The notes under the pieces are model-generated. The model worked only from the letters and a program-made list of their open reading frames with translations. It was not told the DNA's origin and did no database searches. Source: a virus. From it: 34,182 bases of DNA. The stretch covers positions 1 through 34,182 of IMG/VR virus record IMGVR_UViG_3300048032_000055; one strand, given 5' to 3'. Shown piece after piece: positions 1-34,182 of the stretch (its first letter is position 1; every line of letters begins with the position of its first letter). A program made the position numbers and the translations under genes.

Positions 1-2
1 TA

Positions 3-434
3 GATATTACAGGAAGCGTAGCCGCCAAGTGTGTTATTCAAGCAGATAAAGCTGGTGTATACGGCAACCCTATTGCCAGTAAGTTAAGCACAACACCTTC
101 AGATGGTGGTGTACTACCTGTAATTAGATTTGATGTATCTATTGCAGACTCATATACTGCAAACATAACTCACCCTACATCCTTTAGCTCTTCACCTAAC
201 CTTACAGATACACTTGCATGGACAGGAAGTACAAGTGTAACTAAAACTTCTGTGTCAGGAATGTCAGCTTATAATGATGCAAAAGTTGTAGTGGATAGTA
301 CCACTATCTTTAACCTAACTCTTGCAGGTTCAACATGGTTCTCTACTGCATCAAGTGCAGTCTACGGTTCAGCTAAACCTTTGCCGGGAGGTACATACAC
401 TGCAGTTGTACAGGCTACTTGTATTGCTAAATAA
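3..434 (+). CDS. C-terminal part of a secreted or surface beta-rich protein (5' truncated)
   Basis: The frame is open from the left edge, so this is the last 143 residues of a longer protein. It is rich in Thr, Ser, Ala and Val with alternating polar and hydrophobic residues, as in a beta-sandwich. It ends in GGTYTAVVQATCIAK, which recalls the closing GtYt-x-V-x-V strand of fimbrial/DUF4402-type adhesin domains; that likeness is by eye only. Position upstream of two exported proteins and the virion genes suggests a tail-associated or host-surface-binding protein. The function is not recognised. Confidence is high that it is coding and low for the role. Confidence 0.75.
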   Translation, partial: DITGSVAAKCVIQADKAGVYGNPIASKLSTTPSDGGVLPVIRFDVSIADSYTANITHPTSFSSSPNLTDTLAWTGSTSVTKTSVSGMSAYNDAKVVVDSTTIFNLTLAGSTWFSTASSAVYGSAKPLPGGTYTAVVQATCIAK

Positions 435-810
435 ACTAATCATAGCGTTTATGGGTTGGGCTACTGTTGTTTCTGCACATGAAATGACACCAGCCTACCC
501 AATGTTAAAGCCTACGTATGTTGCAGGTGTAGTTAAAGCAGAGATGTCTTTGTTTAACTCACGAGAAGATGTAGAGTATTATCAGATAGATTTGTTTGAT
601 TTAAACTTTACAAACCTACCATTCTCATCTAAGTATAGGATCATTAAAGTAGGTTATAAAGAACGTAAAGATTTTATTGTGTATATACGTGAGTTAGATT
701 TAGATGAAGCTACATATATTTGTACTACATCAAAGGTAAGAAAAAAGACAGACTCAAGAACTTTGGTTGTCTCTAGGATATGCTCACGTATTGATGGTGA
801 GCCAGCATGA
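424..810 (+). CDS. Exported protein, possible PapD-like Ig fold
   Basis: The TTG start at 424 is chosen because the first 17 residues then form a textbook signal peptide: Lys4, a hydrophobic stretch LIIAFMGWA, and cleavage after VSA before HEMTPAYP. A weak AGG lies about 9 nt upstream. The alternative ATG at 451 would cut the signal in half. The mature part (about 110 aa) is beta-rich, with SLFNSREDVEYY, then a strand ending in YRIIKVGY, then a late ATYICTTSKV; the N-strand and spacing recall PapD-like chaperone domains, but this is inference. It overlaps the end of the previous gene by 11 nt and the next start by 4 nt, so the genes are probably translationally coupled. Role unknown; acting in the periplasm or envelope is likely. 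Confidence 0.7.
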   Translation: MLNKLIIAFMGWATVVSAHEMTPAYPMLKPTYVAGVVKAEMSLFNSREDVEYYQIDLFDLNFTNLPFSSKYRIIKVGYKERKDFIVYIRELDLDEATYICTTSKVRKKTDSRTLVVSRICSRIDGEPA

Positions 811-1223
811 GATTAGCATTGGCATTATGTGTCGTAGCTAGTTCAGTAGTAGCTGAGAGTAACAACCTAGCTCTAACACTACCTAACCCACCAATGAACT
901 ATCAGTCAGATAGATTTAGGGCAGGTAACTTAGACTGTAGTAATGCTGTAGGTGGTGGTGTAAACTTAGAGTTTGGTGTTACAGGTGTAGTCAACAATGT
1001 AGGTGGTACATTTAATCCATCAAGTTTTGGACACCAAAGTAAGGATGTAGGGTTATATGCCCGTGTTGTTATACCTCTTGATAAACCTAAGTCTCGTATT
1101 AATTGTGACGACTTGTATCAGGTAGAGTTAGCTCAACGTAGATTAGAGATACAACAACTACGTAATGAGCTAGAAGCATTGAAGAACCTGCAACAGACAG
1201 GTGGTATGGACTTTGAGAACTAA
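807..1223 (+). CDS. Exported protein with C-terminal coiled coil
   Basis: The ATG overlaps the preceding stop (ATGA). Residues 1-16 (MRLALALCVVASSVVA, cleavage before ESN) form a signal peptide. The middle is Gly/Asn/Val-rich (roughly 40-85) with Cys44. Residues about 104-130 form a heptad-like helix (QRRLEIQQLRNELEALKNL). Phage proteins starting with this PPMNYQSDRFRAG-like mature segment appear to be widespread in marine phages, but I know of no assigned function. The context is the envelope-facing gene group before the acyltransferase. Another exported protein precedes it and a membrane-anchored coiled coil follows it, so the three could form an envelope complex; a spanin-like role is possible but there is no lipobox. 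Confidence 0.75.
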   Translation: MRLALALCVVASSVVAESNNLALTLPNPPMNYQSDRFRAGNLDCSNAVGGGVNLEFGVTGVVNNVGGTFNPSSFGHQSKDVGLYARVVIPLDKPKSRINCDDLYQVELAQRRLEIQQLRNELEALKNLQQTGGMDFEN

Positions 1224-1723
1224 TGGTAGATTTAACAAACGTTGAAAGCCTAGCTGACAAAGAAGTAAAAGCTGGTGGTGTAAAACTAACAGCAAGTTCA
1301 GTACTAGCTATAATAGCTTTCTTGTCTACAGTAGTTGGTGGTTTGTACGGTGGCTTTACTCTATACCAAAAGATAGAAGAAGTTGCAGGGTTAGACTTAG
1401 GTGCATATCAGCAACAGATGGATGTAATGGATGCTAAAGTATCTGGTATATCTGAGAAGGTTGAAGAAAGTGTAGAATACACTAGAGATATTAAGAATGG
1501 TCTGAAAGATGATCTGTTACGTATCGAACAACAGACTGATAGAGTAGAAGATATGGTACGTGATAATGAAGACAAAGTACGTAAGATGATTGATGATGCT
1601 GAGGTACGATTTGAGAATCAAAGAGAACGTGTAAGAGTATCACAGACATCTTCCATGAAAGAACTAGAAGATAGACTCAATGCTAAACTACAAAGAGCAC
1701 TAGATAACCCTTTAGCTGACTGA
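1223..1723 (+). CDS. Single-pass membrane protein with long coiled coil
   Basis: The start shares a base with the previous stop (taATG). One hydrophobic segment (about residues 24-47, SSVLAIIAFLSTVVGGLYGGF) is followed by about 115 residues of charged, helical, heptad-like sequence rich in Glu, Asp, Lys and Arg. The topology resembles an inner-membrane anchor carrying a periplasmic or cytoplasmic rod. That would suit an i-spanin-like or envelope-spanning role, or a virion-ejection component. No enzyme motif is visible. It is the last gene before a short gap that carries a possible promoter for the HlyC-like gene. Confidence 0.75.
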   Translation: MVDLTNVESLADKEVKAGGVKLTASSVLAIIAFLSTVVGGLYGGFTLYQKIEEVAGLDLGAYQQQMDVMDAKVSGISEKVEESVEYTRDIKNGLKDDLLRIEQQTDRVEDMVRDNEDKVRKMIDDAEVRFENQRERVRVSQTSSMKELEDRLNAKLQRALDNPLAD

Positions 1724-1729
1724 ATTAAC

Positions 1730-1758
1730 TTGACTTTTTAGTGTTTTTGAGTTAAACT
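1730..1758 (+). promoter_or_regulatory. Possible promoter for the HlyC-like gene
   Basis: TTGACT (1730-1735) and TAAACT (1753-1758) are separated by 17 nt. The -35 matches consensus at five of six positions and the -10 at four of six. Transcription would start close to the ATG at 1765, which has no Shine-Dalgarno, so the mRNA could be leaderless. Confidence 0.35.
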
Positions 1759-1764
1759 AGTGTA

Positions 1765-2181
1765 ATGCAAATAGATAATAATAAAGCTCTAGCAGATGGT
1801 TTAGAATTATTTAGACAAAGTAAATGGCATAAGGTTTATAATGTAGAAGACATCTACAGATATCTAATAGCTCCTATTAAACATAACCGTATTCGTATAT
1901 ACTATCAAGACAACAAGCCTGTAGGTTTAATAACATGGTGTTGGTTGAATAAAGAAGCAGGTAAAGATTTTCTTAATGACGAATATTATATTACAGAAGA
2001 AGATTACGTAGAAGATAGTAAGCAAGAGCTTTGGGGTATAGAGTTTATAGCACCCTATGGTAATACAAGACAGATTATGTCTATGTTACGTAAAGAATAT
2101 CACAATACCTACACAAGAAAAGAAAAGATAAACTGGCGTAGACTGCACGATTCAGCCACCAGACATACTAAGAAAGTTTAA
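1765..2181 (+). CDS. HlyC-type protein lysine acyltransferase
   Basis: This 138-aa protein resembles the toxin-activating lysine acyltransferases (HlyC/ApxC family, about 170 aa), which move a fatty acyl chain from acyl-ACP to lysines of RTX toxins. Visible landmarks are His22 in SKWHKVYNV (the catalytic His position of HlyC), the YLIAPIKHNRIRIYY strand, KPVGLITWCWLN (55-62 region), and WGIEFIAPYGNTRQ (90-103), which parallels the HlyC IDWIAPFGD segment. The second catalytic residue, Asp in HlyC, is Glu93 here. The C-terminus ends soon after the family core. No RTX toxin is present in the window, so the substrate is unknown; neighbouring virion or exported proteins are candidates (inference). 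Family call is firm, substrate open. Confidence 0.82.
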   Translation: MQIDNNKALADGLELFRQSKWHKVYNVEDIYRYLIAPIKHNRIRIYYQDNKPVGLITWCWLNKEAGKDFLNDEYYITEEDYVEDSKQELWGIEFIAPYGNTRQIMSMLRKEYHNTYTRKEKINWRRLHDSATRHTKKV

Positions 2182-2184
2182 ATT

Positions 2185-4251
2185 ATGAGCAGACATCTTT
2201 ATAACCCTCTTATGCCAAGTGTTCACTTCCTGGATCAGGCTGTTTTTGGTGGCGGTGGAGGTGGTGGTGAACAACAACAACCAGTTACTTATACCTCATC
2301 TAAACCAGAATTAGAAGGTCAAGTTTATGAATCAGAAGCAGCTATGAGAGCTGCTGAAGCGGTAGTAGATAAAGATGCAGCTGCTATTGTGGAGTATGTA
2401 AAATCTTTAAATGCAGCAGTATCTAATGTTACTGGTGATGGATTAGATACTATAGCTAAAACCGGTCTACAAATACAAGCAGCCAACGCTACACCAAAAC
2501 CTGGTGTAACATATGGTGCAGAAAAAATATCTGCAGCTTTGAATTCTAAACTTGCTACACTAAATAAAACTATGCAAGATGCTCAGAGTGGTGGTGCAGC
2601 TGACTTAGCTACAGAGACTCGTGAGTTAGTTTCTCAAGCTATTACTGATCCAGGTTCATTAGCTAAATCACCTGATGTTTCAACTGTAGATACTAACCTT
2701 GCTGGCAGTACTATTGCTACAGGTGAAGGTGCTGTTACAGGTCCAGCAGTTATGTATGCTCCAGCTACTGTAGATTCTACTAGTGTAGCCGAAGGAGCTT
2801 CTCCTGTTACTGCTTCTACTATGACTGCTACTACAGCCGCAGATGCTGTTAAGGCGGCTACAGACGCTTCCAAAGCTGCTACAGGAACTGTATCTGCTGA
2901 GGGTGTAGTACAAGCTGCTACACAAGCTCCTACAACCACTGACGTATCAACTATAACTGCGGCTCAAGGTACAGCTACAGTAATGGATAATCCAGTACAA
3001 AGAGAGATACAACAAGGTGAAATAATTACTGGGGTAGCTGATGCTACTAAAGCTTCTGCATTTAGTGAACAGATACAAGCTGCTACTGCAACACCATCAG
3101 AAAAAGCTACTGTAAAAGGACAGCTTGATAATCTTATGCAAGACTTTGAGGGTGGAGCTACACCTGTATGGGCAGCTGGAGCAATGCGAAATGCTAATGC
3201 ACAGATGGCGGCGAGAGGTTTAGGTGCTTCGTCTATGGCAGGTCAAGCTATAGTACAAGCGGCAATGGAATCAGCATTACCTATAGCTATGCAGGATGCA
3301 CAAACTGTCGCAGGGTTTGAAATGGCTAACCTTTCGAATAGACAACAACGTGCTATGCTTGCCGCACAACAACGTGCTACATTTATAGGACAAGAATTTG
3401 ATCAAGCTTTTCAAGCTCGTGTTGCTAACTCAGCTAAGATATCTGATATAGCTAACATGAACTTTACAGCTGAACAATCTATTGCGCTTGAGAACTCACG
3501 TAATGCTAATACGATTAATTTAAACAATCTAAGTAATAATCAAGCTATGGTGATGGCTCAAGCAGCATCTGTTGCTAATTTAGAACAACAAAATTTATCT
3601 AATCAACAGCAAGCTGCAGTACAAAATGCTAAATCTTTCTTAGATATGGACATGACTAACTTGAGTAATAATCAACAGATGGAAATGTTTAAGTCTCAAC
3701 AAATAGTACAGTCATTATTTACTGATCAGGCGGCTGATAATGCAGCTAAACAATTTAATGCTTCATCTGAAACACAAACTAAACAGTTTATGGCTAACTT
3801 ACAACAACAAGTACAACAGTTTAATGCTACACAACTTAATACAACAGAACAGTTTAATTCTGGAGTTACTAATGCTGCCCAACAGTTTAATGCTCAGGTA
3901 GAAAATCAACGTAGACAATTTAATGCACAGAATGCTTTAGTTATAGCTCAAGCTAATGCACAATGGAGACAGAACGTAGCTACATATAACTCACAAGCAC
4001 AAAACCAAGCTAATATGCAACAAGCTCAAGCAGCTAATGCATTTACTCAAGGTACTATTGATCAGATATGGCAACGTGAACGTGACTTAATGGACTATGC
4101 TTACAAAGGTTCAGAAGCTTCTAAACAACGTGCCTTAGATATTATACTCGCAGATAAAAAATACGATGAATATGCAAAAGCTAGAGCAGATCAAGAGAAG
4201 ACTGATAAGTGGGCTGTGTTTACAAAATTCGGTTTAGATTTACTAAGCTAG
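2185..4251 (+). CDS. Ala/Gln/Asn-rich virion protein (internal or ejection protein)
   Basis: This 688-aa protein is almost free of Cys and very rich in Ala, Gln, Asn and Thr. It starts with a short head and a seven-Gly run (about residues 22-28). A conserved-looking core near residues 325-365 reads PVWAAGAMRNANAQMAARGLGASSMAG. Downstream come repeated NLSNxQQ units (about 380-500) and then QFNA units spaced roughly 12-16 residues apart (about 521-583). Such repeats predict a long helical rod. It starts 3 nt after the acyltransferase stop and lies before the lysozyme and 1210-aa proteins, the usual place for T7 gp14/15/16-like internal virion proteins. It is a plausible ejection protein, and it might be the acyltransferase substrate; both are inferences. 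Confidence 0.8.
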   Translation: MSRHLYNPLMPSVHFLDQAVFGGGGGGGEQQQPVTYTSSKPELEGQVYESEAAMRAAEAVVDKDAAAIVEYVKSLNAAVSNVTGDGLDTIAKTGLQIQAANATPKPGVTYGAEKISAALNSKLATLNKTMQDAQSGGAADLATETRELVSQAITDPGSLAKSPDVSTVDTNLAGSTIATGEGAVTGPAVMYAPATVDSTSVAEGASPVTASTMTATTAADAVKAATDASKAATGTVSAEGVVQAATQAPTTTDVSTITAAQGTATVMDNPVQREIQQGEIITGVADATKASAFSEQIQAATATPSEKATVKGQLDNLMQDFEGGATPVWAAGAMRNANAQMAARGLGASSMAGQAIVQAAMESALPIAMQDAQTVAGFEMANLSNRQQRAMLAAQQRATFIGQEFDQAFQARVANSAKISDIANMNFTAEQSIALENSRNANTINLNNLSNNQAMVMAQAASVANLEQQNLSNQQQAAVQNAKSFLDMDMTNLSNNQQMEMFKSQQIVQSLFTDQAADNAAKQFNASSETQTKQFMANLQQQVQQFNATQLNTTEQFNSGVTNAAQQFNAQVENQRRQFNAQNALVIAQANAQWRQNVATYNSQAQNQANMQQAQAANAFTQGTIDQIWQRERDLMDYAYKGSEASKQRALDIILADKKYDEYAKARADQEKTDKWAVFTKFGLDLLS

Positions 4252-4264
4252 ATAAGGATATATA

Positions 4265-5137
4265 ATGTATAAAGATTTATTAATGACTGCTAGAGAATAT
4301 GCAGATAGAAGGCTAGCTGAAAAAGGATTAGGTGGTGAGACTAAATCTAGGTTTAGGGATGAGAATGATAGTGATAAACTTATGTTACAAGATAAAGATC
4401 CTTTACCTTTGGTTAGTAAAAGAAAATCTTTAAAAGAAGATGATGATGTTGAAGAAGGTTTTCTTACAAAATTGTTTAGTGATATAAGAGAAGATAACTC
4501 TTCCCTATTAACTAAAGTTCTTGATACATTCAAAGGCAATCCTTTTCCTGAAGGAGTTGATGCTACTGCAGTAAAATTATATAAAGATGATTTAGAGTTT
4601 GAGAAGAATAATCCTATAGGTGATGCAGATAGTAGATCACTTATTACTACTGAAGAAGATGACTTACCAGTAGGTGAAGCTTCAGGACTTTCTGAAGTTA
4701 ATGATGATGATACTAGTACAATAGATTTTATAGCAGGTTTTGAAAATACTACTAAAGAATCTTATAAAGCATATAAAGATGGATCTCAATACTCTATAGG
4801 ATTTGGTACAAAAGCTAATAGTCCTAACGAAGTTATAAATTACGACGAAGCTAGAGAAAGATTAATTAAACAGACTAATAAGTTTGAAGATAAAGTTATA
4901 AAACTTAATCGTAAACATAATTATGACTGGAATAAAAATCAAATAAAAGCACTTACAAGCTTTGCATTTAATAACGGCTTAGGTGGATTAAATAAATTAA
5001 TAGAAAATGGTAATCGTGGTAACGAAGAAATATCTATGATGATGCTTGAATATAATAAAGCAGATGGTAAGGTTACTGAGGGTCTAACCAAAAGACGACA
5101 AGCGGAACTCGATCTGTTTACACAAACAAATTCATAA
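4265..5137 (+). CDS. Virion-associated GH24 lysozyme-like protein
   Basis: The protein has 290 aa. Residues 1-150 are acidic, low-complexity and probably a virion-binding part. Residues about 153-287 match the GH24 (T4/P21 lysozyme) fold: FIAGFE with Glu160 as the general acid, SYKAYKD with Asp172, YSIGFG with Ser177 where the family usually has Thr, then SFAFNNGLGGL and EGLTKRRQAELDLF, the GLxxRRxxE signature. Glu to Asp spacing is about three residues longer than usual. Its place among virion genes, separate from the lysis cassette, suggests local peptidoglycan cleavage during DNA entry. A Shine-Dalgarno AAGGA lies upstream of the ATG. The lytic activity itself is inferred. Confidence 0.8.
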   Translation: MYKDLLMTAREYADRRLAEKGLGGETKSRFRDENDSDKLMLQDKDPLPLVSKRKSLKEDDDVEEGFLTKLFSDIREDNSSLLTKVLDTFKGNPFPEGVDATAVKLYKDDLEFEKNNPIGDADSRSLITTEEDDLPVGEASGLSEVNDDDTSTIDFIAGFENTTKESYKAYKDGSQYSIGFGTKANSPNEVINYDEARERLIKQTNKFEDKVIKLNRKHNYDWNKNQIKALTSFAFNNGLGGLNKLIENGNRGNEEISMMMLEYNKADGKVTEGLTKRRQAELDLFTQTNS

Positions 5138-5152
5138 AGGACTATAATAAAA

Positions 5153-5692
5153 ATGTTTAGTGCACCTATTCCTGGTCAGTCATTGACCTCAGAACCAAAG
5201 AACTCTCCTTGGGAAAATCCACCTCAGATGAATAAACCTGAAGAAGCTGTACTCTGGCATTTAAAAAAACTTGATAAACCTAAATCAGTTAAGTCTGTTG
5301 TAGGTTTACTAGGTTTAGGTTTAGATTTAGTTACATTAACTGAGGGTTTACTTCGTGGTGCTGTTGCTGAAGGTAGGCATAGTATTGATGTAAGTTTACT
5401 TATAGCTCCTGTTATACATGAATATATAAAAGGTATTGCTGATGCATCAGGTGTTGAATATAATGAAGGTCTTGATGATGGTGAAGAAGAGTTAGACTTA
5501 AACATAGTAGCTTTAGATATGCGTGAAAGAGAAGCAGAAAAAGTAATACAAGAGTATAAAGATAAAGGTACTATAGACATGTCTGAGTTATCTACTCCAG
5601 ATGAAACAGTAGAAGAAGAGCCTATGCAAGTTGATGAAGAACCTATTGAAGAACCTATGCCAATGGGTCTTATGTCACGGAGGAATGTATAA
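5153..5692 (+). CDS. Conserved phage structural accessory protein
   Basis: This 179-aa protein opens with APIPGQSLTSEPKNSPWENPP, continues with a PEEAVLWHLKKL helix and a segment ending HSIDVSLLIAPVIHEYIKGIAD, and ends in a strongly acidic Glu/Pro tail. I recognise this N-terminal pattern from marine and cyanobacterial phages, where it sits among structural genes; no function is established to my knowledge. It starts 15 nt after the lysozyme gene and its stop overlaps the next ATG (taATG). It is probably a small virion or assembly protein. Confidence 0.7.
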   Translation: MFSAPIPGQSLTSEPKNSPWENPPQMNKPEEAVLWHLKKLDKPKSVKSVVGLLGLGLDLVTLTEGLLRGAVAEGRHSIDVSLLIAPVIHEYIKGIADASGVEYNEGLDDGEEELDLNIVALDMREREAEKVIQEYKDKGTIDMSELSTPDETVEEEPMQVDEEPIEEPMPMGLMSRRNV

Positions 5693-6717
5693 TGGGTATG
5701 TGGGGTGGAATACGTCAAGGTATAGCAGATCAAAGAGCTGAGAAGTTAGAAGATGAAAAGTTAAGGTTAGCTACTGCCGCTGAGGAAAGAGCAGTAGAAT
5801 TACATGATTTAAATATGAGGACAGGTAATTTAGATTTATTTACAAATGCTAGAAAAATGTTTGGTTCTAGTGGTGATTCGGGTGACGGTAAAAAGGTAAC
5901 AGGTTCAAGAGAAGCATCTCTTAATCTTTTAACAAATTTATTACCTGAAGAAAGTGAGCTAGCGTCTAAACTTGTTAATCTTGATTTAAAAACTTTAAAT
6001 GCAGGTATAGCTCTTGTTCAGAAAGAAAATAAAGATAGGTCTAAAAATGGTTATCCTATGCAACCAGATCAAATTGAAAGTTTATTGGGTGGTTTATATA
6101 CAGAATCAGCTAAACCAGACTTTGATATGTTTAAATGGGCAGAAGAAAGTGGTATAGATCCAGGTAAAGAATTAACTCCTGGAATAACTTGGAAGCAATA
6201 CTTTGATTCTGCTCAAGGTAAAGACAGCTATGTGTCTGGTATGTTTGCACCTATTTATGAAGCAGAGATGCCTACAGCTGCAGAAAGTACTCAAGCAACT
6301 ACATTGTTTAGAACTGAGTTAGAAAACTCTCTTCGTAGTAGAATGGATGATTATAACAGACGTGTTAACGCAGGTGAAGATTTAGGTCAAGCAGGACAAA
6401 GACAATTTAAAGCTATAGAAGAAGCATTAAAATCTCTTACAGGTGAAAATAAAAGTACTTATCTTGCAACTAAGATTGTAGGTGTAGAAACTGTGATAGA
6501 TTTCTTTGGTAGAAATCCTAAGTTTGCTAATGATAAATTTAGAGGTATGTTCAACAGAGGATTAGAGTTTGACTCTGATGCTACTGGTAATTTATTATTA
6601 GCTCAAGCAATTAAAGCTGGTGTTTTTGATACAGGTGATTCAATTATTCGTGGCGGTAAGAGAATAACTTTAAGCGAAGAGATGAAAAATAAAGTATTAG
6701 CTCTAGATATTAGGTGA
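5692..6717 (+). CDS. Probable internal virion protein
   Basis: This 341-aa, mostly helical protein begins MGMWGGIRQGIADQRAEKLEDEKLRLATAAEERA, an amphipathic helical N-terminus typical of phage internal or ejection proteins. No catalytic motif is seen. Start and previous stop share a base, and only 3 nt separate it from the 1210-aa gene, so the three genes are surely co-translated. By position it corresponds to the middle member of the T7 internal core set, but I see no sequence match to T7 gp15. Confidence 0.65.
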   Translation: MGMWGGIRQGIADQRAEKLEDEKLRLATAAEERAVELHDLNMRTGNLDLFTNARKMFGSSGDSGDGKKVTGSREASLNLLTNLLPEESELASKLVNLDLKTLNAGIALVQKENKDRSKNGYPMQPDQIESLLGGLYTESAKPDFDMFKWAEESGIDPGKELTPGITWKQYFDSAQGKDSYVSGMFAPIYEAEMPTAAESTQATTLFRTELENSLRSRMDDYNRRVNAGEDLGQAGQRQFKAIEEALKSLTGENKSTYLATKIVGVETVIDFFGRNPKFANDKFRGMFNRGLEFDSDATGNLLLAQAIKAGVFDTGDSIIRGGKRITLSEEMKNKVLALDIR

Positions 6718-6720
6718 TAA

Positions 6721-9700
6721 ATGGAAGAACTTGATTTAGAACTATCAAATATTTTTGATGATGCAGTTGAGATTGAACAAGAAGTAGATCTTGAACCTAC
6801 TATACCTGAATTTAAAGATGGTAATACCACACTAAATGATACCCTATCAGAAACATTTAATGAATTACCAGTTGATGATAGTGAAACTTTCTCTGATATC
6901 TTTGATCAAATGTTTGAGGACGCAGAAGAAGTGCCTAAACAAAATTTAGGTTCTACTGTTGAAGCTCCTTATGTAACTCTTATGAGAGAAGTAAAAAAGT
7001 TAAGTGCAGATGGACCTATAGATGAAGAGGTTGCATTAAATAACCCTACGATAATGCAGGGCATAAAAGATATTATGAAGTCCAGACGTATTGGTACTAC
7101 AGACTATACAGCATTTGATGAAAAATACGACAGGGATTTATCAGGTAAAGAGTTGTATGAAGAGTGGCAAAACTGGATGAGGTCACTTGAAGGTGGTCAA
7201 ACCATAACAAGTTGGAATGATTTTGCATGGTCTAAACAAAGTAATGATGCAGACAGATTTTTATTAGGTGCATCTTTAGAGTTGTTTGATGCAGGTAGAA
7301 ATATATTTGATAAAGATACTAGTTGGACAGAGTTTGGAGATGGCTTAAGAGACTATACTAGAGCTGCATTTTGGGACCCCACTACAGCAATAGGCTTAGG
7401 TGTAGGTAAACTTTTCGGTACAGCTGTTGCTAAGGGCACTGTAGGTTTTGCTATGAGACAAATAGTAAAAGAACTACGAGAGGATTTAACAAAGAAAGGT
7501 ATTGCAAAATCTGCTATTGATCAACAGGTAAGAAACACACTTAAGCAAGGTTTTAAAAGTGCTGGTCGTCAGAGATTAGGTAGGCTTGCAGCTATAACGA
7601 GTGTAGATATAGTGTCTTCTGTAGGCTCAGATTACGTAAATCAATCTCTTAGGATAGGCTCTGGTATACAGGAAAAATATAGTGCACCTCAATCTGTAGG
7701 TTCAGCAATGGGTGTTATACTATTACCATCTTTAATGGCTAGTATGAGGGCTGTAGACTTAGGTACTAAAACTGAATTTATAAAAAGATATCTACCTGAT
7801 TTTGCAGCATATCAAAACATATGGAATAAACTTGGAGGTCAATCAAAATCTACAATAGAAAAAAATATTATGGATCAGGTAGACTTATCTAAAGTTAATG
7901 GTAATCTTAAATCAGTTTTTCAAAGGTTTAAAAATGATTTGGATTTAAAAGAATTTTTACCTTACATGCAAGCTAGGGATGAAGCTGAAAAATTAGTTAC
8001 TAAAAAAGATATAGCAGGTAATCCATTATCTCAAGAAAACTTTTTTGAAATTACACTAACAAATAATTTTATTGAAGCTTTATCTGAAGCAGGATTTAGG
8101 TATGCTCCCCGAGAAGCAGATGATAATGTATCTAAGTTTATAACAGATGCAATGATTTACCTTGATGATAGTACAGTAGATAGTTTAAAGAATGCTTTTA
8201 CAGAGCAGTTTGGAGAACTACCAGATTCAATATCTAAGATAACTAACTCTAAAGATTTATCTGCATGGTTTTTAAATCGTGGTAGATCTGCCGGTCAAAC
8301 TTTAGGTTATAGAAGTCAAATGTCTAAGTTACTAGGTAAAGAGCCTGGAGATATAACAGTCGCAGATCTTTTATCTGCAGCTCAAGGTAATGCAGCTGAA
8401 ATTAAACCTGGGCCACAACGTGTAAAATATCTCCAGTCTATATGGAAACGTATGGTAACTTCTCACCCATCTACAATAGGTTTGAATGTAAAAGGTTGGG
8501 CTTATACTCACAACATGGGTATAGCTTCGGATGCAGTCATGGGGTTTTTACACGCTGTAAAATTTGAAGGTAAAAAATCAAAGGGTTCTTTACTAGGTGC
8601 TACACGTAAGGGTTTAAATCTTTTAACACCAGAGGCAACTATAGATTCTGCTGATGCATATATAAAACTATTTCCAGAAGTAGGAGAAAGATTATATGCT
8701 GAACGAGCAGGTGGTATAGATCACTTAAAGATATTAGAAAACTTAGGGTTAGATCCAAATGCTAAAGTTAATAAACTAACTGAAGCTAGTATTAGTAAAC
8801 TACAGAAGTTTATGGGTGTTCAACTTCAAGATGAAATAACTAAAAGTATTTCTTTCATGGGTGAGATAGATAAGAATATACAAAAACATTATGGCATGGG
8901 TTATAATAAGTTTATGAATCAACCTGATGCTTATGCTAAAATGTTCAGTGAAGATTATTTATCTAATGTACTTGAGCCTTCTTTAGCTGTAGCTAAAAGA
9001 GAAACTTATTCAACATCTTGGGCTGGTAATCCTAATCAAACTTTTATGGGTATGTTGGCTAATTATGTTGAAGAATATTCTAATAAAGCTGGTACTGGTT
9101 TACTGCTTCCTTTCGGTAGATTTTTTAATACAGCTACAGCTACATTAGGTGATCACTTACCATTAAATGCCCTTAGACACATAGCTCTTGGTTCTTTTCA
9201 AGATAGTAGAGGACCTAAAGGTATAATTAAACGTGCTTTAGATGATAAAGGCACAGAACTTATGGCTAAATCAATAGTTGGTGCTGGTTTAATATATGGA
9301 ATCAGTGCTGATGGAGAGTCAAACTTTACTAAGTCTAAAGATAAAGTTAATAATGGTTTAACTTGGAATCAAATAGAACGACCTGATGGTTCTATCGCAG
9401 ATATAACTGCAGAATTTCCAGAAGCTTATGTTCAGATAATATCACAAGGTCTTGCTCACTTAGAACTTGATGGTAGAATACCTCCAGCTTTACAAGAGGA
9501 AGCTGGGAAAATTATGCTTAGTAATGTGTTTAGAGACTCAGGTGCTGTATACGAAGCTTTAAAAAACTATATGGGTATAGTAGCTGATGGTGATAAACAA
9601 CAAGTGTATAAAGCTTCATTAGGTATATTATCAGACAGTGTAAGTAAGGTTGCTTCTGGTGTAACTAGACCAGCTGAACCTTTTAATCAAGCTCTTATGT

Positions 9701-10353
9701 TTTACAACGATGACTTTGAACAAAAAAATATTAACTCTGGTACTTCTATGCAAAAGCTTTACAATAAAAGCTTTAGATATATCAATCAACTAATACCTCC
9801 AGTCGGTTCAGTAACCACTAAATCTATGGCAACTAAAGATGATACTTTTGTAGACATAGGTAAGACTTTAGGTGGTGTTAGGTCAACGTCAGGTCCAACT
9901 CCATCTGAAAGAGTTCTTGGTTCAATAGCTGAGAAGCCTTGGGAAGCTGTTAAATGGGGTGGAAGCGCTGAATATAAAAACAGGATGAATGGTTTAGTAA
10001 GTGAGATATTAAACTTTGAATCTACACTACTTATTGAAGACGGATTTCTTAAGTTACCTTTAACTAAAAGACTTGAAGAAGTTAAAAGATTAAAAGAAAG
10101 AGTTAGAAAAAGAGCAGTATCTGCAATAGCTACAAGTACTAATGTGAGAGATAAGATATTTTTAATAGAAAATAAAATAAAAAGATTATCTGGTAAAAGA
10201 AATAAAGATTTACTGTACGTCTTAGACTATCTTGAATATGATGGTGGTATTGAAGATATTAAAGGAGAAGTAGGTGGAGAAGAAAAATTAGAATTTATAT
10301 TAATGCTGCTTGAAAATAAAGATGAAGGTATTTTTAGGGACATCTCAAAATAA
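6721..10353 (+). CDS. Giant internal virion (ejection-like) protein, 1210 aa
   Basis: It is the largest gene of the window. The N-terminal 80 residues are acidic. A hydrophobic stretch (about 215-245) contains AIGLGVGKLFGTAVAKGTVGF, and a second Gly/Ala-rich region around 850 reads SIVGAGLIYGISADG. The remainder is mixed helix. The C-terminal 100 residues are charged and helical (RLEEVKRLKERVRKRAVSA). Size and position at the end of the late operon match the large ejection proteins of podoviruses such as T7 gp16, but no transglycosylase motif is visible; muralytic activity may instead reside in the GH24 protein. A strong terminator follows directly after the stop. Confidence 0.7.
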   Translation: MEELDLELSNIFDDAVEIEQEVDLEPTIPEFKDGNTTLNDTLSETFNELPVDDSETFSDIFDQMFEDAEEVPKQNLGSTVEAPYVTLMREVKKLSADGPIDEEVALNNPTIMQGIKDIMKSRRIGTTDYTAFDEKYDRDLSGKELYEEWQNWMRSLEGGQTITSWNDFAWSKQSNDADRFLLGASLELFDAGRNIFDKDTSWTEFGDGLRDYTRAAFWDPTTAIGLGVGKLFGTAVAKGTVGFAMRQIVKELREDLTKKGIAKSAIDQQVRNTLKQGFKSAGRQRLGRLAAITSVDIVSSVGSDYVNQSLRIGSGIQEKYSAPQSVGSAMGVILLPSLMASMRAVDLGTKTEFIKRYLPDFAAYQNIWNKLGGQSKSTIEKNIMDQVDLSKVNGNLKSVFQRFKNDLDLKEFLPYMQARDEAEKLVTKKDIAGNPLSQENFFEITLTNNFIEALSEAGFRYAPREADDNVSKFITDAMIYLDDSTVDSLKNAFTEQFGELPDSISKITNSKDLSAWFLNRGRSAGQTLGYRSQMSKLLGKEPGDITVADLLSAAQGNAAEIKPGPQRVKYLQSIWKRMVTSHPSTIGLNVKGWAYTHNMGIASDAVMGFLHAVKFEGKKSKGSLLGATRKGLNLLTPEATIDSADAYIKLFPEVGERLYAERAGGIDHLKILENLGLDPNAKVNKLTEASISKLQKFMGVQLQDEITKSISFMGEIDKNIQKHYGMGYNKFMNQPDAYAKMFSEDYLSNVLEPSLAVAKRETYSTSWAGNPNQTFMGMLANYVEEYSNKAGTGLLLPFGRFFNTATATLGDHLPLNALRHIALGSFQDSRGPKGIIKRALDDKGTELMAKSIVGAGLIYGISADGESNFTKSKDKVNNGLTWNQIERPDGSIADITAEFPEAYVQIISQGLAHLELDGRIPPALQEEAGKIMLSNVFRDSGAVYEALKNYMGIVADGDKQQVYKASLGILSDSVSKVASGVTRPAEPFNQALMFYNDDFEQKNINSGTSMQKLYNKSFRYINQLIPPVGSVTTKSMATKDDTFVDIGKTLGGVRSTSGPTPSERVLGSIAEKPWEAVKWGGSAEYKNRMNGLVSEILNFESTLLIEDGFLKLPLTKRLEEVKRLKERVRKRAVSAIATSTNVRDKIFLIENKIKRLSGKRNKDLLYVLDYLEYDGGIEDIKGEVGGEEKLEFILMLLENKDEGIFRDISK

Positions 10354-10354
10354 A

Positions 10355-10381
10355 GGGGCTGTAAAGCCCCCATCTTTTTTT
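10355..10381. terminator. Rho-independent terminator between converging operons
   Basis: GGGGCT (10355-10360), loop GTAA, AGCCCC (10365-10370), then CA and a T run (10375-10381). It ends the rightward late operon. On the minus strand the same stem is followed by an AT-rich TTTATTTTG, so it may also work for the leftward operon, whose last stop codon overlaps the T run. Confidence 0.9.
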
Positions 10382-10610
10382 AATCATCATCTTCTAATAT
10401 GTGATCAGCCCAACCATAAGCTTCACGTTTAACTTCCTCAGTACGACCAGCGCCCCTACCACTTGCTAGTATACCCGACAAGGCTTGACCTGTCAGGTAT
10501 AGGCGAGAGGTTAGGGGTTTTTCTTTTGGCCTATTCTTTTTAGTATAGGCCTTGGCTTCCTCTTCTAGAGGTGGTAAATTATTCTGCTCTGCTTTAGTTG
10601 GTCTGCCCAT
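10380..10610 (-). CDS. Small hypothetical protein
   Basis: This 76-aa protein begins MGRPTKAEQ, then has a basic segment KKNRPKEKPLTSRLYL and a short GILASGRGAGR stretch, with an acidic end. It is hydrophilic and has no recognised domain. It is the last gene of the leftward operon, 8 nt after the DUF3310 gene. An AGGGTGAT precedes the ATG. The GRPTKAEQ opening is often seen in small phage proteins with possible DNA-binding character, but this is weak. Confidence 0.6.
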   Translation of the reverse strand: MGRPTKAEQNNLPPLEEEAKAYTKKNRPKEKPLTSRLYLTGQALSGILASGRGAGRTEEVKREAYGWADHILEDDD

Positions 10611-10618
10611 GTATCACC

Positions 10619-10861
10619 CTATTTATATTTTTCTGCCAGTGCTTCATTCATTCTTTTAAGATACCATTCTGCTTTCTTCATGTCCTCTACACCATTACCT
10701 TTGTATCTATATCTATGTTGATACTTAATCATGTTGCCGTGACAGTAAGAAATAAATCCATCTAACCCAAGCACTTGTCGTATATAGTCAATACATTCTA
10801 TACCATCTTGGTTATAGTGTGCAGGACGTTCTACTGGATCAAATGTTTCTTGATCTTTCAT
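10619..10861 (-). CDS. DUF3310 protein, T7 gp1.7-like nucleotide kinase family
   Basis: Residues after the start carry VERPAHYN, IECIDYIRQVLG, FISYCHGNMIKYQHRYRYKG and DMKKAEWYLKRM, the hallmark blocks of DUF3310. The family includes phage T7 gp1.7, which phosphorylates dTMP and dGMP. The ATG at 10861 is chosen because a perfect AAGGAG lies 9 nt upstream; an upstream ATG at 10888, overlapping the previous stop, would add nine residues. With RNR, ThyX, MazG and glutaredoxin in the same operon, a role in the dNTP supply is likely. Kinase activity in this member is not shown by the sequence. Confidence 0.8.
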   Translation of the reverse strand: MKDQETFDPVERPAHYNQDGIECIDYIRQVLGLDGFISYCHGNMIKYQHRYRYKGNGVEDMKKAEWYLKRMNEALAEKYK

Positions 10862-10887
10862 TATGTGAAACTCCTTCCATTTAGCCA

Positions 10888-11334
10888 TTATGTATTCACC
10901 AACTCTGCTGATGTATAAGGAATGTGAAAGAACAGTTCACCTTTTTGTATGTACCTACCCTTAGCTTCTGCTAAACTTTCTTGAGTTAGCAAGGTATCTT
11001 TGATACGCCATACTTGTTTCATATCCTCACGGAATACATAGAAATTTAATACCCCATTTGTACCATCATACTTATCCAGTAAACGTTGCTTACGTTCTGG
11101 TATACGGATCTCAGACCAATGTGTAGGCCAATCTTCTTTCCAAGCTACTTTGACTTCAGCCTCATTGAAATATGTATATCCGTCTTTCTGGGAGACGACA
11201 TCTACAAAATAGTTTTCTTCGGTATTAACTATAGTATGTCCTTTTGATTCCAAAAGTTTAACCAATGTATCTTTAGCTTTCTTATCGTAAGCTTGGTACA
11301 ATGCCCTGCTAAAGTTTTTTCTTACTGGTTTCAT
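10888..11334 (-). CDS. Putative PD-(D/E)XK nuclease-like protein
   Basis: The protein has 148 aa. The segment YFVDVVSQKDGYTYFNEAEVKVAW has Asp45 followed by Glu60-Val-Lys62, with strand-like surroundings, the layout of a PD-(D/E)XK active site. IRIPERKQRLL and a strand LNFYVFR follow, as in many members of this fold. The exact family is not recognised, and DNA resolvase or endonuclease is the best guess. The start overlaps the glutaredoxin gene by 26 nt and the stop is followed immediately by the DUF3310 region. A non-catalytic protein is possible. Confidence 0.6.
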   Translation of the reverse strand: MKPVRKNFSRALYQAYDKKAKDTLVKLLESKGHTIVNTEENYFVDVVSQKDGYTYFNEAEVKVAWKEDWPTHWSEIRIPERKQRLLDKYDGTNGVLNFYVFREDMKQVWRIKDTLLTQESLAEAKGRYIQKGELFFHIPYTSAELVNT

Positions 11335-11557
11335 CTAGGTATTCCTTTAGTTCTGTGTAGCCCCCAAGGTGAGTGCCATCTGGTTTAAATATTTGTGGTA
11401 CTGTAGTGTACCCTGATTTGCGCATTAAAGTCAACAACCATTTACTACTTGCTGACTGTACGTTGTATGTTGTTACCTGACTTCCTGCAACACCTCTTAG
11501 TAATTGTAAAGAGGCATCACAGAAGTTACATTGGTTTTTAGTTATTACTATCCACAT
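11309..11557 (-). CDS. Glutaredoxin
   Basis: This 82-aa thioredoxin-fold protein has the redox motif Cys10-Asn-Phe-Cys13 near the N-terminus, the cis-proline segment TTVPQIF, and the GGYTELKEYL end of glutaredoxins. Its start shares a base with the RNR stop (taATG), so the two are translated together. It probably reduces the C-terminal cysteine pair of the phage RNR after each turnover, drawing electrons from host glutathione or thioredoxin reductase. Length is normal for a minimal glutaredoxin. Confidence 0.88.
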   Translation of the reverse strand: MWIVITKNQCNFCDASLQLLRGVAGSQVTTYNVQSASSKWLLTLMRKSGYTTVPQIFKPDGTHLGGYTELKEYLDETSKKKL

Positions 11558-13464
11558 TAAACTAAGTCAACTATCTCACAGCTATCACCACTACATGCTA
11601 GTGTTTGACTACCTGCAGTATTATCTTCTTGTTCATATTCTGATAGTTTATCCCAATCAATACTATCAGGCATCTTGTCTAAAAGAATGTGATAGTCTGT
11701 AGCTAGACAATCTTGGTAAGGTGCTTGCTGATAAGTGTGTTCATTGAATGGTAAGAATGATACACCTGACATCTCATCGAAATGTTTATACACAAACGCA
11801 CCTACCTCAAACCACTCGTTATTCTTTACGTTAATCGTAACAGACGGTTTATGTTCACACCATGATCGTTGATAGGCTAACCACATCTCTAGCTGTTCTA
11901 TGGCAGACATATCAGCAGTAACTGTTGCACCCTCTGGAGCTTTCATAGGGAAGCTAAACACAGTAGTCTGGTCAGGCTTCATTACGTCTGGCTCATTAGG
12001 TATACCTTGATCCATCATGAATTGTGTCAACGGGTCTTTGTTGTCTCCACGTACAGTGCGAATATAATAGGCTGAGTGACGAGCGTGTATGCCACTGCTA
12101 GAGTCAACCAGTTGGCTGACAGTACCGCTTGGTTTAACACAGCTGATAGCAGTACTGACAGGGATATCAAGGCGTTCAGCCCACTTAGCATTAGTAGCAA
12201 CGGCGATTTGTTTGAGGTGTTCAAGAGTTTTCTCCAGTCCTTTGTTAGCTTTTGTGGTTAAAGGGTTATCCATGATACCTGTCATAGATACACCAAGTAA
12301 TCTTTCTTCTTCAGTATTGTTCTGCCATGACTTACGTAAGTATGGGAACTTAGTGAATGATGATTGTATTGTACCTAAGATAGTAGCTATACGTACCTTA
12401 CGTTCTAAGTCTTCTGTATTATCAGTAGCTCTTACAACTACCTCTGTTAGATTACAGAATTGATTAGGCCGTAAAATTATTTCACTACATGGGTTAGTCC
12501 CGAACTCAAAGTTAGGGTCACGTCTTCCATTCTTAGCCGCTTGTTTCTTAGATGCTTGTCTGTTGAAGATACCACGTTCACCTGAGCCTGACTCAACTAA
12601 CGCCATCCACTCACGCATGAAAGATAAACTGTCAGGCTTCTCAGTATATGAAACAGAGTTGTTAGCCAAGGCACGTTGAGGATCATTGTCCCACCATGAG
12701 CCTGACTTAGCATGTCTCATACGATCATCAGATAGATTAGATAGAGAGATCATAGCTGACCTACGTACACCACCAACTACAACTACCTCACCAATCTTAC
12801 ACATGATGTCGTGGCATTCTAGTGATGATAGTTTACGTCCTTTAGCATCTTTAAATGTCTTGATAACAAAGTTGAATAGATCAATCAGAGGCATTGGGCC
12901 TGATGCTCTACCACCAAATGTCTTTAGCTTTGCACCTGCAGGTCGTACCTTAGATACATCCCATCTTGGTATCTCACCACTATAAAGCAATGCAATCATT
13001 TGACGTAGTGATTTAGCCCAACCTTCTTTACTATCTTTAACTACGATAGTAGTTTCACTTTCATACAAAAGCTCAGGTACTTCTGGTAGCTTAGTAACTG
13101 ACTGACGTTCAACAGAGAAGCCAACACCAGTACCACACAGTAGGATAAACATAGCTTCATCAAATGCTTTGACATCATCTACTGCTAAGTATGAACAGTT
13201 ATAACCTGCTGTATTATCACGAGCCAAAGCTGGACCGGCTGTCATTAATGCCCTCATAGAAGGCATGACTTCTAGTCCTAATATGGCCTGTTCAATCTCA
13301 GCTATCTGCTTAGGGTTATCACCTAATGCTGGACGTACTAGGTTCTTCATGTAGCGATCCACTGTTTCACTCCATGTCTCCCTACGACCTTCATCATCAA
13401 GCCAACGAGCATAACGTGACTTATGTATAAAGGATTGATAATCCGTTGGTAGTTGGTTATTCAT
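11557..13464 (-). CDS. Adenosylcobalamin-dependent (class II) ribonucleotide reductase
   Basis: The 635-aa enzyme converts ribonucleotides to deoxyribonucleotides. The radical site NPCSEI gives Asn324, Cys326 (thiyl) and Glu328. Cys90 (YNCSYLAV) and Cys337 (FCNLTEV, 11 residues after the thiyl Cys, as in the Lactobacillus leichmannii enzyme) are the substrate-reducing pair. The tail has Cys624-x4-Cys629, matching the relay cysteines of that monomeric class. No NrdB or NrdG partner is encoded, which fits class II. It is shorter than the roughly 740-aa bacterial form. The enzyme needs host B12. Upstream GAGGAG supports the ATG. Glutaredoxin follows with a one-base overlap. Confidence 0.93.
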   Translation of the reverse strand: MNNQLPTDYQSFIHKSRYARWLDDEGRRETWSETVDRYMKNLVRPALGDNPKQIAEIEQAILGLEVMPSMRALMTAGPALARDNTAGYNCSYLAVDDVKAFDEAMFILLCGTGVGFSVERQSVTKLPEVPELLYESETTIVVKDSKEGWAKSLRQMIALLYSGEIPRWDVSKVRPAGAKLKTFGGRASGPMPLIDLFNFVIKTFKDAKGRKLSSLECHDIMCKIGEVVVVGGVRRSAMISLSNLSDDRMRHAKSGSWWDNDPQRALANNSVSYTEKPDSLSFMREWMALVESGSGERGIFNRQASKKQAAKNGRRDPNFEFGTNPCSEIILRPNQFCNLTEVVVRATDNTEDLERKVRIATILGTIQSSFTKFPYLRKSWQNNTEEERLLGVSMTGIMDNPLTTKANKGLEKTLEHLKQIAVATNAKWAERLDIPVSTAISCVKPSGTVSQLVDSSSGIHARHSAYYIRTVRGDNKDPLTQFMMDQGIPNEPDVMKPDQTTVFSFPMKAPEGATVTADMSAIEQLEMWLAYQRSWCEHKPSVTINVKNNEWFEVGAFVYKHFDEMSGVSFLPFNEHTYQQAPYQDCLATDYHILLDKMPDSIDWDKLSEYEQEDNTAGSQTLACSGDSCEIVDLV

Positions 13465-13465
13465 T

Positions 13466-13693
13466 TTATTTATTCTCCTCTACGTATTTCTCAAACTCAT
13501 CAAAGCTGTCAAACTTTATAGGTTCTTGATTGTCTTTATTGATAGCTATCCAACTAAGAGTACCATCTTTATTTTTAGATATAGCTGAACTTGTAAATGT
13601 GTAATCTTCTAAATCTGTTAGATCTACTTGCTCAACTAATTCCATTGTTTTAGGATTGACTATTACTATATCACCATCACTTTTAGCTATCAT
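13466..13693 (-). CDS. Small hypothetical acidic protein
   Basis: This 75-aa protein has an alternating hydrophobic pattern (DIVIVNPKTMELVEQVDL) and an acidic C-terminal helix FDEFEKYVEE. It overlaps the MazG gene by 4 nt and lies 1 nt before the RNR ATG, so it is tightly built into the nucleotide operon. Its own stop region contains the RNR Shine-Dalgarno. No domain is recognised. Confidence 0.6.
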   Translation of the reverse strand: MIAKSDGDIVIVNPKTMELVEQVDLTDLEDYTFTSSAISKNKDGTLSWIAINKDNQEPIKFDSFDEFEKYVEENK

Positions 13694-14007
13694 CTATTAT
13701 CTCCTGACCCTTGTATTTTGTTTCTATCTTTACGACTGGATAACTTCTCAATATTTATATCAGCAATCTCATCAAGGTTATAACCGATATCATTAGCAAG
13801 ATTAGCTAAGTACCAAAGTACATCACCTAATTCTTTAGCTACTTCATGCCTGTTAAAAGTACCATCACGTACTTGCTTTTTAACTTTCTCGGCTACCTCA
13901 CCAGCTTCTCCACAAAGCCCCAACGTAGGGTATAGGACTCTGTGGGTTGCAGGATAAATAGCAAAGCTTGCAGCTTTTATTTGGTATTCTCTAAAACCAA
14001 TAGCCAT
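13690..14007 (-). CDS. MazG-like nucleotide pyrophosphohydrolase
   Basis: This 105-aa all-helical protein has the metal-binding signature GEAGE (Glu34, Glu37) and KELGD (Glu59, Asp62), each in a helix, typical of single-domain MazG/dUTPase-2-like NTP pyrophosphohydrolases. Phage MazG proteins hydrolyse NTPs or dNTPs; a role in changing host (p)ppGpp signalling has been proposed, while biochemical work on cyanophage MazG favours dGTP/GTP. AAAGGAAAG precedes the ATG. It overlaps the next gene by 4 nt. Substrate here is unknown. Confidence 0.85.
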   Translation of the reverse strand: MAIGFREYQIKAASFAIYPATHRVLYPTLGLCGEAGEVAEKVKKQVRDGTFNRHEVAKELGDVLWYLANLANDIGYNLDEIADINIEKLSSRKDRNKIQGSGDNR

Positions 14008-14032
14008 ATTCTTTCCTTTATTAAATTACTTT

Positions 14033-14242
14033 TTATTTTTTATCTTCGGCTTCATCTTTAATACCTAATGAATCTTTAAGTTCATTAGTCTTCATATTTT
14101 GAATAGCCCTTACACATTGTACCATATGGTCAATAAGTGTAATAGAGTTTTGACCTAAGTTTAAGATAGACACAATCTCATTTTGTGCATCTGTAAAATC
14201 TTTAGTATCAAATTCTTGTTCGTCAATAGTTATTTTAGTCAT
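14033..14242 (-). CDS. Small hypothetical protein, ITIDEQEF-type
   Basis: This 69-aa protein starts MTKITIDEQEFDTKDFTDAQNEIV, the pattern of a common small phage family (DUF6447-like by eye), then a single helix and an acidic/basic tail. In the usual family the middle carries a heptad QxxxLxxxL that is less clear here. The ATG overlaps the end of the 54-aa gene upstream by 8 nt. No function is assigned. Confidence 0.6.
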   Translation of the reverse strand: MTKITIDEQEFDTKDFTDAQNEIVSILNLGQNSITLIDHMVQCVRAIQNMKTNELKDSLGIKDEAEDKK

Positions 14243-14399
14243 GCTGTTTTACCTCACAGTCAGTTACATTTATGTCATCTATATCATACAGATGATCTCG
14301 GATTACCTCACCTAGTACGGCAAGATTATACTTAGGGTCAACCTCTAAAAAGTTTGCAGTTGGGTCAACCTTAATTATTAGATTAATCTCATAGAGCAA
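14235..14399 (-). CDS. Small 54-aa protein with TTG start
   Basis: An open frame of 54 codons starts at TTG (14399) with a perfect AGGAG Shine-Dalgarno 8 nt upstream and an in-frame stop just before that. The product begins MLYEINLIIKVDPTANFLEV and ends DDINVTDCEVKQHD. The amphipathic strand and acidic helix pattern look like a folded alpha-beta mini-protein. It fills an otherwise unexplained gap and overlaps the next ATG by 8 nt, as neighbours do. The only nearby ATG gives a four-codon frame. Function unknown. Confidence 0.65.
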   Translation of the reverse strand: MLYEINLIIKVDPTANFLEVDPKYNLAVLGEVIRDHLYDIDDINVTDCEVKQHD

Positions 14400-14437
14400 A
14401 GTGAAAGCTCCTAGTTATATTTAAGTTGATGAACAAG

Positions 14438-14674
14438 TCAAGAATCATTTGTGTATCCTGATATTATTAATGGTTCTATACTGTCATAGAAATAAGATGA
14501 CCATTCGTATGCGTCATTGAGTTCTTCAAAATAAAAATTACCATCAAACACATCACCATTCATTTCTGCCTTACATACTAATACGAAGTTAGCATCATCA
14601 GGCCAATCATCACTATCAGGAGTATCATCTCTAGATGTTGGCCCAGATATTATACCCCAAATTTTAACACTCAT
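14438..14674 (-). CDS. Small hypothetical protein
   Basis: This 78-aa protein begins MSVKIWGIISGPTSRDDTPDSDDWPDD and continues with strands FVLVCKAEMNGDVFDGNFYFEE and a YEWSSYFYD helix. The start at 14674 is chosen because its ATG overlaps the preceding TGA (ATGA) and a GGA lies a few bases upstream; an upstream in-frame start would run 60 nt into the nuclease gene. Sequence suggests a compact acidic alpha-beta fold of unknown role. Confidence 0.65.
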   Translation of the reverse strand: MSVKIWGIISGPTSRDDTPDSDDWPDDANFVLVCKAEMNGDVFDGNFYFEELNDAYEWSSYFYDSIEPLIISGYTNDS

Positions 14675-15015
14675 TTTTTCCAGTTCCTTAATAGCTCCAT
14701 GTAATGATCTATACTTATCATAACTATCCACGGTTGTCTATCGGATCTATAAAAAACTACAGGTTCACCTTTGGCATGATTACTTGCTTGATCTATGTAA
14801 CCATACGCAGTCTTGAAGCCAGACTTACGCCTCTTAACTTCTATTGTAATAGGCATAGCTTTACGTGCGGCTGGTGACAACTGTATGTCCTCACCTGAGT
14901 CGCCCATAGTAGTTGACTTGATGTCATCAGGTTCAAACTCAGGGAATGTTTCAAGTAACTTATCCCTGACTTCTTGTTGACCTGTTCTACCTTTGGCTTT
15001 ACCCGCCCTCGACAT
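14671..15015 (-). CDS. PD-(D/E)XK Holliday-junction-resolvase-like nuclease
   Basis: The protein has about 114 aa. After a basic start (SRAGKAKGRTGQQEVRDKLLE) come GDSGEDIQLSPAARKAMP and ITIEVKRRKS, a D-(x)n-ExK active site, then YGYIDQASNHAKGEPVVFYRSDRQPWIVMIS, the continuation seen in phage resolvase-like nucleases. It would cut branched DNA during replication and packaging, a job done by endonuclease I in T7. ATG 15015 is preferred to TTG 15018 because AGGAG then sits 7 nt upstream. It overlaps the exonuclease gene by 17 nt. Confidence 0.75.
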   Translation of the reverse strand: MSRAGKAKGRTGQQEVRDKLLETFPEFEPDDIKSTTMGDSGEDIQLSPAARKAMPITIEVKRRKSGFKTAYGYIDQASNHAKGEPVVFYRSDRQPWIVMISIDHYMELLRNWKK

Positions 15016-15862
15016 CAAAGATCTCCTCTACATTAGGTTCTTTCTCAACATGTACTAAGTACTCAACACCATAAGAGTATTGGAACTTACGTGCATTAGG
15101 CCAACAAAGGTTCTTGAAGTCACAGTAAATACATGACCTATCTAACTTAGTATTAGGACTAGTTTTGCTGGCAGGTACTGGTGATATACGTTCATCAGGT
15201 ATTTTACCTGCAACCAAAGATTTAGCATGTAGCATATCCTTTTTCTTAGTCTTCAGTTCTTTACTGAAGTCATACCTATCTAGACACATCTCACCTGTAA
15301 CCTTATTGATCACAAGGAATGCACCTTCTTTTTTGTTTGTTACAAGTGGGTCTTCTTTACCTGCATAAACATAGGACGACAACTGAGATACATATCCAAA
15401 TGGATCTTCTTCTCTTAGCTTACCCTCTTTAAATTTTTTAAACGAGTAAGGGCTAGCTGTCTTAACATCTACAGTCATACCATCTATAACAGCATCACGA
15501 TGCCCCTTAATGCCATGCACAGACAGTCTGTCTTGCATACCTACACAAGAATGACCAGAGGCTTTCACCATAGCTAGTATAAGCTCTTCTATCATATCAC
15601 CATAGAAAAACATCAAGTACTTTTCAGCCTTAAGTTTGATACCTTCTTGTGCTTTGTTTACTTTATACCACAACTTTCTGTCACAGTCAGTACCAACACC
15701 AGACAAGGATAAGTATCCTCTCGGTGCTTGTGGTTTACTAAATCTTGCAAGTGCTGTATCAGACACAGCTTTGCCCATCTCAGTGCTAATGGCTTCATTC
15801 CAACCACCAACTCCTAAGAGTACATCTTCAAGATCTTTTATTAGTGTATCTATTGTTTTCAT
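14999..15862 (-). CDS. Cas4/RecB-like PD-(D/E)XK exonuclease with Fe-S cysteines
   Basis: The 287-aa protein has the nuclease core around residues 118-136: GHRDAVIDG (His121, Asp123) and VDVKTAS (Asp132-x-Lys134), followed by a QLSSY helix like the QxxxY motif of RecB-family nucleases. Cys60 (TDCDRKLWY) pairs with C-terminal Cys244, Cys247 and Cys253 (CIYCDFKNLC), the four cysteines that bind a 4Fe-4S cluster in Cas4 and AddB. It likely degrades DNA 5' to 3' or processes ends, filling the place of T7 gp6 next to SSB and polymerase. The gene is separated from SSB by a terminator-like hairpin. Confidence 0.85.
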   Translation of the reverse strand: MKTIDTLIKDLEDVLLGVGGWNEAISTEMGKAVSDTALARFSKPQAPRGYLSLSGVGTDCDRKLWYKVNKAQEGIKLKAEKYLMFFYGDMIEELILAMVKASGHSCVGMQDRLSVHGIKGHRDAVIDGMTVDVKTASPYSFKKFKEGKLREEDPFGYVSQLSSYVYAGKEDPLVTNKKEGAFLVINKVTGEMCLDRYDFSKELKTKKKDMLHAKSLVAGKIPDERISPVPASKTSPNTKLDRSCIYCDFKNLCWPNARKFQYSYGVEYLVHVEKEPNVEEIFDVEGG

Positions 15863-15875
15863 ATTAACTCCTCAG

Positions 15876-15920
15876 TTAAAAAGTGGGGTAGGAAGAAAGG
15901 AAAGGAAACACCTACCCCAC
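15876..15920 (-). terminator. Rho-independent terminator or attenuator after SSB
   Basis: Perfect 10-bp inverted repeat GTGGGGTAGG (15883-15892) and CCTACCCCAC (15911-15920), with an 18-nt loop. On the minus strand it is followed at once by CTTTTT (T run at 15878-15882). It lies between the SSB stop and the exonuclease start, so partial read-through would lower downstream expression. Confidence 0.8.
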
Positions 15921-15929
15921 AAGTTGTGC

Positions 15930-16433
15930 TTAGAACAGTACCTCGTTCCCAGCCACAGGTTTAGAATCAGTTGAAGGTGGAGGAGAATCACCCTCGTCAC
16001 GAACATATTTAACATGCTCTAAGACTTTAACCTTATCTAAACGTGTTCCAACTACACCTGACATTTTGGTATCATAGACTGATAGTAATACTTCCACAGT
16101 AGAACCATTACCTATAGTGCCATCTATATCATAGTCCCAAGGAGTATCATCTGCCTTAACAACTTCAGGTGCTCCACTATCCCAATCACGTCCTGTATTA
16201 AACTTACGGACAAATCTAATTATATGTCCTCTTCCTTCTGGGTCAGGCTTACCCTTCTTAATAGAACGAGATGCTTTAAGTGCAGTTAAATTTTCTTCAT
16301 CTAAGATGACATCAATAGTACATGCACCATCGCACTCTCTATAAACACCATCATACCCTAGCATATCTCTGTTAGCAGCAAATACTTTTGCCCACTCACC
16401 TATACCTGTTAATTTTAATCTTCTTGTTGCCAT
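15930..16433 (-). CDS. Single-stranded DNA-binding protein (T7 gp2.5-like)
   Basis: The 167-aa protein begins with KLTGIGEWAKVFAANRDMLGYDG, has a central stretch EEGR-like GRGHIIRFVRKFNTGRDWDSGAPEVVKAD, then STVEVLLSVYDTK and GTRLDKVKVLEHVKY. These are typical of the OB-fold SSB of T7-like phages. A flexible Pro/Ser/Asp tail ends in Phe, as in gp2.5, although it is less acidic. It coats single strands and should bind polymerase and helicase, whose genes lie directly upstream. TGGAG precedes the ATG. A strong hairpin follows the gene, fitting high expression. Confidence 0.82.
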   Translation of the reverse strand: MATRRLKLTGIGEWAKVFAANRDMLGYDGVYRECDGACTIDVILDEENLTALKASRSIKKGKPDPEGRGHIIRFVRKFNTGRDWDSGAPEVVKADDTPWDYDIDGTIGNGSTVEVLLSVYDTKMSGVVGTRLDKVKVLEHVKYVRDEGDSPPPSTDSKPVAGNEVLF

Positions 16434-16451
16434 AATTGGACTCCATTTCTG

Positions 16452-18293
16452 TTAATGTATTTCACTATACGTGTTACCGTACTGTACGTCAATACCAAGG
16501 TCAACATTTAATTTGAGTTCTTGGTTAACTTTTTCAATAGCCCAGTTAAGTGTTGCAGTATGATCACTCTCATCACCTATCTTAACTTGGTTAATTGACT
16601 CGTCGTGAAACTGCCCAAGTATATTGGGACGTTTCGTCATGTAGTATGCCACCCACTTGTCAAAGCAGTAAGCACCTGTTGATTGGTTAAGAGTAGAGAA
16701 TACATCCTTCTCATACCTAAGACTGTGCCAGAACTTACTGACTGGATTCTGTACCCACATCTCGTTGTTGATTGTACGAACTAGTTGAGACTCAGAGAAA
16801 GCCTTGACTGACCAATTACGATCCCAATATGCAGATAACAAAGCAGCTGCTTCATACACTGACATACCTGTAGTACGTGATAACTTAGGCGCACCAACAC
16901 CATAGGTAGCAGAGTAGTTCACCACCTTGTAGTTCTTACGTAAGGACTTGAGTGAAGTCTTACCTGAGTTGTGATCATCAATTTGTTTTTGAGTCACAGC
17001 TCCAGCATGTTTAGCTAAGTCAAGGTGAGGATCAAAGCCTTCCTTAGACATCTCTTCAACATAATCTGGGTCGTAAGGTTTCATGTAATGACGCTTAGTC
17101 GTATCCTCTAAGGATGTCATATCAGCACCACACAGTACATAACCATCATCAGCTATCAAGCAACCACGTATCTCCTTACCCCAAGGCTTATCAACACCTG
17201 GTAGATTTACTAATGGCTTCCTATGCTTGAAGCGTAAAGTATTAGTAAGACCTGCAATACCTGCCTTAACATACCCATCACGTTCACACTCAACAAATGC
17301 TTGAAAGATAGACAGTCTGTGTTGAATAACAGTAAGACCATCAAGCACAGACACAGAGTTGTTAGTCTCTGCTAGTAACTTGACTGAGTCAGTAAGCTCA
17401 CCATCCTTACGTACTTGAGGAATAGTTCTCTCACTACCATCATCTTCTTTGACATACTTATGAGTACAAGGATTCCAACCTAAAGAGTACAACCAATCTT
17501 TAACTTGGTCGGACGAATTAGGATTAGGTTCTTCCCAACCTTTGACGATAGAGACAGGCTCATCGTGGTGGCTAGGTAGTCCATGCTCTGACAGAAGATC
17601 GAACCACTTCTGACCATGAGAAGAAGGTGTACCATCTTTCTTAAAGCATACCTTTGGCTTACGTTTGATTGTCATTATCTTACGTTTAGGCATAACAGTC
17701 TTAAGTTCTGCCACCCTTGATTCTTGTTGTTCAATCAAGGTTGTAATACTAGAGTCAGCTAAAGACTTATCAAGCTTCCAACCTGTACGTTCAGCTATAG
17801 ATGCACAACGCATCTTGAACTCTAAGTACCTAAAGAACTTATCAAGTAATACATTGTCGTTATAGATAAACTTAAATCGTTTGACTAAGTTATTCCATAA
17901 TGCCCAGTTGATACGTACATCCTCTGAACAACGATGGGCATACTCTTCTTGAGTAAGATTTTGCCAATCATCTATTACAGGTTTAGGTATACCAAAGTCT
18001 TCACCAAAGCTATCAAGTCCATGCTTTGCTCTGTTGTAATTAAGAACCCAAGACATAGGTAAGGTGTCGAACAGTCTAGCTCTTATCCTAATACCAAGTA
18101 GCTTCTCAAGTAAAGGTACATCATAGCCAATTATATTGTGGCCAATCAATCCTTTCTGAGATAACAATAGCTTACGCATATCATCATACTTGAACAGGGT
18201 TACAGGGCTTGAACCATCAGCGGTATAAGATAGACAATGTATTCTAGTAGCATCTTCCAAAAGGTTATCAGCTTCTACATCAAATACTATCAT
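16452..18293 (-). CDS. Family A DNA polymerase with 3'-5' exonuclease
   Basis: The replicative polymerase has 613 aa. Exonuclease: FDVEAD (Asp5, Glu7), HNIIGYD (Asp58) and HRCSEDV (Asp125). The Tyr expected four residues before Asp125 is Arg121, with His120 instead five before it. Polymerase: motif A CGADMTSLE (Asp391, Glu396), motif B RKNYKVVNYSATYG (Arg452, Lys456, Tyr460, Tyr464), motif C FHDE (His563, Asp564, Glu565). Tyr460 occupies the E. coli Phe762 site, as Tyr526 does in T7. There is no 5' nuclease domain. The ATG overlaps the primase-helicase stop (ATGA), so both replisome parts are co-translated. Confidence 0.95.
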   Translation of the reverse strand: MIVFDVEADNLLEDATRIHCLSYTADGSSPVTLFKYDDMRKLLLSQKGLIGHNIIGYDVPLLEKLLGIRIRARLFDTLPMSWVLNYNRAKHGLDSFGEDFGIPKPVIDDWQNLTQEEYAHRCSEDVRINWALWNNLVKRFKFIYNDNVLLDKFFRYLEFKMRCASIAERTGWKLDKSLADSSITTLIEQQESRVAELKTVMPKRKIMTIKRKPKVCFKKDGTPSSHGQKWFDLLSEHGLPSHHDEPVSIVKGWEEPNPNSSDQVKDWLYSLGWNPCTHKYVKEDDGSERTIPQVRKDGELTDSVKLLAETNNSVSVLDGLTVIQHRLSIFQAFVECERDGYVKAGIAGLTNTLRFKHRKPLVNLPGVDKPWGKEIRGCLIADDGYVLCGADMTSLEDTTKRHYMKPYDPDYVEEMSKEGFDPHLDLAKHAGAVTQKQIDDHNSGKTSLKSLRKNYKVVNYSATYGVGAPKLSRTTGMSVYEAAALLSAYWDRNWSVKAFSESQLVRTINNEMWVQNPVSKFWHSLRYEKDVFSTLNQSTGAYCFDKWVAYYMTKRPNILGQFHDESINQVKIGDESDHTATLNWAIEKVNQELKLNVDLGIDVQYGNTYSEIH

Positions 18294-19897
18294 GCCGCAA
18301 TGTCACTCCTATTATATGGTGCATCTTCAGATAAGATCGTAGTGTCTGGATCATAATATACTGAACCTGCATTACCTAATTTAGCGAATGGTCTGTTCTT
18401 GTCAACAATAAAGGTTGTGGTATTTTGTAGCACCTCATCTTCAGTCTCGACATCACGTTCAATCTTAATACAAATGATTGCTTCTTCTTCTAGTGAAGCC
18501 GCATACTTTGTACGTCCATCATCATTCACCTGTGATATAAAGATTACACCAATGTTTAACTCCTTGGCTAACTGTGCGGCTCGTGAACCTAATGTAGTAA
18601 GTACACTTGTAGCACCATCAACACCTGAGCTAGATAGATAAGCAAGACGTTGAACATGGTCAATGAATATAAACCCTGCACCATACACAGTAGCCGCAAG
18701 ACGTATGTAATCAAGTAGCTTTAGTGGATCATCGTGCGACATCATCTCAAAGATAATAGTACGTTCACCTTTAGTCATCTCCTTAGCGGCGGTGATAACT
18801 TCTTGTTCAGACACATTGTTTTCTTTAGCATCATCTTTAGTCCTGACATTGACACCTAGTTGATATGTAGCCATTGATCTATAGGTAGTAGACTTCATCT
18901 CTTCCATGTGTAGTAAAGCAACACGGCTCTCTTCGTCACGCAGTAGGCCTGTCTCGAAGTAACGTATCACCTCTGTCTTACCAGTACCTCTTGGTGCTTT
19001 GATGAATGTGATACCACCTTTGACCATACCTCTGATCTTATCATCAAGACCTGTATGACCTGTAGGTACATACTCATATGGGTTCTCATTAAGGATAGCA
19101 TCTTCTACATCTTGATCAGAACAGAAGAAGTTTTCTGGTGAATAACGTTGAGGCTTACGTGCCGCCCACATTAGATCATCACCATCACCTGACTGTAAGA
19201 AGTCATTGGCATCTTTGTGCTTAGACATTGGTACATACCAGAACTTATCAGGGAATGCAGAGTATAGTTTATCTGCAGCTCTACGTCCTGCATCATCAAG
19301 CTCACCTGCATAGATGATCTCTTTGAATGAGGATAAGTAGATATGATTGTGCTTGATAAACTTCTCACCAATAGATGCACTAGGTAGTGACTTGACTGGA
19401 AATGTCTTACCTAGTATTTGGTATAGACTTGCCGCATCAAACTCACCTTCAGTAAGGTAGATACGTTTGCTTGAGCCTGAGTTAAACTCTGGGCCAAACA
19501 AATGATTCATACCCATACCTCTATCTTTAGTCCACGTCTTAGACTTGTCTGACACTAGCCTGTACTTGACTGTGTGTGGGTACTTGTACGCATACCTGAC
19601 TGCTTCACCTTTATCACCAGTCTGTAATTGTATTCCAAAAAGCTCACAAACATCAGGGTCAATAGACCTGATACCATTGTAAGTTCCACCCGTTACGGGT
19701 ATTTCCATAGGCTTTCTCCTTTCCTTGAGAGGGTACTCCTGCTTGACCCAATCATATGTTTGTGACATATCCTTAGATGGATATGATCTACTACAAGAAT
19801 GACATTGACCATAGCCATCATCATTCCAATTAAACGCATCGCTTGAACCGCAATCTGTATACGGACAAGCTAAGTGTGGGTTATCTCCTATCGCCAT
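18290..19897 (-). CDS. T7 gp4-like DNA primase-helicase
   Basis: The 535-aa bifunctional replisome protein has an N-terminal zinc finger with Cys11, Cys16, Cys32 and Cys35, a TOPRIM primase with LTEGEFDA (Glu150) and ELDDAGR (Glu199, Asp201; T7 has Asp at the first site), and KDANDFL (228-234). The hexameric RecA-like helicase has Walker A APRGTGKT (301-308), Walker B FIFIDHVQRL, a GVIFISQVND strand, and VDKNRPF near the C-terminus. It unwinds the fork and lays RNA primers for the adjacent polymerase. GAGGG precedes the ATG. It overlaps a small membrane protein gene by 17 nt. Confidence 0.94.
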   Translation of the reverse strand: MAIGDNPHLACPYTDCGSSDAFNWNDDGYGQCHSCSRSYPSKDMSQTYDWVKQEYPLKERRKPMEIPVTGGTYNGIRSIDPDVCELFGIQLQTGDKGEAVRYAYKYPHTVKYRLVSDKSKTWTKDRGMGMNHLFGPEFNSGSSKRIYLTEGEFDAASLYQILGKTFPVKSLPSASIGEKFIKHNHIYLSSFKEIIYAGELDDAGRRAADKLYSAFPDKFWYVPMSKHKDANDFLQSGDGDDLMWAARKPQRYSPENFFCSDQDVEDAILNENPYEYVPTGHTGLDDKIRGMVKGGITFIKAPRGTGKTEVIRYFETGLLRDEESRVALLHMEEMKSTTYRSMATYQLGVNVRTKDDAKENNVSEQEVITAAKEMTKGERTIIFEMMSHDDPLKLLDYIRLAATVYGAGFIFIDHVQRLAYLSSSGVDGATSVLTTLGSRAAQLAKELNIGVIFISQVNDDGRTKYAASLEEEAIICIKIERDVETEDEVLQNTTTFIVDKNRPFAKLGNAGSVYYDPDTTILSEDAPYNRSDIAA

Positions 19898-20066
19898 TAA
19901 TTATATCCCTCATCATCTCATATATAAACATGATTGAAACAAAAGGCCAGAGAATAGCTAGCTTATATGTACCTTTATTGTCATCATTCATTGATTCAAA
20001 CATACCTATGACTAGCATCATACCTAGTAGGTACATGATGACAGGTGGCCAAAGATATAGTGTCAT
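19881..20066 (-). CDS. Small two-helix membrane protein
   Basis: This 61-aa protein has two hydrophobic segments (about 4-22, YLWPPVIMYLLGMMLVIG, and 35-50, LAILWPFVSIMFIYEM) joined by a polar loop and ending in basic residues. ATGA overlap with the upstream HTH gene and overlap with the primase-helicase start support a real gene. It has no known family; superinfection exclusion, holin-like or replisome-membrane anchoring are untested options. Confidence 0.6.
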   Translation of the reverse strand: MTLYLWPPVIMYLLGMMLVIGMFESMNDDNKGTYKLAILWPFVSIMFIYEMMRDIINGDRR

Positions 20067-20278
20067 GCATCTTCCCCTTGCAATACGTAACGTACATAAC
20101 GTTGACCTGTAACAGGGTGCTTCTTCTTGACACTAAGTATGTCGTGACCAAGCTTACGTAGCTCTTGTATACGTTTGGTTAAGCAACTGATGCTATAATC
20201 TATCATAGCCTCACGTACTGTAATACCCTTAGTTGTTCTAAGGTGTGTCATAATTAATTCATGTTGTGATTTACTCAT
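20063..20278 (-). CDS. Small winged-helix/HTH DNA-binding protein
   Basis: This 71-aa protein has KSQHELIMTHLRTTKGITVREAMIDYSISCLTKRIQELRKLGHDI, a helix-turn-helix pattern in which SISCLTKRIQEL is the likely recognition helix, followed by a strand pair VKKKHPVTGQRYVRYVL that looks like a wing. Phages often carry such small HTH proteins near replication genes. It is the clearest candidate in the window for a regulator that might bind the repeat arrays at 22441 and 28613, but nothing links them directly. ATGA overlaps join it to both neighbours. Confidence 0.7.
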   Translation of the reverse strand: MSKSQHELIMTHLRTTKGITVREAMIDYSISCLTKRIQELRKLGHDILSVKKKHPVTGQRYVRYVLQGEDA

Positions 20279-20520
20279 CGTTTTTCCTTTCCGATTAGTT
20301 CTAGTTTAAATAGGCCTTCAGTCTGCCTCATGGAAGACCACAAGTCAAGTAATTGTTTATAGGATATTTCAATCACCTGGTGTGTGTCTATTTCTTCTAC
20401 GTATTGTCTTAAGAAAACAACACCATTGTTCTCAAGATACATTTCAATATCATCAAAGTTATTCTGTTCATCCATACTAGTAACGACAGAATAATCTTTT
20501 TCAAATTCAACTGTGAACAT
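20275..20520 (-). CDS. Small hypothetical protein
   Basis: This 81-aa acidic protein begins FTVEFEKDYSVVTSMDEQNNFDDIEMYLENNGVVFLRQY. GGAGG inside the thyX end lies 9 nt upstream of its ATG, and thyX overlaps it by 14 nt. The strand-helix-strand pattern suggests a small globular protein. No domain is recognised. It is co-expressed with ThyX and the HTH protein. Confidence 0.6.
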   Translation of the reverse strand: MFTVEFEKDYSVVTSMDEQNNFDDIEMYLENNGVVFLRQYVEEIDTHQVIEISYKQLLDLWSSMRQTEGLFKLELIGKEKR

Positions 20521-21142
20521 TTCTCAATGCCTCCCATGATACTGGAAATAGTTCAGACATCTTAGTATCTATTTGTTTTGCAACTATACGTGTTTCAAAC
20601 TGTGTGTCTTTACTACATCTTAGGTTACACATATCTGCAAAGGCATCGAGACTACCACTCCAATACCACTCAGTCATTGTACTCTGAGGTAGTACCATAC
20701 GTGCTTGCTCTTCGCATACACCAGATTTAAGAAGATGTTTATACAGTGATGTAACATAGTCTAAAGTAGTACTGATATGTATATCACTTATAATAGTACT
20801 CTCACTACTACCTTGTTTTTTATCTAGTACCCCAGCTCTCCATGTTGTAGGCTCGAAGTACTTAGGTTCTGTTGACACATATCTACGGCTGATCTCATTC
20901 CAACGTAGGAACTTATGCTTCACTAGCTGACGTGCAACAAACACTGGTGCTACTATATGGAAGGTAGCAAATGCATGACCGAATGGGGACATATGCTTAT
21001 GTTTAGCAAGGAAACGTATTAGTTTAGCATCCTTATCTTCGTCAAATGTATCATGGTTTTTACCATAGCTAACTCTTGCCGCATTGACTATAGATAAATC
21101 ACTACCCATGTGGTCAATGTAAATTGATTTTATTGATTGCAT
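20507..21142 (-). CDS. thyX: Flavin-dependent thymidylate synthase ThyX
   Basis: The 211-aa enzyme makes dTMP from dUMP using FAD, NADPH and methylene-tetrahydrofolate. The family signature RHRxxSxNExSxRY appears as KHKFLRWNEISRRY (75-88): both outer Arg of RHR are Lys and the first Ser is Arg, but Asn82, Glu83, Ser85, Arg87 and Tyr88 are kept. EEQARMVLPQS and DTQFETRIVAKQI supply the later dUMP/FAD-binding blocks. Length is normal. AAAGGAAA precedes the ATG. Many lytic marine phages carry thyX beside an RNR to raise the dTTP supply. Confidence 0.92.
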   Translation of the reverse strand: MQSIKSIYIDHMGSDLSIVNAARVSYGKNHDTFDEDKDAKLIRFLAKHKHMSPFGHAFATFHIVAPVFVARQLVKHKFLRWNEISRRYVSTEPKYFEPTTWRAGVLDKKQGSSESTIISDIHISTTLDYVTSLYKHLLKSGVCEEQARMVLPQSTMTEWYWSGSLDAFADMCNLRCSKDTQFETRIVAKQIDTKMSELFPVSWEALRNVHS

Positions 21143-21342
21143 ATTGATTTCCTTTCTTTAACCCAAAGTCTTTTAAGACTCTTGTGTCTACCACCTTTAG
21201 CACCAGTTGACTGCCTGTTTCTTTGAGCTGTCCACTGATCACCTTCCTTATAGGTTCTCATGTTGAATACCTCACGCATCCTTTCATTCTCAGCTTTACA
21301 CACTGACATGTGGGCTAGCCTTAGTCTATCTTGAACATCCAT
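21130..21342 (-). CDS. Small basic hypothetical protein
   Basis: This 70-aa protein has a helical N-terminal half (DVQDRLRLAHMSVCKAENERMREVF) and a basic C-terminal half (GAKGGRHKSLKRLWVKERK). Its ATG shares a base with the integrase stop and has AAGGAG upstream; it overlaps thyX by 13 nt. It might bind nucleic acid. An excisionase-like role is conceivable from its place after the integrase, but no HTH is clear. Confidence 0.55.
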   Translation of the reverse strand: MDVQDRLRLAHMSVCKAENERMREVFNMRTYKEGDQWTAQRNRQSTGAKGGRHKSLKRLWVKERKSICNQ

Positions 21343-22430
21343 TATTCTTTACTCCTTCTACTTAGTGCGGACTTTGCCGCTTTTAAATTGTGTTTAACAT
21401 ATGGGTTAAGACTTGCCACATTCTTATGACCTGTAACAGACATGATTGCAAGGTGGTCTATCTCACTGTCAATCATCTGGTTGATGGCTGTCTTTCTAAG
21501 ATCACCCACACGTAGATCAGAAGGTAGTCCTGACAGCTCCTTAATCTGTCTGACTAGTACACCTGCAGAGGCATGGTCAAACGCCCTGTATGCCCCATCT
21601 GAAGGCCTCTGAAAGGGTACTACATATTCTTGGAAGTCCCAGTCACCTTTCTGTTGTAGTAACATAGAAGTCAAAGGTTCTTCTAATGGTAGCTCAACTG
21701 TAGCACCACGTTTACTTTGACGTATCTTTACCATGTTGATATCAAAATGTATGTTGTCCCACTTGAGAGTGTAGATATCAATAGGTCTTTGCGCCCACTC
21801 ATAAGCCATCAGAACACAAAGGCCTATGTTTCTAAACTTAAAATCTGAGAAGGCTACATCACAGAACTTCTCAACCTGTTCATTATTCCATATAGTTGAA
21901 CGTGTCTCATGGGTTCTCTTATTAACATGAGTTACAGGGTTGTTGTTAACAATGCCTAATGAACGACAGTAATTCATAATCATAGATAGAGACCTACTGT
22001 ACTCATTAGCTGTGTTAGTACTTACATTTTCTTCCCAAGTATCATAGGCTTCGGTACATACTGGAGTTGTAACTCTATCAATTCTAAAACTACCAAACTC
22101 TTTACCATATATTTCTGTACGACAGATACACTTTAGATTGTGAGTATAGTTATCTTGGGTATTGGGCGACAAAGAATTAAAGTGTTTGGTTTTAAAGTAG
22201 TAACCTACTATTTGATTTAGGTTTGATAACCTACCTATATCACCTGCTACTAACTCACCTTTACGAAAGGCATCTATCTTATCTAAGAGCTTTGGTATCT
22301 CTACCCTTGCAGTTCTACCATCTCTAAATGTCTGAGACTTAACTATACCTGCTGACACTACGTCTTGAGGTGGTCTAAATACCCAAGACGTACTGCCGTT
22401 CTTACGACTAGTCTTAGTTGTATACTTCAT
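21342..22430 (-). CDS. Tyrosine recombinase / phage integrase
   Basis: The 362-aa protein has an N-terminal arm-binding-like part (1-80), a SAM-like core-binding domain (about 85-165), and a catalytic domain with Arg215 (EWAQRPID), Lys240, Arg312 (RVGDLRK; Gly309 replaces the usual His of HxxR), His335 (VTGHKN) and Tyr344 (NPYVKH). It would join phage and host DNA at att sites. The gene starts directly after a repeat array that reaches into its ribosome-binding region. No tRNA-derived attP core is recognised in the window. Confidence 0.9.
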   Translation of the reverse strand: MKYTTKTSRKNGSTSWVFRPPQDVVSAGIVKSQTFRDGRTARVEIPKLLDKIDAFRKGELVAGDIGRLSNLNQIVGYYFKTKHFNSLSPNTQDNYTHNLKCICRTEIYGKEFGSFRIDRVTTPVCTEAYDTWEENVSTNTANEYSRSLSMIMNYCRSLGIVNNNPVTHVNKRTHETRSTIWNNEQVEKFCDVAFSDFKFRNIGLCVLMAYEWAQRPIDIYTLKWDNIHFDINMVKIRQSKRGATVELPLEEPLTSMLLQQKGDWDFQEYVVPFQRPSDGAYRAFDHASAGVLVRQIKELSGLPSDLRVGDLRKTAINQMIDSEIDHLAIMSVTGHKNVASLNPYVKHNLKAAKSALSRRSKE

Positions 22431-22440
22431 ATCTTTCCTT

Positions 22441-22514
22441 ACTTTAAGTATTATTATTAATTAATAATAGATATTAATAGTAAACTTAAAGTAACCTTAA
22501 GTATACTTTAAGTA
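22441..22514 (-). repeat. Repeat array A (TACTTWAAGTA) upstream of the integrase
   Basis: Copies of the dyad-symmetric ACTTWAAGTA word lie at 22441-22450, 22484-22493, 22494-22503 (one mismatch) and 22505-22514. The last three are spaced 10 and 11 bp apart, one helical turn. Read on the minus strand, order and flanking bases match array B at 28613-28708. The copy nearest the gene ends next to the AAGGAA ribosome-binding site, so a bound protein would block integrase expression. Confidence 0.85.
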
Positions 22515-22551
22515 CTATAAAATACATATTAATTAAAATTAATCAACCCTC

Positions 22552-22568
22552 TGTGACAACGTGTCACA
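22552..22568. repeat. Inverted repeat TGTGAC/GTCACA at the peptidase stop
   Basis: A 6-bp perfect inverted repeat with a 5-nt centre overlaps the stop codon of the peptidase gene (22564). No T run follows on the minus strand, so it is a poor terminator. It may be a protein-binding site between the peptidase and integrase genes. Confidence 0.5.
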
Positions 22569-23514
22569 TATAACGAGTAGCTACATAGTCATTGACGAAG
22601 TAGTCAGGTGAGATGTTACACTCTCTCATGATCTCTTCAGCAGTATAACCATAGGTAGCAAGCATATCAGCAATCCTATCAGGGTAATCTAATACTAGGT
22701 TGACGAGTTCTTCTGTAGCATCAGGGTTGTGAGAATAATAGTAATCATCATTGAGTGCATACTTAGTATAGATACACTCTTGTACTGTAGGGTCACGATC
22801 AATGACAATCTTTGTCCAGTCAGCTTGTAACAAACTACTGAGTAACAACTCTGCATAAGACATATCTTGTGTCTCTTTAGCTGTATGTTGATTGTAGTAA
22901 CCTACACTGATGTTAGTACACTCAGGTACTACATGAGCATACTCATTGCTGTCTGTGTAAGAACCACCATCATCGGCTACTAGCTGTGGCATACTGAGTG
23001 CAGTAGCAAAGGACTGTGCAAATTTGTTAGATGCAGTACGCATACCCATCTGGTGTGTGATAACAGACTTAGTGCCATACCTGTCGAAAGATATAACAGC
23101 ATCAGTATGATCTAACCAAGGTGGATTGTCATAGACTAGTGCCTTACTACCCTGACAACCAATCTCTTCAGCTGCATGGACTACGTATGTACCCTCTACA
23201 CCTGCATCAATCATCTTGAGTATAAGCCATATACCTGTGGTACAGTCAGCACCTAGACAGCTTGATACCTTGGGGTCAGCTACAGATATTATGTTGTTAG
23301 ATACAACAACCTTCTGCATACCCTCAGCCTTGTGTACTGTGTCGTGGTGTGCCGTAAAGCATAGACGTGGCTTAACACCAACTTGGCATATGTAATTACC
23401 ATATGGGTCAGGCTTACCAAACACAGGTTCGAGATACTCAAGACAGAATTCTTTCTGTGTCTTAGCACCTTCAGGTCGCATGTACTGCAACATATCTACT
23501 AGATTATTTTTCAT
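22564..23514 (-). CDS. M20/M28-like zinc metallopeptidase
   Basis: The protein has 316 aa from the ATG at 23514, chosen because AAGGAA lies 8 nt upstream; an ATG at 23532 would add six residues. Zinc-peptidase landmarks are TAHHDTV (His56, Asp58), LGADCTTG (Asp90), HAAEEIG (Glu116, Glu117), ISFDRYG (Asp144) and GYYNQHTAKE (His210), the full co-catalytic ligand set of di-zinc aminopeptidases and carboxypeptidases. There is no signal peptide, so it should act in the cytoplasm. A Tyr/Asp-rich C-terminal extension (about 240-316) follows. Possible jobs are peptide recycling or trimming of phage or host proteins; the substrate is unknown. Confidence 0.8.
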   Translation of the reverse strand: MKNNLVDMLQYMRPEGAKTQKEFCLEYLEPVFGKPDPYGNYICQVGVKPRLCFTAHHDTVHKAEGMQKVVVSNNIISVADPKVSSCLGADCTTGIWLILKMIDAGVEGTYVVHAAEEIGCQGSKALVYDNPPWLDHTDAVISFDRYGTKSVITHQMGMRTASNKFAQSFATALSMPQLVADDGGSYTDSNEYAHVVPECTNISVGYYNQHTAKETQDMSYAELLLSSLLQADWTKIVIDRDPTVQECIYTKYALNDDYYYSHNPDATEELVNLVLDYPDRIADMLATYGYTAEEIMRECNISPDYFVNDYVATRYM

Positions 23515-25189
23515 TATTGTTTTCCTTTTCATAAGACTTCATGTATATACCGAAGTCATTCCTTACATATTTATATTCATGACTATTATAGTTGTGACCA
23601 TCTATCTCATCTTTAGCTACAGTCTCATCTTCAATAGTACTAACCATCTGATCATTGTGGTACACTTCTCCATCCCAATCAGAACAAAAGTATTGTGCTT
23701 CAAACAATGGGGGAGATACAAATGAATCCTCAGACTCTACATATATTACCTCCTCAGAATCCCAGTACTCACCCTCACGTTCACACCATGTATACCCATC
23801 ACAACCTTCTGCAACATCATGGTATCTTCTACTACCATCGCTAGTAGTATACCATACGCATATGTGCTGGTCATTGTGATAGTATTCATCAGACCAATCA
23901 CAGTAGAAGTGTTCATCTTGAAAGCAACAGTCACAGTATACATTACCTGTGTACTCAGAGTAACGTGACTCATCTTCATGCACATTCTCTTCACAGTTAT
24001 AACAACGATTAATATCGTCACTGTATATGCCTTGGTAACCATTGCCATCAAGCTCACCACCACAACCTATAACTAGGTATTCTTTGGTATTAGCGTTACC
24101 TTCACTGTCTTTAGTACCATCAGGTAATCTACAAGCATCCAATGCTCTAGGCTCTAGGTCTAGGTATGGACCGATGTAAGCCTGAGTATCATAGTCTTTG
24201 ATAGCTGATAGTTTAGCACCTGTCCAATCAGAGTCATAGACATCACAGGCATCTATACTATCCAGATGATCTTTTAGCATATCTAATGCTTGCTGACAAG
24301 CCCCATAAACACAAGATGGTTGTGGTATACCTGAGCCATGCTTCATGTAGACAACCACACGGCCACCTATGAAACCCCTATCATCTTCAACCCATATGAT
24401 ATTGAAATCACCAGAACCATACACCTCGGTTGGATGTATAGGTAGGTTCATCGGACCATCACCATCATCAAAGGTATACCGCATACAACTAGACGCTAGT
24501 GACTTGTAAGTACCTGTAGTATTAATGTTCTGTGTACCCACCATCTTACCTGTATACACCTTACGAAAGTCATCAGGCTTACTGGACGTTTTGACTGTGT
24601 ACTCTCTGTGTGCAAAGGCATCAAGAAATTCAGTGACTAGCCTATCAACAGTCTTGTTGTCTAGCTCTGGTGCTATAGTAGACATAGCTTTTCCAGGCTT
24701 CATAGGCGTATGTAGATCAGCTAAATACTTATCACTGTTCTGATAGATACTGATATAACCATGCCTTCTCTTGGAACGCATAGGTGCAAACAAAGATAAC
24801 CTATGAGGTAAAGCGTTTATCTCTAAGGTAGAGTTATGTACGTACCCTATGTTCTCTGACAACCATTGATGCAAAGCACCATCAGGTTGCCTTGCAGGTA
24901 ATGTCCAGTCACCCCATGCTTGTATGACAGGGTCACTGTGTTCACTATCCAAGATACGCTTGACCACAAACCCATTTGACTGTGGGTCGTGTCCAAAACT
25001 AATTCTGAATTTGACATCACCAACCTCAATGAAAGCACCTGTAGGTGTATTGAACTCGATGATCATGTCGTCATCATCAACACTGAAGGGTTTGTAATCA
25101 GGTATCAACGCCAAGTGTTGCACATTATCAGGTATAAACTGAGAGTTATTAGCTAACTCCCTATTCACAATTCTAATTTCATAGCTCAT
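23504..25189 (-). CDS. Cys/Trp/Tyr-rich protein with zinc-ribbon-like motifs
   Basis: A 561-aa protein of unknown family. Residues 1-230 form a beta-rich domain. The middle (about 228-300) has SSCMRYTFDD, HPTEVYGSGDFNIIWVEDD and GGRVVVY, then a helix with PSCVYGACQQALDML. The C-terminal third is Cys-rich: Cys396-x2-Cys399 and Cys419-x2-Cys422 fit a zinc ribbon or treble clef. Two related units, FYCDWSDEYYHND (428-440) and FCSDWDGEVYHND (501-513), look like an internal duplication. It is highly acidic. It overlaps the peptidase start by 11 nt, so the two may act together. It may bind nucleic acid or a host protein. Confidence 0.7.
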   Translation of the reverse strand: MSYEIRIVNRELANNSQFIPDNVQHLALIPDYKPFSVDDDDMIIEFNTPTGAFIEVGDVKFRISFGHDPQSNGFVVKRILDSEHSDPVIQAWGDWTLPARQPDGALHQWLSENIGYVHNSTLEINALPHRLSLFAPMRSKRRHGYISIYQNSDKYLADLHTPMKPGKAMSTIAPELDNKTVDRLVTEFLDAFAHREYTVKTSSKPDDFRKVYTGKMVGTQNINTTGTYKSLASSCMRYTFDDGDGPMNLPIHPTEVYGSGDFNIIWVEDDRGFIGGRVVVYMKHGSGIPQPSCVYGACQQALDMLKDHLDSIDACDVYDSDWTGAKLSAIKDYDTQAYIGPYLDLEPRALDACRLPDGTKDSEGNANTKEYLVIGCGGELDGNGYQGIYSDDINRCYNCEENVHEDESRYSEYTGNVYCDCCFQDEHFYCDWSDEYYHNDQHICVWYTTSDGSRRYHDVAEGCDGYTWCEREGEYWDSEEVIYVESEDSFVSPPLFEAQYFCSDWDGEVYHNDQMVSTIEDETVAKDEIDGHNYNSHEYKYVRNDFGIYMKSYEKENNNEK

Positions 25190-25219
25190 AGCTATTCCTT
25201 TCTTTTACTAATAGTTTAA

Positions 25220-25510
25220 TTATTCGTGTTCTCCACCTTTACCACGTAAAGTATAAAAGATTTGAGGCTTACGTTTAGCCGCTTCAAATACTGATACAGT
25301 TATAAAGATACCACACAATAAGAGTGCATGGAATAAAATATTCACACCTAGATACATCCAAGTACCTGTCATTGCAGTGAACACAATACACCACATCCAT
25401 GCGAGTATCTGCATAACTAAATGCCGTACCCTTAAATCTTTAATATTAGACAATGGATTTCTTTCATGATCCATTATCAAATTCCACCAATCTATAATAA
25501 AACTTGTCAT
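25220..25510 (-). CDS. Two-helix membrane protein
   Basis: The protein has 96 aa from the ATG at 25510, which has AAAGGAA upstream; the longer in-frame start would run through the neighbouring gene. Two hydrophobic helices (about 31-50 and 52-75) contain WMWCIVFTAMTGTWMYLGVNILF and LLLCGIFITVSVF. A cytoplasmic-looking N-terminus (DHERNPLSNIKDLRVRH) and a basic C-terminus flank them. It could be a holin-like or host-membrane-modifying protein; there is no direct evidence. Confidence 0.65.
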   Translation of the reverse strand: MTSFIIDWWNLIMDHERNPLSNIKDLRVRHLVMQILAWMWCIVFTAMTGTWMYLGVNILFHALLLCGIFITVSVFEAAKRKPQIFYTLRGKGGEHE

Positions 25511-25527
25511 ATTATTCCTTTCATTTA

Positions 25528-25770
25528 TTAATTTAACCACCACGACATGAACGATATAAACATACTGAACACGCCTAAAGACACAACACCACCAAACAAA
25601 AACCATAGTGTTGCTAACTTAAATTGAGACCATGAGGACTCCTCTATCCATTCATGATCTTCTTCTATACCATAGGCTACATGAATGAAGCCATAGGTAT
25701 CCGACACCACACGCCAACCATCAGTTGGACACGTATCTAACCATTGATTGAAGCTATCCCTATTCATCAT
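25528..25770 (-). CDS. Tail-anchored small membrane protein
   Basis: This 80-aa protein has a soluble N-terminal part (SFNQWLDTCPTDGWRVVSDTYGFIHVAYGIEED) and one long C-terminal hydrophobic segment (about 50-78). Two adjacent ATGs overlap the previous stop; AAGGG sits 7 nt upstream of the first. The N-terminal domain looks folded and acidic. No family is recognised. Confidence 0.6.
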   Translation of the reverse strand: MMNRDSFNQWLDTCPTDGWRVVSDTYGFIHVAYGIEEDHEWIEESSWSQFKLATLWFLFGGVVSLGVFSMFISFMSWWLN

Positions 25771-26132
25771 ACGAACCCTTCTTTTTTAAGCCACACAAAT
25801 TCATTTATATTTATAGGTATGGTTTCTGTTTCACCGATAGGAAGTTCAGGTCTAGGTGAATTACAAATAACATTCCACCTACCTATTAACATCAACTCCT
25901 CCTTAGTATAGGTTGGTTTCTTGGTAGGTTCACACACCATTTCAATAACCTTAGAAGTTACATCATAATCAGGCGTACCATAGCCACCATCTATTCGCAT
26001 ATCTACATCACCTAACTCATCATAATCATGAGCTAGTTGTGCCACACATGCTTCTAGATCAAGACCTTCTATATGAAACTTTTCCAGTTCAAACTCGGTC
26101 TCAATCCAACCACTTAAAATATAATTCATCAT
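25767..26132 (-). CDS. Hypothetical acidic protein
   Basis: This 121-aa protein begins MMNYILSGWIETEFELEKFHIEGLDLEACVAQLAHDYDELGDVDMRIDG, followed by strands and KKPTYTKEELMLIGRW. No catalytic motif is seen. It starts 1 nt after the upstream stop and overlaps the next start, fitting a co-translated accessory operon. Confidence 0.6.
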   Translation of the reverse strand: MMNYILSGWIETEFELEKFHIEGLDLEACVAQLAHDYDELGDVDMRIDGGYGTPDYDVTSKVIEMVCEPTKKPTYTKEELMLIGRWNVICNSPRPELPIGETETIPININEFVWLKKEGFV

Positions 26133-26133
26133 A

Positions 26134-26424
26134 TCAATACACCTTTAACTTTTCATTTGGGTACTCATCACAAGCCTTTTTCAAATCCAATATAAAATTA
26201 AACAAAACATCATAGCTACCCCAACCATTAGAAGGGTTTAGCTTCTCAAGCTTCTCCTGCTTAAACACCATGCTTTGAATACTTACTTTAAGACAATGTG
26301 AAATTTGATAACCTGTCATACCATACATATCACGCAATGGTATTACAAAAACTTCACGTATCATAGGTGAAAGGTTATAGGTAACATTACCTTGCCATTC
26401 ACCTAGCAAAACGTCTGTACTCAT
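26134..26424 (-). CDS. Hypothetical phage protein (NVTYNLSPM/GWGSYD type)
   Basis: This 96-aa protein has NVTYNLSPMIREVF near residue 13 and LNPSNGWGSYDVLFNFILDLKKACDEYP at the end. The NVTYN and NPxNGWG-x-Y blocks recur in small proteins from many phages, to my memory without a known role. The ATG overlaps the preceding stop (ATGA). It is probably an early host-takeover or accessory protein. Confidence 0.65.
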   Translation of the reverse strand: MSTDVLLGEWQGNVTYNLSPMIREVFVIPLRDMYGMTGYQISHCLKVSIQSMVFKQEKLEKLNPSNGWGSYDVLFNFILDLKKACDEYPNEKLKVY

Positions 26425-26546
26425 AATAATTTACCTCCTACCATCACGCCCACAATAAACGTGATTATTAAAAGAAAAACAATCGCAATTGCTCCATTCA
26501 TTTTTGCTTTATTTTCTGCGTCAATACGCCTTTGTCTACTACTCAT
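26421..26546 (-). CDS. 41-aa single-pass membrane peptide
   Basis: The ATG at 26546 is chosen because AAAGGG lies 7 nt upstream; upstream in-frame starts have no such site. The peptide MSSRQRRIDAENKAKMNGAI has a basic amphipathic head, then one membrane segment IAIVFLLIITFIVGVMVGG (about 19-39). It overlaps the next gene by 4 nt. The role is unknown; small phage membrane peptides of this type can alter host envelope functions. Confidence 0.55.
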   Translation of the reverse strand: MSSRQRRIDAENKAKMNGAIAIVFLLIITFIVGVMVGGKLL

Positions 26547-26575
26547 ATTCATTCCCTTTCTATAGTTGAACATGG

Positions 26576-26604
26576 AAAAACACACCATGTAAAAACATGA
26601 TGTG
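26576..26604 (-). terminator. Terminator after the first leftward gene
   Basis: On the minus strand a 10-bp stem with one G-T pair (arms 26595-26604 and 26581-26590) and a TTTT loop is followed by TTTTT at 26580-26576. It lies between the 179-aa gene and the small membrane genes and probably limits transcription into the rest of the operon. Confidence 0.7.
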
Positions 26605-26625
26605 CTTATTCGATATTCATTTATA

Positions 26626-27165
26626 TTAAGCGGCCTTTTTATTAGGTAATTCAACAACTACATTATTTTCTTGATGCTTAATTGTAGCCTTAATTATTTT
26701 TTGCATCTCTTTCAATTCGTCTATTGAACGCTTTGAACAAGTTTCAATAAAAGACTTTACGTTTAAAGGGGCAGATTTTTTACCTGTTTTAGTTGTAAAA
26801 GCTTCTTTCCATTTACTACCACGCATTGAAATTTTTGCTTCGACCAAATCTTCCATGATAGCAATAGCTTTCTCATTAGCTTTCAGTCCCTTAATAATAA
26901 TTTTAGCATGAGTTTTACCAGTCTTTTTATTCTTTTCGGTTTTAAACTTTGCACCTTCATAAACTATATTGATCATGGATTTTATTGCACGTTCTGCAAG
27001 TGTATCATCACGCTTTTTAGCTTGGTTAATTAGACCTATTAAGATAGTTGTATCTCTTTTTTCTAATACTGTTTGAAATGCTTCAAGTGTATATTTACCC
27101 ATATTAGCACCATTACCAAGTGAACGACCAAAATTTGCTTCAATTTTTGTTACTGTATTTGTCAT
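26626..27165 (-). CDS. Hypothetical basic protein, first gene of the leftward operon
   Basis: This 179-aa Lys-rich helical protein contains a KRDTTILIGLINQAKKRDDTL segment, a very basic stretch (TEKNKKTGKTHAKIIIKGLK, about 76-95) and a C-terminal helix SIDELKEMQKIIKATIKHQ. No domain is recognised. As the promoter-proximal gene with its own terminator, it is expected to be made early and in quantity. A nucleic-acid-binding or host-takeover role fits its charge, but this is a guess. Confidence 0.6.
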   Translation of the reverse strand: MTNTVTKIEANFGRSLGNGANMGKYTLEAFQTVLEKRDTTILIGLINQAKKRDDTLAERAIKSMINIVYEGAKFKTEKNKKTGKTHAKIIIKGLKANEKAIAIMEDLVEAKISMRGSKWKEAFTTKTGKKSAPLNVKSFIETCSKRSIDELKEMQKIIKATIKHQENNVVVELPNKKAA

Positions 27166-27225
27166 AATATTTCTTTCCTTTTTATATTATTTCATTTTGC
27201 TTAATGTTATCATTAAACATCAATA

Positions 27226-27250
27226 ACAGCGGCGTGATTAAGACCGCTGT
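27226..27250. repeat. Inverted repeat ACAGCGG/CCGCTGT in the leftward leader
   Basis: Perfect 7-bp arms (27226-27232 and 27244-27250) with an 11-nt loop, GC-rich in an AT-rich setting. A second small palindrome TTAATG/CATTAA lies at 27201-27216. Both would be in the 5' leader of the leftward transcript and could be an operator or an RNA structure. Confidence 0.5.
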
Positions 27251-27315
27251 CATAACTGATTAATAATTTTTAAATAATAATAAACACCATCTAACAAAAC
27301 CAATTAGCAAAACCG

Positions 27316-27344
27316 ATTGAAATTTTATTAATAATTGCTGTCAA
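27316..27344 (-). promoter_or_regulatory. Possible leftward early promoter
   Basis: On the minus strand TTGACA (27344-27339) is followed after 17 nt by TTCAAT (27321-27316). The -35 is perfect and the -10 weak (four of six). It would start the leftward operon about 145 nt before the first ATG at 27165. Confidence 0.35.
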
Positions 27345-27800
27345 TATCTTCAATTTTGTTCACTCAAGAAAGACTGTCGCCTAATACCTTCACCAATTAT
27401 AGATGTTTAGTTCTTTTCCCGTAGGAATATCCCTTTTACTTTTACTAACATTAAAGACCCCTATTATATATAGGTACGTTTAATGCTTTCTCTCTATTCG
27501 GATCATACCAAGCCTTTTAATTTGTGAGATTAAAAAAACCGAGTAGCCTAGGCAATTAATATTTTATAAGATACTTTCCTAGTTAAGTTTCTATATTCAT
27601 TACTGAATATTTTTACTTTAAGTATCTGCAACCTTCTAACAATTAAAACCCTAAAATCTTAATATAAAACCTGTTAGTTAGGTAAATGTAAAATAGCACA
27701 TAGTTAAAAAAAACTACTAAAATCTAAAATATAATCTCACTCCGAAAATATTTATAATCAATTTCTGAATTTGAATATAATGATATAATTGAATAAAACA

Positions 27801-27845
27801 ACAAGAAATTTATGCATTTTGTAATATTTTTATAAAATTTCTTGT
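27801..27845. repeat. 11-bp perfect inverted repeat
   Basis: ACAAGAAATTT (27801-27811) and AAATTTCTTGT (27835-27845) are exact inverted copies separated by 23 nt of AT-rich DNA. It could form a cruciform or act as a bipartite protein-binding site. Confidence 0.6.
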
Positions 27846-27920
27846 AAGTTATTGAAAACAAAGGAAAAGAAATTTAATATTATTTTATTATAATATCATT
27901 ATGAACTGGAAATAAAATTT

Positions 27921-28024
27921 AGTTTAATGTTGAACTACTTTATGGTTTAGCATTAAACTATTATTATTATTTACTAGGGGATATGGTTTAATATTGAACT
28001 AAATAGATGGTATAGTGTTGTACT
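27921..28024. promoter_or_regulatory. Cluster of four 16-bp operator-like palindromes
   Basis: AGTTTAATGTTGAACT (27921-27936), GGTTTAGCATTAAACT (27944-27959), GGTTTAATATTGAACT (27985-28000) and GGTATAGTGTTGTACT (28009-28024) share one imperfect dyad. Start-to-start steps are 23, 41 and 24 bp. A promoter begins 7 nt after the last copy. The pattern is that of a repressor or activator binding cluster. Confidence 0.6.
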
Positions 28025-28030
28025 TCTTAA

Positions 28031-28059
28031 TTGCTGTTGAGAGACTGTTATAGTATAAC
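28031..28059 (+). promoter_or_regulatory. Rightward sigma-70-like promoter next to the operators
   Basis: TTGCTG (28031-28036), 17-nt spacer, TATAAC (28054-28059). The -10 is five of six. It reads towards 28840 through a long leader. Confidence 0.5.
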
Positions 28060-28187
28060 ATAACATAATTCATAATATATCTCATTTAAATAATTCTTAA
28101 TTGTATAAATAATATAATAAAATCAATAGGTTAGCATAGAGATAAGCATAATAATTTACTTGATAAGAACGTAAGGAGAACAAAAGA

Positions 28188-28248
28188 GGGGGGACATGGG
28201 GCAGACGGGGGGTGTACGTACGTATATATACACAATGACAGCGGGGGG
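28188..28248 (+). repeat. G-run cluster in AT-rich DNA
   Basis: Runs of six, four, six and six G lie at 28188-28193, 28198-28201, 28207-28212 and 28243-28248. Between the last two is the palindrome TACGTACGTA (28215-28224). Four G runs on one strand could fold as a G-quadruplex with one long loop. Confidence 0.6.
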
Positions 28249-28582
28249 TATTTTTAAAGCTGTTAACTACATTATGTAAATACGTTATATTATAACATTA
28301 TCCTAAAACTAGAGGTATACCTTATCCTTTTATTATTATATTGATATTGGTGATAATGATAGACCATTATATTGAATATTATGTTAATACATTATACAGC
28401 CCCATAGAGAGCCTTTAAGTACTCCCCGGGTATATCTTAACCTGACGACAGTATGTAACTCCTCAGTGAGGCTTATTAAGCTTCTCAGAGACTAATAGTA
28501 GTTAGTCCGCCGCCGTTAAGAATTCTTTGAGTAACTTTAAGTATCTACGACAAGAAATATCTAAGCTGCTACAATTTGTCTA

Positions 28583-28610
28583 TTGACTTAGTTTTATAAT
28601 GTGATATAAT
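28583..28610 (+). promoter_or_regulatory. Strong rightward promoter
   Basis: TTGACT (28583-28588), 16-nt spacer, TATAAT (28605-28610). This is the best promoter in the window and reads into the lysis/packaging operon. Repeat array B begins 3 bp after the -10, over the start point, so a protein bound there would block initiation. Confidence 0.7.
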
Positions 28611-28612
28611 AT

Positions 28613-28708
28613 ACTTAAAGTATACTTTAGGTTACTTAAAGTAACTATAAGTATTATCATCTACTAATAATAATAATATAAGTAAATACTTAAAGTATAC
28701 TTAAAGTA
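28613..28708 (+). repeat. Repeat array B (TACTTWAAGTA) at the rightward promoter
   Basis: Copies of ACTTWAAGTA or close variants lie at 28613-28622, 28624-28633 (variant), 28634-28643, 28644-28653 (variant), 28688-28697 and 28699-28708. Steps are 11, 10, 10 and 11 bp within groups. Order and spacer bases match array A upstream of the integrase in the same direction relative to the downstream gene. Lone copies occur at 27614-27624, 28412-28421 (one mismatch) and 28534-28543. Confidence 0.85.
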
Positions 28709-28715
28709 CCCCTCT

Positions 28716-28761
28716 TACTAGTAACGATAAGCAATACTTACTCTATACTAGTAACGATAAG
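28716..28761 (+). repeat. 16-bp direct repeat TACTAGTAACGATAAG
   Basis: Exact copies at 28716-28731 and 28746-28761, 30 bp apart start to start, close to three helical turns. They lie in the leader between array B and the first rightward gene. Confidence 0.75.
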
Positions 28762-28839
28762 GATTCTTAGTAGATGGAGATAATTCTGTCGTCCCAACTT
28801 TAGTTGTTGACACGGGGTTTCTAAAAGGTATAACTAGTC

Positions 28840-29094
28840 ATGTCCAAACCTAAAATGTATTCCAGTGAGAGGGTACTTGAAGAGTTCTATAAGGCACTTG
28901 CTGATCAGAACGAAGGTAAACTCCGTAGGGTTCATATACCTAGATCAGACGTATTCTACATTAGAGAAGCATACTATCAACATTCAGGTACTTGGGAAAC
29001 CTTAGACAGAATAGAAAGATGTATGTACCTCGAAGGTAAGCTATTAGCTAGAGACGTACTAGATCCTAAGCGTAAGAGAGACTGGGAACAATGA
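28840..29094 (+). CDS. Small hypothetical protein, first rightward gene
   Basis: This 84-aa protein contains MYSSERVLEEFYKAL, IPRSDVFYIREAYYQHSG and LDRIERCMYLEGKLLARDVLDPKRKRDWEQ. It is basic and helical. I recall similar short proteins at this place in marine phages but no function. AAAGG lies about 11 nt upstream of the ATG. It overlaps the EF-hand membrane gene by 4 nt. Confidence 0.65.
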   Translation: MSKPKMYSSERVLEEFYKALADQNEGKLRRVHIPRSDVFYIREAYYQHSGTWETLDRIERCMYLEGKLLARDVLDPKRKRDWEQ

Positions 29095-29420
29095 CAAGTT
29101 TTGAAGAAGTAGATGTAGACAACAGTGGATCTATTGATAAGACTGAATGGGATGCATTAGCATTAGAAGATCGACGTAGACGATTAGATGATGAAGATGC
29201 ACAACGTGATGCTCAAAGAAGAATGGCATGGTTTTGTTTAGCAGGAATGCTAGCATATCCATTCCTTGTCCTATTGTGTTCTATGATAGGTGCAGACAAA
29301 GCAGCTGATATCATAGGTTCTATGGCTTCTATTTATTTTCTATCAGTTGCTGGTATAGTTGGTGTATTCTTTGGAGTCACTAACATGAGCAAGAAAGAAG
29401 TGAAAGGTAACAACGGATGA
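29091..29420 (+). CDS. EF-hand protein with two membrane helices, holin candidate
   Basis: This 109-aa protein starts with a complete EF-hand loop: Asp8, Asp10, Ser12, Ser14, Asp16 and Glu19 at positions 1, 3, 5, 7, 9 and 12, with Gly13 and Ile15 in the usual places. A charged helix (20-44) and two membrane segments (about 45-65 and 72-95) follow. Its place just before a holin-like gene and the endolysin suggests a lysis role. Calcium might influence its membrane activity. A canonical EF-hand fused to such a small membrane protein is unusual. It overlaps the previous gene (ATGA). Confidence 0.7.
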   Translation: MTSFEEVDVDNSGSIDKTEWDALALEDRRRRLDDEDAQRDAQRRMAWFCLAGMLAYPFLVLLCSMIGADKAADIIGSMASIYFLSVAGIVGVFFGVTNMSKKEVKGNNG

Positions 29421-29450
29421 TAAATATAACTATTACTAAGGAGAGTTTAA

Positions 29451-29735
29451 ATGGGTGCTGATCCTTTAAAACTTGCTAACCCTACAAAAAAAACTCGTGC
29501 AATAGGGAAACTTTCAGCTAAAGCAAGAAAGCAAAAGAAAGATTTAGATAAAAAGAAAAAAGCTCTAGCAGAACTTAGAGAACACAAAAAACTTGGTTGG
29601 GATGGAAAAGGTTCTAAAAAACCTGACCTGCAACTAAGAGGAAATATAATGTTTCCTACAAAAGCTTCTAAGAAAAATTACCAACCTTGGAAGAGAAAAC
29701 TAGATAGGTTAGAAAAGAAACTTAAAGGTTTATAA
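29451..29735 (+). CDS. Lys-rich basic protein
   Basis: The 94-aa protein is about one third Lys/Arg (SAKARKQKKDLDKKKKALAEL; KKNYQPWKRKLDRLEKKLKGL). It is preceded by AAGGAGAG. Helical and hydrophilic, it probably binds nucleic acid or is packaged with DNA. The stop overlaps the next ATG (taATG). No family recognised. Confidence 0.6.
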   Translation: MGADPLKLANPTKKTRAIGKLSAKARKQKKDLDKKKKALAELREHKKLGWDGKGSKKPDLQLRGNIMFPTKASKKNYQPWKRKLDRLEKKLKGL

Positions 29736-30094
29736 TGCTTGGATTAAACTTAATCGGTCAAGTAGCTAATCTAGCTGGTACAATGATCGAAGGCAAGACA
29801 GCTGTGAAGAAGGCTGAAGCTGAAACAAAAATGAAGATAGCTACTGGAGAACTTGATTGGGATCTAGCAGCTATGAAGGCTACAGAGAACTCGTGGAAAG
29901 ACGAATGGATTACTTTACTATTCTCAATACCATTGATCCTAGCCTTCTGTGGTGATTGGGGTAATCAGATAGTACAAGCAGGTTTTACTGCTTTAGAGGT
30001 TATGCCTGATTGGTATCAGTACTCACTAGGTGGAATTGTTAGTGCTAGTATTGGTATGCGTGGTGTAAGTAAATACTTTGGGAATAAAAAATGA
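29735..30094 (+). CDS. Holin-like membrane protein
   Basis: The 119-aa protein has a short N-terminal hydrophobic helix (LGLNLIGQVANLAGTMI), a charged helix EAETKMKIATGELDWDLAAMKATENSWKDEW, then membrane segments at about 58-73 (TLLFSIPLILAFCG) and 96-111. This layout resembles three-segment phage/GTA holins. It lies directly before the GH108 endolysin, which overlaps it by 4 nt, so it probably opens the inner membrane to release that enzyme. Confidence 0.7.
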   Translation: MLGLNLIGQVANLAGTMIEGKTAVKKAEAETKMKIATGELDWDLAAMKATENSWKDEWITLLFSIPLILAFCGDWGNQIVQAGFTALEVMPDWYQYSLGGIVSASIGMRGVSKYFGNKK

Positions 30095-30600
30095 AAAACA
30101 ATTTTGATAAATGTCTAGAGATGTTATTACATCATGAAGGTGGATACGTTAATCATCCTAGTGACCCAGGTGGTATGACTAACCTCGGTGTTACTAAAAG
30201 AGTCTATGATGAATGGATCGGCAGGGAATCTACAGAGCAGGAGATGAGAGATCTAACTCCAGCAGATGTCGGGCCAATATACAAAAAGAATTACTGGGAT
30301 AGAGTTAAAGGTGATCATCTACCATCTGGTGTAGACTGGTGTGCGTTTGACTGGGCCGTGAACTCAGGTTCTGGTCGTCCAGCTAAAGCTATCCAACGTG
30401 CAGTAGGAGCTACAGCTGATGGAGCAATCGGGCCACAGACACTAGGTCTTATCCTGGAGAAAGACCCTAAGTTTATTGTGGACTACGTATATACTGTTCG
30501 TCAAGGATTCTATGAAGGCTTAGATACCTTTAAGACATTTGGTCGTGGTTGGACTAGACGAAACAAAGAAACACTAGAACAAGCATTGAGTATGATATAA
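30091..30600 (+). CDS. GH108 endolysin (N-acetylmuramidase)
   Basis: The 169-aa protein has the GH108 signature HHEGGYVNHPSDPGGMTNLGVT, with catalytic Glu16, and YKKNYWDRVKGDHLPSGVDWCAFDWAVNSG. The C-terminal part (about 90-169) contains AIQRAVGATADGAIGPQTL, the peptidoglycan-binding PG_binding_3-like segment. There is no signal peptide, so it needs the holin. It cleaves the glycan backbone at lysis. It is the second muralytic protein of the window, the other being the GH24 virion protein. Confidence 0.92.
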   Translation: MKNNFDKCLEMLLHHEGGYVNHPSDPGGMTNLGVTKRVYDEWIGRESTEQEMRDLTPADVGPIYKKNYWDRVKGDHLPSGVDWCAFDWAVNSGSGRPAKAIQRAVGATADGAIGPQTLGLILEKDPKFIVDYVYTVRQGFYEGLDTFKTFGRGWTRRNKETLEQALSMI

Positions 30601-30896
30601 TGGCAGTCCCTGATCGAGTCAAAGCAACTATGAAACGTCTTAATCTTAAAGGCGTGAATAAACCTAAGCGTACTCCTGACCATGCTACTAAGTCTCATGT
30701 CGTTATGGCATCAGAGGGTGGAAAATATAAACTTATTCGTTTTGGAGAACAAGGTGCATCTACAGCAGGTAAACCTAAGTCTGGTGAATCTGATAGGATG
30801 AAGAAGAAAAGAAAATCATTTAAGTCTAGACATGCCAAGAATATTAAGAAGGGCAAGATGTCAGCAGCCTATTGGGCAGATAAGGTTAAATGGTAA
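30600..30896 (+). CDS. Basic conserved phage protein (DUF6321-like)
   Basis: This 98-aa protein has KGVNKPKRTPDHATKSHVVMA, GGKYKLIRFGEQGA, and ends SFKSRHAKNIKKGKMSAAYWADKVKW. These blocks match, from memory, a family found in marine and freshwater phages (DUF6321), with unknown function. Basic character and place before the packaging genes point to DNA or capsid association. The ATG shares a base with the endolysin stop and the stop overlaps the next ATG. Confidence 0.7.
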   Translation: MAVPDRVKATMKRLNLKGVNKPKRTPDHATKSHVVMASEGGKYKLIRFGEQGASTAGKPKSGESDRMKKKRKSFKSRHAKNIKKGKMSAAYWADKVKW

Positions 30897-31087
30897 TGGC
30901 TAAACCTAAATCAAAATCTAGAGTAAACGAAGCAGGTAATTATACAAAACCTGCATTACGTAAGAGATTATTTAGTAAAATTAAAGCAGGTACTAAGGGT
31001 GGTAAAGCAGGTCAGTGGTCTGCACGTAAAGCACAAATGCTAGCCCTACAGTATAAAAAAGCTGGTGGAGGTTATAGAAAGACATGA
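30896..31087 (+). CDS. Basic conserved protein (DUF5872-like)
   Basis: The protein has 63 aa from the taATG start at 30896; an ATG two codons earlier exists but lies before the stop overlap used by neighbouring genes. It contains YTKPALRKRLFSKIKAG and GGKAGQWSARKAQMLALQYKKAGGGY, the blocks of DUF5872 as I remember it. It is strongly positively charged and probably binds nucleic acid. Function unknown. Confidence 0.7.
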   Translation: MAKPKSKSRVNEAGNYTKPALRKRLFSKIKAGTKGGKAGQWSARKAQMLALQYKKAGGGYRKT

Positions 31088-31539
31088 AAGCTTCTCAGAA
31101 GTCACTTAAGAAGTGGACTAAAGAAAAGTGGGGAACTAAAAGCGGTAAGCCTAGTGCTAAAACAGGAGAACGTTATCTCCCTAAAAAAGCAAGAGAAGCT
31201 TTAACCCCAGCAGAATATGCAGCTACTAGTGCAGCTAAACGTAAAGGCACAGCAGCAGGAAAACAATTTGTAAAACAACCAAAGAAAATTGCAGAAAAAA
31301 CTAAAAAATTTAGAGCTTCGAAAGGCGGACTTACTATGAAAAAAGGTTATCACAAAATGCCTGATGGCACAATGATGAAGGATTCAGACATGAAGAAAAA
31401 GTCTGGGTATATGCACGGTGGTATGGCTAAACCTAATAAAGGTATGAAAGCCTTAAAGAAAGCTGCACCTAAAGTAGCTAAGAAAATGGGTTATAACAAA
31501 GGTGGCATGGCTAAATGCGGTGCATCTTATAAAGGATAA
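31084..31539 (+). CDS. Lys-rich protein with KGGM-type tail
   Basis: The 151-aa protein has an N-terminal domain KSLKKWTKEKWGTKSGKPSA, GERYLPKKAREALTPAEYAAT, and a basic segment to about residue 75. Then comes a Gly/Lys/Met-rich tail with repeated GYxKM, GYMHGGM and YNKGGM units. Similar proteins occur in marine phages among packaging or head genes without a known role. Charge suggests nucleic-acid or capsid-interior binding. ATGA overlap with the preceding gene. Confidence 0.65.
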   Translation: MKASQKSLKKWTKEKWGTKSGKPSAKTGERYLPKKAREALTPAEYAATSAAKRKGTAAGKQFVKQPKKIAEKTKKFRASKGGLTMKKGYHKMPDGTMMKDSDMKKKSGYMHGGMAKPNKGMKALKKAAPKVAKKMGYNKGGMAKCGASYKG

Positions 31540-31546
31540 ATAGATA

Positions 31547-31816
31547 ATGAACTTTGAGGATTATAAAGAACCGTTAGAAGAGTGTGGTTACTTAGTAACT
31601 TCTGAAAACGTCACTACTAAAATGGGTGATGTACTAGCTGCTTTAGATCCTTATGGTTCTTATTGGTGTACTGATTCCAGAGTACAAGAGATATTATCTT
31701 CTGTCGTAACTAAAAAAGTACGTGCTCGAACTAAGTCGGGGCATTTTGTAAAGGATGATCCAACAACTCCTGAGAATGAAGCTTGGACAACAAAGACTGT
31801 AGGAAGTAAAGATTAA
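31547..31816 (+). CDS. Small hypothetical protein
   Basis: This 89-aa protein begins MNFEDYKEPLEECGYLVTSENVTTKMGDVLAALDPYGSYWCTD; the C-terminal part is polar with TKSGHFVKDDPTTPENEAW. No domain seen. The stop is immediately followed by the next ATG. By its place it may be a small head- or tail-associated protein. Confidence 0.6.
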   Translation: MNFEDYKEPLEECGYLVTSENVTTKMGDVLAALDPYGSYWCTDSRVQEILSSVVTKKVRARTKSGHFVKDDPTTPENEAWTTKTVGSKD

Positions 31817-32179
31817 ATGGTTGAAACAGCCTACTCTACAGCTACAGAAGCAGTAACAGTAGCATCTACTACTACAGGTGCTAACGCTACTCTTGTGTAT
31901 ACTTGTCCACCATTTCATGATGCAACAGTGGACTTATTACACGTAGCTAATAACAATAACTCTTCTAAGAAAGTTTATCTACAGTTCTACCATAAAGATG
32001 ATACTACTTATCATTATGTGCTTAAGAATCATACTATAGCAGGTAACTCAGCAGAAAACATATTTGGTGCTGGGGTATTACATCTTCATGCAGGGGATAA
32101 GATTGTTGCATATGGTGAGACAACTAATACTATGGAAGTACTAATATCTTGTAGAGAATTTTATAATCCGACACGTTAA
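31817..32179 (+). CDS. Small beta-sandwich-like structural protein
   Basis: This 120-aa Thr/Ala/Asn/His-rich protein has alternating strands: YSTATEAVTVASTTTGANATLVYTC, ATVDLLHVANNNNSSKKVYLQFYH, HAGDKIVAYG and MEVLISCREFY. The pattern fits a jelly-roll or Ig-like phage decoration or tail protein. No charged catalytic cluster is seen. It is the last gene before a promoter and the DUF1127 gene. Confidence 0.65.
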   Translation: MVETAYSTATEAVTVASTTTGANATLVYTCPPFHDATVDLLHVANNNNSSKKVYLQFYHKDDTTYHYVLKNHTIAGNSAENIFGAGVLHLHAGDKIVAYGETTNTMEVLISCREFYNPTR

Positions 32180-32191
32180 AGCATAACGGGG

Positions 32192-32220
32192 TTGCATTAT
32201 TATCTATAGTATGATATAAC
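32192..32220 (+). promoter_or_regulatory. Promoter upstream of the DUF1127 gene
   Basis: TTGCAT (32192-32197), 17-nt spacer, TATAAC (32215-32220). It resembles the promoter at 28031 (TTGCTG, 17 nt, TATAAC). It gives the DUF1127 and terminase genes a start independent of the upstream operon. Confidence 0.6.
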
Positions 32221-32248
32221 TGTTTGTGTAAAACTAGTCTTCAGTAAA

Positions 32249-32265
32249 CTACAAATGTCTTGTAG
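32249..32265 (+). repeat. Hairpin in the DUF1127 leader
   Basis: CTACAA (32249-32254), loop ATGTC, TTGTAG (32260-32265). A 6-bp stem with no T run; it lies in the predicted 5' leader between promoter and Shine-Dalgarno and could stabilise the mRNA or bind protein. Confidence 0.5.
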
Positions 32266-32285
32266 TATCACACTGGAGAACTTAT

Positions 32286-32450
32286 ATGTTTAAAACATTT
32301 TCAATTTGGCTTAGAGCCTTACACGATTCAATACAAAAATCACAACAGGCTAGAGCAGATTTGTGGTTACTTACACACTTAACTGATAGAGAATTAAAAG
32401 ATATCGGTGTATCAAGATACGATATCAAACGGAGAATAAATGGCTCGTAA
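32286..32450 (+). CDS. DUF1127 small basic protein
   Basis: A 54-aa protein with GGAG 7 nt before the ATG. The DUF1127 signature LTDRELKDIGVSRYDI lies at 32-47, followed by KRR; the N-terminus is a basic amphipathic helix. DUF1127 proteins are abundant in Alphaproteobacteria, and one in Rhodobacter (CcaF1) binds RNA and affects RNA turnover. A phage copy may have been taken from a host and could alter host or phage RNA. It has its own promoter and overlaps the TerS-like start by 11 nt. Confidence 0.85.
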   Translation: MFKTFSIWLRALHDSIQKSQQARADLWLLTHLTDRELKDIGVSRYDIKRRINGS

Positions 32451-32805
32451 CCTTACAGAAAAACAAGAAATGTTTCTTGAAGCATTATTTGGGGATGCCA
32501 GAGGTAATACCATGCAAGCAATTAAACTTGCAGGGTATGCCGAAGGTACATCTTCAGCTAGTATAATGAAAACTCTAGAAGCAGAGATTGCAGAGAGGAC
32601 TAAGAGTCTTATAGCTACTCGTGGTCCTCAAGCTGCATACTCTATGCTAGACGTAATGGAAAACCCAACTGACTTGGGTAATAAAGAAAAGATGGCAGCT
32701 GCAAAAGATCTACTAGATCGAGCTGGCTTTGTAAAAACAGATAAGGTTGAGGTTAAAGCAGAGAGTCCTTTGTTTATATTACCTCCTAAATCAGATGAAG
32801 ACTAA
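32440..32805 (+). CDS. Small terminase subunit-like protein
   Basis: This 121-aa helical protein starts LTEKQEMFLEALFGDARGNTMQAIKLAGYAEG, an HTH-like N-terminus of the TerS type, then RTKSLIATRGPQAAYSMLDVME and MAAAKDLLDRAGFVKTDK, a typical terminase-small pattern. It should bind phage DNA and present it to TerL, whose gene follows one gene later. The start lies inside the end of the DUF1127 gene. It is assigned from pattern and position. Confidence 0.75.
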   Translation: MARNLTEKQEMFLEALFGDARGNTMQAIKLAGYAEGTSSASIMKTLEAEIAERTKSLIATRGPQAAYSMLDVMENPTDLGNKEKMAAAKDLLDRAGFVKTDKVEVKAESPLFILPPKSDED

Positions 32806-33229
32806 TAAAACTTGGCAGTTACCTAAGCCAGAAAAAGCTGAAGGTGAGTTTGATTGGCTACCAGTAGTAAGAGTAGGTAGAGTTATACCATTTGGCTATA
32901 GACAAGACCCCAATGACTCTGATATACTGTTACCAATCCCAGAAGAGTTAGAATTATTCGAACAAGCTAAGAAGTATCTTAAGCAATATAGCCTACGTGA
33001 AGTTTCTAATTGGCTAAGTGCTACTTCAGAACGTTATATCTCTCATGTGGGTCTTATGCAGAGGGTTAAACTTGAACAAAAACGTAAGAAAGAAGCTTCA
33101 ATCCAACGCTTCTATGCAGAAAAGTACAAAAAAGCCGCAGAAAAAGCGGAAAAGCTCGAAAGACAACGTATCGGTGCAAGAGTCCCAAAAGGAACTAGCA
33201 CCAGCGCAGGTGAAATCACCACCGATTGA
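32795..33229 (+). CDS. Conserved phage protein beside terminase
   Basis: The protein has 144 aa from the ATG at 32795; longer in-frame starts lie deep inside the TerS-like gene. The segment VVRVGRVIPFGYRQDPNDSDILLPIPEELELFEQAKKYLKQYSLREVSNWLSATSERYISHVGLMQRV looks like a DNA-binding domain with HTH (SLREVSNWLS) similar to resolvase tails. A long basic coiled coil follows (KKEASIQRFYAEKYKKAAEKAEKLE). It could be a second packaging component. It overlaps the previous gene by 11 nt. Confidence 0.7.
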   Translation: MKTNKTWQLPKPEKAEGEFDWLPVVRVGRVIPFGYRQDPNDSDILLPIPEELELFEQAKKYLKQYSLREVSNWLSATSERYISHVGLMQRVKLEQKRKKEASIQRFYAEKYKKAAEKAEKLERQRIGARVPKGTSTSAGEITTD

Positions 33230-34182
33230 CGTAGAGAAAGCTACAAGGAACATAATCTTTGAACCTAACGAAGGTCCACAGACAGATTTCCTAGCATCTA
33301 CAGAACAAGAGGTACTTTATGGTGGTTCTGCTGGGGGTGGCAAGTCATATGCTATGATTGCTGACCCTGTACGCTTTCTAAACAACCCTCATGCAACTAT
33401 GTTGCTAGTACGTAGAAGTACAGAGGAGTTAAGAGAGCTTATATCTGTATCTAAACAACTATATCCCAAAGCAATACCTGGGATTAAGTTTATGGAAAGA
33501 GATAAAACTTGGATTGCACCATCAGGTGCGACATTATGGATGTCATATCTAGATAGAGATGATGATGTAATGAGATATCAAGGTCAGGCCTTTAATTGGA
33601 TTGGCTTTGACGAGATGACACAGTGGCCTACACCGTATCCTTGGAACTATATGCGTTCAAGGCTACGTACAACTAAACAATCGGGTCTACCTCTCCACAT
33701 GAGAGCAACATCCAACCCAGGTGGCCCAGGTCATCAATGGGTAAAGAAGACTTTCATCGACCCTGAAGTACCTAATAAGGCTTTCTGGGCTACAGATCCT
33801 GAAACAGGTGATGTTATTGAGTGGCCTAAAGGTCATAGCAAAGAAGGTGAACCATTATTCAAACGTAGGTTTATACCTGCTACTTTGTTTGATAATCCTT
33901 ACTTAGCTGATGATGGTATGTACGAGGCAAATCTACTGTCGTTACCTGAGCATCAGCGAAGGCAGTTACTTGAAGGTGATTGGGATATTAATGAAGGTGC
34001 AGCCTTCCCAGAGTTCAACAGACAAATACATGTAATTGAACCATTTGATATTCCCGATAACTGGCCTAAGTTTAGAGCATGTGACTATGGTTATGGTTCG
34101 TATACTGGAGTTGTTTGGATAGCAGTATCACCTGATGAACAACTGATTGTTTATCGAGAGATGTATGTATCTAAAGTTATTG
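33174..34182 (+). CDS. terL: Large terminase subunit, 3' truncated
   Basis: 336 residues are visible. The ATPase has Walker A GGSAGGGKS (50-58) and Walker B NWIGFDE (141-147, Asp146/Glu147), then MRATSNPGG (coupling motif) and the nuclease start CDYGYGSYTGVVW with Asp304. This is the DNA-packaging motor that cuts concatemers and fills the head. GTG at 33174 is the furthest clear start; GTG at 33210 is an alternative and neither has a strong Shine-Dalgarno. The gene runs off the right edge, with the portal gene probably beyond. Confidence 0.92.
   Translation, partial: MQESQKELAPAQVKSPPIDVEKATRNIIFEPNEGPQTDFLASTEQEVLYGGSAGGGKSYAMIADPVRFLNNPHATMLLVRRSTEELRELISVSKQLYPKAIPGIKFMERDKTWIAPSGATLWMSYLDRDDDVMRYQGQAFNWIGFDEMTQWPTPYPWNYMRSRLRTTKQSGLPLHMRATSNPGGPGHQWVKKTFIDPEVPNKAFWATDPETGDVIEWPKGHSKEGEPLFKRRFIPATLFDNPYLADDGMYEANLLSLPEHQRRQLLEGDWDINEGAAFPEFNRQIHVIEPFDIPDNWPKFRACDYGYGSYTGVVWIAVSPDEQLIVYREMYVSKVI

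Follow-up and report, generated by a model that had tools for sequence, protein, structure and literature searches.

We identified two arrays of an 11-bp dyad word, TACTTWAAGTA, in a fragment of a marine podovirus (34,182 nt, hereafter the window). Each array directly follows a sigma-70-type promoter: P_A, which reads leftward before the integrase and replication genes, and P_B, which reads rightward before the late operon. On sequence grounds, the two arrays are copies of one element that is conserved among relatives and is kept independently of both integrase and replication type; where its words vary, they vary together at both loci. We give slightly better than even chances to the reading that a single phage protein, bound side by side at the words, represses the replication and late promoters together.

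Two word arrays in the window

Exact TACTTWAAGTA words start at 22440, 22504, 27614, 28612, 28633, 28687 and 28698 across the whole window, and looser words were found at 22483 (one mismatch) and at 22493, 28623, 28643 and 28674 (two mismatches each). The initial annotation had placed arrays of this word, at 10-11 bp steps, at both loci. Its sites stand, while the true coordinates are one base lower than those it gave, and the words at 27614 and 28533, which lie in a common 18-nt repeat (89%), were not in its list. Clustering is far above that of shuffled sequence. In the 133-bp gap before the integrase we counted 2 exact words, where shuffles average 0.0035 (never more than 1 in 2000 shuffles), and the divergent gap (27166-28839) contains 5 against a mean of 0.013 (maximum 1 in 2000). 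Allowing up to two mismatches, the whole window holds 34 words where 29.9 are expected, which is not above chance; thus, only exact or near-exact clustered words count. The anticipated objection that the word might be equally dense by chance applies to these loose matches and not to the exact clustered words. Inside the arrays the words follow at steps of 10, 11 and 12 bp, a clear helical phasing as had been proposed. Across the spacer the phasing is weak, with a mean resultant of 0.28 at the best period for pairs more than 30 bp apart, which are not independent of one another.

Table 1. Positions of the array words, promoters and neighboring features in the window.
Feature	Position	Strand	Comment
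Tyrosine integrase	21342..22430	-	First gene behind P_A
Array A distal word, exact TACTTWAAGTA	22440..22450	-	9 bp before integrase start codon
Element A AT-rich spacer, 32 nt	22451..22482	-	
Array A promoter-proximal run, three words	22483..22514	-	22483 one mismatch, 22493 two, 22504 exact
Promoter P_A	22519..22546	-	-35 TTGATT (22541-22546), 16-nt spacer, -10 TATTTT (22519-22524)
Dyad TGTGACA-N3-TGTCACA	22552..22568	.	Just upstream of P_A -35; found by eye, in several relatives
Isolated exact word, divergent region	27614..27624	.	Kept in close relatives L008, L011, L013, L024
One-mismatch word upstream of P_B	28533..28543	.	Within 18-nt repeat
Promoter P_B, TTGACT-N16-TATAAT, extended -10	28583..28610	+	11/12 consensus bases
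Array B promoter-proximal run, four words	28612..28653	+	28612, 28633 exact; 28623, 28643 two mismatches
Element B AT-rich spacer	28654..28686	+	Holds a doubtful two-mismatch word at 28674
Array B distal pair, exact words	28687..28708	+	11 bp apart
Second promoter-like site P2, TTGACA-N16-TATAAC	28807..28834	+	Ends 5 nt before first late ATG
First late gene, 84 aa	28840..29094	+	In all 19 genomes or genome parts compared; absent from CRP-6
Basic late protein, phrog_14910	31084-31539		The other family present in all 19

To locate promoters, we scanned positions 27000-29000 and 22300-22800. P_B tops the 15 promoter-like sites in 27000-29000, in agreement with the earlier proposal that array B covers the start of the best promoter: the first word of the array begins 1 nt past the P_B -10 and spans about -6 to +5. 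P_A is weak, matching 8 of 12 consensus bases, under the 9/12 cut of the scan; because of this, we argue for P_A from its alignment with P_B and from relatives. When each was read toward its own gene, elements A and B aligned with a score of 98, compared to 58 in the opposite orientation and to a mean of 34.5 (maximum 57) for 500 shuffles of B. This supports the view that A and B are diverged copies of one element. Keeping the words of B in place and shuffling its other bases gave a mean of 76.7, with 1 of 500 shuffles reaching 98, indicating that the likeness extends past the words and into the promoter.

Conservation among relatives

The arrays are real and conserved. Our survey of loci with both integrase and late gene comprised 24 loci from 21 distinct records, and an array precedes the integrase in 18 of the 20 distinct IMG/VR records holding both loci. 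Array A is absent from L077, L079 and CRP-2 among the 21; L077 and L079 keep the integrase and the late array. A separate check anchored on the upstream peptidase found the array in 22 of 26 loci (8 of the records also occur in other scans, and a 27th locus with the array, L015, was left out). On the late side, two or more words at no more than one mismatch are present in 71 of the 76 loci whose flanks are long enough, and the first word lies -1 to +4 nt after the promoter -10 in 37 of 62 distinct late regions. Twelve records have exact words at the two loci only (the 11-bp word in 11 of them, a 10-bp word in G005), except for one divergent-gap word in the window and in G012. G008 and G009 carry words at the late locus only. 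Another 25 loci reach 4-8 kb beyond the late gene on its upstream side; of these, only L072 and L081 had a second cluster of their late word, and L151, L152, L186 and L202 fitted no pattern that we tried. Conservation of word columns among ten close relatives barely exceeds that of spacer columns (0.84 vs 0.81), and thus the case rests on the wider comparison.

In the window, the late module is of HMO-2011 type and the replication module is like that of CRP-6, and an integrase is present. Its TerL is 83% identical to that of CRP-13, 79% to that of CRP-9 and 62.5% to that of HMO-2011, and its late gene families are common to HMO-2011-type phages, placing the packaging/morphogenesis module in that type. 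The polymerase contains none of the CXXCXGXG repeats (located in a DnaJ-like domain) that mark HMO-2011-type polymerases, and the nearest named polymerase is that of CRP-6 (53.7% identity); for these reasons we do not file the window as HMO-2011-type. With a CRP-6-like polymerase and an HMO-2011-type late module, it falls in Group II as PMC8528129 defines it, in which replication is of CRP-6 type and the late module of HMO-2011 type and where 10 of 12 published cases have an integrase.

Concerted change of words and independence of the integrase

Where the word differs, it differs at both loci. L072 and L081 have TACTTAAGTA at both loci and lack the 11-bp word, and CRP-9 and CRP-13 have TACTNNNAGTA at both loci and nowhere else in either genome. 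Additionally, array A resembles array B of its own genome above those of others (9 representatives, permutation p 0.0016, a value that includes any effect of relatedness). These concerted changes argue for the earlier suggestion that one trans-acting factor would serve both loci.

The initial annotation further held that the integrase as such is controlled, and this part was not upheld. CRP-9 and CRP-13 keep both arrays, array A at the equivalent position, with no detectable integrase, with a different replication module and with polymerases only about 22% identical to that of the window. L244 and L245 have an array of one-mismatch words, and the 2.5 kb that follow it contain no integrase. Since arrays are kept without an integrase, the controlled unit would be the module behind the array, which consists of the integrase if present, then thyX, primase-helicase and polymerase. 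The 133-bp gap that holds array A is the largest in the 17-kb leftward module as delimited by a hand-picked gene set (the next is 67 bp). CRP-6, which has another late module without the 84-aa late protein, contains no word at zero or one mismatch in 44.9 kb. Because CRP-9 and CRP-13 keep the arrays and CRP-6 has none, the array system travels with the late module.

The main published rival to a phage protein is host CtrA, and we consider it disfavoured and unlikely. CtrA control of other alphaproteobacterial phages ('lytic deferment') is described in PMC9437464, including one phage with a 1.3-kb divergent, site-filled gap. Those CtrA-controlled (low positional entropy) phages likewise have clustered dyads at promoters between divergent blocks, and TTAA-N7-TTAA arises here too, via the 11-bp steps. 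Indeed, this pattern occurs in 32 of 62 distinct window-like late regions (58 pairs vs 6.1 expected), twice in array A of the window (22486, 22497) and once in B (28690). However, N6 (45 pairs) and N8 (27) are likewise in excess in the window-like set, and TTAA-N7-TTAA was found in 0 of 58 of the second lineage set and not at all in the arrays of CRP-9 and CRP-13. The window-type words also differ in extending to TACT/AGTA and in stepping by 10-12 bp. Across 143 imperfect neighbor words, chosen at 6-9 matches of 10, A2, C3, G9 and T10 are kept (0.82-0.89) about like the TTAA bases (0.63-0.90); conservation is poor at the outermost T1 and A11 (0.53 and 0.59), so that base conservation speaks only moderately against CtrA. 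Lastly, the words differ among CRP-1, CRP-2, CRP-9 and CRP-13, all four recorded on the same host strain, and this favors a phage-encoded binder over host CtrA.

We regard it as improbable that the arrays are origin iterons, a reading with two origins per genome and transcription-primed opening. The words do flank an AT-rich spacer beside a promoter, but in none of 8 genomes does GC skew switch at A. At B, 6 of the 8 show a switch, which coincides with the change of gene direction and is therefore uninformative; in the remaining two, B is truncated by the end of the record. Against iterons as well, we recognised no initiator gene, array A is lacking in L077 and L079, and the divergent gap holds a further conserved element that is an equally good origin candidate.

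Very improbable, in our judgment, is an element acting as RNA, in which the self-complementary words fold as a leader hairpin controlling elongation or translation. The B leader folds at -24.7 kcal/mol (z -3.3) and the A leader at -15.6 (z -2.0), but any row of palindromes folds, and spacer hairpins in relatives barely beat shuffles (mean z -0.38 for B, n=35; -0.71 for A, n=10). The 10-12 bp steps and the location right at the -10 suggest instead an element acting as DNA. Two readings raised initially are scarcely credible and were rejected: integrase arm-type sites, suggested by array A adjoining the integrase gene, because integrase-less phages retain the arrays, and inversion of the 6-kb inter-array segment, suggested by the mutually inverted A and B, as no record among 21 is inverted and integrase and late gene have the same relative arrangement in 21 of 21 distinct records (CRP-2 after allowing for the record start).

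Candidate binding proteins

Our search across candidate proteins for a phage-encoded binder found none. The 71-aa HTH_39 protein, an initial candidate, gained little support: we found it in 7 of 22 records and in 2 of the 12 in the array group (G005 counted) but not in the other 10, although several records are fragments, in which a missing gene proves little. The 179-aa family is present in 8 of the 12 array-group records and in 8 of the 19 compared. Among 77 early proteins (one per family, from eight genomes), no shared DNA-binding family appears among the 25 of 41 Pfam families and 25 of 32 PHROG families listed, and no CI or Cro family appears among the families listed in Pfam scans of these proteins and of 10 window proteins. 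Single matches were HTH_39 in the window and phrog_9665 ('transcriptional regulator') in CRP-13 gp06. A G001 protein matches phrog_624 ('DNA binding protein'); its family is present in 8 of 19, the window not among them.

The 84-aa late protein occurs in each of the 19 genomes or genome parts and not in CRP-6, as would suit a protein tied to the late module. However, its sequence stays nearly constant where the words differ, the window and L037 having the same central helix. An AlphaFold2 model is all helical (mean pLDDT 77.5, pTM 0.56). For none of 57 family members did a PHROG match fall below E 0.02. PDB sequence comparison gave nothing below E 0.8 and Foldseek nothing below E 5, and the best Z with VIA was 2.4; given these poor matches, we neither claim nor exclude a fold. 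Scanned bacterial genomes contained 6 loci for this protein, all titled MAG, and hence give no prophage evidence.

Discussion

The element is best described as a sigma-70-type promoter followed directly by a putative two-part operator. From about -6 onward, a run of two to several dyad words of 11 bp recurs every 10-12 bp; after an AT-rich spacer of about 30-45 bp come one to three further words. A sequence-specific protein, probably phage-encoded and linked to the late module, may bind as one dimer per word, with the dimers sitting side by side on one DNA face. As such a protein would cover the start site, it is predicted to repress the promoter; it is the geometry that suggests repression rather than activation, the position of the array suiting a repressor without proving one. 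P_A would control the replication/nucleotide module, with the integrase as its first gene in this clade, and P_B the operon for late functions, lysis and packaging. Both modules would switch on once the protein is released or diluted.

The lambda OL and OR operators consist of 17-bp sites at steps of about 20-25 bp and control early promoters. The arrays resemble them in placing the same multi-dyad operator, putatively for one repressor, on two opposed promoters that are kilobases apart, and differ in their 11-bp words, their 10-12 bp steps and their placement on replication and late promoters. The ribbon-helix-helix operators of Arc, MetJ and ParR/parC have tandem sites about one helical turn apart, each bound by one dimer. 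They serve here as a comparison of how such an element could work, since no such gene was recognised.

Many short sites per genome with a lineage-specific consensus are also known from the stoperators of Cluster A mycobacteriophages, where each repressor prefers its cognate site, as set out in PMC6550527. The same source gives those sites as about 13 bp, genome-wide and mostly in one orientation, with a known repressor. In contrast, the marine-phage dyads sit in two tight arrays, their repressor being putative, and exact words lie at two loci plus one divergent-gap word in two records, without dispersal of the Cluster A type.

HMO-2011-type phages have been called dominant and broadly distributed (PMC9038755), and their late module is combined with several replication modules across 318 ocean viral genomes (PMC8528129). 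Both papers, in the text covered, describe genes and not regulatory sites, with 'promoter' counted 0 times in each. In the open-access literature we found no paper recognisable as describing these arrays, and the word itself only in unrelated papers. The arrays thus give a first handle on the timing of replication and lysis in such phages, and they hint at how a swapped replication module comes under the control of the resident late module.

A broader reading is tentative, and we judge it less likely than not: HMO-2011-type late-module phages, both with and without integrase, might have a fast-diversifying repressor-operator specificity on late and, in some lineages, replication promoters. Since same-host phages have different words, like heteroimmune phages, the putative repressor, which would be of a type matched by none of the family models used, might set mutual immunity or timing. 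If true, a repressor-operator system would shape immunity and timing in an abundant ocean phage group, integrase-less members included. The concerted word classes offer a route to the protein, and the same-host phages with different words allow a comparison of cross-immunity.

Two further features adjoin the elements. P2 recurs in relatives; it was read by eye, as the scan list requires a T ending the -10. Additionally, the TGTGACA-N3-TGTCACA dyad is possibly the site of a second regulator.

Paired arrays and their promoters

The predicted pair of operator arrays in this abundant marine phage group is real and conserved. Clusters of the 11-bp dyad TACTTWAAGTA had been claimed in the initial annotation and are present, each coordinate lying one base lower than it gave. 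The 133-bp gap before the integrase holds two exact words against a shuffle mean of 0.0035, and the divergent gap holds five against 0.013 (2000 shuffles, maximum 1 in both cases); words with two mismatches are no more frequent than chance in the whole window. Formal alignment of array A with array B over promoter and array, both read toward their genes, gave a score of 98, compared with 58 in the opposite orientation. When the non-word bases of B alone were shuffled, 98 was reached in 1 of 500 trials.

The rightward promoter P_B (TTGACT-N16-TATAAT) has an extended -10, and the first B word begins 1 nt past it, spanning about -6 to +5. P_A (TTGATT-N16-TATTTT) lies 4 nt ahead of the first A word. 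Although its match is weak and the promoter scan did not list it, it can be aligned with P_B, and relatives again show boxes of this type (TTGAC or TTGAT, followed by TATTTT in several). In both elements an AT-rich spacer of about 30–45 bp is followed by additional words. Because no intergenic gap in the leftward module is larger than the one holding array A (the next largest is 67 bp), array A is a natural place for an internal promoter of the integrase and replication genes.

A dyad immediately upstream of the P_A -35, with resembling dyads in several relatives, is a possible activator site. A promoter-like sequence, also seen in relatives, ends 5 nt short of the ATG of the first late gene and suggests that the late mRNA may be leaderless; in some relatives a word overlaps its -10.

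Features of the window and of related records
Feature	Record	Position	Strand or direction	Sequence
Leftward genes	window	27165 to 10380	leftward	
71-aa HTH protein	window	20063-20278		
Array A words	window	22440-22514	leftward	TACTTWAAGTA
Dyad upstream of P_A	window	22552-22568		TGTGACA-N3-TGTCACA
Degenerate dyads	window	27920-28025		resembling TAGTTTAAYRTTAAACTA
Second conserved element	window	28197-28265		GGGTGTACG...TATAC...GACAGCGGGGGTATTTTT...TGTTAAC
Array B words	window	28612-28708	rightward	TACTTWAAGTA
Promoter-like site	window	28807-28839		TTGACA-N16-TATAAC
Late genes	window	from 28840	rightward	
84-aa first late protein	window	28840-29094	+	VHIPRSDVFYVRE core
Second late gene	window	29091-29420		
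Four dyads	CRP-13	3429-3523		TACTNNNAGTA
Two dyads	CRP-13	54198-54338		TACTNNNAGTA
Three dyads	CRP-9	5188-5259		TACTNNNAGTA
Four dyads	CRP-9	54973-55200		TACTNNNAGTA
tRNA-Arg (TCT)	L055	2416-2492		
tRNA-Arg (TCT)	L083	2517-2593		
tRNA-Arg (TCT)	L096 (CRP-13)	3978-4054		

Conservation among relatives

Related phages had been named as the place to look for the word near integrase and late promoters, and it is found at both. For the late side, viral contigs were scanned for the 84-aa first late protein, and 80 loci of 423 relatives were kept. Two or more words, each with no more than one mismatch, occur within 330 bp at 71 of the 76 late loci having enough upstream DNA. The others are L037, L065, L072, L075 and L081, of which L072 and L081 fail because a 10-bp word is used there. 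The first word starts -1 to +4 nt past a promoter -10 in 37 of 62 distinct late regions. On the integrase side, the integrase and the late gene occur together in 21 distinct records (three entered twice). The array precedes the integrase in 18 of the 20 from IMG/VR; L077, L079 and phage CRP-2 lack it.

When the peptidase upstream of array A served as the anchor instead, 22 of 26 loci proved to have the array (8 of the 26 had already appeared in the earlier scans; array-bearing L015 was left out). No integrase was seen at the four array-less loci, L247-L250, with only 1.2 kb of sequence left in L248, and another gene takes the array position in the two that were inspected. L244 and L245 have arrays of one-mismatch words only and no integrase within the next 2.5 kb; L246 ends too early to judge. 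In a comparison of ten close relatives, conservation of the word columns barely exceeds that of the spacer columns (0.84 vs 0.81), so the argument is built on distant relatives.

Concerted change and association with the late module

Exact words are confined to the two loci in 12 records, save one divergent-gap word in the window and in G012; in G008 and G009 only the late locus has an array. At both loci of L072 and L081 the word is TACTTAAGTA, with no 11-bp word present, and roseophages CRP-13 and CRP-9 carry TACTNNNAGTA at both with no further copies. Thus, the predicted operator word changes in concert at the two loci. Array A is closer to its own genome's B than to the B of other genomes (nine representatives, permutation p 0.0016, shared ancestry not removed).

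In the window, which spans an entire 34,182-base virus record, a gene-poor stretch of 1.7 kb separates the leftward from the rightward genes. The window terminase shares 83% identity with its CRP-13 counterpart, 79% with that of CRP-9 and 62.5% with that of HMO-2011. The nearest polymerase is that of roseophage CRP-6 (53.7%), the CXXCXGXG repeats of HMO-2011-type polymerases are absent from the window polymerase, and the integrase precedes thyX and primase. This fits group II of PMC8528129, described there as combining CRP-6-type replication with an HMO-2011-type late module, with an integrase in most. Integration at a tRNA-Met gene has been demonstrated for the HMO-2011-type phage CRP-3 (PMC6918029).

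No integrase match was found in CRP-9 or CRP-13, whose replication module is described as Cobavirus-type (PMC8528129) and whose polymerase is about 22% identical to the window's. Both retain array A, ahead of small genes and thyX. CRP-6 has a related polymerase, thyX and primase, but the 84-aa late protein is missing from it, and its 44.9 kb hold no word even when one mismatch is allowed. Since integrase-less phages keep the arrays and CRP-6 without the late protein has none, the system follows the HMO-2011-type late module, and through the putative operator in array A, whichever replication module a phage has falls under the same word. The initial annotation proposed that one protein represses integrase and lysis/packaging operon together as a lysis-lysogeny switch. 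A control element shared by two modules stands; the integrase-lysis switch gives way, given CRP-9 and CRP-13, to proposed joint control of replication and late modules.

A tRNA-Arg (TCT) gene lies near array A in 3 of 14 loci scanned, immediately behind it in L055 and L083 and somewhat further in CRP-13. By eye, L243 and L239 contain a resembling sequence.

Mechanism and candidate binding proteins

Sequence comparison places the arrays on two predicted promoters, where they are duplicated, conserved and concertedly changing. Their geometry suggests dimers side by side, one helical turn apart, over the start site; such coverage would mean repression, and the replication and late modules would be released jointly. 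These paired arrays of putative operators, apparently undescribed in the open-access literature searched, are a variation on the familiar phage multi-operator theme.

The 71-aa HTH protein, proposed initially as a candidate binder, could not be detected in 10 of the 12 array-group records, several of which are fragments, and the family of the 179-aa protein, another early candidate, occurs in 8 of 19 genomes or genome parts. All 19 genomes or genome parts that were compared and carry this late module encode the 84-aa first late protein. Being universal in this set, encoded directly behind P_B and missing from word-less CRP-6, it is by position the leading candidate autoregulator. Against this, its sequence does not change along with the word. 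It belongs to no recognised family, and its four-helix model matched none of the solved structures. The second late gene gives weak EF-hand matches, under the Pfam cut-off.

The main rival is host CtrA, which controls alphaproteobacterial phages via TTAA-N7-TTAA sites, in one case involving a 1.3-kb divergent gap (PMC9437464). Such pairs occur twice in A and once in B and are clearly in excess in the window-like set (58 pairs vs 6.1 expected). However, imperfect words keep A2, C3, G9 and T10 to much the same degree as the TTAA bases, and T1 and A11 to a lesser degree. CtrA may bind some arrays but is unlikely to be their general binder.

Other elements of the divergent gap

Different dyads follow the predicted late promoter in other lineages having this late module: CACTTAAGTG in HMO-2011, CACTTNAAGTG in CRP-1 (one exact and two near copies), AACATTAATGTT in CRP-2, and TAGTTNAACTA or ACACTTAAGTGT in metagenomic relatives. 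Perfect dyads with arms of 5 or longer are in excess over shuffles at p ≤0.05 in 41 of the 59 late regions of the window-like set, compared with 12 of 59 for a control stretch; for a second set the count is 23 of 64 regions (control, 6 of 50).

The gap also holds a second conserved element, a candidate origin or early promoter. By eye it recurs in CRP-13 and CRP-9 and partially in CRP-1, CRP-2 and HMO-2011, independently of word class. Additionally, the core GTTTAAYRTTAAAC of the degenerate dyads is exact in G001, G002, G012, CRP-13 and CRP-9, and these dyads are a second putative operator family of the divergent gap.
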